Below the pieces are notes generated by a model that saw only the letters and a list, made by a program, of their open reading frames with translations, had not been told where the DNA came from and made no database searches. Positions 1-64,000 of a stretch of DNA of 64,000 bases are shown here, piece by piece; the first letter of the stretch is position 1, and every line of letters begins with the position of its first letter. The stretch is taken from NCBI RefSeq assembly GCF_030169785.1, contig NZ_CP125854.1:2170001-2234000 (forward strand), written 5' to 3'. This stretch comes from Bdellovibrio sp. 22V (GTDB lineage: Bacteria > Bdellovibrionota > Bdellovibrionia > Bdellovibrionales > Bdellovibrionaceae). The translations under genes and the position numbers were made by a program.

Positions 1-519
1 TTGGGATTTACTGCCAACAAACTTCGCGATTCGTATCTGGAAGACATGGAGTGGAGCAGCTGGCTTTTGCAAGATCACTGGCGCTATTTCGTCGGGTATC
101 TTCGTCAGAAATTTCCGGACAGAATGGATTTGATGGAGCTCGCACATTGGGAGTGGGTCCTGGCGTGGCTCGAAATTCAACCGTTTGATATCGGCGCTTT
201 GGAATTCGGTTTGGTGGTGATCAATCCAAGTCTTCAGGTGGTTTCGTTATCTCAGGACAATCCTGTTTTAAAGCGAGACAAAGGTATGTATGCTTTTGTT
301 TACAGTGACGATCGCGGTACTGTGGTGGAAAGGTCACTGGACGTCTATGAAGCGCAAATCATCGACTTATTACAAGAAGATAGAAAGTACACACCTGAGC
401 AGTTGGTGCAAGCCGCGCTTTTAAGTGACGAAATAACACCACGGCTATCGCCCGAGGAATGGCAAAAAAAGTTTTTATCATTGCAAGCCGACGCTATACT
501 CATTTGTGTAAGTGGATAG
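1..519 (+). CDS. Partial hypothetical protein, C-terminal part
   Basis: The frame is open from the first base of the window to a stop at 517-519, so the gene very probably begins upstream; the TTG at base 1 is not a convincing start. The visible 172 residues are soluble, acidic and rich in Trp and Leu. A segment near residues 39-55 (FPDRMDLMELAHWEWVL) faintly resembles the FP.L.DLARLEW segment of HvfC/BufC-type (DUF2063) proteins, which act in copper-peptide maturation, but I see no BufA/BufB-like neighbour to support that. The last bases approach the leader of the outer-membrane gene starting at 549. Function unknown. Confidence 0.6.
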   Translation: MGFTANKLRDSYLEDMEWSSWLLQDHWRYFVGYLRQKFPDRMDLMELAHWEWVLAWLEIQPFDIGALEFGLVVINPSLQVVSLSQDNPVLKRDKGMYAFVYSDDRGTVVERSLDVYEAQIIDLLQEDRKYTPEQLVQAALLSDEITPRLSPEEWQKKFLSLQADAILICVSG

Positions 520-548
520 TTCAGATTCGACGAACAGGGAGAGTGAGT

Positions 549-1091
549 ATGAAATCTAAATTGTTGGTGTTAAGCGCGTTGTTGAGTGTAGGTCTTTTTG
601 CTTCCATCTCTGAAGCCCGCAGCACCGGTGGCGGTGTGATGTTGACGGCGAATGCGTTTATGCGCAACACAACCTCAAAGGTAGGCAGTGGTTCCGAAAG
701 CGAAAGCAAGGTGAGTACCTATGATTTGAAGCTGGGTTATCTTGGCGGTAGCGGCTTGTATCTGGGCGGTATCTACTCTATTTCCAAGACAGAAGGTAGC
801 GGCGCCTCAACGGACGGCAAAGCTTTAGGTGGCTCTATTGGTTATGTCGGAGCCAGCGGATTTTACGTGCAAGGTCACTACTTAGCGCAAGCAGAGTACG
901 GCGATTGGAAAGAGGGAACAGGTTTCCAAGGTGACTTCGGTTATATCACGAATGTCACAGGTGCTTTTATCGTGGGCGTTGAGCTTTCATATCGCGCGAT
1001 TGAGTATAAAAAAGACGAAACAGATGCTTCTGTTTCCAGTATTAAAACATCGGAGTTGATGCCACTTCTCACGGTCGGCTTTATTTTTTAA
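549..1091 (+). CDS. Small outer-membrane beta-barrel protein
   Basis: A 180-residue protein beginning MKSKLLVLSALLSVGLFASISEA, a classic signal peptide with cleavage near residue 23. The mature part alternates polar and hydrophobic residues, is rich in Gly, Ser, Tyr and Thr (for example YLGGSGLYLGGIYSISK) and ends in Phe, as outer-membrane barrels usually do. Size and composition suggest an eight-stranded barrel of the OmpX/OprG sort, but no specific family is recognised. An in-frame start at 459 would put 30 charged residues before the signal peptide; the ATG at 549 has a purine-rich GGGAGAG upstream and is preferred. A strong terminator follows, so the gene ends its transcript. Confidence 0.75.
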   Translation: MKSKLLVLSALLSVGLFASISEARSTGGGVMLTANAFMRNTTSKVGSGSESESKVSTYDLKLGYLGGSGLYLGGIYSISKTEGSGASTDGKALGGSIGYVGASGFYVQGHYLAQAEYGDWKEGTGFQGDFGYITNVTGAFIVGVELSYRAIEYKKDETDASVSSIKTSELMPLLTVGFIF

Positions 1092-1125
1092 GGACGAAAA
1101 ATATAAATTTTAGAACGTTATTGTG

Positions 1126-1152
1126 AGGCTCCCAGGACGGGAGCCTTTTTTA
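1126..1152 (+). terminator. Rho-independent terminator
   Basis: Eight-base-pair stem AGGCTCCC/GGGAGCCT with a five-base loop, followed by TTTTT and an AT-rich stretch. It closes the outer-membrane protein transcript 35 bases after its stop. Confidence 0.85.
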
Positions 1153-1161
1153 TTTTGCGGT

Positions 1162-2088
1162 CTATAGACCCTTAAGAATTTCGTTCAACATTTGCAGATG
1201 TGGCAGAGGATGTTTCCCGACGTGATCGATCATAAGCTTTTTTGCGGCCTCAGCTTTTGGAATGCCTTCAAAAGTAATCAAACGATCCATCGCATTCGCG
1301 GAAGACACGATAATCGCCAAAGGATCCTGTTCTTTCTCGCGCAGACCTTGAGGTCCCGTGCCGTTAATGGTTTCTTCGTGTTGCGCGATGATGTTGATGA
1401 CAGTTTGATCGAAGTGTTTTTTGTCGTGCACGCGCAAAGCACCTTCTCTTGGATGGCGATCCCACATCGCTTTGTCAGCGGCACTCATCGTATCGAGAGG
1501 CTGATTCAAGTTGAGCGTCGTATTGTGATGACCATAATCGTGCAGAAGAGCGCCCAAAGTCAGGAGCTGAGTTTTCTTAGGGTCGGTGACTCCCAATTTC
1601 TGAGCTAAAGCAATCGCCAGCGTTGAAACCGTCACGCCATGATGGGCGATATTTTTGTCGGTGTTTTCCATGTTCATGATCGCACCCATAGCCTGGGCGT
1701 TACTCATGATAAAGCTGACGTATTTACCGGCAGCATCTTTAGCATAGTTGTAGGACTCGACGTTGTCGGCGTTTTCAAAAACCTCTTCCGTATTGCTTTG
1801 CTGCGATCCTTGAATGATTTCAGCACGCGTTTGAATGTCCTTGTTCGAGGAGTTGTCATAAGCCGTTTCAATATTCTTCTGCAAGTAGTTGCGATAAGCG
1901 GCTTCCTCGTCATTGAGGATGTACATTTTGCGAAGCTTTTTGTCCTTAAGACGCTTAAGGCGTTCCCCTTCGAAACTGTCGCCGCGACGAAGGTAGAGAA
2001 CCATTTTCTCGTTGATCTTAACGTAAGCGTTGAAATCGATTTTTTGATCTCCGCGCAGGGTGCTTACGCGAATAGAAACATAATCCAT
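1162..2088 (-). CDS. HD-GYP-related signalling protein with degenerate GYP motif
   Basis: A 308-residue cytoplasmic protein. Residues about 15-75 (FNAYVKINEKMVLYLRRGDS and following) form a small module also found at residues 155-212 of the protein encoded at 5548-6936. Residues about 145-300 are an HD-GYP-like phosphohydrolase domain: HH at 149-150, HD at 183-184 (LLHDYGHH), HP at 212-213 and QHEETINGTGPQGL at 236-249. Family enzymes hydrolyse cyclic di-GMP; here the HDIGK lysine is replaced by His and the GYP triplet reads G-P without the Tyr, so metal binding may remain but activity is uncertain. AAGGA lies eight bases before the ATG. It is divergent from the phosphotransfer-like gene, with 34 bases between the start codons. 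Confidence 0.8.
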   Translation of the reverse strand: MDYVSIRVSTLRGDQKIDFNAYVKINEKMVLYLRRGDSFEGERLKRLKDKKLRKMYILNDEEAAYRNYLQKNIETAYDNSSNKDIQTRAEIIQGSQQSNTEEVFENADNVESYNYAKDAAGKYVSFIMSNAQAMGAIMNMENTDKNIAHHGVTVSTLAIALAQKLGVTDPKKTQLLTLGALLHDYGHHNTTLNLNQPLDTMSAADKAMWDRHPREGALRVHDKKHFDQTVINIIAQHEETINGTGPQGLREKEQDPLAIIVSSANAMDRLITFEGIPKAEAAKKLMIDHVGKHPLPHLQMLNEILKGL

Positions 2089-2122
2089 TGCCTGAGTTTC
2101 CTTCGGTTGTTATCGTGAACCT

Positions 2123-2638
2123 ATGTCGATTGATAAAGAAATTGTAGAAGATTTTGTGAGTGAGTCAAAGACCTTAATTGAGGAATTGATAGACCTTCTC
2201 GAAGGTATTGAAGGTGATTTTTCTCAGGTTCTTAAGTTGGCCGATTATGGCAACAACGTCGACCGCATCATGGGGGGAGCGAAAAGTTTAGCGATGCTCG
2301 CGCCTCCGGATCACGCTCTTCATATGATTTCTGACTACGCAGCTCTTTGCAAAGCCGTCGGTTACAAGGCGTCGCAAATCACCGACAATGAACAATTTTT
2401 TGATGTGTGCGTAGCCGTATTGTTAGACGCCACGGAAACCCTGAGCACGCTGCTAAGTAATATTCACGAAGATGGCAAAGTCTTACGCGAAACAATTCCG
2501 CAAGCCTTCATCGAGCGATTGCGTTGGGTCTCAAGCCAATTCAGCGAAGCCTACAGTATGAGCGTCGGCACAGGCGCAACGCCACAAAAGCTAAAACAAT
2601 CCGAAATCGACGACCTCCTCAAAAAGCTCGGCCTCTAA
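2123..2638 (+). CDS. Phosphotransfer-like protein with CheZ-like C-terminal peptide
   Basis: A 171-residue acidic, helical protein. Residues 41-56 (DYGNNVDRIMGGAKSL) align with the HPt/CheA P1 signature AHxLKGxA, but the phosphoacceptor His is replaced by Asp47, so classical phosphotransfer is not expected. The extreme C-terminus (157-171, LKQSEIDDLLKKLGL) closely resembles the end of E. coli CheZ (QDQVDDLLDSLGF), the peptide that binds phosphorylated CheY, and also the EIDxLL motif at the N-terminus of FliM. I infer an adaptor that binds a CheY-like receiver, perhaps the one encoded at 7460-7885. There is no clear Shine-Dalgarno sequence before the ATG. It ends three bases from the convergent queG stop. 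Confidence 0.75.
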   Translation: MSIDKEIVEDFVSESKTLIEELIDLLEGIEGDFSQVLKLADYGNNVDRIMGGAKSLAMLAPPDHALHMISDYAALCKAVGYKASQITDNEQFFDVCVAVLLDATETLSTLLSNIHEDGKVLRETIPQAFIERLRWVSSQFSEAYSMSVGTGATPQKLKQSEIDDLLKKLGL

Positions 2639-2641
2639 AAA

Positions 2642-3706
2642 TCAGCGGGCATCTTTTCCGAGTTGGGTGAGAGTCCATTGGGCGAGTTCGCCGAGTTTTT
2701 CGTGTGTTTGCAGTTCGGACACTTCGTTTGTGAGGGAGTGCAGTCGACGGTTGGCGACGACGATCAGGGCATTTCTTTTTAAGCCGAAAGAGCCAGCGCG
2801 GGCGAGCGGAGTTCCTAAGAAATCGCGGCCGATTTTTTTTCCTGAAGCCGTCAGAATATAGCGGAGATCTTCAACCAAGAGCTGCTCATCGTTGTCATTT
2901 AAGGGCAATGATTTTTCGATGGAAAGCTGTCCCTTAAAAACTTTTTGATTCCAAGGACACACTGTTTGGCACAGATCACAGCCAAAAAACCAATCGCCGA
3001 TTTTTTCGCGCAAGTCTTCGGCAGGAACTTGGCGCGATTCAATCGTCAAATAGGAAATGCATTTACGCGCATCCATCTTACGCGGTTCGAGCAAAGCTCC
3101 TGTGGGGCAGACGTCGATGCATCGAGTGCAGGTGCCGCAAAAATCCGGCAGCGGAGAAAACTCTGTTTGCATATTCAGTGACGAATAAATTTCGCCAATA
3201 AAAAACAAGCTGCCTTTTTTGGGATGAATCAGACACGTGTTTTTCCCGACCCAGCCTAAGCCCGCGCGTTTCGCAAGATCGCGCTCCAGCACGGGGCTGC
3301 TATCTGTGAATGGCAAAAACTCTTCTCCAGGAAAAAGCTCTTGCAGTTTTTTACAGAGAACTCCCATGCGCTCTTTAAACCAGAAATGATAGTCCATGCC
3401 TTGGGCATAAAGACTCACGCGCGCTTGCTTCAGGGGAAAGTCGGTTTTGCGTTCAGGGTGGGGGTAATACGGAATCGCAAAGACCAATGCACTTTGGGCG
3501 CGCGGCCACTTCGATTGCGGGTTTTCTTTGATCGGCGCATGTTCTTCAAGATATTTCATGTCCCCGTGAAGACCTTCGTTGAGCCACTCGCGATAAAACT
3601 CAAAACTCAAAGGTTTGCTCAATGACGTGAAACCGAAATGGGAAAACCCCAATTCTTCAATGGTTTCATCAATAAGAGACTTCATCTCCTGTGGCGTCAC
3701 GAACAA
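2642..3706 (-). CDS. queG: Epoxyqueuosine reductase QueG
   Basis: QueG reduces epoxyqueuosine to queuosine in tRNA, the last step of queuosine synthesis, using cobalamin and two 4Fe-4S clusters. The 354-residue length is normal for the family. Visible hallmarks are the central block RAGLGWVGKNTCLIHPKKGS, then ferredoxin-like motifs CGTCTRCIDVCPTGAL and CDLCQTVCPWN, which together provide the eight cluster cysteines. The longest frame starts at TTG 3706; GTG at 3700 or ATG at 3685 are alternatives and the ribosome site does not decide between them. It is divergent from cca with about 40 bases between starts. A queD gene is present at 43507-43866, consistent with a full queuosine pathway in the organism. 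Confidence 0.93.
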   Translation of the reverse strand: MFVTPQEMKSLIDETIEELGFSHFGFTSLSKPLSFEFYREWLNEGLHGDMKYLEEHAPIKENPQSKWPRAQSALVFAIPYYPHPERKTDFPLKQARVSLYAQGMDYHFWFKERMGVLCKKLQELFPGEEFLPFTDSSPVLERDLAKRAGLGWVGKNTCLIHPKKGSLFFIGEIYSSLNMQTEFSPLPDFCGTCTRCIDVCPTGALLEPRKMDARKCISYLTIESRQVPAEDLREKIGDWFFGCDLCQTVCPWNQKVFKGQLSIEKSLPLNDNDEQLLVEDLRYILTASGKKIGRDFLGTPLARAGSFGLKRNALIVVANRRLHSLTNEVSELQTHEKLGELAQWTLTQLGKDAR

Positions 3707-3745
3707 ACTCTTTCTTTCAGGCCGGTCTTTTTCTACAATGAGGAC

Positions 3746-4948
3746 ATGTCACAAGTCCAAAAACTCTTGGAATCTCATCCTCATTGGGCGGCTGTGGAGG
3801 CAATTTACCACAGGTTGCAAGCGCATGGCTACAAGGCCTTTTTGGCCGGGGGCTGTGTGCGCGATGCCCTTTTGGGTATTCAGGCTAACGACTTGGACTT
3901 AGCGACGGATGCGACTCCCGATCAAATTGAGTCTCTTTTTGAAAAAACGGTCAACGTCGGAAAGGTCTTCGGCGTGATGCGAGTTCTCGTCGAAGGGGCC
4001 GACATCGAGGTCGCGACATTCCGAACGGATATGGATTATAAAGATGGCCGTCGGCCTGAAGGGGTTGAGTTTTCGTCGCCGCAAGAAGACGCTCAACGCC
4101 GCGATTTCACGGTGAACGCGCTTTTTTATGATCTCGTGAGCAAAGACGTGCTTGATTATGTTCACGGGCAAGAAGATCTGGCAGCGCGTATTTTGCGCAC
4201 GGTGGGCGAACCGGAAAAACGTTTTCAAGAAGATCATTTGCGTTTGTTGAGAGCCGCGCGTTTTTCCGCGCAGTTGGATTTTGATATTGAAGAAAGAAGC
4301 TTTGCGGCCGTCAGCAAGATGGCGTCGCTTGTCAAGCGAGTCAGTGGCGAGCGCATTCGCGACGAAATGGCCAAGCTTTTAAAAGCCAAAGCACTGCGCC
4401 GAGGGCTGGACATCATGTCGATGTCGGGGTTAATGAAAGAACTTTTTCCTTTCCGCGAGCGCGATAACTCCTGGACCGATCATCCCGCCGTGGAGGCCTG
4501 GCAGAATTTCAGTCTTTTTTTTGCTAAGGCAGAGAAATCTGAACTCGAACAAGGCCTGAAGCTCTTGCGACTTTCCGTGAAAGAAATGCGCGCCATTGAA
4601 AGAGCTTGGACCCTGTGGAAGTCGCCCGAAGATTTTTTCAAACAAAGCATGGGTCAGCGTTTGCAGCGTTTGCAAGAAGACGGCGTTCTTTATGCTTTAC
4701 AGATTTTGTTACGACAAAACACTTTATGGAAGCTTGAAATCGAAGAGCTTTTCGCCGAGTGGTCCTTTTGGCAACAGCAATTGCCGAAGCCGTTTTTAAA
4801 CGGAGAAGATATCAAAGGACAGTTGAGCGGTAAAGCTATCGGGGAGTGTCTGGCATTGGCCTACGAACAACAACTAGAACGTAAACTGCGCAGTCGTGAC
4901 GAGGCTTTGCAGTGGTTGCAGAAATATTTGGAAAGAGAGCCGTCTTAG
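3746..4948 (+). CDS. cca: CCA-adding tRNA nucleotidyltransferase family protein
   Basis: A class II nucleotidyltransferase of 400 residues. The N-terminus carries the family core FLAGGCVRDALLG followed by DLDLATDA, whose two Asp residues bind the catalytic metals; next come RRDFTVNALFYD and RRP (DGRRPEGVEF), used in nucleotide selection, then the neck region RFSAQLDF. Such enzymes add CCA to tRNA 3' ends or act as poly(A) polymerases; the domain order and length fit CCA addition, but the two activities cannot be separated by eye. The ATG at 3746 with GAGG just upstream is preferred over an in-frame ATG at 3638 that would overlap queG. The RDD membrane gene starts at the base after its stop. 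Confidence 0.88.
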   Translation: MSQVQKLLESHPHWAAVEAIYHRLQAHGYKAFLAGGCVRDALLGIQANDLDLATDATPDQIESLFEKTVNVGKVFGVMRVLVEGADIEVATFRTDMDYKDGRRPEGVEFSSPQEDAQRRDFTVNALFYDLVSKDVLDYVHGQEDLAARILRTVGEPEKRFQEDHLRLLRAARFSAQLDFDIEERSFAAVSKMASLVKRVSGERIRDEMAKLLKAKALRRGLDIMSMSGLMKELFPFRERDNSWTDHPAVEAWQNFSLFFAKAEKSELEQGLKLLRLSVKEMRAIERAWTLWKSPEDFFKQSMGQRLQRLQEDGVLYALQILLRQNTLWKLEIEELFAEWSFWQQQLPKPFLNGEDIKGQLSGKAIGECLALAYEQQLERKLRSRDEALQWLQKYLEREPS

Positions 4949-5551
4949 ATGGAATTCGCATATGTTCCAAGTACGTGGAAGAGATTTTTTGCCCACGGAA
5001 TTGATCAGTTATTTATTCTGCCTTTCTATTTGCCTTTTGCGGGAGTTTTCTTTCGCCTGGCATTCACGGAAGATGATGTCTTTCTTAATTTTATCCAGCT
5101 TGCGGTTTTGTTTTTAATTCCTGCTTTGTTTGAATTTGTGTTTTTATATTTGCTGCAGGCGACTCCGGGAAAGTGGTTCCTGGGATTGCGGGTGGTGCCG
5201 GCGGGGGATTATCAAAAGCCCTTGCATTGGTCGCAATGTGTGCTTCGTGCGCTCGCAGGCCGATTGAGTTTCTTTTTCTCGTGGGCCATTTATGCCTTGG
5301 CCTTCTTTCGCTACGATCGCACACATCTCTGTGACTGGGTGGCTGAGACTCGCGTGGTGCAAGCGACTCCCAGAGCGAATAAAGCCGAGCTGCGCTGGAT
5401 TGTGGGCGTCATCTTCGTCCTTCTTTATGCTTATGAGGGACTTGTTTCTTCCCAAATGATTTTAAAATCAATTGATTGGTCTAATCGCCAGGCGAATTTG
5501 CGGGAAGTTTTCGACATTCAAGATTATGTCGATGTCACCTTTGAAGACTAA
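4949..5551 (+). CDS. RDD-family membrane protein
   Basis: A 200-residue integral membrane protein with the three RDD landmarks: Arg in WKRFFAHGIDQ with the first Asp in HGIDQ near the N-terminus, TPGKWFLGLRVV in the middle, and DWVAETRVV toward the end. Four to five hydrophobic segments are visible. RDD proteins are mostly uncharacterised; some affect sodium/proton exchange or surface maturation. It directly follows the cca stop with no gap, so translation is probably coupled. Its stop overlaps that of the convergent HD gene by four bases (CTAA). Confidence 0.85.
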   Translation: MEFAYVPSTWKRFFAHGIDQLFILPFYLPFAGVFFRLAFTEDDVFLNFIQLAVLFLIPALFEFVFLYLLQATPGKWFLGLRVVPAGDYQKPLHWSQCVLRALAGRLSFFFSWAIYALAFFRYDRTHLCDWVAETRVVQATPRANKAELRWIVGVIFVLLYAYEGLVSSQMILKSIDWSNRQANLREVFDIQDYVDVTFED

Positions 5552-6936
5552 GCGGCCGGCTTCCATTTCTTAAAGATTTGCGTGGTGAGAATCAGATCCA
5601 CTTCGCCATTACCTTTCATCGCATTATCACGAAGAACGCTGATCGCTTGGGTTGGCGTGCAAGTTTGTGCGCCTTCTTGCAGAGCGGTGAGTTCATGGAA
5701 GCGATAAGCCAAACTCATGAGCTTTCCAAACTCTGTTAAGTCGCTGCTTTCGGGCTGTTTGGGGAATCCTGTTCGTGCGCTGTTTTCGCGGTGCTGAGCA
5801 ATCGCTTCAGAAATCTCTGGAGACAAAGGCACTTTTTTGCTCTTAACCATAATCACAGAGCGGTCGGGATAAAGTTTATACTGCGCGAGCTCTTCATCTG
5901 AGTACTTGCTGACAGGTTTATCGCCAACAGAGGCGGGAAGCTGCGCCAAGCCGACATTATGAAGAAGTCCGGCAATCGCGGCACTTTCACGCTTTTCCTG
6001 ATTCCAGCCTAAGAGTTGCGCGAAGTAAGCGCCGTAAGCGGAAAGACAGATGCAGTCGTGATAGAGCGAACGCGTGTTGCCTGCGAAGCGAAAGATCTCT
6101 TCAAAGAGAGTCTCTGAATCCATGTCTTTGGTAAGTTCAAAATCGGCGACGATGCTTTTGCATTTTTCGTAAATCAGCTTTCCTTCCTGATAGTCCGTTG
6201 CGGCGCCATTCAGGAATTGCGTCATGATTTCATAGATCGCTTTTTTAGAGCGGTGAAACTTTTCGGTCATGGAAATCGGCAAAGGTTCGTTACGCTGACT
6301 CATGACCGTCCGGGCATACTCAAAAAACTCTTTCATCTGAGTTTTCTTGATGTACATCTGCTGTTTCAAGTTTTTGAATTTAAGAAGCTGTTTTTCTTCA
6401 ACGCAATCGCCGTTTTTACGAATTAAGATCGAGCGCTGGTTAGCTGGAAGATGGCAGAAAACATCGAAGTTCACGTTTGTCTGGGCGTCCATATCGCGCA
6501 AATCCACAGGCATTAATGCTGTGATCGGCAGGCAGTCGCCTTCCATTTCAATCGGAGCGAGTTGCAAAACCATGTCGGAGATAAACTCACGGTCGAAATT
6601 GATGTGCATCAAGTGATCTGCGCCGTTCTTTCTGACGACGTTGAAGTCCAAAGGGGCTTCAGCAGAGTGCAGAACAATGATCGGGCAGTTGGGATAATTC
6701 ATTTTCGCGGACTGCACCCATTCGTTGGTTTTGTTGGTGCCGTCTTGTCCGTCGATAAGAGCGAGAATGGGAGAAAAGTCTTCAGAAGAGGTTGTTTCCA
6801 GGAGGTCATCAACGGAGCGGAAATGCTTCAGTTGATAGGGATAGTAACCCTTCAGGATGACAGCGACGGCCTCCCAGAAGGAGTCACGGGGACTCGCTAC
6901 AAGGACGTCAACTGTCCGACCTGAAGGATTTGCCAT
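5548..6936 (-). CDS. Receiver-like / HD-GYP-like signalling protein with eroded motifs
   Basis: A 462-residue protein in three parts. Residues 8-130 look like a response-regulator receiver (LALIDGQ at the phospho-Asp strand, IIVLHSAE at the switch strand) but lack the paired acidic residues normally found at the end of strand 1. Residues 155-212 are the small module shared with the protein at 1162-2088 (ILIRKNGD.., QMYIKKTQ). Residues 285-400 are an HD-GYP-like domain in which HD is HN (LLHNVG, 325-330) and the GYP region reads ARTGFP. Loss of the metal-binding Asp suggests a sensor or binding role. The start abuts the cheX stop, so it is the last gene of a cheY-cheX-HD operon. Confidence 0.82.
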   Translation of the reverse strand: MANPSGRTVDVLVASPRDSFWEAVAVILKGYYPYQLKHFRSVDDLLETTSSEDFSPILALIDGQDGTNKTNEWVQSAKMNYPNCPIIVLHSAEAPLDFNVVRKNGADHLMHINFDREFISDMVLQLAPIEMEGDCLPITALMPVDLRDMDAQTNVNFDVFCHLPANQRSILIRKNGDCVEEKQLLKFKNLKQQMYIKKTQMKEFFEYARTVMSQRNEPLPISMTEKFHRSKKAIYEIMTQFLNGAATDYQEGKLIYEKCKSIVADFELTKDMDSETLFEEIFRFAGNTRSLYHDCICLSAYGAYFAQLLGWNQEKRESAAIAGLLHNVGLAQLPASVGDKPVSKYSDEELAQYKLYPDRSVIMVKSKKVPLSPEISEAIAQHRENSARTGFPKQPESSDLTEFGKLMSLAYRFHELTALQEGAQTCTPTQAISVLRDNAMKGNGEVDLILTTQIFKKWKPAA

Positions 6937-7437
6937 TTAGGCCACCGTTATCTCCACATAAAAAGTGGATCCATTCGTAAGATTAAAAGGAATAACTAAC
7001 GTAGCACCTTTATCTGCTTGAGTGATTTTGAAATCACCTGCGATCACCGTCGGAATCGCCATTTCGAAGTTATACCCAAGTTGGTTCAACGTCGTCTTCG
7101 CGGAGCCGTAGATCATATTTGTCATCTCACCAACAGCGTCGGAAACTTCGCCGTTGATCTCGGTGTATTTTTCACCAAGCATGTTCTCAAGAATATGGAA
7201 GATGCTCTCTTTACCGTAAGAGATCAAAAGAGTGCCTTTAAGGGGAGGGGCGACCATACCGACCATGCCGGCGATTTCACCTTTAAGAACGAACTGAGGT
7301 TCGATAAAAGGTTTTCCCGGAGTGGCATCGGTTTGAGCCATCGTTTTAAGTGTTTTAACAACTCCATCGACAAAAGCACTGATCAGGCGTTTGTCGAAGA
7401 GAGGATTGAGCGCTTCAACTTTCGGTGCAGCAGACAT
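6937..7437 (-). CDS. cheX: CheX-type CheY-P phosphatase
   Basis: CheX proteins dephosphorylate CheY-P, resetting the chemotaxis signal. The 166-residue protein has the family signature ExxN in DAVGEMTNMIYG (E104, N107), the acid and amide that position water at the CheY phospho-Asp. Other family features are FVLKGEIAGMVGM near residues 49-61 and the C-terminal strand FYVEITVA. It lies 22 bases downstream of cheY and abuts the HD gene, a typical three-gene operon. A GGAG lies about ten bases before the ATG. CheX is usually a homodimer in the cytoplasm; its catalytic residues are intact here. Confidence 0.9.
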   Translation of the reverse strand: MSAAPKVEALNPLFDKRLISAFVDGVVKTLKTMAQTDATPGKPFIEPQFVLKGEIAGMVGMVAPPLKGTLLISYGKESIFHILENMLGEKYTEINGEVSDAVGEMTNMIYGSAKTTLNQLGYNFEMAIPTVIAGDFKITQADKGATLVIPFNLTNGSTFYVEITVA

Positions 7438-7459
7438 GAATTAAATCTCCAAAACTAGA

Positions 7460-7885
7460 TTAAGATGCCTTCGCTGTTGCCGAAGGATTGTGTTTCGCGT
7501 AAACGCGCTCCATTTTTCCTTTCAAAGTCGCTGAATTGAAAGGCTTCACTACGTAATCAGACACACCGGCTTTTGCCGCTTCAAGAATGTGTTTTTGCTC
7601 AGACTCCGCCGTTACTAACATAAAGGGGACTGACTTAAAGCGAGGGTCTGCCTTACAGCTTTTTAATAGGTCGATTCCCTGCATGCCGGGCATATTCCAG
7701 TCCGAAATAATGAATCCATAAGGCTGGCCCGCATCATGAGCTGCCTGGATCATAGGCAGGGCCGTTTTGCCATCGTCCGCTTCTTCGACATTGGTATAGC
7801 CAAGCTCATTTAGCACTTTTTTGATGATTTTCCGCATAGTTGCGAAGTCGTCGACGACTAAAAACTTAGTATTTGTGGGAAACAT
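7460..7885 (-). CDS. cheY: CheY-like single-domain response regulator
   Basis: A stand-alone receiver of 141 residues with all functional positions intact: D12-D13 (VDDFATMRK), phospho-acceptor D62 (ISDWNMPGMQG), T92 (LVTAES) and K114 (VVKPF). The DWNMPGMQG segment is characteristic of chemotaxis CheY proteins that bind the flagellar switch. The chosen ATG at 7885 has AGGAG seven bases upstream; a longer frame from 7924 would run through the likely promoter. The downstream gene cheX encodes its probable phosphatase. A short Ala/Ser-rich tail (NPSATAKAS) follows the fold. Confidence 0.93.
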   Translation of the reverse strand: MFPTNTKFLVVDDFATMRKIIKKVLNELGYTNVEEADDGKTALPMIQAAHDAGQPYGFIISDWNMPGMQGIDLLKSCKADPRFKSVPFMLVTAESEQKHILEAAKAGVSDYVVKPFNSATLKGKMERVYAKHNPSATAKAS

Positions 7886-7925
7886 AATATCTCCTGAAAT
7901 AAGGGAAACTTGTAAAATCCACATG

Positions 7926-7953
7926 CTTATCGGTCTAGTTTTTTAAAACTAGA
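7926..7953 (-). promoter_or_regulatory. Putative cheY promoter: sigma-28-like -10 with adjoining palindrome
   Basis: Reading the minus strand, ACCGATAA (7934-7927) matches the flagellar sigma-28 -10 consensus GCCGATAA in seven of eight bases, 41 bases before the cheY ATG. Directly upstream is a near-perfect palindrome (arms TCTAGTTTT and AAAACTAGA, two-base spacer, 7934-7953) that fills the -10/-35 spacer. A canonical TAAA at the expected -35 distance is missing, so a regulator binding the palindrome may replace it. Prediction only. Confidence 0.4.
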
Positions 7954-8093
7954 GTCCAAACCTATTGCGAATTCCAGAAATTGTTGTCAGACTTTATTAC
8001 AGGTGGTCGTGCTACTTTTGGACATGAGTCCTGGGTGGCGTACAAGGTTTAGACGGATTTAAAACTAAAACAATTTAGCGGGAGGGAGCAAGG

Positions 8094-8486
8094 ATGCTCA
8101 GAGATGTCCTCATTCAAAAAGGTCTTTCAAACAGAGAGGCAGAAGTTGCTGAACTTGTTTCAAAAGGCTTGTCCAACAAGGAAGTTGCGAATCAGCTTTT
8201 TGTTACTGAAAAAACAGTAAAATTTCACCTCACAAACATTTATAAAAAAATGAATGTTAAGTCTCGTGCACAGTTGATCGTATGGTGCTTGCCTCACCTT
8301 GGTTTCGTTGAAAGCGAAGTACGCGCTGAAAGCAACAACCAAAGTGCAGCTGCTGCGACTGCATTCAATAACAACGCAACTCAAACGATCCCAGCTGGAT
8401 CTGCGACTGTTGCGGGTACAACGACTCTTCCAGGTGGCGGTTTGAACCGTGGTGGTAACTCCGACATCGGTATGGGTGGAATCTAG
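8094..8486 (+). CDS. Short LuxR-type HTH regulator with low-complexity tail
   Basis: A 130-residue protein. Residues 8-65 are a complete LuxR/GerE helix-turn-helix (LSNREAEVAELVSKGLSNKE, then VTEKTVKFHLTNIYKKM with the usual recognition helix). There is no receiver or ligand-binding domain. From about residue 78 the chain turns into a low-complexity tail rich in Ala, Asn, Thr and Gly, ending GGNSDIGMGGI. It therefore resembles stand-alone GerE-like DNA-binding proteins plus a disordered extension. The ribosome site GGAGGGAGCAAGG is strong. It is divergent from cheY across about 210 bases, and a terminator follows, so it is monocistronic. Confidence 0.88.
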   Translation: MLRDVLIQKGLSNREAEVAELVSKGLSNKEVANQLFVTEKTVKFHLTNIYKKMNVKSRAQLIVWCLPHLGFVESEVRAESNNQSAAAATAFNNNATQTIPAGSATVAGTTTLPGGGLNRGGNSDIGMGGI

Positions 8487-8514
8487 ACCTTTCTCAAAAA
8501 AGGTATAGAATAAG

Positions 8515-8546
8515 AAGGCACGGCTGATAGGCTGTGCCTTTTTTTA
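8515..8546 (+). terminator. Rho-independent terminator
   Basis: Ten-base-pair stem AAGGCACGGC/GCTGTGCCTT with one mispairing, loop TGATAG, then seven T. It ends the LuxR-type regulator transcript. Confidence 0.88.
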
Positions 8547-8578
8547 TTTGGGTGTCTGCCCCAGCAAAAGGAATCTCC

Positions 8579-9055
8579 ATGAGTAAAACTTCCAAGCCCG
8601 TGGCCTCGTCTCAAGTCATCATGACTCAACTGGTTCTGCCTTCGCACACAAATTCTTTGGGTTCCGTCTTCGGAGGAACGATCATGTCCTGGATCGACAT
8701 CGCAGCAGCGATTGCGGCGCAAAGACATGCAAACAAGGAAGTCGTCACGGCAAGTATTGATCGTCTGGATTTTGTGGCTCCGGTCTATAAAGGCTGGGTG
8801 GTGAATTTGAAAGCCAGTGTGAACTTCACTTCCAGAACTTCGATGGAAGTCGGCGTTCGTGTCGATGCCGAGAATCCTAAAACAGGCGAGACATTCCATA
8901 CAGCTTCGGCATATTGTACTTTCGTGGCATTAGGTTCGAACGGAAAGCCTGCAGAAATTCCAACACTCGAGCTTGAAACGGAAGACGATAAACGCCGCTA
9001 TCAAGAGGCGCAAAACCGTCGTCAACAACGTCTGCAAAATCGTCCTAATAAGTAA
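8579..9055 (+). CDS. Acyl-CoA thioesterase, YciA/hotdog family
   Basis: A 158-residue hotdog-fold thioesterase hydrolysing acyl-CoA to free fatty acid and CoA. The signature LPSHTNSLGSVFGGTIMSWI contains the N..G..FGG..M..D helix with catalytic Asp in WIDIAAAIAAQRH; ASIDRLDFVAPVYKG and the strand TAYCTF-like ASAYCTFVAL complete the fold. Relatives act as house-keeping acyl-CoA thioesterases of broad chain length. The ATG at 8579 has AAGGAATCTCC upstream; an earlier in-frame GTG lies inside the previous terminator. The tail is charged and Gln/Arg-rich. Its stop abuts the stop of the convergent gene. Confidence 0.88.
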   Translation: MSKTSKPVASSQVIMTQLVLPSHTNSLGSVFGGTIMSWIDIAAAIAAQRHANKEVVTASIDRLDFVAPVYKGWVVNLKASVNFTSRTSMEVGVRVDAENPKTGETFHTASAYCTFVALGSNGKPAEIPTLELETEDDKRRYQEAQNRRQQRLQNRPNK

Positions 9056-9478
9056 TTATTTGCAAAGAATCTCGAGCCAGCGAATCGCTTCCTGAGCTCG
9101 AGCCGGAAGAGTCGCGCCTTCGGGTTGTCCCATGCTGGCATGAGCGCGCACGGTTTGTTCTTTCTTATCGCAGTCTTTTTCAGAGGCTGTTTTTAAATCC
9201 GCAACGTCAAAAACAGGCTCCAAAGTATAGTAAAGACGCGAGACTTCTTGTTCCTGCGCAGAACCTTCTTTGGGATTTGTTTTCTCGTAGTCGTTTAAGG
9301 TCGTCTCAAAGGATTTCTTTAAGTCTTTTAGATAAGAGGACTTCTTTGCAAAAGTTTTTTCTTTGGCTGCCTTTTGGTAAGCAGCTTCAGACTCTTTATA
9401 GAAGTCGTCAACCTTTTTCAGATCGGCTTGCGCAAACGAAAATGAAAGAGCGACAAGAGTGAAGATTATTGCACGCAT
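9056..9478 (-). CDS. Secreted hypothetical protein
   Basis: A 140-residue protein with a signal peptide (MRAIIFTLVALSFSFAQA, cleavage near residue 18). The mature chain is helical, Lys/Glu-rich and contains two Cys (ECDC-like EKDCDKK and C-terminal ILCK) that could form a disulfide. The start overlaps the end of the transglycosylase-like gene by 13 bases, so the two are co-translated and probably functionally linked in the periplasm. No family is recognised. Confidence 0.7.
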   Translation of the reverse strand: MRAIIFTLVALSFSFAQADLKKVDDFYKESEAAYQKAAKEKTFAKKSSYLKDLKKSFETTLNDYEKTNPKEGSAQEQEVSRLYYTLEPVFDVADLKTASEKDCDKKEQTVRAHASMGQPEGATLPARAQEAIRWLEILCK

Positions 9479-10599
9479 GTGTCGCCTCTTTTATCCGCTT
9501 CGGTGGGTTTGTCTTTCATGACTTTCAAAAGCTCATCTGCGAACTTATCTTCCGTCTGATTGACGTAAGCATTGTTGGCAATGATTTTTGATTTTGCTTG
9601 AGCAGGGGTTGTGCTGTCGCTAAAGCGGAAACGACGAATCAAGGTTTTTGCTTCTTCAGGGCCACCGGGACCGTAAGCAACAAGAGTCAGATAGTTGATG
9701 ACTTCATCGTTGCGAGCAAGTTTTTGCGCGCGTTTTTCCAACGCGGGTTTGATGATGTTATCGCGCATGTGAATATAATATCCCAGTGAATACACAAGAT
9801 TTCTTGCGATGCCATCGCCCGGGCGGATCCACGCGCAATAGTTGCGGGCAGAGCCAGGGGAGGGCGGCGGGGAGTTGATGTCTTTTTGAATGATCTCTTT
9901 AAAAGGTCTGCAGGAAGGGTTGTTACTCGCCATCAGACCTTCAAGAATATAGAAGGCGTTACCTTCGATAAATTTTTTGCCTTTATACCAACCGGCGATT
10001 TCGTCGACAGGGTTTGAAGTCAGTTGTCCTAAGCCTTTGCCGCCGCTGTAAGCGATGTAAAAATTGAATGCTGTTTCGTTGTTAAACTTTTTCAGGATAA
10101 AACGCGGATCGATGGGATTTCGTCCCGTCGACATACAGTTGATCGCCTGGTTCACGGCGTAGTGAATAAAATCGACTGTTTTTTGGCTCAAGCAAGGGGC
10201 GCTGGCTCCGGCGTTTTCAAATTTCTTTTTAGTATCGCCGTTACAGCTATAGCCTTCATTGCCGACTTCACGTTGCAAAGAAGCTTCGATACATTCTTTT
10301 TTAATCTGCTTTGTCCTTACCGAAGAAATTCTGCTGATCGCGTCGATAAAATCACCGCTCAGTTGCGGAGAAGACGCCTTCATTGACGGCGGACAGTCTT
10401 TGATATCAAGACCTGAGCGTTTCGTATTAAAAGCGACCGTAAGAGGGTCAGAAGCCGCTGTGAGAGATTTATTGATGTCTTGATTTTGATTGCCCTTTTT
10501 GCCGGATTTGTCGTTCACACATTTATACTGCGCGGACGACTCAAAGCTGAGGGCGAAAGAAAGAACTAAAACTGAAAGACAAATAAAAGCTTGTTTCAC
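9466..10599 (-). CDS. Secreted lytic-transglycosylase-like protein
   Basis: A 377-residue exported protein with signal peptide MKQAFICLSVLVLSFALSFESSAQ. Residues about 165-200 contain NNETAFNFYIAYSGGKGLGQLT, which resembles the catalytic Glu plus G.G..QLT motif of SLT-type lytic transglycosylases, and a later VAYGPGGPEEAK recalls the family's YNAG-P motif. I infer a murein-cleaving or murein-binding role, fitting for a predator that remodels prey walls, but similarity is partial. Many Cys residues suggest disulfides. The start is GTG with no Shine-Dalgarno sequence; an exact sigma-28 -10 box lies seven bases upstream. It forms an operon with the small secreted gene downstream. Confidence 0.7.
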   Translation of the reverse strand: MKQAFICLSVLVLSFALSFESSAQYKCVNDKSGKKGNQNQDINKSLTAASDPLTVAFNTKRSGLDIKDCPPSMKASSPQLSGDFIDAISRISSVRTKQIKKECIEASLQREVGNEGYSCNGDTKKKFENAGASAPCLSQKTVDFIHYAVNQAINCMSTGRNPIDPRFILKKFNNETAFNFYIAYSGGKGLGQLTSNPVDEIAGWYKGKKFIEGNAFYILEGLMASNNPSCRPFKEIIQKDINSPPPSPGSARNYCAWIRPGDGIARNLVYSLGYYIHMRDNIIKPALEKRAQKLARNDEVINYLTLVAYGPGGPEEAKTLIRRFRFSDSTTPAQAKSKIIANNAYVNQTEDKFADELLKVMKDKPTEADKRGDTCVQ

Positions 10600-10606
10600 T
10601 AGGGCC

Positions 10607-10614
10607 TTATCGGC
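10607..10614 (-). promoter_or_regulatory. Putative sigma-28 -10 element, leaderless start
   Basis: On the minus strand GCCGATAA, identical to the sigma-28 -10 consensus, ends seven bases before the GTG start at 10599. The -35 region at the standard distance reads TTAA rather than TAAA. Such spacing would place the transcription start on or next to the GTG, which has no ribosome-binding site. Prediction only. Confidence 0.35.
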
Positions 10615-10707
10615 TCTCTCGGCGAGACATTAACTAAAACAAGACCATAGTCCGCGAAATACCAACATAAAGGTGATCCGCGAGTTTCCTTCGTATACGG
10701 AACAAGC

Positions 10708-11982
10708 TTATTTAACTAAGTATTCTTTCCAGCGGCTCATAAGAGCTGGTGAAAGCTGCGTGTAGCAGACAGTTCCTTCAGTGGCTGTTTCTTTGCGAAG
10801 AATCTGAGCTTCGCGTCCCAAGTCGAAGATTTTGTATTCTTCAGAGCGTGGGAAGTAAAGCTGCACGTCGGTCTGCATTTCGCTCACGGTTTGCGCCATA
10901 AGTTTTTTCAACTGCTCCATGCCTTGGCCAGTCAGTGCGCTCACGAAAACGCGCGGGTAGGCTTTCACACGGAACTGGCGTTCCAAAGGAGCTGCATCCA
11001 CCTTGTTAAAGACATGGATGATTTTTTTATCAGCCCAGTTGAATTCTTTGATAAGTTCTTCAACGACTTCGATCTGTCTTTCCATATTCGGCGAAGACAA
11101 ATCCACCACGTGAAGAAGCACGTCGGCTTCAGAAGACTCTTCAAGTGTTGCTTTAAAAGCTTCGATCAACTGAGTTGGCAGCTTGCGGATAAATCCGACG
11201 GTGTCTGTGACGACAGCAGGAGGTCCATCCGGCAAAAAGATCTTGCGAGTCGTCGGATCCAAAGTTGCGAAGACTTGGTTTTTCGCCAAGACTTGCGCGC
11301 CCGTCAGTCTGTTGAGAATCGAGCTTTTTCCAGAGTTGGTATAACCAATCAACGCAAAAGACGGGATCTCATGACGACGGCGAGATTGTCTGTGTTGCGC
11401 GCGATTTTTACGAACACCTTCAAGTTTCTTCTTAATAAGAGCCACACGCTCACGAATACGGCGACGGTCATTTTCAAGAGCGGTTTCACCAGGACCGCGT
11501 GTGCCGATACCACCACCTTGACGAGAAAGAGACTCCAACCACGCACCGACCATGCGGGGCATTTGATCGAGCAATTGTGCAAGTTCTACTTGAAGTTTTC
11601 CTTCAAATGTTTGCGCTCGTTGCGCGAAGATATCAAGTATCAACTGGTTGCGATCCACAACTCTTACTTTAACTATTTGTTCTAAGTTTCTTTGTTGGAC
11701 TCCGGAAAGCTGGTGATCCATGACAACCAGGCTTGCGCCGCTATCGCGAACCATCTCGGCCACTTCCTCGACTTTGCCTGTTCCAATCAGTGTCGCTGGA
11801 TTCCATTGCGGTAAAACTTGAATAAGTGAACCGACCACTTCTCCGCCGGCGGCAGAGACGAGTTCTTCAAGTTCCAGCAGATTTTCTTTAATTTCACTGA
11901 GGGGCTCGGATTTGAGTCCGACGCCGATGACGATGGCTCTATCTTGGGCTTTGATGTGGGCTTGATTAGTCAATGAGATCAA
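10708..11982 (-). CDS. hflX: Ribosome-associated GTPase HflX
   Basis: HflX is a GTP/ATP-binding protein that splits or rescues stalled 70S ribosomes, mainly under stress. The 424-residue protein has the N-terminal HflX domain (LLELEELVSAAGGEVVG, GTGKVEEVAE), the linker RQGGGIGTRGPGETALE, then a G domain: G1 GYTNSGKSS, G3 DTVGFIRKLP, G4 NKVD and G5-like SALTG. Length and order are normal. The C-terminal extension ends the protein with a small alpha-beta region. It is preceded by about 55 bases to chrA on the same strand. Confidence 0.95.
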   Translation of the reverse strand: MISLTNQAHIKAQDRAIVIGVGLKSEPLSEIKENLLELEELVSAAGGEVVGSLIQVLPQWNPATLIGTGKVEEVAEMVRDSGASLVVMDHQLSGVQQRNLEQIVKVRVVDRNQLILDIFAQRAQTFEGKLQVELAQLLDQMPRMVGAWLESLSRQGGGIGTRGPGETALENDRRRIRERVALIKKKLEGVRKNRAQHRQSRRRHEIPSFALIGYTNSGKSSILNRLTGAQVLAKNQVFATLDPTTRKIFLPDGPPAVVTDTVGFIRKLPTQLIEAFKATLEESSEADVLLHVVDLSSPNMERQIEVVEELIKEFNWADKKIIHVFNKVDAAPLERQFRVKAYPRVFVSALTGQGMEQLKKLMAQTVSEMQTDVQLYFPRSEEYKIFDLGREAQILRKETATEGTVCYTQLSPALMSRWKEYLVK

Positions 11983-12036
11983 CCCTCCCTTGGTCTTAAT
12001 TCTAGCACGGTCGTTCGGTGTGACAAAGTTAAATTT

Positions 12037-13113
12037 TTAAAGGAATGCCGTGAAAAGCCCACCTAGCAAGATAAGCAGCGCACTGGGGATTTTCGTGCGC
12101 ATAAGAAGAATAAATGCCACCGCAAATAATAGAATATTCGCAGGCGCGTGACTGAGCCGCTGACTGAAAGTCCAGAGTGTAAAAAGCAGAAGTCCCAAAG
12201 AGCCGGCGACCACACCGTCGAGAAAAAGCCGGAGAGTCAGGGACTGCGACATCTTTTTATAAAGAGGAATCGTCAGCGCGACAAAAAAGAAAGCGGGTAG
12301 AAAGATTCCCAGGGTTGCGAGGGCCGCTCCGCTAAATCCTTCTAAAAGATAGCCAATGAAACTGGCCGTTGTAAACACGGGCCCGGGCGTGAACTGCCCC
12401 ACGGAAATAGCATCAAGAAGCTGTGTTTCTGTCAGCCACTGGCGATGCTCGACAAATTCGGAATTCAAAAAGGTCAGCAGAACATAGCCGCTGCCAAAAA
12501 GAACCGAGCCGATTTTTAGAAAAATCAAAAAGAGCGATCCCAGTTCAAACTTTCTTTCCACTGTAAAACGGCGGGACACAAAAAGCGAGATCAGCCCGCA
12601 GTTGAGGAGAATCGTAATTTCAGGCCAGCTTTGAAAACTGAGATAAACACTGCCAATAAGAATAAAGGCGATAACTGAAGCGCGCGGTGACGACCAGGTG
12701 TCCCTGCGAAAGAAATCGCGGGCCTGCTCCAGTTTGAAAAGACTTTTAAAGAAGCGAAAGAACGCCTGCAGAATGATCGCAAGAACGACGACTTGCGCGC
12801 CGATGAGGAAACTTCCTGCTTGCGGCAGGCTTGCGTATTTTTGATAAAAATACGCGATTACCGTGACAAGAATAAATGCGGGAAGAATGAAACATAGACC
12901 AGCGATTGCAAAACCCCACCAGCCAGCACGTTGATGCCCGATGTGAATCGCAAGCTCTGTCGAGTTCGGGCCCGGAATTAAATTAGTGAGTGCAATAAGG
13001 TCGAGAAACTTTTCTCGCGAAAGCCACTGACGGCGATGAACGAATTCTTCTTCCATCAGAGCGACGTGAGCCGCAGGACCACCAAAAGCGGTGGCCCCGA
13101 GTTTTAGAAACAA
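12037..13113 (-). CDS. chrA: Chromate transporter ChrA (CHR family)
   Basis: A 358-residue inner-membrane protein of the two-domain (long) CHR family, which exports chromate. Both domains show the duplicated motif: FGGPAAHVALMEEEF with NLIPGPNSTELA in the first half, and FGSGYVLLTFLNSEF with GQFTPGPVFTTA in the second. About ten to twelve hydrophobic segments are visible. The coordinate given uses TTG at 13113, but conserved-looking family sequence (NSLAELAWLF) continues upstream in frame to a stop, and the only well-placed codon there is ATA at 13140-13138 behind AAGGA. The gene follows maeB and may be translationally coupled to it. Substrate in this organism is unproven. Confidence 0.88.
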   Translation of the reverse strand: MFLKLGATAFGGPAAHVALMEEEFVHRRQWLSREKFLDLIALTNLIPGPNSTELAIHIGHQRAGWWGFAIAGLCFILPAFILVTVIAYFYQKYASLPQAGSFLIGAQVVVLAIILQAFFRFFKSLFKLEQARDFFRRDTWSSPRASVIAFILIGSVYLSFQSWPEITILLNCGLISLFVSRRFTVERKFELGSLFLIFLKIGSVLFGSGYVLLTFLNSEFVEHRQWLTETQLLDAISVGQFTPGPVFTTASFIGYLLEGFSGAALATLGIFLPAFFFVALTIPLYKKMSQSLTLRLFLDGVVAGSLGLLLFTLWTFSQRLSHAPANILLFAVAFILLMRTKIPSALLILLGGLFTAFL

Positions 13114-13136
13114 CCAAGCAAGTTCAGCGAGGCTGT

Positions 13137-15476
13137 TTATAGGCTTTTTTCCTTGTTACGATTTTTCAAAACTTCCTTGATGTATTGCGCTTCAAGCGCT
13201 GTGAATACAACGGAATTCACGATGCCGTCGACGGTCGTCGTTCTTTGTAAAACGTTGCAAGATCGGCGCACACCCGTCAAGAAAGGACCAATGACTTCGA
13301 CTTTGCCTACTTGTTGAATCAACTTATAAGCGATGTTTGAAGCTTCCAAATTCGGGAAGATCAACACGTTCGCGCCGCCTTTAAGGTTCGAGAACGGGAA
13401 GAGTCTTTCCATGATCTCTGGATTTACCGCTGTATCAGCTTGCATGTCGCCATCAACCATCAAATTCGGACGAAGACCACGCACGATTTCCGCCGCTTTC
13501 TTCATCTTGCATGGTGTGCCTTCGGCGCCGCTGAAGTTTGAGTAGCTGAGCATAGCAATGCGTGGTTCGATACCGAAGTACTCAACGATCTTCGCCGCTT
13601 GCAATGCGATTTGCGCGCATTGCTCCGCTGTCGGATTGAAGTTCACAGTCGTATCCGCCAACACGAGGAACTTGTCTTCAAGAAGAACGAAATTCAAACC
13701 AGCAGGTACGCCATTTTTATAAACGCCGACAGTTTGGAGGATCGGACGAACCGCATCTGCATAGTTGACGGAAGCGCCATTTACAACGCCGTCCGCATCA
13801 CCCATCATCACCATCATCGCCGCAAAGTAGTTCGGGTCCGCCATCAAACGTTCCGCTTCACGCAGGTTGATTCCTTTACGTTGGCGAAGGCTGTAAAGCT
13901 TTTCCACGTACTGATAGTATTTTGGATAAGCCGCAGGATGAATGATCGGAACGTTTTTCAACATTGGAATATCCAACGCATTGATCTTTTCTTTCACGCG
14001 ATCTGGATAGCCCAAAAGAATCGGCTGACAGATTTTTTCTTCAACCAAGGTCGCCAAAGCTTTCAAAACTTTTGTGCTTGTTCCTTCTGGGAACACGATT
14101 TTTGGAAGCTCGCCACCGTTCGCAGAAGCATTGTCATGCACGCGATTGATCGCAGAGCGAATGAAAACTTTTGAGGGCCCTTGAAGCGCTTCAAGACCTT
14201 CACGATAGTGATCCCAATCCTCAATCGGACGAGTCGCTACACCTGTAGCCATCGCCGCTTTTGCGACGGCCGGAGCCACCCACAAAAGAACGCGAGTATC
14301 GAAAGGTTTTGGAATCAAATACTCACGGCCGAACTTAAAGCTTTTGCCGCCGTAAGTGTCAGAGACTTTATCCGGAACGTCTTCGCGAGCGAGTTTTGCC
14401 AAGGCATGAACCGCCGCCAACTTCATTTCTTCGTTGATTGAAGTTGAACGTGTATCCAGAGCGCCGCGGAAAATCGACGGGAAGCCCAAGACGTTGTTCA
14501 CCTGGTTTGGATAATCAGAACGGCCTGTGGCAATAATTGCATCCGGACGAGCGGCGCGCGCTTTGTCTGGAGTGATTTCCGGTTCCGGGTTCGCCATAGC
14601 GAAAATGATAGGATCTTTTGCCATATCTTTGAGCATTTCCGGAGTCAAAGCTCCTGCCACGGAAAGACCGACGAATACATCAGCACCGCGAAGGGCTTCC
14701 GTCAGTGTGCGAGCTTCCGTGTTGCTTGCGAAAAATTCCTTGTACTTGTTCATGCCGGCGGTACGGCCTTTGTAGATCACACCTTGAGAGTCACACATGA
14801 TGATATTTTCACGACGGGCGCCCAAAGCGATAAAGATTTTCGCGCAAGAGTTTGCCGAAGCGCCGGCGCCATTTACAACGATGCGCACGTCTTCCATCTT
14901 GCGGTTTGTGATCGAGCACGCATTCAAAAGCGCAGCACCCGAAACGATGGCAGTTCCGTGTTGGTCATCATGGAAAACCGGAATGTTCATTTCTTTTTTC
15001 AAACGCTCTTCGATTTCGAAGCACTCAGGAGCTTTGATGTCTTCCAAGTTAATGCCGCCGAAGGTAGGCTCAAGAACACGAACGGCGTTACAGAAAACAT
15101 CCACATCTGTCGCCGCCACTTCGATATCAAAAACATCGATGCCCGCGAATTGTTTGAAGAGAATGCTTTTGCCTTCCATCACAGGCTTGCCCGCTGCCGG
15201 GCCAATGTTACCCAGACCCAAAACCGCCGTCCCGTTAGAGATCACGGCAACAAGGTTTCCCTTGGAAGTGTAGTCGTAAACTTTTGCAGGATCTTTCGCG
15301 ATCTCCTTGCAAGGAGCTGCCACGCCTGGAGAGTACGCCAGAGAAAGATCTTTTTCAGAAACGCACGGCTTGGATGAGATGACTTCGATTTTTCCTGGTT
15401 TGCCGCGTCTGTGGTAATCGAGCGCTTCTTGATCGAAGTTATTCGTCGTTGTTTTGGTTTCTGTTTTTGTATCCAA
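13137..15476 (-). CDS. maeB: NADP-dependent malic enzyme with phosphotransacetylase-like domain
   Basis: The 779-residue MaeB-type enzyme converts malate to pyruvate with NADPH formation. Residues about 20-430 are the malic enzyme part (LAYSPGVAAPCKEIA, FHDDQHGTAIVSGAALLNA, VVNGAGASANSCAKI, MANPEPEITPDKA). Residues about 450-779 are a phosphate acetyltransferase-like domain that in the family acts in acetyl-CoA-dependent control and not in catalysis (KIVFPEGTSTKVLKA, VGPFLTGVRRSCNVLQR). Length and domain order are canonical. It supplies pyruvate and NADPH when the cell grows on C4 acids and fatty acids, in line with the beta-oxidation genes next to it. It is divergent from the thiolase gene. 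Confidence 0.95.
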   Translation of the reverse strand: MDTKTETKTTTNNFDQEALDYHRRGKPGKIEVISSKPCVSEKDLSLAYSPGVAAPCKEIAKDPAKVYDYTSKGNLVAVISNGTAVLGLGNIGPAAGKPVMEGKSILFKQFAGIDVFDIEVAATDVDVFCNAVRVLEPTFGGINLEDIKAPECFEIEERLKKEMNIPVFHDDQHGTAIVSGAALLNACSITNRKMEDVRIVVNGAGASANSCAKIFIALGARRENIIMCDSQGVIYKGRTAGMNKYKEFFASNTEARTLTEALRGADVFVGLSVAGALTPEMLKDMAKDPIIFAMANPEPEITPDKARAARPDAIIATGRSDYPNQVNNVLGFPSIFRGALDTRSTSINEEMKLAAVHALAKLAREDVPDKVSDTYGGKSFKFGREYLIPKPFDTRVLLWVAPAVAKAAMATGVATRPIEDWDHYREGLEALQGPSKVFIRSAINRVHDNASANGGELPKIVFPEGTSTKVLKALATLVEEKICQPILLGYPDRVKEKINALDIPMLKNVPIIHPAAYPKYYQYVEKLYSLRQRKGINLREAERLMADPNYFAAMMVMMGDADGVVNGASVNYADAVRPILQTVGVYKNGVPAGLNFVLLEDKFLVLADTTVNFNPTAEQCAQIALQAAKIVEYFGIEPRIAMLSYSNFSGAEGTPCKMKKAAEIVRGLRPNLMVDGDMQADTAVNPEIMERLFPFSNLKGGANVLIFPNLEASNIAYKLIQQVGKVEVIGPFLTGVRRSCNVLQRTTTVDGIVNSVVFTALEAQYIKEVLKNRNKEKSL

Positions 15477-15857
15477 GGATGCTCCTTTTTGTTGTGGGGC
15501 CGGAACCTTACAGAGAGAATTTTTTCTAACCCATTCAAGGGGTTACAAGGTCCTCGGCGACAAGTGCACTTACTCTACCGAGGGGGCCATGAAGGGTCAA
15601 TGAATGGGGCTCTTTGTGCGGAGGGTAAAGCACCTCTAAAGGAGGAGTGTGTACAAAGCGACACGAACGTTGCTCAAATTTAGAGCACGTCCTCTAGTTA
15701 TTCCACAAAAAGGCCATGGATCGCTGATTTGCTTGAACTGGACCTTGTTAATGCGAAGCGCATCGACCTCGACTGCCTCAAATTTGCTCTCTTTCTGTTT
15801 GGTGGAACAACCGAAAAGACATATGATTTTAATGGCTTATCAGCTAAGGAGACGCAA
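15477..15857. other. Intergenic region between maeB and the thiolase gene
   Basis: About 380 bases without a credible gene. It must hold the divergent promoters of maeB and the thiolase. Around 15612-15658 there is an outer inverted repeat (CTTTGTGC / GTACAAAG, imperfect) enclosing CCTC-TAAAG-GAGG, so the RNA could fold into a nested hairpin that hides a GGAGG. No terminator, riboswitch class or fatty-acid repressor site could be assigned with confidence. Confidence 0.4.
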
Positions 15858-17201
15858 ATGAAATCACCTCGTGATGTTGTTCTTGTTGAAGGTGTTCGCA
15901 CACCATTCACGAAAGCAGGAACAAAGTTAAAGAAAGTTCACCCTGCGGAGTTAGGGAAGACAGCACTCAAGCAACTTATTGCTCAGACAAATTTGGACGT
16001 GAATAGTGTTGATGAAGTGATCATTGGAAACACTGGAAATCCTCCAGATGCTGTGAATATTTCGCGCGTTGTAGCTTTGAATGCAGGTATTCCTTTGAAG
16101 ACGTCTGCATACACAGTGCACAGAAACTGTGCTTCCGCGTTGGAGTCGATCTCTAACGGTTATGAAAAAATCAAATCCGGCACAATGGATGTCATTCTTG
16201 CCGGCGGTACAGAGAGCATGTCGCAAATGCCGACATTGCCTCCGAAAAAATTCCAAGACATTTACGACAATCTTTTTGCAGCTCGCGGTCCGAAGCAAGC
16301 GTTACCACTTTTGTGGAAGCTCTTCAAGGCGGACGTCAATCAAATCAAAGCGTTGTTGCAAGGGAATATGAAAGACGAATACTTCCCGCAAATCTCCGTG
16401 ATGCTCGGTCTGACAGATCCTTTCGTCGGTATCAACATGGGGCAGACGGCAGAGATCTTGGCGAAAGAGTGGGGCTTGTCACGCGAGATGCAAGATAAGT
16501 TTGCTCTGCGTTCGCATCAATTGGCCTCCAAGGCGATGAAAGAAGGTCGCATGCGTGAAGAATCAACGCCTGTGTACCTTGCGCCTGAATACAAAGAAGT
16601 TATTTCTGAAGACGTCGGTCCCCGTGACAATCAAACGATGGAGGCATTGGCAAAGTTGAAACCATTCTTCGACAAAGCGACAGGCTCTATCACAGCAGGA
16701 AACTCGTGCCCGATCACTGACGGTGCGGCGATGGTTCTTTTGATGTCGCGTGAAAAAGCAGAAGCGATGGGCTACAAGCCGCTGGCAAGAATCCGCTCTT
16801 ACGGTTTTGCGGGTCTTGAGCCAGAGCGTATGGGATTGGGACCTGCGTATTCTTCGCCATTGGCGTTGAAGCGTGCGGGCTTGACGATGAAAGACATGGG
16901 CCTTGTGGAGTTGAATGAAGCTTTCGCGGCCCAGGTGATGGCATGTCAACGTGCCATGGATTCTGATAAGTTCGCGCAAGAAAAACTGGGTCTTTCTGCG
17001 AAAGTCGGCGAGATCCGTGACGATATCTTGAACGTTAACGGTGGTGCGATTGCTTTGGGTCACCCTGTGGGCGCGACAGGCACACGTATCGTTTTGACTT
17101 TGGCAAAAGAAATGAAACGCAGAAACGTTCAGTTCGGTCTATCAACCCTTTGTATCGGCGGCGGTCAAGGTGGTTCGATGGTTCTCGAGAACGAAGGCTA
17201 G
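15858..17201 (+). CDS. fadI: Acetyl-CoA C-acyltransferase (beta-oxidation thiolase)
   Basis: A 447-residue thiolase that cleaves 3-ketoacyl-CoA to acetyl-CoA and a shortened acyl-CoA. Nucleophile Cys is in HRNCASALES, followed by GGTESMSQMP; the C-terminal catalytic residues are in NVNGGAIALGHPVGATG (His) and STLCIGGGQGG (Cys). The length is nearer FadI than the shorter FadA, but this split is not certain. The ATG at 15858 follows AAGGAGACGCAA; an upstream in-frame start at 15729 lacks a ribosome site. The multifunctional enzyme gene follows 104 bases downstream, giving the alpha and beta subunits of a beta-oxidation complex in the order thiolase then FadJ-like. Confidence 0.92.
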   Translation: MKSPRDVVLVEGVRTPFTKAGTKLKKVHPAELGKTALKQLIAQTNLDVNSVDEVIIGNTGNPPDAVNISRVVALNAGIPLKTSAYTVHRNCASALESISNGYEKIKSGTMDVILAGGTESMSQMPTLPPKKFQDIYDNLFAARGPKQALPLLWKLFKADVNQIKALLQGNMKDEYFPQISVMLGLTDPFVGINMGQTAEILAKEWGLSREMQDKFALRSHQLASKAMKEGRMREESTPVYLAPEYKEVISEDVGPRDNQTMEALAKLKPFFDKATGSITAGNSCPITDGAAMVLLMSREKAEAMGYKPLARIRSYGFAGLEPERMGLGPAYSSPLALKRAGLTMKDMGLVELNEAFAAQVMACQRAMDSDKFAQEKLGLSAKVGEIRDDILNVNGGAIALGHPVGATGTRIVLTLAKEMKRRNVQFGLSTLCIGGGQGGSMVLENEG

Positions 17202-17236
17202 TCGGCGTAACGGTGGCACTGACGTAGGCTATCCTG

Positions 17237-17259
17237 GCCTCAACAACTTTGTTTGAGGC
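17237..17259. promoter_or_regulatory. Inverted repeat between thiolase and fadJ-like gene
   Basis: Arms GCCTCAA and TTGAGGC separated by nine bases, in the 104-base gap of the beta-oxidation operon. There is no T-run, so it is not a standard terminator. It could be an operator or an RNA stem that adjusts the ratio of the two subunits. Confidence 0.35.
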
Positions 17260-17304
17260 GGTTTGAATAAAACTTTGAATTTAGCAACTTAGGAGTTTTC
17301 ATAA

Positions 17305-19458
17305 ATGTCGATTCAAGAAAGTATTAAGATTGTTCCTCAAGGGGACGTTGCCGTAGTTGAGTTTGATCTTGTCGGGGAGAAAGTAAATAAGTTTTCGACT
17401 CCAGTGATGATGCGACTTCAGGAAGTTTTGGGGGAGTTGAAAAAGTCTTCCTACAAAGCGGTTATCTTTAAATCCAACAAACCGAAAATCTTTATCGCCG
17501 GTGCTGATATTGAAGAAATCAAAAGCATGACGACGAAAGAACAATTCGACGCCGCTGTTAAAGGCGGACAAGACATCATGAACCAAGTGGAAGATTTGCC
17601 TATGCCCACAATCGCGGCTGTGAACGGCGCGTGCATGGGCGGCGGTTGTGAGTTTATCTTGGCGTGTGACTATCGTATCGCTTCAGATGATTCTTCAACG
17701 AAGATTGGTCTTCCGGAAATTCAATTGGGTATCTTGCCGGGTTTTGGCGGAACTCAACGTATGCCGCGCGTGATCGGTTTACAAGCGGCTTTGGATATTA
17801 TCCTCGCTGGTAAGTCCGTGAATTCGAAAAAAGCCTTGAAGAGCGGCTTGGTCGATAAAGTTGTTCACCCCAATCTTCTGCAAGAGCAGGCGATGAAGTG
17901 GGCACAAGAGATCATCGCTTCCGGCGGCAGAAAGCGCCGTAAAAAGTTTGAAGCGAAAGGGGCTGTGAACAAAGTTCTTGAGAGCGCTTTGGGTCGCGGT
18001 ATCGTTTTCAAAAAAGCGCGCGAAGGCGTGATGAAGGCGACCAAAGGTCACTATCCAGCTCCTTTGAAAGCGTTGGAAGTGATTCAAAAAACTTACGGCA
18101 TGTCTGACCGCGATGCGGGAATGCGCATCGAGCGTGAGGGGTTCTGTGAGTTGGGTATTACCGATATCTCTAAAAACTTGATCCACGTTTTCTATCTGAC
18201 AGAGATGGTGAAAAAACAAAACGGCGTTCCTGGTGTGGACGTCAAACCTCGTGAAGTGAAAGCGTTGGGTATTTTGGGTGCAGGAACGATGGGCGGTGGT
18301 ATCGCTTACGTGGCTGCGGATAAAGGCATTCAAGTGCGCATGAAAGACTTAAATCCCGAAGCTTTGGGGAAAGGTCTTAAGCACGCCAGCGACTTGTGGA
18401 TGAAGCTTCTAAAGCGCAAATCCATTGATAAATATCAATTCCAGCAAAAGATCGACATGGTTTCTGTGACGACGGATTACTCCGGTTTTAAAAACTTGGA
18501 TGTTGTTGTTGAAGCGATCGTCGAAGATATGGGGATCAAACAGAAAGTGATCGGCGAGTGCGCAGGTCAAATGCGCCCTGATGCGATCATCGCGACGAAT
18601 ACAAGTTCATTGTCAGTGACAGAGATGTCCAAAGGTCATCCTCGTCCCGAGTATTTCGCAGGGATGCACTTCTTCAATCCGGTAAACAAAATGCCTCTTG
18701 TTGAAGTTATTCGTGGCGAAAAAACGTCTGACGAAACGATTGCAACGATTTACGAATTGTCTAAGAAGATGGGGAAAATGCCTGTCGTTGTTAAAGACGG
18801 CCCTGGCTTTTTGGTGAATCGTCTTCTTCTTCCTTACATGGCGGAGGCGGCGTTCTTGATGCAAGAAGGTATGAGCATTGAGTTTGTCGATAAGGCTTAC
18901 GTGAAAGAGTTCGGTATGCCGATGGGGCCATTTGAATTGATGGACGAAGTCGGTTTGGACGTTTGTATCAAGGTTCTTAAGATCTTTAAGAAAGCTTTCG
19001 GCGAGCGCATTGAGATGGCTCCATGTATGGAAGCTCTTGAGAAGTCCGGTCGCCTAGGTCGTAAGAACGGCAAAGGATTCTATACATACTCTGAAGACGG
19101 AAAACGCGGTGACGTGGATCAAACGATTTACTCTGCGTTGGGCTTGGGACAACCTTCCAATCCTTATGACTCGAAAGAGTGTATCGAGCGCGGCGTGTTT
19201 GCGATGGTGAACGAGTGTTCATTGGCTTTGATCGAAGACCGCATTGTGGAAACTCCACACGAAGTCGACTTGGCGATGATCATGGGAACAGGCTTCCCTC
19301 CATTCCGCGGTGGCTTGATGAAGTACACAGACTCTGTAGGCACGCAATACGTGGCGGATCAGTTGGCGCACTACGCAGCCAGCAGAAAAGCAGGCCGTTT
19401 GAAGCCGTCTGTTCCTCTTACGAACATGGCGAAGTCGAACAGCAAGTTCTATAAGTAA
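17305..19458 (+). CDS. fadJ: Multifunctional fatty-acid oxidation enzyme, FadJ/FadB type
   Basis: A 717-residue fusion performing enoyl-CoA hydration and 3-hydroxyacyl-CoA dehydrogenation. The N-terminal crotonase domain has FIAGADIEEI and GGGCEFILACDYR (first catalytic Glu) with GLPEIQLGILPGFGGTQRM (second Glu). From about residue 313 a Rossmann fold (GILGAGTMGGGIAYVAA) begins the dehydrogenase, with HFFNPVNKMPLVEVI bearing the catalytic His and KDGPGFLVNRLL; a second C-terminal domain follows. AGGAG precedes the ATG. It pairs with the upstream thiolase and ends at a strong terminator. Both hydratase Glu residues and the dehydrogenase His are intact, so full activity is expected. Confidence 0.93.
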   Translation: MSIQESIKIVPQGDVAVVEFDLVGEKVNKFSTPVMMRLQEVLGELKKSSYKAVIFKSNKPKIFIAGADIEEIKSMTTKEQFDAAVKGGQDIMNQVEDLPMPTIAAVNGACMGGGCEFILACDYRIASDDSSTKIGLPEIQLGILPGFGGTQRMPRVIGLQAALDIILAGKSVNSKKALKSGLVDKVVHPNLLQEQAMKWAQEIIASGGRKRRKKFEAKGAVNKVLESALGRGIVFKKAREGVMKATKGHYPAPLKALEVIQKTYGMSDRDAGMRIEREGFCELGITDISKNLIHVFYLTEMVKKQNGVPGVDVKPREVKALGILGAGTMGGGIAYVAADKGIQVRMKDLNPEALGKGLKHASDLWMKLLKRKSIDKYQFQQKIDMVSVTTDYSGFKNLDVVVEAIVEDMGIKQKVIGECAGQMRPDAIIATNTSSLSVTEMSKGHPRPEYFAGMHFFNPVNKMPLVEVIRGEKTSDETIATIYELSKKMGKMPVVVKDGPGFLVNRLLLPYMAEAAFLMQEGMSIEFVDKAYVKEFGMPMGPFELMDEVGLDVCIKVLKIFKKAFGERIEMAPCMEALEKSGRLGRKNGKGFYTYSEDGKRGDVDQTIYSALGLGQPSNPYDSKECIERGVFAMVNECSLALIEDRIVETPHEVDLAMIMGTGFPPFRGGLMKYTDSVGTQYVADQLAHYAASRKAGRLKPSVPLTNMAKSNSKFYK

Positions 19459-19505
19459 GTTTGAGATGTAAATAGCAAGTAAGTTTGAGCTATATATTAA
19501 ATAGC

Positions 19506-19542
19506 AAAAAAGCCCTCTCCGAAAACGAGAGGGCTTTTTTAT
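19506..19542 (+). terminator. Rho-independent terminator after the beta-oxidation operon
   Basis: Stem GCCCTCTC/GAGAGGGC extended by A/T pairs on both sides, loop CGAAAAC, followed by a T6 run. The A-rich 5' flank means it could work in both directions. Confidence 0.9.
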
Positions 19543-19777
19543 TGGAAGTGGTCTACGATTTTTTCGATCGTGAATGATTCTTGTGGGCAAAAAGAAGGAA
19601 TCAAGGGGCTGTGAATACATTTGGGCCGTAAATGCGTTTCGCTTAAAGTAAACTAATGCGACAGTTTCGTGAACTTGGCAAAGCCCTACGGGTACAATCT
19701 TCGTGCTGGGTTCCGGCGGGGAGATTTTTTTGGAGCCTTGCGAGGTTTCGTGTATAAGTGTAAGTGTTTTATTAACC

Positions 19778-20845
19778 TCAACAAGTTTTGAGTTTCAAAC
19801 CCCAAGTGCGTGCGGCCAGAGCGTTATGTGTTCTACATAAGATACGAAGGTTGTCTATGTTATTGGTTCCTCCTGTCGCCACTGGTAAAACGTGATCCAC
19901 TTCTAAAAAATGCTTAGAGTTGCATCTTATTTTTGTTTTTGAATCCACATACTCGCAGCAATAGTTAGCTTTTTTCAAAAGAATGCGCTTCGTCTTAATG
20001 GAAATATATTTCCGGCGAGACGAAGGCTTGCGAACCTCCGAAGCGTTGGCGGTGCGTGTTGAGTCTTTTTGAGAAGTCTCTGCGTTTTCTGTTTTGGCGC
20101 TGTCCTTTAATTTTTGCCGATTGAATCTCTGCGCTAGAGCCGTTATGACCTCAGCTAAAGAACCATCCGGACAAATATGTGAAAGTAAATTCTTTGCCTT
20201 TTCCAGCTCTGCAAATTGTTCTTTGGTGAATGTAAGCTCCAGACGAACGGACTCATCTGATTGCGGTTTGATTTTTTCATGACACTGAATTGGTAGATTC
20301 ATCTCAATAGCCAGCGTTTTTTGCGTCTCGAATGTGTTCTTATTTTCGAGTTTGCTTAAAACTTGAAGCAACTCCGTGGTATTTGCCGTAGATTTTTCTA
20401 TTGAATCGCTTGTCTCGGTTTCGGAAGATGTCTTTTTGATGTCGTCTGTGTTTGCGTATTCTTGTGAGGAGTTGCTCTTTTGATTTTTTGTAAAAGCCTT
20501 TAGACTCTTTTGAACTTCCGTAAGTTGAGACAGGTTAAGACTGCCATTTTCAATCTTTTCCGCAATCGACGGCACTTGCTTCAATAAACGGGCGGACTGC
20601 AATCGGCGATAGGCACTGCCTTCAGAATATCCAAGACCACGGGTCAGATAAGAATACATCCCATCAAAGCCCAACTCCGCAAAGAGCTTGCGTTCTTCAA
20701 TTTCAGCAATATGCAGTAAAATCAAGTGAGTGATCTTTCTTTCCGTGCGAACCAGTTTTTCCATTCTGGCGATGAGCTCGCTGTTAGAAATACTCTTAAA
20801 GTCTCGTTGAGTCGTTTCGCGAGAGAGTTGTTTTTGAAGTGACAT
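19778..20845 (-). CDS. HNH endonuclease domain protein
   Basis: A 355-residue protein. The C-terminal 80 residues form an HNH nuclease domain: a Cys pair in ANYCCEY and RCNSKHFLEVDHVLPVATGG, then NIDNLRILCRTHNALAA, giving the His, Asn and His of the metal site and Cys for a structural zinc. The N-terminal 110 residues are helical (LIARMEKLVRTERKITHLIL, LTRGLGYSEGSAYRRLQSARLL), the middle is Ser/Thr/Lys-rich and probably disordered. This is the DUF222-like helical plus HNH architecture frequent in Bdellovibrio. The ATG at 20845 behind GGAGGAAAC is preferred to a GTG four codons upstream. Role unknown; such proteins occur as repeated families and may be mobile or defensive. Confidence 0.85.
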   Translation of the reverse strand: MSLQKQLSRETTQRDFKSISNSELIARMEKLVRTERKITHLILLHIAEIEERKLFAELGFDGMYSYLTRGLGYSEGSAYRRLQSARLLKQVPSIAEKIENGSLNLSQLTEVQKSLKAFTKNQKSNSSQEYANTDDIKKTSSETETSDSIEKSTANTTELLQVLSKLENKNTFETQKTLAIEMNLPIQCHEKIKPQSDESVRLELTFTKEQFAELEKAKNLLSHICPDGSLAEVITALAQRFNRQKLKDSAKTENAETSQKDSTRTANASEVRKPSSRRKYISIKTKRILLKKANYCCEYVDSKTKIRCNSKHFLEVDHVLPVATGGTNNIDNLRILCRTHNALAARTWGLKLKTC

Positions 20846-21277
20846 CGTTTCCTCCACCGCAGGTGTTATATCACGAAAAATTTGGTCTCATTTTTTGGCT
20901 TTTTGGAATCTGAATTATGAATTCGAAAGGCGCAAAGATCGCCTGTTAAACGCTCTATAAGCTCTGTTGCTGCGAGAAAATCTTTCTACAACGAAGCTTC
21001 GCGGAGAAATATTGAATGTCGCACAGAAAGAAACCTGAAGCGTTCGATAAGGGCTGCAAGCGAAATTTTATTACAAATAAAAACTAACGCGCGATTTCCT
21101 CGAAGCGAGGAGTGTAAGTAGTGATAAAGAGCGATGAGCGGCGAGTGTGTCCTTGTCGAACTTTTCGACAGCGACTCGCGAAGAATGTTTTTTTTCGAGG
21201 CAGTCTAAGGTTAGGAGCCTCTTCAAGCTATTTTGAAGCCGGACTTATCGGCATGTGGCTTGCTCTTTTATTCGCCA
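20846..21277. other. Gene-free stretch
   Basis: About 430 bases between the HNH gene and the protease gene. No convincing reading frame is seen. It contains a CCTCG-AAG-CGAGG hairpin near 21099-21111, a second small hairpin (TGTCGA / TCGACA) near 21153-21170 and a T8 run near 21187-21195. The first part should hold the HNH promoter. Nothing else can be assigned. Confidence 0.4.
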
Positions 21278-22117
21278 ATGAAATCGTTCTTGATTGCCGC
21301 ATTATTCATTCTGCAAAGTACTTTGGTGTTCGCCAAAGACCTTCGAACATTTTCCCACGTTGGAGAATACGAAGCGGTAGGGCGCATTCAGGCAATCTTG
21401 CCTTCGGACTATGCTTCTTACGGGATTTCTTTATCGAAAGATCTGGTTCGACTTCACGAAGAGAATGAAAGCAAAGGCCATTCCACTTACTACTCATTTT
21501 GTTCGGCAACTTTGATTCAGGCGAATAAGATCCTGACCGCCGCGCATTGTATAGCGCAAATGCGGGAGTTTCAGTACCTCGGTCTTCGAGTTTTCTTTGT
21601 TCCCAATACTCGTGAAAATATCTCGGTGCAAATCGCAGGCATGGATAGAGCCGGGGATATCAATTCCGATCGCAGGTTCGCCGACGACTGGGCGATTTTA
21701 ACTTTGCAAAATGATATTACATCCATCAAACCGTTAAAACTGATGCGCCTGGCTCCACAGCAATATTTCACAACTGAATTAGTCAGCGTCGGCTATCCTG
21801 ACGAAGCACAACGAAAAACTTTGCACGGATTGCAACAAACGCAAAGCCGTTGTTATTTCAGAACTCCGGAAGAAATCGCCGGTAAATTCAAAGACGAACC
21901 ACGCTTTGTTCGCGCGAGCTTCACCAACTGTAGCATCAGCGGCGGCAATTCCGGGGGTCCTTTGTTGTTCCTCTATCAAGACGAAAACGGGCCCGCTCTA
22001 GGCATTGCCGGCATCAACGTCGGCGGAGTTAATTCCCTCATGCACAAACTCAAATTCAAATCTGACTACGACAAAGGCGTTGCCACTTCATCGTCGTGGA
22101 TTTTGGATCATCTTTAG
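21278..22117 (+). CDS. Secreted trypsin-like serine protease (S1 family)
   Basis: A 279-residue exported protein with signal peptide MKSFLIAALFILQSTLVFA. The catalytic triad of a chymotrypsin-fold protease is complete: His90 in LTAAHC, Asp137 in ADDWAIL and Ser in SISGGNSGGPLL. Cys pairs flanking the His and Ser regions (FCSA..AAHC; RCYF..TNCS) suggest disulfides. The enzyme should act in the periplasm or outside, in keeping with prey protein digestion. The ATG at 21278 is chosen because the signal peptide begins there; no clear Shine-Dalgarno sequence precedes it, and an in-frame start at 21233 cannot be excluded. Confidence 0.87.
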   Translation: MKSFLIAALFILQSTLVFAKDLRTFSHVGEYEAVGRIQAILPSDYASYGISLSKDLVRLHEENESKGHSTYYSFCSATLIQANKILTAAHCIAQMREFQYLGLRVFFVPNTRENISVQIAGMDRAGDINSDRRFADDWAILTLQNDITSIKPLKLMRLAPQQYFTTELVSVGYPDEAQRKTLHGLQQTQSRCYFRTPEEIAGKFKDEPRFVRASFTNCSISGGNSGGPLLFLYQDENGPALGIAGINVGGVNSLMHKLKFKSDYDKGVATSSSWILDHL

Positions 22118-22125
22118 TAAATAAA

Positions 22126-22151
22126 AAAAGCCGGAGATTCCCCCGGCTTTT
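22126..22151. terminator. Bidirectional terminator between convergent genes
   Basis: Stem AAAAGCCGG/CCGGCTTTT with an eight-base loop, located between the protease stop (22117) and the stop of the minus-strand secreted gene (22180). It has T4 on the plus strand and T7 on the minus strand, so it serves the minus gene better. Confidence 0.8.
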
Positions 22152-22179
22152 CAAGCAAATCAAAATTTAAATTCAAAAA

Positions 22180-22584
22180 CTACTGTTCAACAACTTCGCA
22201 AGCAAATGTGCCGACTTCGACTCTTTCGCCGAGGCCCCACCAGTAAACTTTTGCTGTGTGGTCTTTTACGTTGATGCGCAATTCGTATTCGTAAGAGCCT
22301 TCAACCCAGAAATCGTAACGAACGGTGTTCTTTGTCGAAGAAGATTCTTTCCAAAGAGCCGGACCGTTAGAGTCTACCGTTTGCAAAGAAACGTCGCCCA
22401 CTTGTAAAGACCAATTATAAGTTCCATCGATGAAAAGAACTTGTGGGTTTTGTTGAATATTGATTTCAGAGAAAGAAAGATCTTTGCTTGTAGAAAGTTT
22501 CGTAGCAGAGCAATCGAAAACTCTTTGGCCAGCAAAAGAAAGGCTGGAAGCAAGCATAGCAATAGCAAAAACGATTGTTTTCAT
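22180..22584 (-). CDS. Small secreted hypothetical protein
   Basis: A 134-residue protein with signal peptide MKTIVFAIAMLASSLSFAG. The mature chain is beta-rich with many aromatic residues (YNWSLQVGDVSLQTV, VRYDFWVEGSYEYELRI, KVYWWG) and two Cys near the ends of the fold (FDCSA, FACEV) that could be bridged. It may be a small beta-barrel or sandwich in the periplasm. AAAGGA is best spaced for the ATG at 22584 and not for one three codons upstream. No known family is recognised. Confidence 0.72.
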   Translation of the reverse strand: MKTIVFAIAMLASSLSFAGQRVFDCSATKLSTSKDLSFSEINIQQNPQVLFIDGTYNWSLQVGDVSLQTVDSNGPALWKESSSTKNTVRYDFWVEGSYEYELRINVKDHTAKVYWWGLGERVEVGTFACEVVEQ

Positions 22585-22695
22585 GGTTAGCATCCTTTGG
22601 TTTTGAATGCCGATTCCATAGCGTCTTTGCCGTGGAAAGTCTGTTTTTAATCCTGTTTTATGAACTTTTTTCCCCGTGTACGGCGAAATTCCACG

Positions 22696-23886
22696 TCACA
22701 GATCGCCTAAAACGCGACCGACTTGCAGATGAGCGGGGATTTCTTTGCCAAACATGTGTCCAACCATCGTGCGTGCAGCATTAAAGCTCAAGCCCATGCC
22801 GTGCCCTGAACAGCCCGCAATCACATGCACACCAGGATTGTCAGGTAAATTTCCCAAAAGCATTTGGCCGTCGGGAGAAAAGCCCATAATACCTGACCAC
22901 TGGTGCGCCACTTTCGCTTGAGGTCCATACTTGAAATGACTTTTTACGAAGTCGTACAACGCATTCTGAATAAGATCGGTGATCGCGTCTTCGTGCGTAT
23001 TCTCAGTCTCAATCGCAAGATTTCTAAAGCCGCCAATCAGCAAGTGGCCCGTGGGAAGCTGACGGAAATAACAAAGATGCTTCGTCAGGTAACAAGGACC
23101 TTTCACGAAATCAGGAAGAGGCTCTGTCACCAAAATTTGCCCGCGGCCTGGTTTAATGATGTTAGAAAAATCTTTGAGCACCAAGGGAAGGTAAGCGTTT
23201 AAGGTGACAATCACTTTTCCCGCAGAAAAATCGCCGCGGGAAGTGCGCACGACCTGTGAGTGGCCCGTTTGATGAATGTCTAAAACATCGTGCTCTTCAA
23301 AAACGTCGACGTTCAAACGAGAACGCATTTTTTGTAGAAGCTTGATGGGATGGATGTAACCGTCACCGCGATACTGAATGCCGCCTTCAAAGCCGGTGAC
23401 GCCATAATCGCGTTCCATTTCTTCGGGACTGACTTCGTAAACATCAATGCCAGAGTCCCGCATTGTGCGCGCGACATTTTTGTACTTCTCCCAATGCGCT
23501 GAACTTGGCGCGACCGTGCAGGAGCCGGTCAAGCGGAAATCCACGTCATCCCATTTGTCTTCGATGATATGCTCAAGAAGAAGTTTGCGATTGTCCTCGG
23601 AAAACTTCCAAATCTCGACGGCTTTAGTAAGACCGAACTGTTCTTGCAGCTTAATAAAATGCTCGGTTGAGCCGCAAGTAACGAAGCCGGCATTGCGGCC
23701 GGAAGCTCCAAAACCCAGACGGTGTTTTTCTAAGATCGCGATTTTCAATTGCGGATTTTCTTTTTGCAGCCAGTAGGCAGAGGAAAGACCGGCGATTCCT
23801 CCGCCGACAATCACCACGTCGTATTTTTGTGAGGCTGTGGCCGGGGAGTTCGAGATTTTTTCTTGCAGCCAGTAGGACATGCTCAT
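22696..23886 (-). CDS. FAD-dependent amine/amino-acid oxidoreductase (DAO family)
   Basis: A 396-residue flavoprotein of the DAO family. The FAD-binding Rossmann motif is VVIVGGGIAGLSSAYWL near residues 25-41, followed by EKHRLGFGASGRNAGFVTCG, the FAD isoalloxazine contact typical of gamma-glutamylputrescine oxidase and glycine/sarcosine oxidase relatives. The C-terminus (GIMGFSPDGQMLLGNLP, IAGCSGHGMGLSFNAAR) closes the fold. It probably oxidises an amine or N-methyl amino acid; the substrate is not determinable here. AAGGA precedes the ATG. The GNAT gene ends ten bases upstream, so both are in one operon. Confidence 0.88.
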   Translation of the reverse strand: MSMSYWLQEKISNSPATASQKYDVVIVGGGIAGLSSAYWLQKENPQLKIAILEKHRLGFGASGRNAGFVTCGSTEHFIKLQEQFGLTKAVEIWKFSEDNRKLLLEHIIEDKWDDVDFRLTGSCTVAPSSAHWEKYKNVARTMRDSGIDVYEVSPEEMERDYGVTGFEGGIQYRGDGYIHPIKLLQKMRSRLNVDVFEEHDVLDIHQTGHSQVVRTSRGDFSAGKVIVTLNAYLPLVLKDFSNIIKPGRGQILVTEPLPDFVKGPCYLTKHLCYFRQLPTGHLLIGGFRNLAIETENTHEDAITDLIQNALYDFVKSHFKYGPQAKVAHQWSGIMGFSPDGQMLLGNLPDNPGVHVIAGCSGHGMGLSFNAARTMVGHMFGKEIPAHLQVGRVLGDL

Positions 23887-23896
23887 GACTTGATCC

Positions 23897-24445
23897 TTAC
23901 AGATACTTGATCATTTCTTCCGCCGTGCAACGGCAGGGTTTTCCGTCGCGCACGCATTCGTAATCCACGTCAATCCAGTATTCAGGATGAGTGGCGACAC
24001 TTTCAAAACCAAACTTCGTTAAATAGCGAATGGAGGAGTTGTTCGGCGACTCTTTCCACGCATGAGTCACAATAGCTTGAGCGCCCAGTTTTTTAAAGGA
24101 CTCAATCGCAGCTTCAGACAAGCGAGGCCCCCAGCCTTGGCCTTGGGCTTCGTTAGCTAAGAATAAACTCTGAAAATAGGCGACTTTATCAAGGGACACC
24201 TTCCAAAGATCGGGGCGAAGTTTAGAGCCTTTCCCTTTGCTCCAGGCTCCCGGAGGATAGGCAAGACGAAATCCCTGAATGCCGGATTCGTTTTCCAGAA
24301 TAAAAGAGCACATGATTCCTTGAGAGACGGACTTATTGAAGCACTCCTCAAGTTCTTGCAAAGAAAAATAATCGCGACCGATCGTGTGATCCGTAAAAAC
24401 TTTAATAGCGGCAAGGTCGTTCTTTTCTAGAGGACGAATGTGCAT
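23897..24445 (-). CDS. GNAT-family N-acetyltransferase
   Basis: A roughly 182-residue GNAT protein: MHIRPLEKNDLAAIKVF begins the fold, FILENESGIQGFRLAYPPG covers the central strands and SLFLANEAQGQGWGPRLSEAAI contains the acetyl-CoA pyrophosphate loop (Q-x-x-G-x-G/A variant, QGQGWG). The C-terminal tail carries Cys residues (YECVRDGKPCRCTAEE), unusual for the family. Starts at 24514 (GTG), 24454 and 24445 are possible; 24445 fits the normal N-terminus but none has a clear ribosome site. The acceptor substrate is unknown; being between a CPXCG gene and an amine oxidase, an amine or amino acid is plausible. Confidence 0.78.
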   Translation of the reverse strand: MHIRPLEKNDLAAIKVFTDHTIGRDYFSLQELEECFNKSVSQGIMCSFILENESGIQGFRLAYPPGAWSKGKGSKLRPDLWKVSLDKVAYFQSLFLANEAQGQGWGPRLSEAAIESFKKLGAQAIVTHAWKESPNNSSIRYLTKFGFESVATHPEYWIDVDYECVRDGKPCRCTAEEMIKYL

Positions 24446-24482
24446 AGACCACATAAAGACATAATCAAAATTCGGGGTCAAC

Positions 24483-24686
24483 TTATATCGGCATCTCGTC
24501 AAAACCCGGTCCACGGTTGATTCTTAGGGAAAATCTTTGATGGGAATCGTCCCAGGAAGCGTGAACGTCGATAGGGCGGCAGCAGACTTCGCAATCGTAA
24601 ACGAATTCCTGATCGTCACCGTCCTCATGATAAATTTCCATTCCGAATTTTTCTCTGCAGAAGGGACACTGTACTTTATATTCCAT
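24483..24686 (-). CDS. CPXCG-motif cysteine-rich protein
   Basis: A 67-residue protein of the CPXCG family, small putative zinc proteins widespread in gamma- and other proteobacteria. MEYKVQCPFCREKFGMEIYH holds the first Cys pair (variant CPFC), and VYDCEVCCRPIDVH the second. The function of the family is not established. The ATG at 24686 has AGAGAGG eight bases upstream, but that sequence is the descending arm of the upstream gene's terminator, and the ATG comes right after its U-run. An alternative ATG at 24713 sits in the terminator loop. It is followed by GNAT and amine oxidase genes on the same strand. Confidence 0.8.
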   Translation of the reverse strand: MEYKVQCPFCREKFGMEIYHEDGDDQEFVYDCEVCCRPIDVHASWDDSHQRFSLRINRGPGFDEMPI

Positions 24687-24725
24687 AAAAAAAGCCTCTC
24701 TGTTTATTTTCATCCAGAGAGGCTT
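24687..24725 (-). terminator. Terminator of the peptide transporter gene that also overlaps a ribosome-binding site
   Basis: On the minus strand an 11-base-pair perfect stem (AAGCCTCTCTG / CAGAGAGGCTT, loop of 12 bases) ends in T7. It lies 33 bases after the transporter stop. The 3' arm contains AGAGAGG, which is the only Shine-Dalgarno sequence of the downstream CPXCG gene. Confidence 0.85.
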
Positions 24726-24757
24726 CTGCAGAGCTATATCCAGTGTTGAAAAACAAA

Positions 24758-26128
24758 CTAGATGTCTTTACCCAAAGACTTTGAAAGCACCTTATGAGTC
24801 AGGAAGAAAAGGATCGTAGGAATCAAACTGAGGCCTGCGAGTAATAAGAAGAAATTCTCTTTTGCAATGACCTCGTAGAAGCTGCCTACGTAGCCCGCGA
24901 CGTAGTTTCCAAAGAACGTCGCCAAGAACCAAACACCCATCATCATAGACACAATCTTAACCGGAGCTACTTTCGTTACCGCAGACAAACCGATCGGTGA
25001 AATATAAAGCTCGCCCATTGTGATCAAGAATGTCGAAGCTGCAAGCCAAGCGACACTGCCTTTACCATCGCCCACGGCACCTGCCGCCATGTACATAATG
25101 ATCGAAGCCACACAGCCTAGGAAAGATCCCAACGCCATCTTTGTCACCGTGCCAGGAGCTTTTCCGCGACGTGCTTGCCATGCCCACATGCGGTCCAAAA
25201 GCGGCGCAAAGACGATGATGATCAATGGATTCATCGATTGATACCAAGTGGAAGGAACTTCCCAACCAAAGAACACCCAGTCGGTTTTCTGGTCCGCCCA
25301 CAACTGCATAGTATTGCCTTGTTGTTCGTAAACGCCCCAGAAGAAAATCGTGACCATGCACAGGAACGTTAAAGCCCAAGTTCTCATCCACTCTTCTTTG
25401 CTAAGAGGAGTGTGGGCCTTCGTCTCAATCTCCTGCACGGATTTTTTATGTTCAGTTTCAGGAAGGTGTCGGCCGCCGAAATGATAAATCATAAGCGACG
25501 CCACCATACCGACGCCCGCAGCGCCGAAGCCCCAGTGCCAGCCGACCTTCTGGCCGAGTGTTCCGCACACAAAGGGGGATAAGAGCGCGCCAAGGTTGAT
25601 ACCCATGTAGAACAGCGTATAGGCGCCGTCACGGCGAGAGTCACCCTCTTCGTAAAGACCGCCCACTTGCGTGGAGATGTTCGGTTTAAAGAAACCGTTT
25701 CCTAAAATCAGGAAAAGAAGTGCTGGGAAAAAGAGGCTTTCCACAGCCATTAAAAAGTGACCGACAGCCATTAAAAGCCCACCCACATAAACTGCGCGGC
25801 GCTGACCGATATAGCGGTCCGCGATCAAGCCTCCAAAGAAAGGAGTAAAATATACAAAGGCCGTATAGAGACCGTAAATGTGTGACGACAAAGCCTGGTG
25901 CGACAAAGTGCCGTAAGCCCCCTCAAGGAGTCCTTTAATCGCTGAATAACCCCAGACTTCTTTTCCGCTCTCCGCTTGCGTGAACAGGTACTGAGTCATG
26001 TAAAGCACTAAAAGAACTCTCATTCCGTAGAAAGAAAATCTTTCCCACATTTCTGTGAGGAAAAGTGTGAACAAACCGCGTGGATGTCCTAAAAAGGTTT
26101 TCTCTGCAATACGCTTGGTTTGAGCCAT
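24758..26128 (-). CDS. Proton-dependent oligopeptide transporter (POT/PTR2 family)
   Basis: A 456-residue inner-membrane symporter importing di- and tripeptides with protons. The POT signature E-x-FSFYGMR is intact in TEMWERFSFYGMRVLLVLYM; GGLIADRYIGQRRAVYVGGLL and FYMGINLGALLSPFVCGTLG match the second and third conserved blocks. About twelve to fourteen membrane segments are visible. Peptide uptake suits an organism that digests prey protein. The ATG at 26128 is behind AGGAGG and preferred to an in-frame ATG eight codons earlier. It ends at its own terminator. Confidence 0.92.
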   Translation of the reverse strand: MAQTKRIAEKTFLGHPRGLFTLFLTEMWERFSFYGMRVLLVLYMTQYLFTQAESGKEVWGYSAIKGLLEGAYGTLSHQALSSHIYGLYTAFVYFTPFFGGLIADRYIGQRRAVYVGGLLMAVGHFLMAVESLFFPALLFLILGNGFFKPNISTQVGGLYEEGDSRRDGAYTLFYMGINLGALLSPFVCGTLGQKVGWHWGFGAAGVGMVASLMIYHFGGRHLPETEHKKSVQEIETKAHTPLSKEEWMRTWALTFLCMVTIFFWGVYEQQGNTMQLWADQKTDWVFFGWEVPSTWYQSMNPLIIIVFAPLLDRMWAWQARRGKAPGTVTKMALGSFLGCVASIIMYMAAGAVGDGKGSVAWLAASTFLITMGELYISPIGLSAVTKVAPVKIVSMMMGVWFLATFFGNYVAGYVGSFYEVIAKENFFLLLAGLSLIPTILFFLTHKVLSKSLGKDI

Positions 26129-26238
26129 GAGCCTCCTGTCAACATTATGCACATTTCATACTTTTTTTCAGATGCCTTTTGATCTTGGCAATTCTTTGGC
26201 ATAAATGTCACCTGAAAAGATCAAGGGGGCTTCTCGTT

Positions 26239-28965
26239 ATGGCTTTTAAAAAGGGCATCTTTGCTATCGGCTTAGTGGCAACTTCATTGGCAATGACCGC
26301 GTGTTCGTTGAATGTCGACATCTCAAAGCAGGCACCGGAAAACATGCTGGAGTCTTTTTCTCCTGCAGATAAAGAGGCTAAGACAAACGCAGCAACAAAA
26401 TTAACAACGGCGAACTCCGCAGAGTCAGCTGCCAGTGCGGCTTTGTGCGCGCAAGCTTCTTGTATTAAGATTCAAAAGGCGGCTTTGGGGAAAATCTTCC
26501 TTCTTATGGCCTCCGGCAGAACAGCAGGCTCAACGCCCCAATGGTACGACCTCAAACCTCTCGTCGTGAGCTTTGAAAAGTCAGGCAACCGTATCGCGAT
26601 TTTAGGTGAAAACTATAATAGCATTTACGAAGAGATCCGCACCGTAAACCTCATTCAAACATTCCCTATTATTGCAGAGGACGCGGCCTCCATCACTTTT
26701 GATTGGGGACAGGGTTTAAAAACATTTGTCCTGCAAAGTTCGTATGATGTGGATGCAGCTCGTGGAAAGAATAACGATCTCACGGAGAGTTCGTTTGCGT
26801 CTTTGCCGGTGATTGATTCTTTTGTTCGCAATATCAAGTTTGACGAAAAGAATATTGAGCTTGAGCAAATCTCTAAAATTCGCGCGGACGTTGTAAAACA
26901 AAGCGGCGACCGCTCTTTGAATATTGAAAATCGCGAAGAGACTTTGGCGATGAATGTGCAAATCCGCTCGTACAATCTTTCTCAAGATTTTAAAAAGAAA
27001 GAGTACGATAAATCGCGCCGTGCAGGTTTCTTTGTTACGAAAGTCAGCAAAAAGGGCTATAGCACAGAAATCACAAATCTTATTACGAAGTGGGATTTGT
27101 CTCCGTCGAAAGGACCTATCGTCGTACGCGTTTCCGCCGCAGTTCCCGAGGACTATGTGCAAGCGGTGACAGAGGGGGCTCTTTACTGGAATAAAGTTTT
27201 TGGCCGTGACGTGATCACAGTAAAAACGGGTGTGGATCCTCAAGCAGGTCCTGAAGATCGCAGCATCTTCATTCGCTGGATTCCGTGGTTGGATTCAGGC
27301 GCGGCTTACGCTATCGGTCAGTCCGATCCTTTGACGGGCGAGGTCTTGCGCGCGCAAGTGTTTATGCCTTCGGTTTTCACGCGTGTTGGTTCGGCGGATC
27401 TTGTAGGTCTTAATGGCGATTCGCCTGTGGTTGCGGCAGGAGCTGTCGCTTGTGATCTCACGACAAGTTTAAAAGCTCTGAACGACATCGCCCGTGAAGC
27501 GAGCGATTCACAAAGACTTCGTCTGGCGCAAGACAGTGTGCGTGCGACAGTGGCGCACGAACTTGGTCATGCATTGGGTCTTCGTCATAATTTCGCAGGT
27601 TCTTTCTCTGCGAAAGTTTCCACGAAAGAGATTTACGAATCCGCAAAAACTTATTTGAAAGATCCGCAACATCAAGGTTTGGAAACGTCGACAAGTATCA
27701 TGGACTACGTCTCCGGCATTGACGATGTTTTGATGGCGGCGAAAATCAAATACGCTCCGTTGTCTTACGATAAAATGGCGATGACGTGGGCTTATTCAGA
27801 GGACGATAAAGCTCTTGATGAAGCGGTCTCTAAATACTGCACGGATGATGACATTGCTTTGGCAACCAGCCAAGGTTTGGCGGTTTATGGTTGCGAACGC
27901 TTTGATGCCGGCAACAATCCGCTCCTCAGAAAATATCTGGATGCAAAAAGTGAAAAAGAAAGTTTCGTGAAAGTTCTTTTTGCCTCCATTATCGGGCGCG
28001 CGTATCCGGGGGATCAACCCGAAGTGACACTTCCTATGGATACCGTTTTAGCGGACACGATGAAGTGGGGAAAACTCAATCTTGAGCCGCTTAAATTCGT
28101 GGCGCAAGTCACGATGGACGTCACAAAAAATTCCGTGGCGGCCCCAGGCTTTGCTTCTTTGGAAAACGTGAAAGCGGGCCAAGTCTTGTACTCTAAAATG
28201 GGCTTGGATGAAGCGTTGGTTAAAGAACGCGCTCGTTCTTTAGCAGAGGCAGGTGGTTATGCGAATATCATCAACACTCTTTTGCGGGATGCTGACGGAA
28301 CTATTTCTGTCGCTTGGCTGGATAAGCAGATCGAAGAATTGAAAAACGCCGCGTATTTCACCAGCGGTAAAACTTTGGCAGGTCGGGAATATACTTTGTC
28401 TTCTGAAGACCAGGTTAAAATACTTCGCTTCTTCGCGAAACTGTCGTCTTTGAACCGTAAAGTATTGATCGAAGACGTGTCGGTGCTTTTACCGAAGATC
28501 GAAGAGCCTACGCAAACGGATTCAGGCACTGTTATCGTGAGTTCCCTTTTAGGTCGTCATCTTATCACTGCGGATGAGGCCGCTTCGTTGGCGGATCTAT
28601 ACTTGGATTTGAATGAGGCACGCGAAGGCGAACAAACTGTGAAAGTGGGAACGGGTTTGGCGAAAGAGGTCAAGGTTGCCAAAGTTTACCTCACTGCCGA
28701 AGAGCGCGCGAAATGGGCTCGTGTTCTTTCTTCGAAAGGTTTGCGTTTTGACGTCGACGGAAAACTCGCTCTGATCCGCAAGGCTCAGTACGATAAAGTA
28801 AATGCCTTCTTGAAAGAGATTGATCCGCAATTAGACCTCACATTAATCAAAAAACCTCTTGAAGTGGCCAGCGATCTTCTTGGTAAAGGCTTAGTTGATG
28901 CCGGAGCTTCCGCTTGGTTGTCTTCAGAGATGAACGTTCTTTTTGCTCTCAGCAAGGTGCAGTAG
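26239..28965 (+). CDS. Large lipoprotein zinc metalloprotease (metzincin-like)
   Basis: A 908-residue exported lipoprotein. MAFKKGIFAIGLVATSLAMTAC is a lipoprotein signal peptide with Cys22 as the lipidated residue (MTAC). In the middle, VAHELGHALGLRHNFAGS is the extended zinc motif HExxHxxGxRH, followed about 35 residues later by STSIMDYVSG, a Met-turn, as in metzincins and in the DUF4953/DUF5117 zinc-protease group. The long N-terminal part (about 430 residues) is beta-rich and the C-terminal 350 residues helical. It is probably anchored in the outer membrane and digests proteins. AAGGGGG lies upstream of the ATG. A terminator follows. Confidence 0.87.
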   Translation: MAFKKGIFAIGLVATSLAMTACSLNVDISKQAPENMLESFSPADKEAKTNAATKLTTANSAESAASAALCAQASCIKIQKAALGKIFLLMASGRTAGSTPQWYDLKPLVVSFEKSGNRIAILGENYNSIYEEIRTVNLIQTFPIIAEDAASITFDWGQGLKTFVLQSSYDVDAARGKNNDLTESSFASLPVIDSFVRNIKFDEKNIELEQISKIRADVVKQSGDRSLNIENREETLAMNVQIRSYNLSQDFKKKEYDKSRRAGFFVTKVSKKGYSTEITNLITKWDLSPSKGPIVVRVSAAVPEDYVQAVTEGALYWNKVFGRDVITVKTGVDPQAGPEDRSIFIRWIPWLDSGAAYAIGQSDPLTGEVLRAQVFMPSVFTRVGSADLVGLNGDSPVVAAGAVACDLTTSLKALNDIAREASDSQRLRLAQDSVRATVAHELGHALGLRHNFAGSFSAKVSTKEIYESAKTYLKDPQHQGLETSTSIMDYVSGIDDVLMAAKIKYAPLSYDKMAMTWAYSEDDKALDEAVSKYCTDDDIALATSQGLAVYGCERFDAGNNPLLRKYLDAKSEKESFVKVLFASIIGRAYPGDQPEVTLPMDTVLADTMKWGKLNLEPLKFVAQVTMDVTKNSVAAPGFASLENVKAGQVLYSKMGLDEALVKERARSLAEAGGYANIINTLLRDADGTISVAWLDKQIEELKNAAYFTSGKTLAGREYTLSSEDQVKILRFFAKLSSLNRKVLIEDVSVLLPKIEEPTQTDSGTVIVSSLLGRHLITADEAASLADLYLDLNEAREGEQTVKVGTGLAKEVKVAKVYLTAEERAKWARVLSSKGLRFDVDGKLALIRKAQYDKVNAFLKEIDPQLDLTLIKKPLEVASDLLGKGLVDAGASAWLSSEMNVLFALSKVQ

Positions 28966-29014
28966 GACGCTGTTAAGACTTTAAACAGTTGCGTCCTTAA
29001 AAAGTCGCTTAGGC

Positions 29015-29045
29015 AAAAGCCGTATCATGGTGATACGGCTTTTTT
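29015..29045 (+). terminator. Rho-independent terminator
   Basis: Stem AAAAGCCGTATCA/TGATACGGCTTTT around TGG, with T6 at its end; it ends the metalloprotease transcript. Confidence 0.9.
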
Positions 29046-29112
29046 CATTAAATCCAATATATTGAGTCTTAATTGGTCCGCCTCTTGCCTTATAGGATTG
29101 CAGGAGGCCCTT

Positions 29113-29769
29113 ATGAAAAACACTTTCTTAACAAAATCTTTGATGGGAGTTTTGGTGCTCGCAGCATTGTCTTTGTCTGCGTGTGCGAAGAAAGACGGAA
29201 GCACAGCTCGCTACGCGGGTCGTGGCACAGGGGTCACTCAAGGCGGCGTTCAAACTCCAAGCTCTTGCGGTAATGCAAACATGGATTGGGGTAAAATCTT
29301 TGATCCTTATGCTTCTCCGCAATTTGAGTCGCAAGTAAAGGGTTTTGTCTCTGCGACTTTAGATCCTCAGTCTTTGGGAACTATCAGCGGTAATATCAAT
29401 GACAGAACGGGCATCGACTTTAAAGGTTCGTTTCAGTTTGATAGTGCAGGCCGTTTGGTGACAGGTTCTTCTTCAATCCACATTAAGATTGTCGACTCAT
29501 ACGTGGGCCAAGTCTACAACGGGCAAACGGTCGCTCCTTATATTGTTGAGTTTAATGCGGCTAGCGAAGGTATGATCAACCGTACAACGCGTCAATTCCA
29601 AGTTAAGTTCAAAGACAGCTATGGTGAGATCATTCTTCAAGGTGCTTACAATAATCAGGAAGCTTCAGGGACTGTGTATTATCAGAACTATACGGCAGTG
29701 AACGGTTATCAAGCATCTAGCGGAACTTTGGGTTCCTTCCGCGCTTACGCTTGCGCCCTTATTAAATAA
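29113..29769 (+). CDS. Small lipoprotein of unknown function
   Basis: A 218-residue protein beginning with a lipoprotein signal peptide MKNTFLTKSLMGVLVLAALSLSAC, lipidated at Cys24. The mature region begins with a Gly/Thr-rich linker and continues as a beta-rich fold with many Gly, Ser and Tyr (FKGSFQFDSAGRLVTGSSSI, GEIILQGAYNNQEASGTVYYQ). Two Cys (SSCGN and YACALIK) may bridge. It has AGGAGG upstream of its ATG and may be its own transcription unit. Family not recognised. Confidence 0.75.
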   Translation: MKNTFLTKSLMGVLVLAALSLSACAKKDGSTARYAGRGTGVTQGGVQTPSSCGNANMDWGKIFDPYASPQFESQVKGFVSATLDPQSLGTISGNINDRTGIDFKGSFQFDSAGRLVTGSSSIHIKIVDSYVGQVYNGQTVAPYIVEFNAASEGMINRTTRQFQVKFKDSYGEIILQGAYNNQEASGTVYYQNYTAVNGYQASSGTLGSFRAYACALIK

Positions 29770-29814
29770 GCGGCGCGTCTTGCTTCACTCCCTATCGAGT
29801 TTGAAGATAGGGAG

Positions 29815-30912
29815 ATGCCTCAACGTTTCATCTTTGATTCTTCTATTTTAAACTCCGTTGTTGGAGGAAAGTCCGCAGTGGATATTCCCAAGTTGAATAT
29901 CCACACTCTTGAGGCGGCCAGTGCTTTTCTTCTGAGCTATGGCTTTGATATCGCCAATCAAGACGATCTTGAAAAGCTTTGGTACTATTATCGTCGCGCT
30001 TTAGTCCTAATGATTGAAAAGTTAGGTTTTACCGAAAGCGAAATTCCTGAAATTCTGCACGACCGCAAACATCTCGGCGATATTCGCCAACTTTTGTTAT
30101 ATGCGAGTTCTGCGGCTCCGAAGGATGAGCAGTTGCAACGCTGGTCCTGTGCCGTTCTTCGCTGTATGCACGTATTCGTTCACGCCGAGAACGATCTTTT
30201 CGGAACTTTTTCGGAAGAGATTCAGTCGCAAATCCTCACGCCTTTTCAAGAACGCATCCGTCATGACGGCACGACTCACCGAACGTTTTTAAGAACAGCC
30301 GAGGATGCGGAGCCGATTGAGCTTTTGGGTTTTGAAGTCAAACCTTTTAAAACTTCCTCCAGCACGGTTATTAAACTTCTCGCAAAGCCCGATGCTTTGG
30401 CGATGAAGATTTTTGATAAACTCGGCGTGCGTTTTGTTACACGCAATCTTTTTGATACTTTCCAAGTCGTGCGTTTTCTTGTTCGCGAAAACGTCATCAG
30501 CTTTCCGCATATTATGCCGGATCAAAGCTCGAACAACTTGTATCCGGTGGATGTTTTCATGGAAGTCGTCGACGATCTTTCGCATCGCCTCGATACTTTG
30601 GATGAAAAGAGCATTCAAGAGGCCTTCGATCAAAAGCTCGCTGAACAAGGTGAAAATGTGAAGTTCCTGCGAAAAGAAAATTTCTTTTCTGGATCAGACT
30701 ATCAGTTTATTAAATTTATTTCGCGCAAACTCATTCATATTAAACCGCAAGGAAGCAAAGAGGCGTTTAGCTTCTTCTATCCTTTTGAAGTTCAGATCAT
30801 GGATGAAAAAGCGCACCAAAAGATTCTCTCCGGCCCGTCAGAGCATCAAGCTTATAAAGAAAGACAAAGAATGGCGGCGCGCAAACGTCTTTTCCCTGAT
30901 TCAGGCTCTTAG
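29815..30912 (+). CDS. RelA/SpoT-like nucleotidyltransferase fold protein (TIGR04552-like)
   Basis: A 365-residue soluble protein. Its second half resembles a (p)ppGpp synthetase fold: SSSTVIKLLAKPDALAMK (181-198) at the RxKxxxS..K position, KIFDKLGVRFV (198-208) at FDLIAIR with the catalytic-type Asp201, a long insertion, SGSDYQFIKFISRKLI (292-307) at GYQSIHT, and FYPFEVQIMDEKAHQ (321-335) at EIQIRTxxMH with Glu325. The N-terminal half is helical. I recall similar proteins under the name TIGR04552, uncharacterised, in myxobacteria and bdellovibrios; this recollection is not verified. The synthetase-specific basic residues are only partly kept, so activity on GTP/ATP is unproven. PlsC starts three bases after its stop. 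Confidence 0.72.
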   Translation: MPQRFIFDSSILNSVVGGKSAVDIPKLNIHTLEAASAFLLSYGFDIANQDDLEKLWYYYRRALVLMIEKLGFTESEIPEILHDRKHLGDIRQLLLYASSAAPKDEQLQRWSCAVLRCMHVFVHAENDLFGTFSEEIQSQILTPFQERIRHDGTTHRTFLRTAEDAEPIELLGFEVKPFKTSSSTVIKLLAKPDALAMKIFDKLGVRFVTRNLFDTFQVVRFLVRENVISFPHIMPDQSSNNLYPVDVFMEVVDDLSHRLDTLDEKSIQEAFDQKLAEQGENVKFLRKENFFSGSDYQFIKFISRKLIHIKPQGSKEAFSFFYPFEVQIMDEKAHQKILSGPSEHQAYKERQRMAARKRLFPDSGS

Positions 30913-30915
30913 TAT

Positions 30916-31653
30916 ATGTTTTGGAAATTGCTTTCGTATCCTCGATCTTTCATCGCGACTATCTTGTTTCCTCTTCACACTATGCTTTGTGCGCTGGCGA
31001 TGATTATCGTCAATCTCACGCTCAACAATCGCAAGATCGAAGATCACATTGTCGAGTTCTGGACCCGCAATGCGTGTCGCATGTTTGGAGTCAAAGTCGT
31101 CGTCAAAGGCCGTGAGAACATCCCGCAAGGCGGTTTTCTTTTCGTCTTTAATCACACAAGCTTTTTCGACATTTTTGCGATGAACGGCTGGCTGGGAAGT
31201 TTCCGTTTTGGCGCCAAGATCGAACTTTTTAAAATTCCCGTATTCGGAGCTGCGATGAGACGCGCCGGCATTCTTCCCATCGCTCGCGAGCGCCGCGAAG
31301 AAGTGTTCAAGGTTTATCAAGCCGCGCAAGCCCGCATCGCTGCCGGTGAACGCTTTGCTCTGGCTCCCGAGGGAACTCGTCAAGAAACAGAACGACTGGG
31401 CAACTTTAAGTCCGGGCCTTTTATTTTCGCGATCAATGCGAAAGCTCCGATTGTGCCGGTGATCGTTAAGGGGGCTGCCGCGATTTTGCCCAAAGGACAC
31501 ACTATTCCCAATTGGGGCGTGTGGAGCCGCACAATCACTTTGCAAGTTTTGCCGCCTGTCGATGCCACTCAATACACAGTTGAGCAGCGCCCGCAGTTGC
31601 AAGAACATGTGCGTAAGCTGATGGAACCTTTCTTTCGCGGGGATGATTTTTAA
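30916..31653 (+). CDS. plsC: 1-acylglycerol-3-phosphate acyltransferase (PlsC family)
   Basis: A 245-residue membrane-bound acyltransferase converting lysophosphatidic acid to phosphatidic acid. Hallmarks: N-terminal hydrophobic anchor, catalytic HxxxxD in NHTSFFD, glycerophosphate-binding FRFGAKIELFKIP and GAAMRRAGILPI, and the EGTR motif in LAPEGTRQE. Length is normal. Translation is probably coupled to the upstream RelA/SpoT-like gene, three bases away with no separate ribosome site. The Mpo1-like gene follows 18 bases later, so the three form one operon with a phospholipid theme. Confidence 0.92.
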   Translation: MFWKLLSYPRSFIATILFPLHTMLCALAMIIVNLTLNNRKIEDHIVEFWTRNACRMFGVKVVVKGRENIPQGGFLFVFNHTSFFDIFAMNGWLGSFRFGAKIELFKIPVFGAAMRRAGILPIARERREEVFKVYQAAQARIAAGERFALAPEGTRQETERLGNFKSGPFIFAINAKAPIVPVIVKGAAAILPKGHTIPNWGVWSRTITLQVLPPVDATQYTVEQRPQLQEHVRKLMEPFFRGDDF

Positions 31654-31671
31654 AAGGGGAGTGAGAGCAAG

Positions 31672-31965
31672 ATGAAGACGTTTCAGGAATTCTGGCCTTT
31701 TTATCTGCAAGAGCACTCTCACCCCACCAATCGCCGATGGCACTTTGTCGGAACACTTTTCGTTCATCTTTTGATTCTCGATGCGGTGATTTCCAGACAA
31801 TGGGTGATCTTGTGGCTTTTACCCGTGATCGGTTACGGCTTCGCTTGGATCGGGCATTTCGTCATCGAAAAAAACCGACCTGCGACCTTCAAACATCCCC
31901 TCTGGTCGCTCCTCGGCGACTTCAAAATGTTTTACATGATGTGCGCGGGAAAGCTTTGGAATTAA
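31672..31965 (+). CDS. Mpo1-like (DUF962) membrane protein
   Basis: A 97-residue integral membrane protein. It shows the DUF962/Mpo1 pattern almost completely: FYLQEHSHPTNRRWHFVG with the conserved His cluster, then AWIGHFVIEKNRPATFKHP and LWSLLGDFKM. Yeast Mpo1 is an Fe(II)-dependent dioxygenase that alpha-oxidises 2-hydroxy fatty acids; a similar lipid role is plausible next to PlsC but unproven for bacteria. GGGAGTGAGAGCAAG precedes the ATG. The stop overlaps that of the convergent SH3-domain gene (TTAA). Confidence 0.88.
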   Translation: MKTFQEFWPFYLQEHSHPTNRRWHFVGTLFVHLLILDAVISRQWVILWLLPVIGYGFAWIGHFVIEKNRPATFKHPLWSLLGDFKMFYMMCAGKLWN

Positions 31966-33329
31966 TTTTTAATCACGTCCCAATGCAAATCACCGATTAA
32001 GCTGCGAAGCTTGACTTGCTTTGCGCCGGTGTCGACGTGGATTTGAATGCGCGAGTTTGGCAAAGCTTCGATTTGCGTTAAACGCATGATCTTCGGATTG
32101 CGGTGATAAGCGGATTCAATTGCTTGTGCGATATTGTCCCAGCGGATGAACGGTTCAAAGCTTTTGCCTTTGTTGGTGCTTTTGTAAGAACCCACAAACC
32201 ACGTGCCGTTCGGATGAATGCTGACGGGATAATTTTGTTTTCCGAAGAAGGGAATCATTGTCCAAGTGATGCCATCTTCCGTCGTGTAAACACCTTCAGA
32301 CGAAATCAAACCGCGCACTGAGTTTTTATTCTCAAAGGCGATAGAATAAATTTCTCTTTTCATCAATGTGTCTGTGCTGATTGTTGTTGTGGAAGGCTTG
32401 GCCTCTTCAATTAGCAAATCTTTTTTCTTCCACCAAACTTCGCCGTGGCCGTCGACAGTACTGACACCCCAAATGTGCGCTTCCGGTTTAAGAATTTCCA
32501 CACGCGCACGCAAAGGCGGGCCGTAGGAAGAGTCAGGACGAACGATAATCCCGCGATGCGAGTTCGTCACGAAACCCAAAAGTTCTTTCATCGGAAGAGT
32601 CAGACCTTGTTGCGTGATGACGGCATCGTTGTTGCGATACAGAACAGCGACCCAGTTCTTCTTGGGATGATAAGCGAGGTTCGCGAAGTCAGCGCGAGAA
32701 ACGAAGTGTGTCGTATCAACGAAGCCGATGTGTCCGTTGTATTTGATTTTCAAAAAGCTCTTCGAGATCTCAAGAGGCGTGACCCGGCGCAAACGAGGCA
32801 AAGTCGTAATGACTTTGCCCGCAGCGGAAGCTTCTTTACGAATGTACGTATCGACAAGATTCACGAAGACACCGGCATCATCGTGACGGCTCTGCAAGAG
32901 ATGTAGGGGGAGGTAGCCTTGAGCACCGGTGCTTTTTTCTTGCACCCGCGCCCAATAGTCATCGGTCGAAAGAATTTCTAGCGAGGCTTTAGCTGGAAGA
33001 GTTTTTACGGGAGGCGCCTCGGCGCGATCCAAACTTAAAAGTACGACCGAATTTTTGGTCTCTACAAAACGCGACACCTGAATATCGCGCAGAATTTGAT
33101 CGCCATTGAGAACGTATTCTTTTTTGTCCCACGATGTGCGGTAAGCGATCTCCGTTTCCGAGCGAATCAGCTTGTCTTCAAGCTTTGTTCGACTCACCTG
33201 GCCAGAGGGAAAGAGGCTGTTTTTGTTACGGAAAAACGAGACAGCCGTGCCTGCGTCGGTGGCAAGAGCGGCCCAAGAGGCAGAGGAGAGCATTAGCATT
33301 GAAAAAGACAGCGAAAGTACGGACCGCAT
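31962..33329 (-). CDS. Secreted protein with bacterial SH3-like domains
   Basis: A 455-residue exported protein, signal peptide MRSVLSLSFSMLMLSSASWAA. Around residues 120-170 (SLEILSTDDYWARVQEKSTG, QGYLPLHLLQ) and 175-230 (NLVDTYIRKEASAAGKVITT, RRVTPLEISKSFLKIKYNGH) there are two SH3b-like repeats, often peptidoglycan-binding. The C-terminal part contains a beta-propeller-like stretch (GVYTTEDGITWTMIPFFGK, TWFVGSYKSTNKGKSFEPF) of the sialidase-like repeat style. Role: probably a cell-wall-associated periplasmic protein. In-frame starts to 33509 exist, but the signal peptide at 33329 decides; the AAGGG there is close to the ATG. Confidence 0.75.
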   Translation of the reverse strand: MRSVLSLSFSMLMLSSASWAALATDAGTAVSFFRNKNSLFPSGQVSRTKLEDKLIRSETEIAYRTSWDKKEYVLNGDQILRDIQVSRFVETKNSVVLLSLDRAEAPPVKTLPAKASLEILSTDDYWARVQEKSTGAQGYLPLHLLQSRHDDAGVFVNLVDTYIRKEASAAGKVITTLPRLRRVTPLEISKSFLKIKYNGHIGFVDTTHFVSRADFANLAYHPKKNWVAVLYRNNDAVITQQGLTLPMKELLGFVTNSHRGIIVRPDSSYGPPLRARVEILKPEAHIWGVSTVDGHGEVWWKKKDLLIEEAKPSTTTISTDTLMKREIYSIAFENKNSVRGLISSEGVYTTEDGITWTMIPFFGKQNYPVSIHPNGTWFVGSYKSTNKGKSFEPFIRWDNIAQAIESAYHRNPKIMRLTQIEALPNSRIQIHVDTGAKQVKLRSLIGDLHWDVIKN

Positions 33330-33449
33330 TCCCTTATTTTGCGGGCTTAGGCTCGGTGCTCTCAAGACCAGAACTTTTGACCTCTGGCCTAAAGTAAAGT
33401 AGTCATATCGGGTTGTTTTAACAGACATATTAACGCGGAGTGGTAAAGA

Positions 33450-34310
33450 ATGAATATCAAACTGATTGGTGTGGTTGGCGCAGGTCAAATGGGTAACGGT
33501 ATTGCACAAGTGGCAGCGAACTTTGGCTTCAACGTCATCATGCTCGATGTGAGTGGTGCGGCTCTGGAAAAAGGAATTGCAACAATCTCTGCAAGCTGTG
33601 ATCGCATTATCAAAAAAGGCGGCATGAGCGAAGCGGACAAAGCGGCTTTACTTGGCAGAATCAAAACAGCGCAAGAAACTAGCGCTTTGAAAGATTGCGA
33701 CATCGTGATCGAAGCGGCGACTGAGAACATCGATTTGAAATTGAAAATCTTCAAAGACCTGGATGCTGCTGTAAAACCCGAAGCATTGTTGGTGTCTAAC
33801 ACATCTTCCATCTCTATCACGAAAATCGCGGGCGTGACAAAACGTCCAACGAAAGTCGCTGGCATGCACTTCATGAATCCAGTGCCGTTGATGAAATTGG
33901 TTGAGGGCATCCGCGGTTTGCAAACGTCCGACGAGACATTCGCAGCAGTAAAAGCTTTGGCAGAGAAAATGGATAAAGTTTTCGTCGAGTCAGTGAAGGA
34001 CATGCCAGGCTTTATTGTGAATCGCATCCTGATGCCGATGATTAACGAAGCGGTTTACACGCTTCATGAAGGCATTGCATCGGTTGAGTCTATCGATAGC
34101 GCGATGAAATTGGGAACAAATCAGCCAATGGGTCCTCTCACTTTGGCGGACTTCATCGGTCTGGATACGTGCTTGGCGATCATGAATGTGTTGCATGAAG
34201 GTTTGGGCGACTCCAAGTACCGTCCATGTCCTCTTCTAGTGAAATACGTTGAAGCGGGTTGGTTGGGACGTAAATCCGGTCGTGGTTTCTACGACTATTC
34301 CGCGAAGTAA
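33450..34310 (+). CDS. hbd: 3-hydroxybutyryl-CoA dehydrogenase
   Basis: A 286-residue NAD(P)-dependent enzyme oxidising 3-hydroxyacyl-CoA of short chain length, the soluble relative of the FadJ dehydrogenase domain. Rossmann motif VVGAGQMGNGIAQVAA near residues 8-23, then SNTSSISITKIA and MHFMNPVPLMKLVEGI with the catalytic His, and PGFIVNRILMP. Size is that of Hbd/PaaH. The neighbours are an enoyl-CoA hydratase 11 bases downstream and icmF, so the operon likely handles short or branched acyl-CoA. An upstream GGAG appears in CGGAGTGG before the ATG. Confidence 0.93.
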   Translation: MNIKLIGVVGAGQMGNGIAQVAANFGFNVIMLDVSGAALEKGIATISASCDRIIKKGGMSEADKAALLGRIKTAQETSALKDCDIVIEAATENIDLKLKIFKDLDAAVKPEALLVSNTSSISITKIAGVTKRPTKVAGMHFMNPVPLMKLVEGIRGLQTSDETFAAVKALAEKMDKVFVESVKDMPGFIVNRILMPMINEAVYTLHEGIASVESIDSAMKLGTNQPMGPLTLADFIGLDTCLAIMNVLHEGLGDSKYRPCPLLVKYVEAGWLGRKSGRGFYDYSAK

Positions 34311-34321
34311 ACGGAGATTTT

Positions 34322-35119
34322 GTGGCTAGTAATTATAAAACAATTCTACTTGAACAAAAAACAAATGGCGTGTGGGTTCTGACGATCAATCGTCCTGAAT
34401 CCCTGAACGCTTTGAATTCCACAGTGCTCAATGAAATGGGCGAGGCTCTTCGTCAGATCGGCGAAATGTCTTACGAAGATGCGCGGGCCTTGATTGTCAC
34501 GGGTGCCGGCGAAAAAGCTTTCGTTGCGGGCGCAGATATCAAAGAAATTCACGAACTAGACGAAGAGAAAGCTTTGTCTTTCGCAAAACGCGGTCAGAGC
34601 ATTTTCCATGAATTCACATTGCTAAAAATTCCTGTGATCGCGGCGGTGAATGGTTTCGCCTTGGGCGGAGGCTGTGAGCTCGCGCTGGGATGTGACTTTA
34701 TTTACGCTTCTGAAAACGCGAAGTTCGGTTTACCGGAAGTGAGCTTAGGTTTGATTCCTGGCTTCGGCGGGACTGTTCGTATGGCGAGAGCGATTGGACA
34801 GCGTCGTGCGCGTGAATTAACTTATACGGGTGCGATGATTACCGCTCAGGAAGCGCAAAGCATGGGGCTTGTAAACAAAGTATTCCCGGCGGCTGAACTC
34901 ATGAACAATGTGATGAAAACAGTCGAGATGATTTTGGCGAAAGCGCCGATCGCTGTCGGTTCAGCGAAAATTTCTATCAATCAAGCTTGGGATATGGATG
35001 TAGAAGAAGCGCAAAAGAACGAAGCAAAGATTTTTGCAGAGCTTTTCACTTCTGAAGACGTAAAAGAAGGCACGGGCGCCTTCATCGAGAAACGCAAGCC
35101 GAATTTTAAAGGTCTCTAG
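34322..35119 (+). CDS. Enoyl-CoA hydratase (crotonase family)
   Basis: A 265-residue crotonase-type hydratase that adds water across a 2-enoyl-CoA. It has NRPESLNALNSTVLNEM, AFVAGADIKEI (oxyanion loop), ALGGGCELALGCDF with the first catalytic Glu and FGLPEVSLGLIPGFGG with the second. Both Glu are typical of true hydratases. The start is GTG, with GGAG six bases upstream. It is third-to-last in a tight hbd-hydratase-icmF operon; the stop is four bases from the icmF start. Chain-length preference cannot be read from sequence, but short chains fit the context. Confidence 0.92.
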   Translation: MASNYKTILLEQKTNGVWVLTINRPESLNALNSTVLNEMGEALRQIGEMSYEDARALIVTGAGEKAFVAGADIKEIHELDEEKALSFAKRGQSIFHEFTLLKIPVIAAVNGFALGGGCELALGCDFIYASENAKFGLPEVSLGLIPGFGGTVRMARAIGQRRARELTYTGAMITAQEAQSMGLVNKVFPAAELMNNVMKTVEMILAKAPIAVGSAKISINQAWDMDVEEAQKNEAKIFAELFTSEDVKEGTGAFIEKRKPNFKGL

Positions 35120-35123
35120 AACT

Positions 35124-38100
35124 ATGGCATACACTCCGAAGAATCCTATTCGTATCGTTACTGCAGCGGCCCTCTTTGACGGGCACGATGCGAGTATCAA
35201 TATCATGCGCCGTATCCTTCAGGATATGGGAGCTGAAGTTATTCACTTGGGCCACAACCGCTCTGTCAGCGACGTTGTGAAAGCTGTTTTGCAAGAAGGC
35301 GCTCAAGGCGTGTGCATCAGCTCGTACCAGGGCGGTCATATGGAGTACTTCAAGTACATGAAGGATCTCCTGGATGAAGCGGGCGCAGGTTACGTCAGGA
35401 TTTTCGGTGGTGGCGGTGGTGTCATCGTTCACGAAGAAAAACGTGAGCTCGAAGCTTACGGAATTGCGCAAATCTTCCACCCCGACGACGGCCGTCGTTT
35501 AGGTTTGGAAGGAATGATCGAGATGATTGTTCGTGGTTGCGATTTCGACCTTCTAGAAAAACAAAAAGAATTTAAGACAAAAAAGAATATCTTCCAGGGC
35601 GACATCGTTCCTTCGGTGGAACTGGGTGTGGCTTTGACGGCGATTGAAAACGGCCATAAAGATGTTTCATTGAATTCATTTGGTCTGGAGTCTTTCAAAG
35701 CAAAGAATCCGCCGTTGGTTTTGGGTATAACGGGAACAGGGGGCGCAGGTAAGTCGTCTTTGATCGATGAACTTGTGCAACGTTACTTGAATGCGTACCC
35801 GACAAAATCCATCGCGGTCGTCTGCGTGGACCCTTCCAAACGCAAAACGGGCGGTTCATTGCTGGGTGACCGTATTCGTATGAACTCACTATCTCGAAAC
35901 AGAGTTTACATGCGTTCCGTGGCTTCGCGCGGTTCCGGTCGTGAGATTGCATCGACGTTGCCGGATATTCTCAGCTTTGTTCGTCAGTTGGATTTTGATT
36001 TCATCATTGCAGAAACATCCGGTATCGGTCAGGGTAACATGGCCATCACGGAAGTTTCTGATATCTCTATGTACGTGATGACTTCTGACTTCGGGGCGCA
36101 GTCGCAACTTGAAAAAATCGACATGATCGATTTCGCCGATTTGATTGCCGTCAATAAAGCCGATCGCCGCGGAGCTTTGGATGCTCTTCGTGATGTGTCG
36201 AAACAGTACAAACGCTCGCGTAAAATCTTCGATGATAAAGTCGAAGTGCCGGTGTTCTTGACTCAGGCATCCCAGTTCAACGATGGCGGCGTCAATAAAT
36301 TGTTCTTCAGAATTGCCGATGTTTTGGAAACAAAACAGCCCGGTCGCTGGACAGTCGATGCGGCTCACAAAGCCAACATCTTATCGGCGGAAGAGCACGG
36401 TATTATCCCGGCAGACCGTCAGAACTATCTGGCGGAGATCGTGCAAACGATTCATAAATATAAGAAGCGCACAGAGACTTTGGCTGAGCAGGCTTCAAAA
36501 CTGGGCGGCCTTCATAAAGTCGCACCTCTTTTGGGAACGCCGCCAGAGCAAGTGAAAAAAGTTTCTGCGGAACTCGAAGCGGACTTCACTGCGGAAGAAT
36601 TGGATTCGATTAAGAATTACGACAAGCTCGTTGAACGCTATTCGGGTGACGAATTGGTGTTCCAAGTGCGTGATAAAGAACTTCGTCAGTCATTAACGAA
36701 AGAGTCTTTGAGCGGCACAAAAATCCGTCGCGTCGTTGTTCCTAAAATGAAGGATTGGGGCGATAGATTCCGTTACTTGAAACTGGAAAACGTTCCAGGT
36801 GAATTCCCTTATACAGCGGGTGTGTTTCCCCTGAAGCGTGCCGATGAAGATCCAAAGCGTATGTTCGCAGGGGAGGGAACTCCTGAGCGTACCAACCGTC
36901 GTTTCCATTACCTCACAAAAGGCGAGACAGCGCATCGTCTGTCAACGGCCTTTGACTCCGTGACTTTGTACGGCCAAGACCCTGATCAGCGTCCAGATAT
37001 CTTCGGTAAAGTCGGCGAGTCCGGCGTTAGCATTTGTACATTGAACGACATGAAAAAGCTCTATGCGGGCTTTGATTTGATCAATCCAAATACATCTGTG
37101 TCGATGACGATCAATGGTCCTGCGCCGATGATCCTCGCATTCTACTTCAACACGGCGATTGATCAACAAGTCGAGAAGAAAGAAAATGAACTGGGCCGCA
37201 AGCTCACAGAGCAAGAGTGGGCGGATCTTGCCGTTTGGACTTTGCAACAAGTACGCGGTACGGTTCAAGCTGACATCTTGAAAGAAGACCAAGGTCAAAA
37301 TACCTGTATCTTCTCTATTAATTTTGCTTTGAAGATGATGGGTGATATTGCGGAATTCTTTGTGAAACAAAAGATCCGTAACTTCTATTCCGTCTCCATT
37401 TCCGGTTATCACATTGCCGAAGCGGGCGCGAATCCGATTTCACAATTGGCGTTCACGCTTTCAAATGGTTTCACATTCGTTGAATACTATTTGGCGCGCG
37501 GCTTGAAAGTCGACGACTTTGCTCCGAATCTTTCATTCTTCTTCTCGAACGGTCTGGACCCTGAGTATTCAGTGCTGGGTCGTGTGGCCCGTCGTATTTG
37601 GGCGGTGGCGATGCGCGATCTTTACAAAGCCAACGATCGCTCTCAGAAGTTGAAATATCATATTCAAACTTCGGGCCGCTCTTTGCATGCGCAAGAGATC
37701 GACTTTAACGATATTCGCACGACTTTGCAGGCTTTGATTGCGTTGTATGATAACTGCAACAGCTTGCACACGAATGCTTACGACGAAGCGATCACGACGC
37801 CGACGGAAGAATCTGTTCGTCGTGCTATGGCGATTCAGCTTATCATCAATCGCGAGTTCGGCATGACTATGAATGAAAACCCAATGCAGGGTTCTTATTT
37901 CATGGACGAACTTACAGATCTTGTTGAAGAAGCCGTCTTGAATGAATTTAAAAAGATCAACGAACGTGGTGGTGTTTTGGGGGCAATGGAAACTCAGTAC
38001 CAACGCTCGAAAATTCAAGAAGAGTCTTTATACTATGAGCGCTTGAAACATGACGGCACATTGCCGATCATCGGTGTCAACACGTTCATTGATCCGAAGA

Positions 38101-38363
38101 CAATGGCTGCGGATTATGTTCCACCTAAAATCGAGCTTGCTCGCGCTTCTTACGATGAGAAAAACCAGCAGCTTTCCAACGTTCAAAAATATCAGGTGGA
38201 CCATAAGTCTCAAGCCGATATCGAACTGAAGAACCTCAAGGACACGGTCTTGAATGGCGGCAATATCTTCGCGGCTTTGATGTCTGCAGCAAGACATTGC
38301 AGCTTGTATCAAATGACTCAAGCTCTCTATGAAGTCGGCGGTCAATACCGGCGCAACCTCTAA
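35124..38363 (+). CDS. icmF: Fused isobutyryl-CoA mutase IcmF
   Basis: A 1079-residue cobalamin enzyme interconverting isobutyryl-CoA and n-butyryl-CoA (and pivalyl/isovaleryl-CoA in some species), with its own chaperone. Residues 10-135 are the B12 domain (AALFDGHDASINIMRRIL, with the axial His, and FGGGGGV). Residues about 195-420 are a MeaI-type G3E GTPase (P-loop GTGGAGKSS at 204-212, NKADRRGALDAL). The rest is the TIM-barrel mutase (YTAGVFPLKR, ETSGR-like TSGRSLHAQEIDFND). Length and order match known IcmF. It needs coenzyme B12; no B12 riboswitch is visible upstream. A terminator lies 84 bases downstream. Confidence 0.94.
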   Translation: MAYTPKNPIRIVTAAALFDGHDASINIMRRILQDMGAEVIHLGHNRSVSDVVKAVLQEGAQGVCISSYQGGHMEYFKYMKDLLDEAGAGYVRIFGGGGGVIVHEEKRELEAYGIAQIFHPDDGRRLGLEGMIEMIVRGCDFDLLEKQKEFKTKKNIFQGDIVPSVELGVALTAIENGHKDVSLNSFGLESFKAKNPPLVLGITGTGGAGKSSLIDELVQRYLNAYPTKSIAVVCVDPSKRKTGGSLLGDRIRMNSLSRNRVYMRSVASRGSGREIASTLPDILSFVRQLDFDFIIAETSGIGQGNMAITEVSDISMYVMTSDFGAQSQLEKIDMIDFADLIAVNKADRRGALDALRDVSKQYKRSRKIFDDKVEVPVFLTQASQFNDGGVNKLFFRIADVLETKQPGRWTVDAAHKANILSAEEHGIIPADRQNYLAEIVQTIHKYKKRTETLAEQASKLGGLHKVAPLLGTPPEQVKKVSAELEADFTAEELDSIKNYDKLVERYSGDELVFQVRDKELRQSLTKESLSGTKIRRVVVPKMKDWGDRFRYLKLENVPGEFPYTAGVFPLKRADEDPKRMFAGEGTPERTNRRFHYLTKGETAHRLSTAFDSVTLYGQDPDQRPDIFGKVGESGVSICTLNDMKKLYAGFDLINPNTSVSMTINGPAPMILAFYFNTAIDQQVEKKENELGRKLTEQEWADLAVWTLQQVRGTVQADILKEDQGQNTCIFSINFALKMMGDIAEFFVKQKIRNFYSVSISGYHIAEAGANPISQLAFTLSNGFTFVEYYLARGLKVDDFAPNLSFFFSNGLDPEYSVLGRVARRIWAVAMRDLYKANDRSQKLKYHIQTSGRSLHAQEIDFNDIRTTLQALIALYDNCNSLHTNAYDEAITTPTEESVRRAMAIQLIINREFGMTMNENPMQGSYFMDELTDLVEEAVLNEFKKINERGGVLGAMETQYQRSKIQEESLYYERLKHDGTLPIIGVNTFIDPKTMAADYVPPKIELARASYDEKNQQLSNVQKYQVDHKSQADIELKNLKDTVLNGGNIFAALMSAARHCSLYQMTQALYEVGGQYRRNL

Positions 38364-38378
38364 AAGGTGCCAGGCCCT
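38364..38378 (+). repeat. Degenerate GGTRCC palindromic repeat after icmF
   Basis: AAGGTGCCAGGCCCT next to the icmF stop, an imperfect copy of the palindrome family GGTRCCAGGYACC seen also near 39942, 42428 and 43424. Confidence 0.45.
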
Positions 38379-38446
38379 GATTCTGTGGACAGCGCAGTAG
38401 AGGGCCCCTGCTGCTGAATCTTTAAGAAACTGAAAAATCTTTAGAC

Positions 38447-38486
38447 AGCCCTCTCGAAATGAATGTTTCAGAGAGGGCTTTTTTTA
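38447..38486 (+). terminator. Rho-independent terminator of the icmF operon
   Basis: Stem AGCCCTCTC/GAGAGGGCT, with further GAAA/TTTC pairing inside the loop, followed by seven T. Confidence 0.88.
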
Positions 38487-38544
38487 TTCTTTTGCTCACC
38501 AGGAGTACAGTAAGAGCTGAACTGAACACTACCAGGAGGGTAGA

Positions 38545-39510
38545 ATGAATAAAATCGGCAGAAAGATATCCATTGTGACTTTCGTAGCGCTGATCGCAGC
38601 TTGTACACAATCCGGGTCTTTGGATTCGGATTCAGGTACTTCCAGTGCAAGCTCTTTTGATCCTCAGAAAGAGTCGATGGTGAGTTTTAAGCTTACCGAC
38701 GCTCCTCATGAAGATCTGAAATCAGTCTTTGTTAATATCGACCATATGGAAGTACTGGTTGCGGGCGCGAGCAAGGCCGGGCGTTTGATCCTCGCGAAAG
38801 ACCTCGGCATGGTGGACTTATTAACCCTGCAAAACGGTGTGACTCTCCCGTTGCAAGACGTGGTGGCTCCGGCGGGTCTGCAAATTCAGCAGATTCGTTT
38901 GGTGTTAAAGTCTGAAGGGCATTACGCCATCAAGGGCGACGACTCTATGTGCGAGTTGAAAACTCCGAGTGCGCAAAAAACGGGAGTTAAAATCATTTTG
39001 ACGAACAAAGTGCAGTTCGAGGCCGGCAACAAGTACAATATCGTTGTCGACTTTGATGCTAAAAAATCCGTTGTCGTACAGGGCAATGGGCGTTGTTTGT
39101 TGAAACCAGTTTTGAAACTGAAATCGGCGATGCGAATTCCAATTATCGTCGATCCGGTAGACCCCGTAGATCCTGTTGATCCAGAAAATCCAGGTGAAGG
39201 TGGTGGGGACGACGGCGGTGAGGTTGTCACAAATCCTGAAAATCCGGGCGGAGAAACCGGAGGCGAGACTGGTGGTGAAACCGGCGGCGAAACCGGTGGT
39301 GAAACTGGTGGCGAAGTGGTCACAAACCCTGGAACAGGTGGCGAGACGGGCGGAGAACCTGTTGAAGTCGTGACGAATCCAGAAACGGGTGAAGAGTTAG
39401 TGATAACTCAAGACCAAAATGATTCAAGTAACGACGGTTGGGATTACACTCCAGTGGTTGATGGTGAAGAGCCTATTGTATCTCCATCACAGCTTTACGA
39501 ATTGATGTAA
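38545..39510 (+). CDS. Lipoprotein with DUF4382-like domain and Gly-Gly-Glu-Thr repeats
   Basis: A 321-residue lipoprotein: signal ISIVTFVALIAAC with lipidated Cys near residue 20. Residues about 42-200 look like a DUF4382 domain (VSFKLTDAPHEDLKSVFVNI, HMEVLVAG, GLQIQQIRLVL, KYNIVVDFDA), a beta-sandwich found in surface lipoproteins. It continues with VDP x3 spacer repeats, then GGET x5 and EVVTNP x3, an extended acidic linker, and a Ser/Tyr-rich end. This kind of repeat linker typically projects a domain from the surface. AGGAGGG precedes the ATG; a terminator follows. Confidence 0.82.
   Translation: MNKIGRKISIVTFVALIAACTQSGSLDSDSGTSSASSFDPQKESMVSFKLTDAPHEDLKSVFVNIDHMEVLVAGASKAGRLILAKDLGMVDLLTLQNGVTLPLQDVVAPAGLQIQQIRLVLKSEGHYAIKGDDSMCELKTPSAQKTGVKIILTNKVQFEAGNKYNIVVDFDAKKSVVVQGNGRCLLKPVLKLKSAMRIPIIVDPVDPVDPVDPENPGEGGGDDGGEVVTNPENPGGETGGETGGETGGETGGETGGEVVTNPGTGGETGGEPVEVVTNPETGEELVITQDQNDSSNDGWDYTPVVDGEEPIVSPSQLYELM
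39247..39315 (+). repeat. 12-base tandem repeat encoding GGET
   Basis: Five copies of a 12-base unit (consensus GGYGGHGARACY) and a truncated sixth, encoding Gly-Gly-Glu-Thr in the linker of the DUF4382-like lipoprotein. Copies differ at third codon positions. Length may vary between strains. Confidence 0.85.
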
Positions 39511-39532
39511 GGGATTTTTAAGGCACGTAACT

Positions 39533-39563
39533 AAAAAGGCTTCTCTTCGGAGAAGCCTTTTTT
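39533..39563 (+). terminator. Rho-independent terminator with UUCG loop
   Basis: Stem AAAGGCTTCTC/GAGAAGCCTTT around the TTCG loop, followed by a T-run. Convergent to the GlsB-like gene, so it can serve both. Confidence 0.9.
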
Positions 39564-39570
39564 ATTTGTC

Positions 39571-39822
39571 TTAATGCCGTTTCTGAACGAACTTGCGATA
39601 AAGGAAAAGCACCAACAAGGCGCCCAGTAGAGACGCAATGAAGCCCGCTTCTTCGCCGACTTCGTAAAAACCAAGCCAACTGCCGACATAAGTTCCGACA
39701 AAAGCTCCGATGATCCCCAATAAGGTCGTGACAATGAAACCTCCAACATCCTTGCCTGGCATAATCAGTTTGGCAAGAGCGCCAACTATGAAGCCGATAA
39801 TAAGAGTCCCTAGCAGTCCCAC
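39571..39822 (-). CDS. GlsB/YeaQ/YmgE-family stress membrane protein
   Basis: An 83-residue inner-membrane protein of the transglycosylase-associated (GlsB/YeaQ/YmgE) family. It begins IIGFIVGALAKLIMPGKDVGGFIVTTLLG with the conserved G-A-L-A-K and MPG-x-D/P-G-G motif, then a second and third hydrophobic stretch, ending in a charged tail KFVQKRH. Family members are stress-induced, without a defined biochemical role. The start is GTG behind GAAGGAG, a good ribosome site. Confidence 0.87.
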   Translation of the reverse strand: MGLLGTLIIGFIVGALAKLIMPGKDVGGFIVTTLLGIIGAFVGTYVGSWLGFYEVGEEAGFIASLLGALLVLFLYRKFVQKRH

Positions 39823-39941
39823 GTGCTCTCCTTCGAAAATAGATTTATTTTATTAAACGCAGAGATGTTGGGAGTGCCAAAGACTCTTCCAAGCTTTCGA
39901 CAACAGTCACAAAACTCATCGGCAATTGCTGTGGTGGCACA

Positions 39942-39965
39942 GAAATAGGGCCTGGCACCTATTTC
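39942..39965 (-). repeat. GGTRCC palindromic repeat at the end of the COG2509 gene
   Basis: Arms GAAATAGG and CCTATTTC around GCCTGGCA. It overlaps the stop of the gene ending at 39959. Related to the copies near 38364, 42428 and 43424. Confidence 0.5.
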
Positions 39966-41506
39966 AGTTTTTCAATGATTTTTTCTGCGATACGAATGCC
40001 ATCGCATGCCGCTGAGGTAATACCGCCCGCGTATCCGGCACCTTCACCTGCGGGGTAAAGACCTGCGTGCGAGACACTTTCCAAGGACTCATTGTCACGA
40101 GTCACACGCACAGGACAGCTTGTGCGGGATTCCACACCGTAAACTTGAGCGTCTTCGGTTAAGAAGCCTTTCATGTTTCTTTGGAAGTTTTCAAACCCTT
40201 CACGTAAACGATCGCGCATGTGTTTTGGCAGAAGTTCGTCAAGACGGACATTGATCGCTCCCGACGGAGAGGAGCCTGCACGCAAAGCTCGGGGACCGGT
40301 CTTGGAGTTTGTTCCATAGAGGAAATCCATTAAGTTTTGCGCAGGCAGTTCGCGAGTCCCGCCGGCATCAAGAACGGATTTATAGGCGCGCGTTTCAAGA
40401 TCACGGCGCATTTTCATGCCGCCGAAAACGTCTTGGCCGAAGTTTTTGTCATGATCAATACTCACGACGATGGCGGCATTGGCAAAAGGCGAATTCCGTT
40501 TGTAATTACTCATGCCGTTACAAACGATACCATCGGCTTCGGTGCCGGAGGAAAGAACGTATCCTCCGGGGCACATACAAAAAGAATAAACGCCGATACC
40601 CGTTTTGTCGTTGTGATGAGCCAGCTTGTAGTTCGCGGCGCCAAGCTTAGGGTGTTCAGAGAACTGACGATATTGGATTTTGTTAATAGACGCTTGCGAG
40701 TGCTCCACACGCAGACCCATCGCAAAAGATTTTCCGTCTAAGTGCACGCCGATGTCGCGTAAATGATTGATCATGTCCTCTGCCGAATGACCCGTCGCTA
40801 AAATCACATGCGGAGATTTAAACTCCGTCCCGTGTTCAGTACGGACGCCGACAACTTGTTTGCCTTCAAGAAGAATTTCTGTGACTTGCGTATTAAAGTG
40901 AATTTCGCAGCCGTTGGCGCGCAAGAATTCGCGGAGTTTTGGAATCACACGGCGAATACGGTCCGAGCCTACGTGCGGATTTGAAAGCCATTGAATCTCT
41001 TCAGGTGCTCCGAACTTCACAAGACGGTTCATCACGTAGGGAATATGGGGTGATTTAATACGCGTGATCAATTTACCATCGGAATAAAGACCTGCACCAC
41101 CTTCACCAAAGCACACGTTGTTGCGCGGATCGAGTTTGCCATAACGCCAGTATTGATTGATCCCTTTGATGCGCTCGCCACTGTCAGAGCCACGCTCAAA
41201 AAGAACACACGGCACGCCTCTTTCAACAAAACGAAGCGCCGCGAACAGACCCGCAGGACCCGTACCGACGATCAGAGGTTTTTCATTGGGGGTCGGAATC
41301 TTTTCAAGATCAAACTGCGGGATCTCCAGTGTTTCGCCTTTTTCAGCAACCTCAATAGAGTATACAAAATGGGGGGAGTGCGAACGGCGTGCATCCACGC
41401 TTTGGCGGAGAATACGGTAAGGACCGTGCTCTGGCATCAACCATTGCAATTTTTCTTCTAAATCTGAATCAACAGGGATTTCGACGTTCTGGAATATTTT
41501 CGACAT
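39959..41506 (-). CDS. FAD-dependent dehydrogenase-like protein (COG2509)
   Basis: A 515-residue flavoprotein in the uncharacterised COG2509 group. An N-terminal 75-residue domain (IPVDSDLEEKLQWLM, FVYSIEV) precedes an FAD Rossmann fold (PLIVGTGPAGLFAALRFVERG, with FERGSDSGERIKGI), then NNVCFGEGGAGLYSDGKL, the family block near the flavin, and C-terminal SCPVRVTRDNESLESV and GLYPAGEGAGYAGGI. Relatives resemble FixC/BFR-like oxidoreductases; the substrate is unknown. It is probably cytoplasmic. Only a short gap separates it from the divergent psd gene. Confidence 0.85.
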   Translation of the reverse strand: MSKIFQNVEIPVDSDLEEKLQWLMPEHGPYRILRQSVDARRSHSPHFVYSIEVAEKGETLEIPQFDLEKIPTPNEKPLIVGTGPAGLFAALRFVERGVPCVLFERGSDSGERIKGINQYWRYGKLDPRNNVCFGEGGAGLYSDGKLITRIKSPHIPYVMNRLVKFGAPEEIQWLSNPHVGSDRIRRVIPKLREFLRANGCEIHFNTQVTEILLEGKQVVGVRTEHGTEFKSPHVILATGHSAEDMINHLRDIGVHLDGKSFAMGLRVEHSQASINKIQYRQFSEHPKLGAANYKLAHHNDKTGIGVYSFCMCPGGYVLSSGTEADGIVCNGMSNYKRNSPFANAAIVVSIDHDKNFGQDVFGGMKMRRDLETRAYKSVLDAGGTRELPAQNLMDFLYGTNSKTGPRALRAGSSPSGAINVRLDELLPKHMRDRLREGFENFQRNMKGFLTEDAQVYGVESRTSCPVRVTRDNESLESVSHAGLYPAGEGAGYAGGITSAACDGIRIAEKIIEKLK

Positions 41507-41601
41507 GGAGACCTCGGGCTCTTGTTAGGGGCCAATAAACTCAATATAGCAAAGTCCAACCCGCGTGACAAAGGGGGCGAGGGTCGGTATATATATTCTA
41601 T

Positions 41602-42426
41602 ATGTCAGCAATCACTCGTCTTCTTCCAAAACGTCGCCTCAGCCGCTGGGTGGGGTATTTCATGCACTGGCAAGGACCTTCTATCTGGGCTAAAGCGTCC
41701 ATTAAGGCCTTTGCGTGGTTTTATAACATCAATCTGGAGGAAGCTGAGAAACCTTACACGGCTTATCCTTCTATCGGGGAGTTCTTTGTTCGTCGCCTCA
41801 AATCAGGGATTCGTCCTGTGGCTTCGGCCTGGGCGGTTCATCCCGCTGACAGCCGTATCACGCAGTCTTCGCCGATTGATAACGGGACGTTGATTCAAGC
41901 TAAAGGTATTACTTATCACCTTAATGAGTTCACTCAAGATCCTGAATGCCAGAAAAAATGGGGCGGGGGTCTGTTCCTGACTTATTATCTTTGCCCGACC
42001 GACTACCACCGCGTGCATTCTCCTGTTGATGGTGTGATCACAAATGTTCGTTATATGCCTGGCGAATTGTGGCCCGTGAATGAATGGAGCACGACAAATG
42101 TTCCTGATCTTTTCACGGTGAATGAGCGTGTGCTTGTTGAAATTGAAACAGATATGGGACCCGTGGGCGTTGTCTTTGTAGGGGCTACAAACGTCGGTCA
42201 CATCGTTTTAAGTTTCGATGACACTATCAAAGGAAATCAAAAAGGCCCGCATATTTTCCAACACAAAACCTACTCACCGGAAATTCCGGTGCACAAGGGT
42301 TCTGAGCTGGGAATGTTCCGCATGGGCTCGACAGTTGTGATGTTGTATCCTCCGGCTTTTCGCCAGAAGTTTGAAAAACAGCTTCACTTGGGCCCGGCCG
42401 TCAAAGTCAACGCCGCTCTCGTCTAA
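41602..42426 (+). CDS. psd: Phosphatidylserine decarboxylase
   Basis: Psd makes phosphatidylethanolamine from phosphatidylserine at the inner membrane. The 274-residue protein has the N-terminal block SRWVGYFMHWQGP, FVRRLKSGIRPV, YHRVHSPVDGVI with the conserved His residues, and the self-cleavage GST motif in LGMFRMGSTVVML, where the Ser becomes the pyruvoyl group. VGATNVGHIVLSFD is a late conserved segment. The length fits the proenzyme. The GTR/GST region is intact so the enzyme should process. It ends at a palindromic repeat that may act as a terminator. Confidence 0.93.
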   Translation: MSAITRLLPKRRLSRWVGYFMHWQGPSIWAKASIKAFAWFYNINLEEAEKPYTAYPSIGEFFVRRLKSGIRPVASAWAVHPADSRITQSSPIDNGTLIQAKGITYHLNEFTQDPECQKKWGGGLFLTYYLCPTDYHRVHSPVDGVITNVRYMPGELWPVNEWSTTNVPDLFTVNERVLVEIETDMGPVGVVFVGATNVGHIVLSFDDTIKGNQKGPHIFQHKTYSPEIPVHKGSELGMFRMGSTVVMLYPPAFRQKFEKQLHLGPAVKVNAALV

Positions 42427-42427
42427 G

Positions 42428-42452
42428 TAAAGGTACCAGGTGCCTTTTTCCC
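42428..42452. repeat. GGTACC-type palindromic repeat after psd
   Basis: AAAGGTACC-A-GGTGCCTTT stem with one G-T pair, continuing into T5. Sits between convergent psd and the secreted gene; may act as a terminator. Same family as the copies near 38364, 39942 and 43424. Confidence 0.6.
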
Positions 42453-42453
42453 A

Positions 42454-43404
42454 TTATCTGCAAACATTAAAATTGCGACAAGGTCGTGAGGAGGTATCAA
42501 GAACCTCCTCATCAGTAAGCACGCGGCCTAGATTTTTTAAGTGATAGCGAAGGGTCTTATCCAGAATATTTCTGCGATAAGCGAAAAAATAGTTTTTGCT
42601 CGTGGGCTCTGTGCGCACATCCCAGAAAATCTTTCCTTTGTCGCCCACCCAGTTGTACATCAGTTCAGGGTCCCAGAATTTAAGCACAAAATGTTTTTCC
42701 GCAGGCGAGGCCCAAGCGCGATCCCGTCCGCGTAGATAGCCCAAAACGCCAATGCGCGGAGACTGCGAGCGAGTGCGCATAAGTTCCAAAGGCACGCGCA
42801 GTTCCCGGCGCCAAGCGCGGTCCACACTTTCAGGAAATAAATCGAGAATCTGCAGGAAGCTTACAGCAAAAGCCGAACATCCGGCACCCTCGCCCTCGTG
42901 CGGAAGTGAACGAAGCCCCCCGTAAATTTGATCCAGGCCGAGATCTTCATAGAGTTTCAGATATCTTTGCGCTCGGGCGCACTGCTCATCATTCAACTGC
43001 AACTCTAGGCTTCGCACATAGCCTTTCTTTTTGAGGTAGGGGAGCCACGCCAGAATTTCTTCATTGCGATAAAATCGCCCTGGCACATTGATGATGAAAG
43101 TATCTAGGGCTTGGCCTTTGCCGAAAAAATCCCAAAGATAAGAGGCATTGGATTTGTAAGAAGTCATGCCTCGATAAATCGAAGGTTCATTCCCGCATTG
43201 CAGACGGATATTCACGTGTGAGATAGGATGCGGATAATTCTTTCCCGCGACCTTCATTCGCATATTACGCAGACTGCTGCGCACAAGATGGCCGGGCGTG
43301 CGCCAATTCAAAGGCTTTGGAGCACGATAAAAAATCAGCTCGAGTTCCGAAGCTTGAGCTGTTAGTGAAAAGAAAACGAAGCACACCAGAATCAGCGTTT
43401 TCAT
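42454..43404 (-). CDS. Secreted protein, possibly of the permuted NlpC/P60-like fold
   Basis: A 316-residue exported protein with signal MKTLILVCFVFFSLTAQAS. It has a His in HPISHVNIRLQ near residue 63 and later GAGCSAFAVSFLQIL, a Cys followed by an aliphatic helix. His before Cys with such spacing is found in permuted papain-like/NlpC-P60 relatives and in DUF4105-like secreted proteins, which cleave lipids or peptides. I regard this as a weak pattern match. There are two more Cys in CRNFNVCR at the C-terminus. It is followed downstream, toward lower coordinates, by the psd palindrome. Confidence 0.7.
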   Translation of the reverse strand: MKTLILVCFVFFSLTAQASELELIFYRAPKPLNWRTPGHLVRSSLRNMRMKVAGKNYPHPISHVNIRLQCGNEPSIYRGMTSYKSNASYLWDFFGKGQALDTFIINVPGRFYRNEEILAWLPYLKKKGYVRSLELQLNDEQCARAQRYLKLYEDLGLDQIYGGLRSLPHEGEGAGCSAFAVSFLQILDLFPESVDRAWRRELRVPLELMRTRSQSPRIGVLGYLRGRDRAWASPAEKHFVLKFWDPELMYNWVGDKGKIFWDVRTEPTSKNYFFAYRRNILDKTLRYHLKNLGRVLTDEEVLDTSSRPCRNFNVCR

Positions 43405-43423
43405 AATCTCCGCCAGAAAAATG

Positions 43424-43450
43424 GGAAAAAGGTCCCTGGTACCTTTTTCC
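43424..43450 (-). repeat. GGTACC-type palindromic repeat
   Basis: Arms GGAAAAAGGT and ACCTTTTTCC with loop CCCTGGT, 57 bases after the queD stop and before the start of the secreted gene at 43404. Stem of ten perfect pairs. Confidence 0.65.
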
Positions 43451-43506
43451 GATTATGGCGGGATTAGCAGGGGCGCGCGAGAGGGGTGCGCAAATGACAT
43501 AGTCTC

Positions 43507-43866
43507 TTAGGCAGGATATGTGCACTCAGTGAGCGGCGTTTCCGCGATCGTCACCTTTGTGAGCATAGGAAGCACCTGCAAAGCGCGGTCATAAAGCCAT
43601 TTTGCAAGAAGCTCCGACGTCGGGTTTTCCAAACCTTCGACTTCGTTTAAAACGCGATGATCGATTTTTTCAAGAAGAGGTTTCATTTTAGCTTGAATGT
43701 CATTGTAGTCGATGACCCAGCCAATTTTGGGGTCTAAATCGCCCACCAAAGTCAGAATGATCTTAAAGCTATGCCCATGCATGCGTGAACAAGGGTGAGA
43801 CAGGGGCAGATGCGGCAAGAAACGGGCGGATTCAATTTGAAAATGCTGCTTCAGTTCGAATTTCAT
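43507..43866 (-). CDS. queD: 6-carboxytetrahydropterin synthase QueD
   Basis: QueD makes 6-carboxy-5,6,7,8-tetrahydropterin from dihydroneopterin triphosphate in the queuosine pathway. The 119-residue protein has the QueD motif CxxxHGH (CSRMHGHSF, C26, H30, H32), preceded by ARFLPHLPLSHP with further zinc His, and the late AETPLTECTYPA segment. Short length and the CxxxHGH pattern favour QueD over eukaryote-type PTPS. The ATG at 43866 is chosen because it begins the fold; 43911 would add sequence overlapping the divergent gene. The start lies 29 bases from that of the second PTPS-like gene. Confidence 0.88.
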   Translation of the reverse strand: MKFELKQHFQIESARFLPHLPLSHPCSRMHGHSFKIILTLVGDLDPKIGWVIDYNDIQAKMKPLLEKIDHRVLNEVEGLENPTSELLAKWLYDRALQVLPMLTKVTIAETPLTECTYPA

Positions 43867-43895
43867 GTTAATGATATAACCACTTTGAGGTGAAT

Positions 43896-44384
43896 ATGTC
43901 CACGACCACATTGCATTTGGCCAAACAGAACTTTAAATTCTCGGCCGCTCACTTTTTGATTTTTGACGAAAATCATGCCGAGCGCTTGCATGGACATAAC
44001 TATCAAGTGCGCGTGGACTTAAAAACACCGGCGGAAGCGGATCTTCACGCCGAAGGTTACTTTATTGACTTCAACGTTTTTAAGAAATTTATCAAAGCGC
44101 GTTTGGATCAATGGGACGAGATCACTCTGCTGCCTGAAAAACATCCTGATATGAAATTTAAAAAAACGGCGAAGTCTCTTGAGGTGACGTTCCGAGATCG
44201 TTTCTACGTTTTTCCTTTGAACGAAGTTCTTTTGCTGCCAGTGAGTAATACGAGTGTGGAAAATCTTTCGCATCTTTTGGCGGAGGAGTTCTATGCGGAG
44301 TTTAAAAAATACGGCGTGCAAAAAGTACGTGTTTACGTTGAAGAAACCCGCGGGCAGGGCGCTTCAACGACAGTGCCTTCTTAA
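43896..44384 (+). CDS. 6-pyruvoyltetrahydropterin synthase-like protein, PTPS-III type
   Basis: A 162-residue PTPS-fold protein. FKFSAAHFLIFDENHAERLHGHNYQV holds the zinc His at H19, H32 and H34, but where QueD has its catalytic Cys it has Glu29, giving ExxHGH. This is the signature of PTPS-III enzymes, which in Plasmodium and some bacteria convert dihydroneopterin triphosphate to 6-hydroxymethyldihydropterin and bypass FolB in folate synthesis. The match is by motif only. Insertion before the second half and the C-terminal EETRGQGAST, with a late Glu, are also present. GAGG lies five bases before the ATG. It is divergent from queD and ends overlapping the next stop. Confidence 0.83.
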   Translation: MSTTTLHLAKQNFKFSAAHFLIFDENHAERLHGHNYQVRVDLKTPAEADLHAEGYFIDFNVFKKFIKARLDQWDEITLLPEKHPDMKFKKTAKSLEVTFRDRFYVFPLNEVLLLPVSNTSVENLSHLLAEEFYAEFKKYGVQKVRVYVEETRGQGASTTVPS

Positions 44385-45433
44385 GGTTTCAATTTTCCAG
44401 TAGCGACTTCGGAAGCGGTGAGTTCGCGGACCACGCGGTAACGCCAGAAACAAATGCGACCGCCGGCTTCGAGTTTTTGCAGCAAACGCTCTTCCGTCAG
44501 ATCGGGGCTTCCATCGCAATCAATATGCGCGAAGTCCGCAAAAGCATCGACACGATTCACAGACCAAGAATAAGGGGATTTGTCGCGGGACAAAAAGGCT
44601 CGGTTGTAGCCGCCGCTTCCAAGCTCAATACCTGCGACGATGATTTTCTCCAAAGCAGGATTGCGAATCTGTTCGCGAGCAATCTCGATCATCTGTGTAT
44701 CCGAAATAGCGACAACAAAAGCCTCTTCGGGGCGAGGGTCCTTGGTGGATACCAGGAAGTATTTGTTTTGTACTGCGGGTGCAAGCTCCACGGGTTTTAA
44801 AGCCATCGCGGGGCTTGGCTTTTCCGTGCCGAAAGAGTCATAAAATAAAAGTGAGTGAAACCTTTCTGGACCTGCGATTTCGATACGCGAAACATCCGTC
44901 TTGAAAGACCACTTCAAAGTTTCTGTATCATAATAGTTAGTAAGTGATACGGTCTTTTCGTCGACGACCAAGCCGTACCGATTGAAGGCTTTCAGGTGCA
45001 CCGTTTGCGACTTCAAGAAAAGGTTTAACACATAGATCTTCACAGCTTGAACACCAGACGGGAGAGCGTGAGACTGCGCTGGCGAAGTCACATCACTTAA
45101 AGGAGTGCTTCCACCTTCATCGCAAGATGCTGTGATTTGCAGGCTGTTTTTGCTCCAGGCTTTGAGTGAAAAAGCCATCTTTGCCGGTAAAAACTCGGTC
45201 CCACGAATTTTGATTGTCGATTTAGGATCGAGGTCGTGATGAAGTTCTTGGATTTCCGAACCAAAACGCACTTGGGTCCAGAGTCTTTGCGCCTCACTGG
45301 TTTTATTTTTCACAAACACAGTGAGAGCACTGGGTTCGCAAAACGCGGGAGCATAAACCACATCCGAAGCTGCCGAAGGAGTCGTCGAGAGGAAAACCAT
45401 GCTGCTGATCAAAGTCTTAATACGAAAATCCAT
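44381..45433 (-). CDS. Secreted protein with BP74-like C-terminal domain
   Basis: A 350-residue exported protein with signal peptide MDFRIKTLISSMVFLSTTPSAAS. Residues about 25-230 are beta-rich. The last 110 residues (KYFLVSTKDP, AFVVAISDTQMIEIARE, YSWSVNRVDAFADFAHIDCDG, LEAGGRICFWRYR) resemble the BP74 N-terminal domain known from Dictyostelium and from secreted bacterial proteins, in the order of strands and the D/A..C-D pattern. The match is from memory and moderate. The mature protein probably acts in the periplasm or is released. Its stop overlaps that of the PTPS-III gene (TTAA). Confidence 0.7.
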   Translation of the reverse strand: MDFRIKTLISSMVFLSTTPSAASDVVYAPAFCEPSALTVFVKNKTSEAQRLWTQVRFGSEIQELHHDLDPKSTIKIRGTEFLPAKMAFSLKAWSKNSLQITASCDEGGSTPLSDVTSPAQSHALPSGVQAVKIYVLNLFLKSQTVHLKAFNRYGLVVDEKTVSLTNYYDTETLKWSFKTDVSRIEIAGPERFHSLLFYDSFGTEKPSPAMALKPVELAPAVQNKYFLVSTKDPRPEEAFVVAISDTQMIEIAREQIRNPALEKIIVAGIELGSGGYNRAFLSRDKSPYSWSVNRVDAFADFAHIDCDGSPDLTEERLLQKLEAGGRICFWRYRVVRELTASEVATGKLKP

Positions 45434-45640
45434 ACAGACTTCAGATCGGTCTTGCCGAGGTAAACTTAACCAAAGGTCTTAAAAACCAGACTTTCGGTCG
45501 GCTTTTTCTCCACGCGCCGAGAGGGAAAATTAACCCTTATTGAGGTTTGTTCTCAGTAGGTTTTCAGTTGCCTTCAAGGGGGCTAAAGAGCTTCCATTTG
45601 TGAGGCCAAGCCTTTAACTAAAAGGCTCCAGAGGAAAGAC

Positions 45641-45874
45641 ATGAATTTACTCGATACAGCATTAAAGCCGGGCCAGACCGTGGAAATCGTTGGCTTCACA
45701 GGAGATGATATCTTCCGTGAACGACTCCATGAAATGGGACTTCGTGTGGGAACAACGTTAACTATCTTGGGAAGAGCCCCGTTTGGCGGCCCTCTTTTAG
45801 TTCGTTTCAATACAAGTTTTCTGGCATTGCGAAATGAGGAAGCGGCATGCGCGCGAGTGAAACAGAATCAGTAG
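45641..45874 (+). CDS. feoA: Ferrous iron transport protein FeoA
   Basis: A 77-residue SH3-fold protein assisting FeoB. VEIVGFTGDDIFRERLHEMGLRVGTTLTIL is the core, with LxEMGL typical of FeoA, and PFGGPLLVRFNTSFLALRNEEA follows. The coding sequence overlaps feoB by 28 bases, so they are translationally coupled. The leader of about 200 bases upstream shows no clear Fur box. Confidence 0.9.
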   Translation: MNLLDTALKPGQTVEIVGFTGDDIFRERLHEMGLRVGTTLTILGRAPFGGPLLVRFNTSFLALRNEEAACARVKQNQ

Positions 45875-47772
45875 TACAAAGTAAAGCCATTGCGCTTGTG
45901 GGCGCTCCTAACTCCGGTAAAACGACGCTTTATAACTGGCTGACGGGCTCACGTTTTAAAACCGTGAACTATCCAGGTGCGACCGTAGAGTTTTCTTTGG
46001 GTAAACTTGCTTCCCATCTCAATCCGCAGAATCACGACGTCCAAGTTATGGATACGCCGGGAACATACAGCTTGCATCCCAAGAGTGCCGATGAATGGGT
46101 GACGTTGCGTTCGCTTTATGAAAATCCAAAATTGGATCAAGTCGACGGCGTTATTCTTGTTGTCGACGGCACGCAAATTTCACGTCACTTGCAACTTGTT
46201 ATGCAATTGCGTGAAACGGGTTTCCCGATGATCGTAGTCATCACCATGGCCGATCTTCTTCGCAAAGAAGGCATTGAGATCGACATGGAATATTTACGCA
46301 AAACACTGGGTTGCCCGGTGTTGCAATTCGACGGACTCCTTGCAGGCGGCCTTAAAGAGATCGTCACTGAGGCCGAAAAACTGTCTTTAACCAAGACCCC
46401 TTCACGTCCTGTTCCTTGGTCTTTCGAAATTCAAGAAACAAAATTAAAACAGTGTGAGCAAATCGCGCAAACCGCTTTGACCCATAAAACCGATCACGCT
46501 CAAGAGCGTCTTAATCGCATTGTGGCGACAACCGAAAAATTAGACCGTGTGCTTTTACATCCCGTCTTTGGATTTTTCTTTTTCGTTTTGATCATGGGTG
46601 GACTGTTTTCGTGCGTTTATTGGCTGGCGACGCCATTCATGGATTTGATCGACGGGTGGTTTACGTCTTTCGCGGACCAGGTTGTTTCCTGGGCGCCAGG
46701 AGCGCTATGGACGGATTTCTTGGCAAACGGAATTGTGACAAGCTTTGCCGCGTTTTTGGTTTTTGTGCCGCAGATTTTTATTCTCTTCATTGGCATCGGA
46801 ATTTTGGAAAGCACGGGGTATCTGGCTCGTGCGGCGACATTGATTGATCGTCCGTTTTCAGCCTTGGGCATGAGTGGGCGTTCGTTCGTTCCGCTTTTGT
46901 CTGGATTTGCCTGTGCGGTTCCAGCCATTATCGCGACAAGAAATATTCCTTCAACGAAGGATCGTCTGATCACGGCCTTTGTTATTCCGCTGATGAGCTG
47001 TTCAGCGCGTTTGCCGGTTTACGCTCTTTTCATCGCGTTCTTGTTTCACGGTGATGCCGCATGGAAGGCGGGGCTCGCTTTGGCGGCCCTTTACATCGGT
47101 TCGATGTTTATCGGTGCTCTCGCGGCCGGAGTCGTCAGCAAGTTCATTCCTAAGAGTGAACCGTCACTCTTTATGATGGAGCTTCCGATTTATCGCCGTC
47201 CCAAATTGCGCGTTTTGCTTCGTCAATCTTTGACTCGCACTTTGTCTTACGTGAAAAGAGCCGGTCCGGTGATTTTCGTTTTCGCGGTTGTGATTTGGGC
47301 GGGGTCCACGTTCCCCCATTATCAATTGGAAGATGCGCACCAAAAGTTGGAGGAAAGTTACGTCGGTCAATTAGGAAAAGTGATTGAACCGGTCGTGGCT
47401 CCTATGGGTGTCGACTGGCGTGTGGGTGTTGGGCTGATCTCTGCATTTGCAGCGCGTGAGGTGTTTGTTTCATCCTTGGCTTTGACTTTCAATATTACAG
47501 ATACGGATGAAGATACCCAGCAAGCCGCGCTTCTCACGCAAATGGGAACGGCTGTAAACTCATCGGGAGAGAAAATCTTTACCGTCAGCTCCGTGATCGG
47601 GCTGATGTTGTTCTTCCTGATTGCTCTTCAGTGTATGTCGACAGTGGGTGTGCAGATTCGTGAAAGCGGCTCTTGGAAGTTCGCGGTGACTCAACTGGTG
47701 GTCTTTAACTTGTTTGCCTATGTCTTAGTAGTGGCCCTGGTGCAGGGCCTTCGATGGGTCGGCGTTTCTTAA
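45847..47772 (+). CDS. feoB: Ferrous iron transporter FeoB
   Basis: A 641-residue GTP-driven Fe(II) transporter. The G domain has G1 APNSGKTTLYN (20-30), G2 NYPGATVEF, G3 DTPG (69-72), but the usual NxxD of G4 reads TMAD (133-136) with Thr for Asn, which may change guanine selectivity. After a helical linker comes the membrane part with FVPQIFILFIGIGILESTGYLARAA and the two Gate motifs GCAxPAI-like SGFACAVPAIIATRN and LMSCSARLPVYALF, each carrying the conserved Cys. Length is somewhat below E. coli FeoB. Its stop lies three bases from the convergent glycosyltransferase stop. Confidence 0.93.
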   Translation: MRASETESVVQSKAIALVGAPNSGKTTLYNWLTGSRFKTVNYPGATVEFSLGKLASHLNPQNHDVQVMDTPGTYSLHPKSADEWVTLRSLYENPKLDQVDGVILVVDGTQISRHLQLVMQLRETGFPMIVVITMADLLRKEGIEIDMEYLRKTLGCPVLQFDGLLAGGLKEIVTEAEKLSLTKTPSRPVPWSFEIQETKLKQCEQIAQTALTHKTDHAQERLNRIVATTEKLDRVLLHPVFGFFFFVLIMGGLFSCVYWLATPFMDLIDGWFTSFADQVVSWAPGALWTDFLANGIVTSFAAFLVFVPQIFILFIGIGILESTGYLARAATLIDRPFSALGMSGRSFVPLLSGFACAVPAIIATRNIPSTKDRLITAFVIPLMSCSARLPVYALFIAFLFHGDAAWKAGLALAALYIGSMFIGALAAGVVSKFIPKSEPSLFMMELPIYRRPKLRVLLRQSLTRTLSYVKRAGPVIFVFAVVIWAGSTFPHYQLEDAHQKLEESYVGQLGKVIEPVVAPMGVDWRVGVGLISAFAAREVFVSSLALTFNITDTDEDTQQAALLTQMGTAVNSSGEKIFTVSSVIGLMLFFLIALQCMSTVGVQIRESGSWKFAVTQLVVFNLFAYVLVVALVQGLRWVGVS

Positions 47773-47775
47773 GAA

Positions 47776-48924
47776 CTACGTCTTATACAAATCGGTATAA
47801 GACGTCAGAACCTTATTCCAGCTATGATTCTCAAGCGCCCACGACTGGGCGTCTTTTCCTTGAGAGGCAATAGACTCTTTGTTTTTTAGATAATAGCGAA
47901 TGGCCTCTGCAATAGACGAAGAAGAGCGAGGTTCAACCAGGTAACCGCGCTGATTTTTTTCACCCACTTGTTCCGTGGTGCCCCCGGCATTGGTTCCGAT
48001 AACGGGTTTTGCCATCAGCATGGCATCAATAACACTTAAAGAATAAGTTTCGTTATGCGAAGCCAGTGCAAAGATATCAAGCGCATCCAAGAAGGGAACA
48101 TAATCCTTTTGGAAAGGAATATGCACCAGACCGTTGTAAGTGGGTGTAGTGCTTTGCTGCTTCATCCATTCAATAAGCGCCAAGGACTCGGGCAGATAAA
48201 TCGCTTTTCCCTGAGCATCTTTATCGATGATTGTCGGGTCACCAACGATCCACAGCTGGATTTTGCTGCGCTCTTCGGAAGAAAGCTGTTCCAGAGCCAT
48301 AACAAGCTCACGCACGCCTTTTCCCGGATCAATGCGGCAGAGTGTACCGATAACGATTTTATCTGAAGGAACATTGTAAGACGCCCGAATTCTTTCGCGG
48401 GCTTCCAGAGAATTCTTGAAAGTCTCGTCGTTGCGGCCATAGCGCACCAGATGCACTCGCTCCGGTGCAATGGGAAAATTCTTTTTAACGTCGGCAATCA
48501 CGGATTCTGAAGAACTGCAAAGCGCATGCACTTTGGAGAAGAGCCAGCGATGCACAAAGTCCTGCTTTGGAATCGCATTCATGTAGAGATTGTAAATATG
48601 CTTGATGTTGCGCAGGTTCCAAATCGCTAAAGCACAAGCCCACATGTCTTTACGCGTGTGCGAGTGCAGGTGAGTCAGTCTTTCCGTGCGAATCAGTCTG
48701 CGAACAAGACGGGCGTGTTGAAATTTCGAAAGCTTGCGTTTGATCTCAACTGTTTGTACGCCGCTTTTGTGCAGTTCTTCGGAAATGCGCGAATTCGCAA
48801 AACACAGAACTTGTTGCTGCAGACCGGTGCCTTGAAGTTTTTGAATGAGCTCTACCGTGTAGATCTCAAGTCCACCCCAGGAATAAGACAATGCACTATG
48901 AAGAACTTTAATAGGTTTACTCAT
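47776..48924 (-). CDS. Glycosyltransferase family 4 protein
   Basis: A 382-residue GT-B glycosyltransferase. N-terminal GWGGLEIYTVEL-type motif (SYSWGGLEIYTVELI) precedes the nucleotide-sugar domain: IGTLCRIDPGKGVRELVMAL and the E-x7-E region FALASHNETYSLSVIDAMLMAKPVIGTNAGGTTEQV, which binds donor sugar. It is typical of enzymes that build polysaccharide or lipopolysaccharide on the inner face of the cytoplasmic membrane. It overlaps the aminotransferase by four bases. Donor and acceptor cannot be inferred. Confidence 0.9.
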   Translation of the reverse strand: MSKPIKVLHSALSYSWGGLEIYTVELIQKLQGTGLQQQVLCFANSRISEELHKSGVQTVEIKRKLSKFQHARLVRRLIRTERLTHLHSHTRKDMWACALAIWNLRNIKHIYNLYMNAIPKQDFVHRWLFSKVHALCSSSESVIADVKKNFPIAPERVHLVRYGRNDETFKNSLEARERIRASYNVPSDKIVIGTLCRIDPGKGVRELVMALEQLSSEERSKIQLWIVGDPTIIDKDAQGKAIYLPESLALIEWMKQQSTTPTYNGLVHIPFQKDYVPFLDALDIFALASHNETYSLSVIDAMLMAKPVIGTNAGGTTEQVGEKNQRGYLVEPRSSSSIAEAIRYYLKNKESIASQGKDAQSWALENHSWNKVLTSYTDLYKT

Positions 48925-50057
48925 TGTTTCGCGAAAAAATTATGCACACTTTGCAAGACGTAATCGGCATTTTCAATACCTAAATCCGCGAACATCGGAA
49001 GACGTAACAAACGATTCGCGCCGTCGTCAGTGTGTTGCAGTGATCCCGGCACTTTTCCGTATTTCACTCCGGCCGGAGCCGAATGCAAAGGCACGTAGTG
49101 AGTCGTGGATTGAATGCCGAGTTCTTTTAAATGCGCCCAAAGCTTTTGGCGCATCTCTGGCGTTTTCAGGAGCATATAATAAATATGCGCATTGGCTTTT
49201 GCCTCTGCCGGTACGGTCATTCTTTGCAGTACACCTCGAGTCTCAAGATCCGCGAGACCCTGGTGATAACGGTTCCAGATTGCGAGGCGCTTATTGGTGA
49301 TCTCTGGGCCTTCCTCCAATTGTGAAAGAAGAAACGCCGCCGCTAACTCCGAAAGCAAATAGGAGGACCCTTTATCTTGCCACGTGTATTTGTCGACTTG
49401 ACCGTTAAGGAATTGCTGACGATTGGTACCCTTGTCGCGCACGATTTCCGCGCGTGCGATAAGACGGGGATCGTTGATAGTTAAAGCGCCACCTTCACCG
49501 CAAACGATGTTCTTCGTTTCGTGAAAACTAAACGCGGCCATATGACCCCAAGCTCCCAAAGCTTTCCCTTTGTACGAAGCGAAAATCCCTTGGGCCGCAT
49601 CTTCAACAACCCAAATACCGTGCTTGTTTGCAAGATCCATGATCTTGTCCATCTCACAACCCACACCGGCATAGTGAACAGGCATGATAACTTTCGTGCG
49701 GGACGTGATGGCCTTTTCAATTTCCACGACGTCGATATTCATTGTGCGCGGATCGACATCGACAAAGATAGGAGTTGCTCCGTAAAGAGCGATCACATTT
49801 GCCGTCGAGGTGAAAGTAAAAGAAGGCAAGATCACTTCATCGCCAGGTCCGATGTCGGCAAGAACCATCGCCATTTCCAATGCAGAAGTGCATGACGGTG
49901 TGATCACTGTCATCAACGTCGGAAGATTTTTATTAAACCACTCCACGCATTTTTTGTTGAAGCCACCTTCGCCACTTAGTTTTTTAGAAGAAATGGCCTG
50001 CGAGATGTACTTCTCTTCGTTGGAACTTTTCGGAGGTAAATTAAAAGGAATTTTCAT
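48921..50057 (-). CDS. DegT/DnrJ/EryC1/StrS sugar aminotransferase
   Basis: A 378-residue PLP enzyme that aminates a nucleotide keto-sugar, most like dTDP-4-amino-4,6-dideoxygalactose transaminase (RffA/WecE type). FTSTANVIALYGATPIFVDVD and EDAAQGIFASYKGKALGAWG are in the PLP domain, SFHETKNIVCGEGGALTIND carries the catalytic Lys, and PLHSAPAGVKYG with RLLRLPMF are late family blocks. It precedes the glycosyltransferase in the same operon with a 4-base overlap, giving an amino-sugar and transferase pair for envelope sugar synthesis. Confidence 0.9.
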   Translation of the reverse strand: MKIPFNLPPKSSNEEKYISQAISSKKLSGEGGFNKKCVEWFNKNLPTLMTVITPSCTSALEMAMVLADIGPGDEVILPSFTFTSTANVIALYGATPIFVDVDPRTMNIDVVEIEKAITSRTKVIMPVHYAGVGCEMDKIMDLANKHGIWVVEDAAQGIFASYKGKALGAWGHMAAFSFHETKNIVCGEGGALTINDPRLIARAEIVRDKGTNRQQFLNGQVDKYTWQDKGSSYLLSELAAAFLLSQLEEGPEITNKRLAIWNRYHQGLADLETRGVLQRMTVPAEAKANAHIYYMLLKTPEMRQKLWAHLKELGIQSTTHYVPLHSAPAGVKYGKVPGSLQHTDDGANRLLRLPMFADLGIENADYVLQSVHNFFAKQ

Positions 50058-50099
50058 GCCCCCGCATAGTAGCGTATGGTTCTAAGGGGGGCAAATGGA

Positions 50100-51761
50100 T
50101 TAAAAGCCGTCGGTAGTTCCTACTTTGCCTCGGCCGTCTTCATCTTCATCAAATGGGATTACAGAAGACGCGCTGCTGCTGTGTGCCTTTTTTACAGCAG
50201 GGTGGCTCGCGGCAGGCTTAGCCGTTTTCTTCGCTTGGAAAGGAACGACTTTCTGAGAAAGTTCAGGTTTTTTCTTCGTTTCGCCGGCTTCAGGGGAGCT
50301 TTCAGAACTGCCTAAGACTGTGGAATTAAGGACATTGACGAGGTTCTTCATTTGTAAAGCTTGGGCATTGATTTCTTCCGCCGAGGCCGCAATTTCTTCT
50401 GAGGACGCAGCATTCGCCTGCGCGCCTTGATCCAATTGATTCATTGCTTTGTTGATTTGCTGAAGGCCTGTTGTTTGTTCTGAGCTAGCCGCTGCGATTT
50501 CATTGTTTAAGTCTGACACTTTTTTCACGGAGCTCACGATCTTGAAAAGAACCTCTCCGGATTTATCGGCGATCTCAGAGCCTTTTCCTACTTTATCCAC
50601 GCTGTCTTTAATGAGTCCGTTGATATCTTTAGCTGCCACGGCAGAGCGCTGCGCAAGAGCGCGAACGGCTTCGGCCACCACAGCAAATCCCTTTCCATGT
50701 TCGCCGGCGCGCGCGGCCTCGACAGAAGCGTTCAAAGCCAAAAGATTGGTCTGGAAGGCGATATCATCAATCACGCTGATAATCTCTTCAATCTTCTTAG
50801 ACGACTTGGAAATTTCATGCATAGACGAAATAAGATGTTGGATCTCTGTTTGTCCTTGCTCTGCCGATTCTTTCGATGACTGGGACAAAGCCGCTGCTTG
50901 CTTGGCATTGTCTGAATTCATTTTTACCATCGAGGACATCTCCTCAAGAGACGCTACGGTTTCTTCCAAAGAAGCCGCAGACTCTGTTGAAGAATGCGAA
51001 AGTGTTTGTCCTGCGGAAGTCAATTGTACGATAGCTGCGGAAACCTGATGGCCCGCATCTGTTAAATTAGAGGCAATGGAGCTTACAGATTTAGAAACGC
51101 GGTAAGCAATAAACATCAAGATAGCGAAGATCGCCAACGAACAGAATGCAGCAATAATAATAAGCAACTGAGTTTCGAAACGGCGATGTTGTTTTTGGAG
51201 TTCATCACCTTCACGAGAAAGCTTTTGATAATAAGCCATCGTGTCGGTGGTGGCTTTTTGAACTTCCAGCGCGAGAATGTGCCACTCGCCGCCGTTCATC
51301 GCGGTCATGACTCTTTGATTCGCTTCCGGTGTGTTCTCCTTAAGGGCGGCAATCATGCTTTCAGTGAGTTTGTGAAATTCCGCCTTATGAGCTTTGGTCT
51401 TTTCGTAGATTTTGTCTGTTTCAGGAGTGCTAGGGGACTTTTCATAGATCTCTTGCGCGACCTTAAAATCCTCCCAAGCATCTTCGGCTTTCGCGATAAA
51501 GTTGTTACGTCCTTTTTCGTTATCCGTGAGTGCTAATGCCGCCCACATGAAATAACCGACGCGCGCTCTTTGCATACCGATCTGCCCCAATGAGTCCATG
51601 TTTGGAATGACATTCGTATAGGCATTTTCCAACATACCACCAATGGTATTCATCGAACGCACAGAAATTCCGGTAAGAATGGCAAACGCCGCCAGAGGAA
51701 TAACGGCAGAAAACAAAAGTTTTCCGCGAAGACCACGAAACCAAGACAAGGAAGATGACAT
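50100..51761 (-). CDS. Methyl-accepting chemotaxis protein
   Basis: A 553-residue receptor. Membrane segment at about 13-35, a four-helix-bundle periplasmic region to about 190 (SIGQIGMQRARVGYFMW, TDKIYEKTKAHK), second membrane segment at about 195-215, then the signalling domain with the hairpin tip DDIAFQTNLLALNASVEAARAGEHG. HAMP is not evident between membrane segment 2 and the helical bundle, which is uncommon. No CheR pentapeptide is seen at the C-terminus, which is Ser/Ala/Lys-rich. The tip sequence is intact, so it should bind CheA and CheW. A sigma-28-like promoter lies upstream. Confidence 0.93.
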   Translation of the reverse strand: MSSSLSWFRGLRGKLLFSAVIPLAAFAILTGISVRSMNTIGGMLENAYTNVIPNMDSLGQIGMQRARVGYFMWAALALTDNEKGRNNFIAKAEDAWEDFKVAQEIYEKSPSTPETDKIYEKTKAHKAEFHKLTESMIAALKENTPEANQRVMTAMNGGEWHILALEVQKATTDTMAYYQKLSREGDELQKQHRRFETQLLIIIAAFCSLAIFAILMFIAYRVSKSVSSIASNLTDAGHQVSAAIVQLTSAGQTLSHSSTESAASLEETVASLEEMSSMVKMNSDNAKQAAALSQSSKESAEQGQTEIQHLISSMHEISKSSKKIEEIISVIDDIAFQTNLLALNASVEAARAGEHGKGFAVVAEAVRALAQRSAVAAKDINGLIKDSVDKVGKGSEIADKSGEVLFKIVSSVKKVSDLNNEIAAASSEQTTGLQQINKAMNQLDQGAQANAASSEEIAASAEEINAQALQMKNLVNVLNSTVLGSSESSPEAGETKKKPELSQKVVPFQAKKTAKPAASHPAVKKAHSSSASSVIPFDEDEDGRGKVGTTDGF

Positions 51762-51807
51762 TATGACTCCTTTTACGATCCAGAAGTGAAACCAAGAGGT
51801 AATGGTC

Positions 51808-51835
51808 TAATCGTCGTATATATTGCGGATCTTTA
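51808..51835 (-). promoter_or_regulatory. Putative sigma-28 promoter of the MCP gene
   Basis: On the minus strand TAAA (51835-51832) is followed after 16 bases by GACGATTA (51815-51808), which matches GCCGATAA in six of eight positions. It lies 46 bases before the MCP start. The spacer is one base longer than the usual 15. Confidence 0.45.
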
Positions 51836-51936
51836 ATTAAATGATGTGATGCTCCATCTTATGGATATTTGTTTGAGTTTGTCCGCATCATGTTGATACG
51901 ATTTTTTCTGCGTCTAGACTCAAGGAGGGGGAAGTC

Positions 51937-52827
51937 ATGACAAAAACGACATTAAGTCGTGCGTTGGCGGGCGTTGCATTGGTTGCGACGTTAGGTTTTA
52001 CGCACAATACGGCATCAGAAAAGACACTTTGCGCAGGGTTCCTACCAGAGAATGATATGAAAATCCCAGTCGGGCTTTTCACTGTGGGCGGGATCACTGA
52101 ACAACAATTCAACGACGTTTTGGACCGTCTCGAAAGAATTTATAAGGCAGACGTAGAAAGAGCTGGCGATACATTGCGTATCAACCGCTTGTGGAATGAT
52201 CCTACAGTGAATGCTTCTGCTCAAAGATCAGGCAACACGCAAGTTTTGAACATGTACGGTGGTTTGGCTCGTCACCAGGCGACAAACATCGAAGGTTTTG
52301 CTTTGGTAGCTTGTCATGAGTTCGGTCACCACAATGGTGGTGCTCCAAAAATCAACAGCTGGTGGGGCGGAGCTTGGGCTACAAACGAAGGTGGTTCGGA
52401 CTATTTCGCAACATTGAAATGTCTTCGCCGTTTCTTTGCTGAAGACGACAACGCTGCAATCTTGAAAGATCTTGATTTGGACCCAGTTGCTGTGGCGGGT
52501 TGTGAAGCGCAGTTTTCTGATGAAAAAGATCGTTTGATCTGCTTGCGTACTTCTTTGGCGGGCCAATCTGTTGCAAATCTTTTCCAATCTTTGCGTAAAG
52601 AAACAACAGCACCTAACTTCGGTACTCCAGATAAGAGACAAGTTTCTCGCACCAACGATCAACATCCAGAGACTCAATGCCGTTTGGATACTTACTTCGC
52701 GGGCATGCTCTGCGTAGCTAAAGAATCTGAAGCTGTCAGCAACTCTGATTACAAAGCGGGTTCTTGCTACACACCGCGCGACGCTGTGGGCGCTCGTCCT
52801 CGTTGCTGGTTTGCTCCTCCAAAGTAA
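51937..52827 (+). CDS. Secreted gluzincin-like metalloprotease
   Basis: A 296-residue exported protein with signal MTKTTLSRALAGVALVATLGF. The zinc motif is ACHEFGHHNGG (HExxH at 127-131) and about 20 residues later NEGGSDYFA (Glu151) matches the E-x-x-x-D third-ligand motif of gluzincins, so I expect a zinc site with H127, H131 and E151. Several Cys in the C-terminal half (CLRRFF, GCEAQF, ICLR, QCRLD, LCVAKE, SCYTP, RCWFAPP) suggest multiple disulfides. GGAGGGGG before the ATG is strong. A terminator follows. Substrate unknown. Confidence 0.82.
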   Translation: MTKTTLSRALAGVALVATLGFTHNTASEKTLCAGFLPENDMKIPVGLFTVGGITEQQFNDVLDRLERIYKADVERAGDTLRINRLWNDPTVNASAQRSGNTQVLNMYGGLARHQATNIEGFALVACHEFGHHNGGAPKINSWWGGAWATNEGGSDYFATLKCLRRFFAEDDNAAILKDLDLDPVAVAGCEAQFSDEKDRLICLRTSLAGQSVANLFQSLRKETTAPNFGTPDKRQVSRTNDQHPETQCRLDTYFAGMLCVAKESEAVSNSDYKAGSCYTPRDAVGARPRCWFAPPK

Positions 52828-52854
52828 TTTTCGGGAGATAAATTAAAATCTGCT

Positions 52855-52890
52855 AAAAGCCGGAGAAAAACCTCCGGCTTTTTCTTTTTC
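52855..52890 (+). terminator. Rho-independent terminator
   Basis: Stem AAAAGCCGGAG/CTCCGGCTTTT with loop AAAAAC, followed by T-rich sequence, after the gluzincin-like gene. Confidence 0.9.
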
Positions 52891-52963
52891 GAAGCCGTAT
52901 GTTTTTCCTCATTCGAGACGAGGATGATTTATCCTCGTGGAAAAGCCCTGTTACTCTTGAGGG

Positions 52964-53695
52964 ATGTCTAAGAAGAAAATTCTTCCTCTTGTCATTCTCG
53001 TCGTGCTGCTGCTTGCGGCTTATCTTGTAAAGGTCTTTCTTTTTCGCAACGATTTTTCTTACGCGGGGACCGTTGAAGTCACGAAAGTGGATATTCCTGC
53101 GCGGGTGACTTCTGTCATTAATGAGTTTCCTGTGAAAGAGGGACAGGTCGTGGCCAAGGGGCAAGACCTGGTGAAGCTTGCCTGTGAAGACATCCGTCTG
53201 GCTTATGACCTTTTAAAGAAAAATTATTCGCGCTCGTCTCGCTTGATGAATGCAGGCGGTATTCCGCGAGAAGCTTACGATCGCGTGCAAAATCAAAAAG
53301 CCGAAGCCGAATTGCGTGTCAGCTGGTGTGATATCAAAGCACCGCTGAAGGGCACGATTCTGACGACGTATTTCGAACCGGGGGAGATGGTCAATCCAGG
53401 ATCTAAGCTCTTGACGATGGGCGATCTGGAAGAGGTCTACGCGTATTTTTATCTCCCGCACGACGAAATCGCGCCGCTGAAGTTGAGGCAAAAGGTGCAG
53501 GCGACTTTGCCGGAAATGGACGACAAGACTTTTGAGGGTGTGATTTCTTATATCAATCCTGAAGCGGAGTTTACGCCGAAGAACGTGCAAACACGCGATG
53601 AGCGCACGCGCTTGGTTTACGCGGTGAAAGTGTATTTTCAAAATCCCGAAGGTGTTCTGAAGCCCGGTATGACTCTCGAGTGGAAAGGGGAGTAA
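52964..53695 (+). CDS. HlyD-family periplasmic adaptor
   Basis: A 243-residue membrane-fusion protein: one N-terminal membrane anchor (ILPLVILVVLLLAAYLV), a lipoyl-like half (VTKVDIPARVTSVINEFPVKEGQVVAKGQDLVKL), a short helical hairpin (LLKKNYSRSSRLMNAGGIPREAYDRVQNQKAEAEL), and a beta domain ending EGVLKPGMTLEWKGE. It fits YbhG/YhiI-type adaptors that pair with ABC-2 exporters. The hairpin is short, suggesting a small periplasmic reach. It is the first gene of the exporter operon; the ATPase starts one base after its stop. Confidence 0.85.
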   Translation: MSKKKILPLVILVVLLLAAYLVKVFLFRNDFSYAGTVEVTKVDIPARVTSVINEFPVKEGQVVAKGQDLVKLACEDIRLAYDLLKKNYSRSSRLMNAGGIPREAYDRVQNQKAEAELRVSWCDIKAPLKGTILTTYFEPGEMVNPGSKLLTMGDLEEVYAYFYLPHDEIAPLKLRQKVQATLPEMDDKTFEGVISYINPEAEFTPKNVQTRDERTRLVYAVKVYFQNPEGVLKPGMTLEWKGE

Positions 53696-53696
53696 G

Positions 53697-54434
53697 GTGG
53701 GAATCTCCCTCCGAGCTGAAAACGTCTTTAAAAAACTCAGACAGACGCAAGCTCTGAAGGGACTCTCTATGAGTTTTGCCGCTCATAAAATCCATGGCAT
53801 TATCGGACCCGAAGGTGCGGGTAAAACCACGTTCTTGCGGCATCTCATGGGACTTCTTAAGCCGGATGAAGGCAAGATTGTTTTTACAGACGACGGTCAA
53901 ACCCTGAATTTTGTCGATATCCGCGAATCCGTGGCCTACATGCCGCAAACCCAAAGCCTCTATCCTGAATTGAGTATTCATGAGCATCTCGAGTTTTTTC
54001 GAACGCTCTATAAACTTCCCGATAGCGAGTATATGGAGCGCAGAAAAAAACTTTTGGAAATGGCGCGCTTAGAATCCTTTGTTGACCGTCTGGCATCGCA
54101 ACTTTCCGGAGGCATGTATAAAAAACTCGGACTGACCTGCGCTTTGCTCTCTTCACCGCGTGTTTTGCTTTTAGATGAGCCGACGAATGGTGTCGATCCC
54201 TTGAGTCGCCGCGATTTTTGGGAACTTCTTTACGAGCTTCGCGGTCATGAAGACATCACGATTCTGGTAACGACGTCGTACATGGATGAAGCGCTTAAGT
54301 GCGAAGAAGTGCATCTTCTGTTTGATGGAAAAATGCTTTTAGAGGGACCTCCGCAAGACATTCTTCAAGAAAGAAAAAGTAAAAACTTCGATCAGGTATT
54401 TCTGCAATATGACTCTTCTTTGGAGTCGGTATGA
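53697..54434 (+). CDS. ABC transporter ATPase, first of two
   Basis: A 245-residue ABC ATPase. Walker A is GPEGAGKTTF, signature LSGGMYKKLG, Walker B RVLLLDEPTNGVDP, and the switch His is replaced by TSYMDEA. The start is GTG. It belongs to the YbhF/CcmA-like group that moves substrates through ABC-2 permeases. It overlaps the next ATPase by four bases (ATGA), as in YbhF where both are fused. The DExx and signature are complete, so it should hydrolyse ATP. Confidence 0.9.
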   Translation: MGISLRAENVFKKLRQTQALKGLSMSFAAHKIHGIIGPEGAGKTTFLRHLMGLLKPDEGKIVFTDDGQTLNFVDIRESVAYMPQTQSLYPELSIHEHLEFFRTLYKLPDSEYMERRKKLLEMARLESFVDRLASQLSGGMYKKLGLTCALLSSPRVLLLDEPTNGVDPLSRRDFWELLYELRGHEDITILVTTSYMDEALKCEEVHLLFDGKMLLEGPPQDILQERKSKNFDQVFLQYDSSLESV

Positions 54435-55171
54435 AGGTCGTCGACGTGCAAGAGTTGTCTGTCAAGTTTGGCGACTATTATGCTGTGAACAACATCACGT
54501 TTTCAGTTGAACAGGGCTCTATCTTTGGTTTCTTAGGAGCTAACGGAGCCGGCAAGACCACGACGATTCGTGTGCTGTGCGGACTCCTTGTGCCCACGCA
54601 CGGAAAAACCTGGGTTTGCGGATTAGATGTCCAAAAAGATTCTTTCGAGGTGAAAAGACGGGTGGGCTATATGTCGCAGAAGTTCACTCTGTATGACGAT
54701 ATGAGTGTGCGCGAGAATCTGGGATTTGCGTCCTCCTTGCGTAAGTTGGACGAAAGAAAATTTAAAGAACAAAAAAACAAACTTCTTGAGTTCATCCGTT
54801 TTCGCGGCAATGAAAACTCTTTGGTGCGCGATCTGCCAGGAGGAGTGAAGCAGCAAGTAAGTTTGGTCGCCGCGGTTTTGCATGATCCCGAATTGATTTT
54901 TCTCGATGAACCTACGGCCGGCGTGAGTCCCGCTTATCGTCAGCGCTTTTGGGCGCTCATTAAAGAATTAGCCGGGGAGGGGAAAACAGTCTTCGTGACG
55001 ACTCATTACATGGACGAAGCCGAGATGTGCGAACAAATTGCTTTAATGCGCTCGGGGGAGTTGATCGCTTTGGATTCTCCGCGAGGTTTAAAACAGGCGA
55101 GCTTTCCTGATAAAGATCCGCATGACGTGTCCCTGGAAGATGTCTTTATCCATCAAGTGGAGGGCACATGA
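54431..55171 (+). CDS. ABC transporter ATPase, second of two
   Basis: A 246-residue ABC ATPase. Walker A GANGAGKTT, Q-loop SQKFTLYDDMS, signature LPGGVKQQVS (Pro replaces Ser of LSGG), Walker B ELIFLDEPTAGVSP and H-loop TTHYMDEAE. The LPGG change is seen in the second half of YbhF-type tandem ATPases. It overlaps the first ATPase and the next permease by four bases each, so translation is coupled. Confidence 0.9.
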   Translation: MKVVDVQELSVKFGDYYAVNNITFSVEQGSIFGFLGANGAGKTTTIRVLCGLLVPTHGKTWVCGLDVQKDSFEVKRRVGYMSQKFTLYDDMSVRENLGFASSLRKLDERKFKEQKNKLLEFIRFRGNENSLVRDLPGGVKQQVSLVAAVLHDPELIFLDEPTAGVSPAYRQRFWALIKELAGEGKTVFVTTHYMDEAEMCEQIALMRSGELIALDSPRGLKQASFPDKDPHDVSLEDVFIHQVEGT

Positions 55172-56277
55172 TAAGGGGACGCTCGATAATTGCCATCGCC
55201 AAGAAAGAAGTTTTTCATATCGTACGCGATCCTTTCACTTTGGCGCTGGCGTTGGGAATGCCGGTGATTATGGTGCTCTTTTTCGGTTTCGCTATCGAAT
55301 TCAATATGGAGCGGATCAAACTCGCTGTTTACATGGGGGATAAAACACAAAACTCATGGGAGCTTGAAAGAAGTTTTTCCAGTTCCGGTTATTTCATTTC
55401 AAAACCCGTCTGGAGTCCCGCGCATGCCATTCAATCTTTGGATGAAGGCGAGGCCCACGCGGCTCTTATCATTCCGCCGACATTCAGTCGGGACCTTCGC
55501 CCGTTTGCGGAAAACTCAGTGCAAATACTTATAGACGGTTCTGACAACTCTTCGGCCGGATCTATCGTGGGATATTTAGGAGGAATTCAGAGGAAGATCA
55601 ACGAAAACAACTTCGGTGTTTTTACTCCGCCGGTCGATATTAAAACCCGTTTTCTTTTTAATCCCGAATTGAACAGTCGCTGGTTTGTGGTGCCGGGGCT
55701 TGCTGCGGCGATCATCGCCATTTTATCGATTCTACTGACAGCCTTGACTGTCGCCCGGGAGTGGGAAAATGGCTCGATGGAGCTTTTGCTGGCGACACCG
55801 GTTCGTCCGATTGAAATTATTCTGGGTAAACTTCTACCTTATTCCATCATGGGCGTGGTCGCGGTTTTATTTGTTTTTTTGATGTCGCAACTGGTGTTTG
55901 AGGTGCCCTTTCGCGGGAATTTTTTCGTGTACATGGTTTCTTGTCTAATTTTCCTGAGCACTTATTTAGCGCAAGGGCTGTTGATTTCAGTTGTCACTCG
56001 CAAGCAACAGCTCAGCATGCAACTCGCGATGCTTTCGGGTTTGCTGCCGACAATTCTTCTTTCAGGATTTATTTTCCCTATCGAACACATGCCGAAGTTT
56101 TTTTATTACGCGACGATGATTCTTCCCGCACGGTGGTTTATTAAAATCAGTCGGGAGTTGTTCTTACAAGGATCTTTATTTTCGCAGATCCTCCCAACAT
56201 TTTTGATCCAATGCGGGCTTTTTATTTTGATGATCTTTTTGGCGACAAAGAAATTTAAAAAGGACGTCGAGCCATGA
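55168..56277 (+). CDS. ABC-2 type permease, first of two
   Basis: A 369-residue membrane protein with the ABC-2 permease (YbhS-like) layout: N-terminal membrane segment, a long periplasmic part (residues about 45-180, with FSSSGYFISKPVWSP and LIIPPTFSRDL), then five membrane segments. The signature region GSMELLLATPVRPIEIILGKLLPY is characteristic. It is translationally coupled to both neighbours. Confidence 0.9.
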   Translation: MIRGRSIIAIAKKEVFHIVRDPFTLALALGMPVIMVLFFGFAIEFNMERIKLAVYMGDKTQNSWELERSFSSSGYFISKPVWSPAHAIQSLDEGEAHAALIIPPTFSRDLRPFAENSVQILIDGSDNSSAGSIVGYLGGIQRKINENNFGVFTPPVDIKTRFLFNPELNSRWFVVPGLAAAIIAILSILLTALTVAREWENGSMELLLATPVRPIEIILGKLLPYSIMGVVAVLFVFLMSQLVFEVPFRGNFFVYMVSCLIFLSTYLAQGLLISVVTRKQQLSMQLAMLSGLLPTILLSGFIFPIEHMPKFFYYATMILPARWFIKISRELFLQGSLFSQILPTFLIQCGLFILMIFLATKKFKKDVEP

Positions 56278-57350
56278 AAACTCTTTTGGGCTTTATCCGC
56301 AAAGAATTTTTGCAGACTCTGCGCGATCCGCGCATGCGATTTCTTTTGTTTGTCGCACCTTGCGTGCAATTGACGATCTTTGGCACGGCTCTTTCAACCG
56401 AAGCTAAAAATATTCGTCTGAGTGTCTTTGGCGCGGTCAGCGATCAGCCTTTGCAGGAGCTTCATCGTAAAGCACTGGCATCCGGCTGGTTTATTCCGGC
56501 GAAGGTATCGGTGGCAGATCCATTTGAGCAAATTCAAAAAGGGGAGGCCGACGCCGTTTTGGTGGCACCAGAAGAGGGCTTTGATAAAAGCCTCGGACGA
56601 AAAGAGGGACACGTGCAATTACTTATTAACGCCACGAATGTCACCCGCGCACAAAGTATAGAAAGATATTTTCAAAACATCGTGCGAATCCTTTATCCGC
56701 AAAAAGCCCCGATCGAGTTTGACGTTCGGGTGCTTTACAATCCCGCTTTGCGCACGTCTTTGTTTTTGGTGCCGGGTGTGATGAGTCTTCTTGTGTGTTT
56801 GATCACAATTCTTCTCACAGGCATGTCGATTGCGAAAGAAAAAGAACTCGGCACCTTTGAAACTTTGATCGCAGCACCCGTCACGCCTGAAGAGGTGATT
56901 CTTGGTAAGACCATTCCTTTTGTTCTTCTGGGGATGAGCAATATTCCTTTGATCGTCGGTGTGGCGATGGTCTTATTTGGAATGCCCTTGCGAGGCAGTC
57001 TGTGGATGCTTCTTATTGCGTCCTTTGTCTTTGTTTGCTGCACAGTCGGTATTGGTCTTTTTATCTCAACGGTCGCGAAGAATCAGCAGCAGTCGATGAT
57101 GGGAGGTTTTCTTTATCTTTTTCCCTCGGTTCTGCTTTCCGGGTTGGTTTTTCCCGTTGAGAATATGCCGTGGGCGCTGCGGATTTTTTCTTACCTCAAT
57201 CCCTTGACGTACTTCATCGAACTCTTGCGCAACATAATGCTTAAAGGCGGCGACCTGCGCCTCATCGCGGTGAACGTCCTCATTCTTGCCGCGATGGCGA
57301 CGTTGGCGATAACAGCAAGCTGGCGCAGATTTAAGACGACTTTGACTTGA
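56274..57350 (+). CDS. ABC-2 type permease, second of two
   Basis: A 358-residue membrane protein homologous to the preceding permease (YbhR-like): N-terminal membrane segment, periplasmic part with EAKNIRLSVFG and ALASGWFIPAKV, then KEKELGTFETLIAAPVTPEEVILGKTIP and four more membrane segments. It closes the five-gene operon HlyD-ATPase-ATPase-permease-permease, like E. coli ybhGFSR. The likely role is export of a hydrophobic or cationic compound; the substrate is unknown. The two permeases are expected to form a heterodimer. Confidence 0.9.
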   Translation: MKTLLGFIRKEFLQTLRDPRMRFLLFVAPCVQLTIFGTALSTEAKNIRLSVFGAVSDQPLQELHRKALASGWFIPAKVSVADPFEQIQKGEADAVLVAPEEGFDKSLGRKEGHVQLLINATNVTRAQSIERYFQNIVRILYPQKAPIEFDVRVLYNPALRTSLFLVPGVMSLLVCLITILLTGMSIAKEKELGTFETLIAAPVTPEEVILGKTIPFVLLGMSNIPLIVGVAMVLFGMPLRGSLWMLLIASFVFVCCTVGIGLFISTVAKNQQQSMMGGFLYLFPSVLLSGLVFPVENMPWALRIFSYLNPLTYFIELLRNIMLKGGDLRLIAVNVLILAAMATLAITASWRRFKTTLT

Positions 57351-57396
57351 GGGGTGGATTTTTGAATTGCGATGGATCTTAGGGTGGAGAACAAAT

Positions 57397-57425
57397 AAAA
57401 AAACCGCCAGAAGGGGCGGTTTTTA
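57397..57425. terminator. Bidirectional terminator
   Basis: Stem AAAACCGCC/GGGCGGTTTT with loop AGAA. T5 on the plus strand ends the ABC operon; T7 on the minus strand ends the tRNA-Gly transcript. Confidence 0.88.
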
Positions 57426-57457
57426 ATGAGCTTTGCTATATTTGCAAAGTGAAAATT

Positions 57458-57533
57458 TGGAGCGGGAGACGGGGCTCAAACCCGCGACCTTCGCCTTGGC
57501 AAGGCGACGCTCTATCAACTGAGCTACTCCCGC
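57458..57533 (-). tRNA. tRNA-Gly (anticodon GCC)
   Basis: Minus-strand sequence folds into a standard cloverleaf: acceptor GCGGGAG/CTCCCGC, D arm GCTC/GAGC, anticodon stem CGCCT/AGGCG-like flanking loop with GCC, T arm GCGGG/CCCGT-like with TTTGA loop. The CCA end is encoded. 76 bases including CCA. Confidence 0.95.
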
Positions 57534-57598
57534 GCTCTCAAAGAGAAACCAAAATTACAGTTGCCAGTCCTTATTGTCAACGGGTAAAAATCAAAAAA

Positions 57599-57748
57599 AT
57601 GAAGACAATATTGTACGGACGCATCAAAAAATGGATGATTTTCGCTCTTATAGGCTGTGCTGCCTATTTCGTGGGCTATGTTTGGGGCGCTCGTAAGCAA
57701 AATCCCCCTCCGCAGACGCCTCCTCCGGCTCTTATGAATTCTAAATAA
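57599..57748 (+). CDS. Possible small membrane protein
   Basis: A 49-residue frame beginning MKTILYGRIKKWMIFALIG: one hydrophobic segment (WMIFALIGCAAYFVGYVWGA) with positive charges before it, then RKQNPPPQTPPPALMNSK, a Pro-rich tail. No clear ribosome site except an AA-rich run. The frame would be in line with tRNA-antisense sequence only upstream. Could be real, as small single-span proteins with Pro-rich tails are common, but evidence is weak. Confidence 0.4.
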   Translation: MKTILYGRIKKWMIFALIGCAAYFVGYVWGARKQNPPPQTPPPALMNSK

Positions 57749-57808
57749 TTAGCAACATGACTCTGCCTCCATCTCAAACCATAAAGGTTCTCAAAAAAAG
57801 GGGAGTCT

Positions 57809-58321
57809 ATGAGATGGCATTGGTTTTTTACGATTTTCTTTTTGTCTGTGGGGCTTCCGGCTTCGGGGCATGTTTTTAAAAACGTGCAGGGCAACTATCA
57901 AATCCTCAGTTGCGAAAACCTGAGCCCCAATCCTTCGTTTCAAGAACGCCTCTGTGACTTCAAAACGATGACCGTCTTACCGAACTCTTTTGGAACCGCT
58001 CTGTATTTCGCAAAGTGTGTGGAAGGCTATTACAACGTCCGCTCTTTCGGGCTTCCTGAGAACACCGAGGACTGGCAAAAATCCCGCTACGTCGAGCAAG
58101 GCAGCGGCTTCGCCTCTTTTATCCGCGAGGGCTACAAATACTACGAGACATTTATCCTCCGTCGCACACACGAAGATAAATTCATCCTCACTCTACAAAC
58201 CCGCTCCGAATATAAAAACCCTCATTACGACGCCTTCGAGATCACTCTGAAAAAAACCTCCAACAAACCCGACCCCATGCCAATCACCGGAGGCCCAGGG
58301 CCTGATACGTGTGAGGAGTAA
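57809..58321 (+). CDS. Secreted hypothetical protein
   Basis: A 170-residue protein with signal peptide MRWHWFFTIFFLSVGLPASG. The mature domain is beta-rich with aromatic residues and four Cys (LSCENL, ERLCDF, AKCVEG, DTCEE). The C-terminus has a PMPITGGPGPDTCEE tail. Usage and codons look like the chromosomal average. No family is recognised. Confidence 0.72.
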   Translation: MRWHWFFTIFFLSVGLPASGHVFKNVQGNYQILSCENLSPNPSFQERLCDFKTMTVLPNSFGTALYFAKCVEGYYNVRSFGLPENTEDWQKSRYVEQGSGFASFIREGYKYYETFILRRTHEDKFILTLQTRSEYKNPHYDAFEITLKKTSNKPDPMPITGGPGPDTCEE

Positions 58322-58328
58322 CAGTGTT

Positions 58329-59327
58329 TTACTTTTTATTGAGAGTAAATTGTACTAGCGAGTCTCCGCGACCATAGATTTTAAATTTTACTTCGTTGGT
58401 CTTTTTTAGGTTAACCACGGCATAGACATCCCCCTTCTGGAGGCAGCGTTTAAGCCTGTCTTCGTTTTTATCGTCCATATCGTCTGTGCCCTTATCTGGA
58501 GTTTTTGGAGGAGGTGCTTTACAGAAGTCTTGCGGCTTCAATACGACGCTGCCGTTTACAATGACCTCGCCACGCACGGCACGATTGTGATTGGAGACGT
58601 TCTTCATCGTAAGAATATAAGTGCCTTCAGTCGGTACTGTCGGTTTTGAAATCAGGCTCGTAGTTTTCGGAATCATACTGATGTAATTAAAAGTCCCGAT
58701 GAGCTTAATGTCGCCATTAACGAATTGATACATTTTTCGTGGAGCTTCAGGATTGTACTTGTCATAGTCAAAGATAATGAGGCCGCCCTTGATAGGCTTA
58801 TCCGAAACTGAGACTTCTCGGAACGCGGTTGCCGTGACTCCATCTCTATTTGCAAGCGGAGTAATATCAACTAGCTTTACACCGTCGAATTTAAAGAAAG
58901 CAGGTGGGCCATCCTCTCTTCCACTTGTAGTGTTAACAACCAGTTCTGGCTTGCCATCGAGGTTGAGATCACTCACATCAAGACGGCTGCATCCACGCGT
59001 TGTATTCGAATTCTTCAACTGGGTAGCTCCCGCCTTGATGAAGCTTCCTTTTTCATATTTTAAAGAAATGAGTTCACACTCTTCCTCGGGGGTCCGATAC
59101 ATAATGACTGCGATAGAGGAAGAAATTTTTCCGGCAAATTTATCAACAATAGTTTCGGTGTAGATATTCTCATGGCTTCTTGTTCGACCATTTGGATCAG
59201 TTTTGAATCGGCTGGACATATATTTAGAAATTACTGCATCCGGTACAACAACATTCTCCACAGCGGACGAGCCCACAGAAAAAAGACTGAGCACTATCAA
59301 TATAAATATGTTTTTCAAATAATTCAC
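58329..59327 (-). CDS. Secreted protein with FG-GAP/VCBS-like repeat
   Basis: A 332-residue exported protein: signal MNYLKNIFILIVLSLFSVGSSAV. VSDLNLDGKPELVVNTTSG is an FG-GAP/VCBS-type calcium motif (D-x-D/N-x-D-G). The C-terminal 80 residues are charged with KTPDKGTDDMDDKNEDRLKR and end with a beta segment. The GTG at 59327 has GAGG upstream; an earlier GTG at 59348 gives a longer tail. It could be a periplasmic or surface beta-propeller fragment. Function unknown. Confidence 0.7.
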   Translation of the reverse strand: MNYLKNIFILIVLSLFSVGSSAVENVVVPDAVISKYMSSRFKTDPNGRTRSHENIYTETIVDKFAGKISSSIAVIMYRTPEEECELISLKYEKGSFIKAGATQLKNSNTTRGCSRLDVSDLNLDGKPELVVNTTSGREDGPPAFFKFDGVKLVDITPLANRDGVTATAFREVSVSDKPIKGGLIIFDYDKYNPEAPRKMYQFVNGDIKLIGTFNYISMIPKTTSLISKPTVPTEGTYILTMKNVSNHNRAVRGEVIVNGSVVLKPQDFCKAPPPKTPDKGTDDMDDKNEDRLKRCLQKGDVYAVVNLKKTNEVKFKIYGRGDSLVQFTLNKK

Positions 59328-59450
59328 TGCCGACCTCGAATATGGCACATAGTTGTTATTTAAACTAATAAATGTTTGCAGTTTATCCTCTTTTGTTTAT
59401 TCTTTAAAGGTAGAATTTGTCTTTAAAGAATTGCGAGAGACCAGGAGAAA

Positions 59451-59619
59451 ATGCAGACAAAAAAAGGACTACTTAAGGCTATTTTTAGTGATTGCACTTC
59501 TGCCGCCAGGCTCTCTCGAAAGCTTAAGTGGGCGCAAATTAGCAGTTTGTTTTCTTCTATTTTCAGTGGCATTTGGGGTTTCATATTATGTGCGCAAGAA
59601 ACATAAAATTGCGGCTTGA
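59451..59619 (+). pseudogene. Small membrane protein split at an A7 tract
   Basis: AGGAG precedes ATG at 59451, whose own frame (MQTKKGLLKAIF...) stops at 59606 after 51 codons with no clear membrane pattern. If the A7 run at 59459-59465 lost one A, the product would read MQTKKDYLRLFLVIALLPPG..., continuing to 59619 with two hydrophobic segments and RKLAVCFLLFSVAFGVSYYV plus RKKHKIAA, a well-formed membrane protein. So the gene is either a sequencing/assembly error, phase variable, slippage-decoded, or decayed. Sits just upstream of the next membrane gene. Confidence 0.5.
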
Positions 59620-59651
59620 TTTCCTTTTTACCGGAAAAGAGGAAAAATAAG

Positions 59652-60077
59652 ATGTCGCTTCGTAAGATAATCTCTGTTTTAGAGTATTTAGAAGGAGCCA
59701 TCGTTTTGTGTGGTTCCATTTACATTATTTACTATTTTGTTGTTACTGCGGCTCCTCCTCTTTCTAAAGGATTAGGGGTGGGCCTAGTAGTTTGTCTTGT
59801 GATTTTGTATTACAGAAAACTTCTTAGGTCATCTTCTAGAGAAAAAAGGCATGTGAATATTCCAAAAGCGGGAACTCGAGACTATGTTGAAAGACCTATA
59901 GCTGCTGTAAAGCTGAAGTATATAGCTGTTATTTCGTTGATCAGTTTTCTTTTTTGCATGACTTCAACAATCGTTATGGTGGCTGTAAAAAACAATATGA
60001 AGTACATGCCTTTAAATCTTCTGGTATGTGTTCTGTTATATTCGATCTTTAAACGAAGCTTACAGAAACTAGTTTAA
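59652..60077 (+). CDS. Small multi-pass membrane protein
   Basis: A 141-residue protein with three to four hydrophobic segments: IVLCGSIYIIYYFVVTAAP, GLGVGLVVCLVILYY, YIAVISLISFLFCMTSTIVMVAV and PLNLLVCVLLYSIF. A charged segment RSSSREKRHVNIPKAGTRDYVERP lies between the two pairs. GAGGA is eight bases upstream of the ATG. Base composition here is AT-rich. No family recognised. Confidence 0.65.
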   Translation: MSLRKIISVLEYLEGAIVLCGSIYIIYYFVVTAAPPLSKGLGVGLVVCLVILYYRKLLRSSSREKRHVNIPKAGTRDYVERPIAAVKLKYIAVISLISFLFCMTSTIVMVAVKNNMKYMPLNLLVCVLLYSIFKRSLQKLV

Positions 60078-60169
60078 GGTATTTCCCCTGTGTACTCTTC
60101 AATTAAAATCACACATACCAAATGTAGCGTTTCCCTATCTTATGCAGTTTGATCGTTTTCTGACGAGTT

Positions 60170-60385
60170 TTGAATTGGGTCACGGGAAGCTGGATTCAAG
60201 ATGTTTTCTCCACCGCCAAGCTTGGTGCAAGTCTCTTTTATGATATTGGATTTACAAAAGCCGCTTCGAAATTCATTAGTGAACCGTTTGGATATTTCGG
60301 AGGTCTTAGCGTGAATTCTGGACAGGAGTTTCCGCAGGAAGACGCTGATTTTAGAATAAGAACGACGCCTCAGTATGGCCATTGA
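60170..60385 (+). pseudogene. Possible protein remnant
   Basis: A 71-codon frame with protein-like sequence (KLGASLFYDIGFTKAASKFI, SEPFGYFGGLSVNSGQEF) but no ribosome site and no good start. It may be the C-terminal remnant of a larger gene or a chance frame. The surrounding gene-free stretch from 60078 to 60432 otherwise holds only AT-rich sequence with no other feature seen. Confidence 0.3.
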
Positions 60386-60432
60386 TTGCTTTATTTGGCA
60401 AGGACGAGTCGCTATGCTAAAGAGAATAATTT

Positions 60433-60978
60433 ATGAAAATTGATACTATTAACATACTCATAATCATTATGACTATCCAAAGTGGTTGTGCGCATTACTT
60501 CCGATCTGCCAATTCGGAATATTTTTACGCAGATGTTAAGCCTCTATCGATCTGTTTTACGGAAGGAGAAATATTAATAGGACAAGATTCTTCTTTGGTC
60601 ACTTCAAAAACTCGTAACGACACCAAAAAGAAAATTCAGGATAAAATTCGTAGAAGATATCCGTATATGGTTGAGAATTGTGCAGCGGAAGATAAGTATT
60701 TGATAGTTTTGAGAGAGTGGCAAGAGAGAGTACGAGGAGACTATTTTATTTTGAGTCTTGGAATAATTCCTATCGTTGCCAAGACGAAGTATGAGGTAGA
60801 GGTTTTCCATAATGAAAAGTCCGTATATAAGGCCATTGATGAAGGTAATGCCGTTATGTCTGTTTTCCTTACTCCTTTTTTCTTTTTACATAAGTCAAAT
60901 GCTGATACTCTTTTTGATTTATTAAATATTTTTATGAAAAAAGCTAATGTGGGCGATGAAAGCCTTGCGAAGGGATAA
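60433..60978 (+). CDS. Putative lipoprotein of unknown function
   Basis: A 181-residue protein with a lipoprotein signal MKIDTINILIIIMTIQSGC (Cys19). The mature part has polar, basic segments (KKKIQDKIRRRYPYMVENC) and beta-strand-like RGDYFILSLGIIPIVAKTKY; a hydrophobic SVFLTPFFFLHK lies near the C-terminus. Codons are AT-rich. No family recognised. It is likely co-transcribed with the membrane protein downstream, 17 bases away. Confidence 0.65.
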   Translation: MKIDTINILIIIMTIQSGCAHYFRSANSEYFYADVKPLSICFTEGEILIGQDSSLVTSKTRNDTKKKIQDKIRRRYPYMVENCAAEDKYLIVLREWQERVRGDYFILSLGIIPIVAKTKYEVEVFHNEKSVYKAIDEGNAVMSVFLTPFFFLHKSNADTLFDLLNIFMKKANVGDESLAKG

Positions 60979-60995
60979 AATAGTACAGACAGTTG

Positions 60996-61694
60996 ATGCC
61001 CGACGATATGCAGCTGCCGACAACGTTGCTTATTTTATTTTTAAGAAAACTAGGATGGAATGTGACGTGTGACGGGGAAGCAATGATTAATAAGCCTAGA
61101 CAAATTTTATCTTTTTTTGTTGCGGGCAGTGGTATTTTTATTTTTGCTACAGTTGCGATTTTCTTCTTATGGCTATATCGGGGCGCTTCAATGAGTTGGG
61201 GCGAGGTTAAGATACTATGTCCTATTTTTCTTGCTGTTTTGGTATTTGGCCTGATTGTTTCGTTTCTTCCACTTTTAAGAATAAGTGATGAGTATCGATT
61301 TTCTAGAGTGAAATATCGTTTTTATAATTTAAATGATTTATCTGTGGGGGAAATATCTTCAAAATTACGTGTTCTCGGATATAGACAGATCACAGATAAA
61401 CTATTTATCCACGAAGAGTTTTCTGATTTGTCTAGTTATAAGGATAAGAAACATCCTGTTCGTCACTTTCTAGAGGTACATACCGTCTTAGGAAAAGGCC
61501 AGAATATTCTTGTTTTGAAGGCTTGGCCTTTGAACAAATTGGCAACTGCTGATTGGCGTTTGACTATTCATGACTCACTGGAAGAACTTGAGCAAAAAGT
61601 TTTCCATAATATGAAGCGCATCTACTATAAAGATGTTATGGCGAAAGCCGCGCATACAAAGCAGTCGGCCTCAGGAGATATGCTTTCGCAATAA
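60996..61694 (+). CDS. Membrane protein of unknown function
   Basis: A protein of about 232 residues with two central membrane segments (ILSFFVAGSGIFIFATVAIFF, ILCPIFLAVLVFGLIVSFLP) and a soluble C-terminal part (RFSRVKYRFYNLNDLS, HFLEVHTVLGKGQNILVLK, DSLEELEQKVFHNMKRIYY). ATG at 60996 or TTG at 60993 are alternative starts and neither has a clear ribosome site. AT-rich like its neighbour. A 19-base-pair hairpin follows. Confidence 0.6.
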   Translation: MPDDMQLPTTLLILFLRKLGWNVTCDGEAMINKPRQILSFFVAGSGIFIFATVAIFFLWLYRGASMSWGEVKILCPIFLAVLVFGLIVSFLPLLRISDEYRFSRVKYRFYNLNDLSVGEISSKLRVLGYRQITDKLFIHEEFSDLSSYKDKKHPVRHFLEVHTVLGKGQNILVLKAWPLNKLATADWRLTIHDSLEELEQKVFHNMKRIYYKDVMAKAAHTKQSASGDMLSQ

Positions 61695-61730
61695 GGCGAA
61701 TCGCTCGTAAGGCTCGTAACCATTGTTTCG

Positions 61731-61775
61731 TCTCTCTAGTTTCCAAAGCATTTTCCGCTTTGGAAACTAGAGAGA
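61731..61775. repeat. Perfect 19-base-pair inverted repeat
   Basis: Arms 61731-61749 and 61757-61775 are exact reverse complements around the loop ATTTTCC. There is no T-run on either side. It lies between two convergent genes (stops at 61694 and 61788). The structure could act as a terminator of unusual form, an mRNA end-stabiliser, or a regulator site. Confidence 0.8.
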
Positions 61776-61787
61776 GTTAAATTCTTA

Positions 61788-62225
61788 TCAACCTTCATTA
61801 ACAGTAGTCTCGACAGCCGAAAGGTAATCGACGGTCGTTTTGATGGACTTTATTTTTTTCGATGCGCGATCAATTGTGATTGTCACAGGCGTATTCTTTC
61901 CTGCGGTGCTGAGCGCTTGCTCGATACCCATACAATCGCTGAATTCCTCGACGGTAACTACGGCGCCGAAAGAGTTGTAAGTAACAATCTCACAACCTGC
62001 TCTAGACGCTGGCCGCAAATCCAATCTGACTCGAACATTTCCTTTGGCATCTCGATAAAAGTCACCTGAGTGCGTTCGTCCGCTAGGGGCTGACCAGACA
62101 TCCCTTTCACTTTGAACCACCTGAAGTGTCGCGGGATTATTGATCTGTTCTGATTCAATCACCAAGGCTTGCGCTTGGAAAGCTCCCAATAATAACGCCG
62201 TCGAAACGATGATTTTTGTGATCAT
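61788..62225 (-). CDS. Secreted hypothetical protein
   Basis: A 145-residue protein with signal MITKIIVSTALLLGAFQAQA. Beta-rich mature chain with two Cys (RAGCEIVTY, SDCMGIE) that may bridge; contains RVRLDLRPASRAG and ends VDYLSAVETTVNEG. No family recognised. Stop lies 12 bases from the long hairpin. Confidence 0.7.
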   Translation of the reverse strand: MITKIIVSTALLLGAFQAQALVIESEQINNPATLQVVQSERDVWSAPSGRTHSGDFYRDAKGNVRVRLDLRPASRAGCEIVTYNSFGAVVTVEEFSDCMGIEQALSTAGKNTPVTITIDRASKKIKSIKTTVDYLSAVETTVNEG

Positions 62226-62444
62226 ATATAGATCCTTTCTTTTGTTAAGTTAGCACGTCACGAAATTCGATTTTGCAACCCTCATGCCGGGAAAGTAGAA
62301 AATAGTCTCGTGTTTAAACTCAGATAAAGAAGGCGTTCTCTCGAGGGAGACAAAAAAAGACGTGCGCTGGCGAGCGCATTAGACGCGCGATCACAGAAGA
62401 TCCCTCGCGCGTGTTTCAGGAATCTTCTGTTGTTAGTGAACGAA

Positions 62445-63863
62445 TTAATTCACAGACATTGCTCTTTTAGTAAGACTCATGGATTTCACCGCGACCAAAA
62501 GGCAAATCACAGGGAGTACGGCAAACAAACACATCAACCAAAACGCTGCGCTCGCGGCGCCCGTCACTCCGCCAGGATTTGAAAGACCTGCGAAGTTTGC
62601 GACCATGCCGGCGCTCGCAGCGCCAAAGGCGATGGCGAAAAGTTGGACTGTGGTCATGCCGCCAGCGGCGAGTCCTTGTTCATCTGTGGGTGCGTTTTGG
62701 AAAACGCGGCTCACAAGGCTGGGCCATGCTAAACCAATTCCGAAGCCCACTAAAATCAACCCCACGCAGATTGGTGCGAGCAGTGTCCATTGCCCTGTGC
62801 TCTGTTGCGGAAGAAAAACCGCTAATAAAACTAATCCACCAAGAACCAACGCGGGACCCAGCAGAACAAGTCGATCGCCTTTATCCTGCCACTTTGAACT
62901 TAAGAAGGAAGCCACCGTCCAGCCAATCGCCATAAACGCACCCAAGTAGCCTGCCCACAGCGGAGACTGCGCATGCAGATTCTGCAACAAATAAGGCACG
63001 AAGATTTCAGGCTGCATACTCAACATCAAAAGCGCGATCAGAAAATAAATCACACCCAGCGGCGACGACAGGCTGAACGAATTTTTCGGTAAGAGCCGCG
63101 CCGAGGAAGTACTTTCCGCAATCGCGATAAGACCGATCATCGCCAAAGCGCCGACAAGACCCGCGATTTTCCAAGTCATATTCTCTGAAAGACTTCCTGT
63201 TGAAACCGCAAGCACGGCACCGCTTAAGAAAAGCAATTGCAAATAAGGGATCGGGGAGTCCGCGCTTTTATCATCGCTCTTTTTCGGTAAAGTAAAAAAC
63301 GCAAGAAGAGCAAATAACACCGCGATCGGAATCAGCGAACCAAAAGCCGTCCGCCATGCATTTTGTTGCGCGAACAAACCACCAACCGCAGGCCCTACCA
63401 ATGTTGCGATTCCAAACATTGCTGAGATTAAGCCGATAGAGCGTCCCCAAAGATTTTCTGGAAAGACCAGGCGGGTGACTCCGTAAGCGAGAGCATAAAG
63501 AAAACCTCCGCCGAGTCCTTGCAGGCTTCGGCCAATAAGCATCACCATCATGCTTGGAGCTAAAGTACAAATCAAAGTTCCTGCGGTAAACAAAGCCGTC
63601 GCGATAACGTAAGCTCCGCGCGGCCCGCTGTTTTTAAGTAACTTTGCTGTGAGTGCGGCTCCCAAAATTGAAGCGATCACAAATAGAGTTGTGGTCCAGG
63701 CGTAAAAAGCTAAACCACCGATCTCCTTCACCGCGGAAGGCATGATCGTGATCGCGATGTACATATTAAGTGCGTGAAGAGTCACGCCGCCGGCAAGTGC
63801 GACGGAGTAGATTCCGTTTTTTCCCGAAAGCAGATCTTTCCAACCTGCATTTTGACTTGTCAT
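62445..63863 (-). CDS. MFS transporter, DHA2/EmrB-like drug exporter
   Basis: A 472-residue inner-membrane transporter with about 12-14 hydrophobic segments. MFS landmarks: MIGRSLQGLGGGFLYALAYG (motif C region is GPAVGGLFAQQNAWRTAF, characteristic of drug:proton antiporters), NMYIAITIMPSAVKEIGG in TM1. It likely exports toxic compounds using the proton gradient. GGAGG precedes the ATG but is inside the stem of a hairpin formed by the leader. A regulator is probably encoded upstream, outside the window. Confidence 0.87.
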   Translation of the reverse strand: MTSQNAGWKDLLSGKNGIYSVALAGGVTLHALNMYIAITIMPSAVKEIGGLAFYAWTTTLFVIASILGAALTAKLLKNSGPRGAYVIATALFTAGTLICTLAPSMMVMLIGRSLQGLGGGFLYALAYGVTRLVFPENLWGRSIGLISAMFGIATLVGPAVGGLFAQQNAWRTAFGSLIPIAVLFALLAFFTLPKKSDDKSADSPIPYLQLLFLSGAVLAVSTGSLSENMTWKIAGLVGALAMIGLIAIAESTSSARLLPKNSFSLSSPLGVIYFLIALLMLSMQPEIFVPYLLQNLHAQSPLWAGYLGAFMAIGWTVASFLSSKWQDKGDRLVLLGPALVLGGLVLLAVFLPQQSTGQWTLLAPICVGLILVGFGIGLAWPSLVSRVFQNAPTDEQGLAAGGMTTVQLFAIAFGAASAGMVANFAGLSNPGGVTGAASAAFWLMCLFAVLPVICLLVAVKSMSLTKRAMSVN

Positions 63864-63867
63864 AATT

Positions 63868-63894
63868 CCTCCAATGACATGTTTTCATTGGAGG
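63868..63894 (-). promoter_or_regulatory. Hairpin enclosing the MFS ribosome-binding site
   Basis: Perfect ten-base-pair stem CCTCCAATGA/TCATTGGAGG with a seven-base loop in the leader of the MFS gene. The Shine-Dalgarno GGAGG (63868-63872 on the minus strand) is inside the stem, so the mRNA can hide it. Confidence 0.6.
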
Positions 63895-63917
63895 TTACAA
63901 CCTCAACATTAGTTGAG
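63891..63917. promoter_or_regulatory. Two overlapping palindromes, likely operators
   Basis: GAGGTT-AC-AACCTC (63891-63904) and CTCAAC-ATTA-GTTGAG (63902-63917) overlap each other. Palindromes of this size next to drug exporters are commonly bound by MarR or TetR-type repressors. Confidence 0.45.
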
Positions 63918-64000
63918 ATCAAGAGATGTCGTTAAGCGCGTTCAGTTAGTTCGAAGAAGCTCATCGTTAAACAATAGACAGAGTCGCGTGCTTCCATGGA

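Follow-up and report, generated by a model that had tools for sequence, protein, structure and literature searches.

RelA/SpoT enzymes form the core of bacterial starvation signalling and make ppGpp, and recent work on toxSAS has revealed that the RelA/SpoT fold can turn to other acceptors. The small synthetases RelQ (SAS1) and RelP (SAS2), which belong to Pfam family PF04607, are the closest solved folds to the protein described here. In RelP bound to AMPCPP, R78 and R112 contact the adenine, K80, S84, K88 and R91 contact the phosphates, D107 and E174 bind Mg and H190 contacts the ribose (PMC5794853). FaRel2 uses R64, K66, S70, K74, R77, D90 and R95, and its N-terminal part helps tRNA binding (PMC11782079).

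We analysed a stretch of 64,000 nucleotides from Bdellovibrio sp. 22V (the window), which carries a gene starting at position 29,815 (the 29815 gene) whose product appears to be a distant relative of these enzymes. The gene and its neighbours are as follows:

29062..29769, + strand: probable lipoprotein gene, 5' of the 29815 gene; the true start may lie within the listed ORF
29815..30912, + strand: 365-aa ORF (ATG start), TIGR04562/TIGR04552 family protein, from NCBIfam, the fold search and family-wide Pfam RelA_SpoT matches
30916-31653, + strand: PlsC-type 1-acylglycerol-3-phosphate acyltransferase (PF01553, 1.6e-26)
31672-31965, + strand: Mpo1-like protein (2-hydroxy-palmitic acid dioxygenase-like), 97 aa (PF06127, 2.8e-39)

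Only 3 bp separate the 29815 ORF from the PlsC-type ORF, its probable operon partner, and 18 bp lie between the latter and the Mpo1-like ORF. The host genome (3.6 Mb, single contig) holds one copy of the 29815 gene. Its relatives, including one in B. bacteriovorus strain kdesi at 82% identity, point to a place in Bdellovibrio. The probable lipoprotein gene has no Pfam match; tblastn found upstream matches to it in most of the relatives L032-L053 (26-73% identity), and it precedes the synthetase-like gene in most Bdellovibrionales, even where plsC is missing. A perfect 9-bp hairpin (CTCCCTATC-loop-GATAGGGAG) was also observed at 29775-29815, its end abutting the 29815 start codon; the only Shine-Dalgarno-like stretch of the gene sits inside it. 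Both the hairpin and GCGTCTTG, just before it, are found again in closely related Bdellovibrio and are absent from other genera, and the stem carries paired changes in several of these relatives. The hairpin may control translation of the 29815 gene.

Judged by profile scores, the 29815 protein is an ordinary member of TIGR04562/TIGR04552: it reached 396.2 bits against NCBIfam TIGR04562 (cut-off 140), over residues 8-360 of 365, and 395.6 bits against TIGR04552 (cut-off 125). Both models are named merely 'TIGR04552 family protein', a name that holds neither function nor fold, and the link of this uncharacterised family to RelA/SpoT is what is new here. The 29815 protein alone stayed below the cut-off of Pfam RelA_SpoT (PF04607; 14.2 bits against 27, E 0.054), as would be expected if a chance string of motifs lay on an unrelated fold. 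However, in a family alignment of 44 sequences, 26-82% identical to the 29815 protein, RelA_SpoT matched 40 members at E<=1, with a best value of 1.1e-8, and the next-best Pfam family matched five (E 0.015). Furthermore, when 114 genomes were scanned with PF04607, five matches assigned to TIGR04562 by gene position (G096, G032, G067, G091 and G024) scored 27.1-29.0 bits, above the cut-off. These family-wide matches and the fold search below point to one superfamily only, and chance resemblance was rejected as extremely improbable.

Alignment with hhalign placed residues 324-351 (FEVQIMDEKAHQKILSGPSEHQAYKERQ) on EIQIRT...HWKYKE of the Rel from the same genome (single-target E ~0.001) and residues 141-246 on a small-synthetase profile of the same phylum (single-target E ~0.0005), both modest values. 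Neither phmmer nor profile searches of PDB sequences returned a RelA/SpoT match; weak matches to a chlorite dismutase (E 0.51) and, in the insert region, to a SIR2-like protein (E 0.0095) were judged spurious.

The structure was predicted with AlphaFold without templates, from an alignment of 22 sequences comprising the 29815 protein and relatives. The model had a mean pLDDT of 70.4 and a pTM of 0.56, with pLDDT <50 at residues 180-201, which hold the ATP helix and the Asp. In a Foldseek search of the PDB, the first 40 rows were all relatives of Rel, RelA, RelP, RelQ or SpoT, at a modest best E of 3.8e-3. VIA-align gave a top Z of 9.6 to RelQ (150 residues, 3.5 A) and about 8.6 to RelP; its first 21 rows were all of the RelA/SpoT family. 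X-family DNA polymerases, which have the wider nucleotidyltransferase fold in common with RelA/SpoT, came next, at Z <=6.9. A pocket shared by D201 and E325 would follow from their counterparts in RelP/RelQ, the Asp and Glu that bind Mg. Profile matches, the predicted structure and the invariant residues of the active site thus back the RelA/SpoT-like synthetase fold proposed by the first-pass annotation and argue against a fold that lacks the RelA/SpoT beta-sheet. Together they support the second half of the protein (~127-350) as a putative, divergent RelA/SpoT-type synthetase domain.

The candidate elements of the protein, in order along the gene, are:

30169..30195, + strand: H119-xxx-H123-xxx-D127, nearly invariant, in the N-terminal helical part (H119 44/44, H123 43/44, D127 42/44)
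30340..30375, + strand: motif 1, K176-PF-K179-TSS-S183-TVI-K187, equivalent to RxKxxxSxxxK of RelA/SpoT (ATP phosphates)
30415..30432, + strand: motif 2, D201-KLGV-R206, corresponding to the Asp that binds Mg and the Arg that stacks on adenine (D...A.R), in 44/44 sequences
30508..30678, + strand: ~50-residue insertion (about 232-288) in the G-loop region; P235, S238 and N240 are conserved
30679..30726, + strand: motif 3, N289..Y296-x-x-I299-K300-F301-x-x-R304, equivalent to N-G-Y-x-S-I-H
30787..30858, + strand: motifs 4-5, E325-VQIMD...G340...H344-QA-Y347-K348, equivalent to EIQIRT...G...HWxYK

The motif string lies where it had first been read, with Asp201 and Glu325 correctly numbered, and its RelA/SpoT order goes beyond chance, since key residues are identical in 44/44 sequences and the Pfam matches are family-wide. 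Invariant throughout the alignment are K176, K179, S183, K187, D201, G204, R206, N240, N289, R304, E325, Q327, G340, Y347 and K348, and H344 is kept in 43 of the 44. By motif position, K179, S183, K187, D201, R206, E325 and H344 would be the counterparts of residues in RelP and FaRel2. The Asp and Glu ligands of Mg (D201, E325), the Lys/Ser/Lys set for the ATP phosphates (K179, S183, K187) and the second stacking Arg (R206) are all present in every sequence, so that the family keeps the Lys, Ser, Lys, Asp, Arg, Glu and His-x-x-Tyr-Lys of RelQ/RelP. The canonical Rel of the same genome reads GRSKHLWSIYRK at motif 1 and DVLAFR at motif 2; the distance between the positions of K187 and D201 is 13 there, against 14 in all 44 family members. 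The E-Q-I...G...H-x-x-Y-K block is common to the long RSH enzymes (Rel/RelA/SpoT) as well, and its E-to-H spacing of 19 is the same in all 44 sequences and in the genome's own Rel.

Unlike RelQ/RelP, the family lacks the first Arg of RxK: none of the 44 sequences has R at position 177, which holds P, S, A, H or E instead (P177 in the 29815 protein). QIRT is lost too and has become QI[MVT]D, with R and T replaced by M/V/T and D330. As the first adenine-stacking Arg (R78 of RelP, R64 of FaRel2) and the R and T of QIRT are gone, ATP binding must differ in detail. These losses, and lipid genes that recur as neighbours (see below), would fit a catalytically dead nucleotide sensor of RelA/SpoT fold that regulates a partner, e.g. 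in phospholipid synthesis. However, at 26-82% identity neither Mg ligand varies and the other residues that contact ATP are nearly all fixed too, which is unusual for a dead enzyme, and we regard such a sensor as improbable.

On the acceptor side, the distance from D201 to Y296 is 95 residues in the 29815 protein and 86-99 across the family, but 44 in the genome's own Rel. The G-loop as defined in the RelP study (PMC5794853), which in known synthetases holds guanosine, has thus gained ~50 residues. The long insertion noticed ahead of the third element by the first-pass annotation is therefore real. Within it, P235 and S238 are each kept in 43 of the 44 sequences and N240 in all of them, and the class with pgpA as a neighbour has a second insertion of ~30 residues before E325. 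Position 296, equivalent to the guanine-stacking Tyr, is Y in 35, F in seven and H in two sequences, while position 300, the His of GYxSIH, is Q in 20, K in 18 and H in six. An uninterrupted G-loop with GYxSIH is hence absent from the family, given the insertion and the change of His to Q/K in 38/44. Some members retain YxxIH or YRSLH, and a divergent member on MW495066.1 reads QYRSLH, near the canonical motif.

The protein could be an ordinary extra alarmone synthetase, making (p)ppGpp or pGpp from ATP and GDP, GTP or GMP under its own regulatory domain and tuning lipid synthesis to growth. The catalytic Mg and ATP Lys/Ser residues are retained, an aromatic residue stands at the guanine-stacking position in most members, some of which keep YxxIH or YRSLH as above, and ppGpp restrains phospholipid synthesis in E. 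coli. Against this, the loop for guanosine carries ~50 extra residues, K or Q mostly stands in place of the His of GYxSIH, the first Arg and QIRT are lost, and the genome already has a canonical Rel. On balance we find an ordinary alarmone synthetase doubtful; read from the conserved residues, the rebuilt acceptor site favours an acceptor other than plain GDP.

Compared with RelQ/RelP, the family adds an N-terminal helical domain to the G-loop insertion. Residues about 1-127 are helical, and W110 is nearly invariant among the 44 sequences, like the H119/H123/D127 set. Predicted alone, this part reached a pLDDT of 74 and resembled no known fold to a significant degree, its best structural match being RbcX (Z 5.0, rmsd 14). 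Among the 44 members there was no Pfam match to an HD hydrolase. The 29815 protein differs from the long RSH enzymes in having no Pfam match to a TGS/ACT tail, as it ends ~15 residues past the synthetase domain, and in its length of 365 aa as against about 750.

The family is widespread within its phylum. TIGR04562 was present in 261 of 291 sampled genomes of Bdellovibrionota and in none of 14 control genomes, and the 20 listed genomes that lack it are mostly small (1.2-2.4 Mb). A RelA_SpoT match was also found in 108/114 sampled genomes, nearly always in a protein of at least 700 aa, and the genome of the 29815 gene has a separate canonical Rel in a 750-aa open frame. Apart from Rel and TIGR04562, extra RelA_SpoT-domain proteins of ~340-460 aa were seen in single genomes (L086-L092). 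No plasmid relatives were found, and none in the viral database IMG/VR were confirmed. One divergent family member lies in a record labelled 'Microcystis phage MaAM05' (L055, MW495066.1 111546-136610), flanked by glyS, secDF, scpAB, fabI and gatD; the record looks like a piece of bacterial chromosome filed as phage. The family protein encoded there has <=38% identity, over most of its length, to that of any sampled genome of the phylum.

This distribution bears on a further possibility, a toxSAS-like pyrophosphokinase that would act not on guanine nucleotides but on adenine nucleotides or on an RNA 3' end. The toxSAS enzymes (FaRel2, CapRel and relatives) have the synthetase fold, an N-terminal extension and an altered acceptor site, all of which are found in the 29815 family too; the remodelled acceptor loop and the extra N-terminal helical part, comparable to that of FaRel2, speak for this possibility. 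However, the toxSAS hallmarks, namely an adjacent antitoxin or a fused neutralising domain and a mobile and patchy distribution, are absent from the 29815 family, which has no antitoxin-like partner, is near-universal in its phylum and keeps a conserved gene order with plsC or pgpA. PADLOC yielded no match of weight, only stray single-member ones, and a role as a defence system was rejected. We therefore consider a toxSAS-like enzyme unlikely.

Comparison of the 29815 gene with close relatives gave pN of 0.12-0.18 and pS of 0.73-0.81, with synonymous sites near saturation; the gene is under strong purifying selection. When Bdellovibrio sp. NC01 was evolved over 40 passages, the orthologous gene, listed for a 'TIGR04552 family protein', lost one base in line B, where this deletion passed 75% (PMC9888234, Table 1). 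This frameshift indicates that the gene is dispensable in some conditions: its loss was tolerated, and perhaps selected under those conditions.

The first-pass annotation had placed the gene in an operon with plsC and the Mpo1-like gene and tied it to lipid synthesis. The gene order is present in the window and the plsC part was borne out, with plsC following on the same strand in each of the 22 relatives L032-L053; over the loci scanned it was downstream in 33, within 600 bp in 30. In contrast, a conserved link to Mpo1 was rejected: apart from the window, a single close relative among L032-L053 (L052) has the Mpo1-like gene alongside. Support for the lipid tie came unexpectedly from another class, where pgpA (PF04608, phosphatidylglycerophosphatase A) stands head-to-head within ~150 bp in 30/30 loci L002-L031 and in further families; the identity of pgpA was checked with Pfam in four loci, and some loci appear twice under different ids in these neighbour counts. 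Lipid-gene neighbours as a universal rule were rejected, since 21 scanned loci had neither plsC nor pgpA within the stretch examined. Families f12, f15, f18 and f23 are examples; the genes next to theirs include one for a protein of 450-480 aa with a GYF-like start or, in one family, genes similar by eye to a pseudouridine synthase and rimO. In another family (L067, L068, L073, L079, L081 and L101) the gene is followed directly by two large genes in an apparent operon, one of them unassigned and the other with several iron-sulphur domains (Fer4, Fer2).

With plsC in one class and pgpA in another, the lipid link recurs in two lineages without being universal. This gene order suggests that the product or acceptor of the 29815 protein may be linked to phospholipid synthesis. 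CDP-diacylglycerol is an intermediate between the PlsC and PgpA steps. It would be a long shot that the family forms a new class of RelA/SpoT-fold pyrophosphokinase, conserved across the phylum, with an acceptor from membrane lipid synthesis (e.g. a lipid-linked nucleotide such as CDP-diacylglycerol), or that it makes a new nucleotide signal setting phospholipid output.

Our preferred reading, at a probability of roughly 0.65, is that the 29815 protein is a relative of the RelA/SpoT fold and most likely an active ATP pyrophosphotransferase whose acceptor is probably not plain GDP, as judged from conserved residues and the predicted structure. Such an enzyme would move the beta,gamma-pyrophosphate of ATP to a hydroxyl of the acceptor, probably a ribose 3'-OH. 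The acceptor, probably not simply GDP/GTP, would be held by the rebuilt G-loop through N289, the aromatic residue at 296, R304 and the insertion with P235/S238/N240, and the N-terminal helical domain with H119/H123/D127 would likely be a regulatory or acceptor-binding part. The gene is a long-standing one of the phylum, kept alongside canonical Rel. We have filed the 29815 protein as a TIGR04562 member and a RelA/SpoT synthetase homologue, not as a (p)ppGpp synthetase.

The claim about the fold stands: the family is a phylum-wide branch of the RelA/SpoT synthetase superfamily that has so far gone unannotated; its catalytic residues are conserved and its acceptor site is rebuilt. The link gives a functional hypothesis for a family annotated by number alone, of which an evolved Bdellovibrio population lost one member through a frameshift. 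With a small gene, named candidates for the catalytic residues and a genetically tractable laboratory organism in B. bacteriovorus, the question can be tested directly. A housekeeping branch of this kind, with catalytic residues intact across a whole phylum and a rebuilt acceptor site, points to an undescribed signal or modification in these bacteria.
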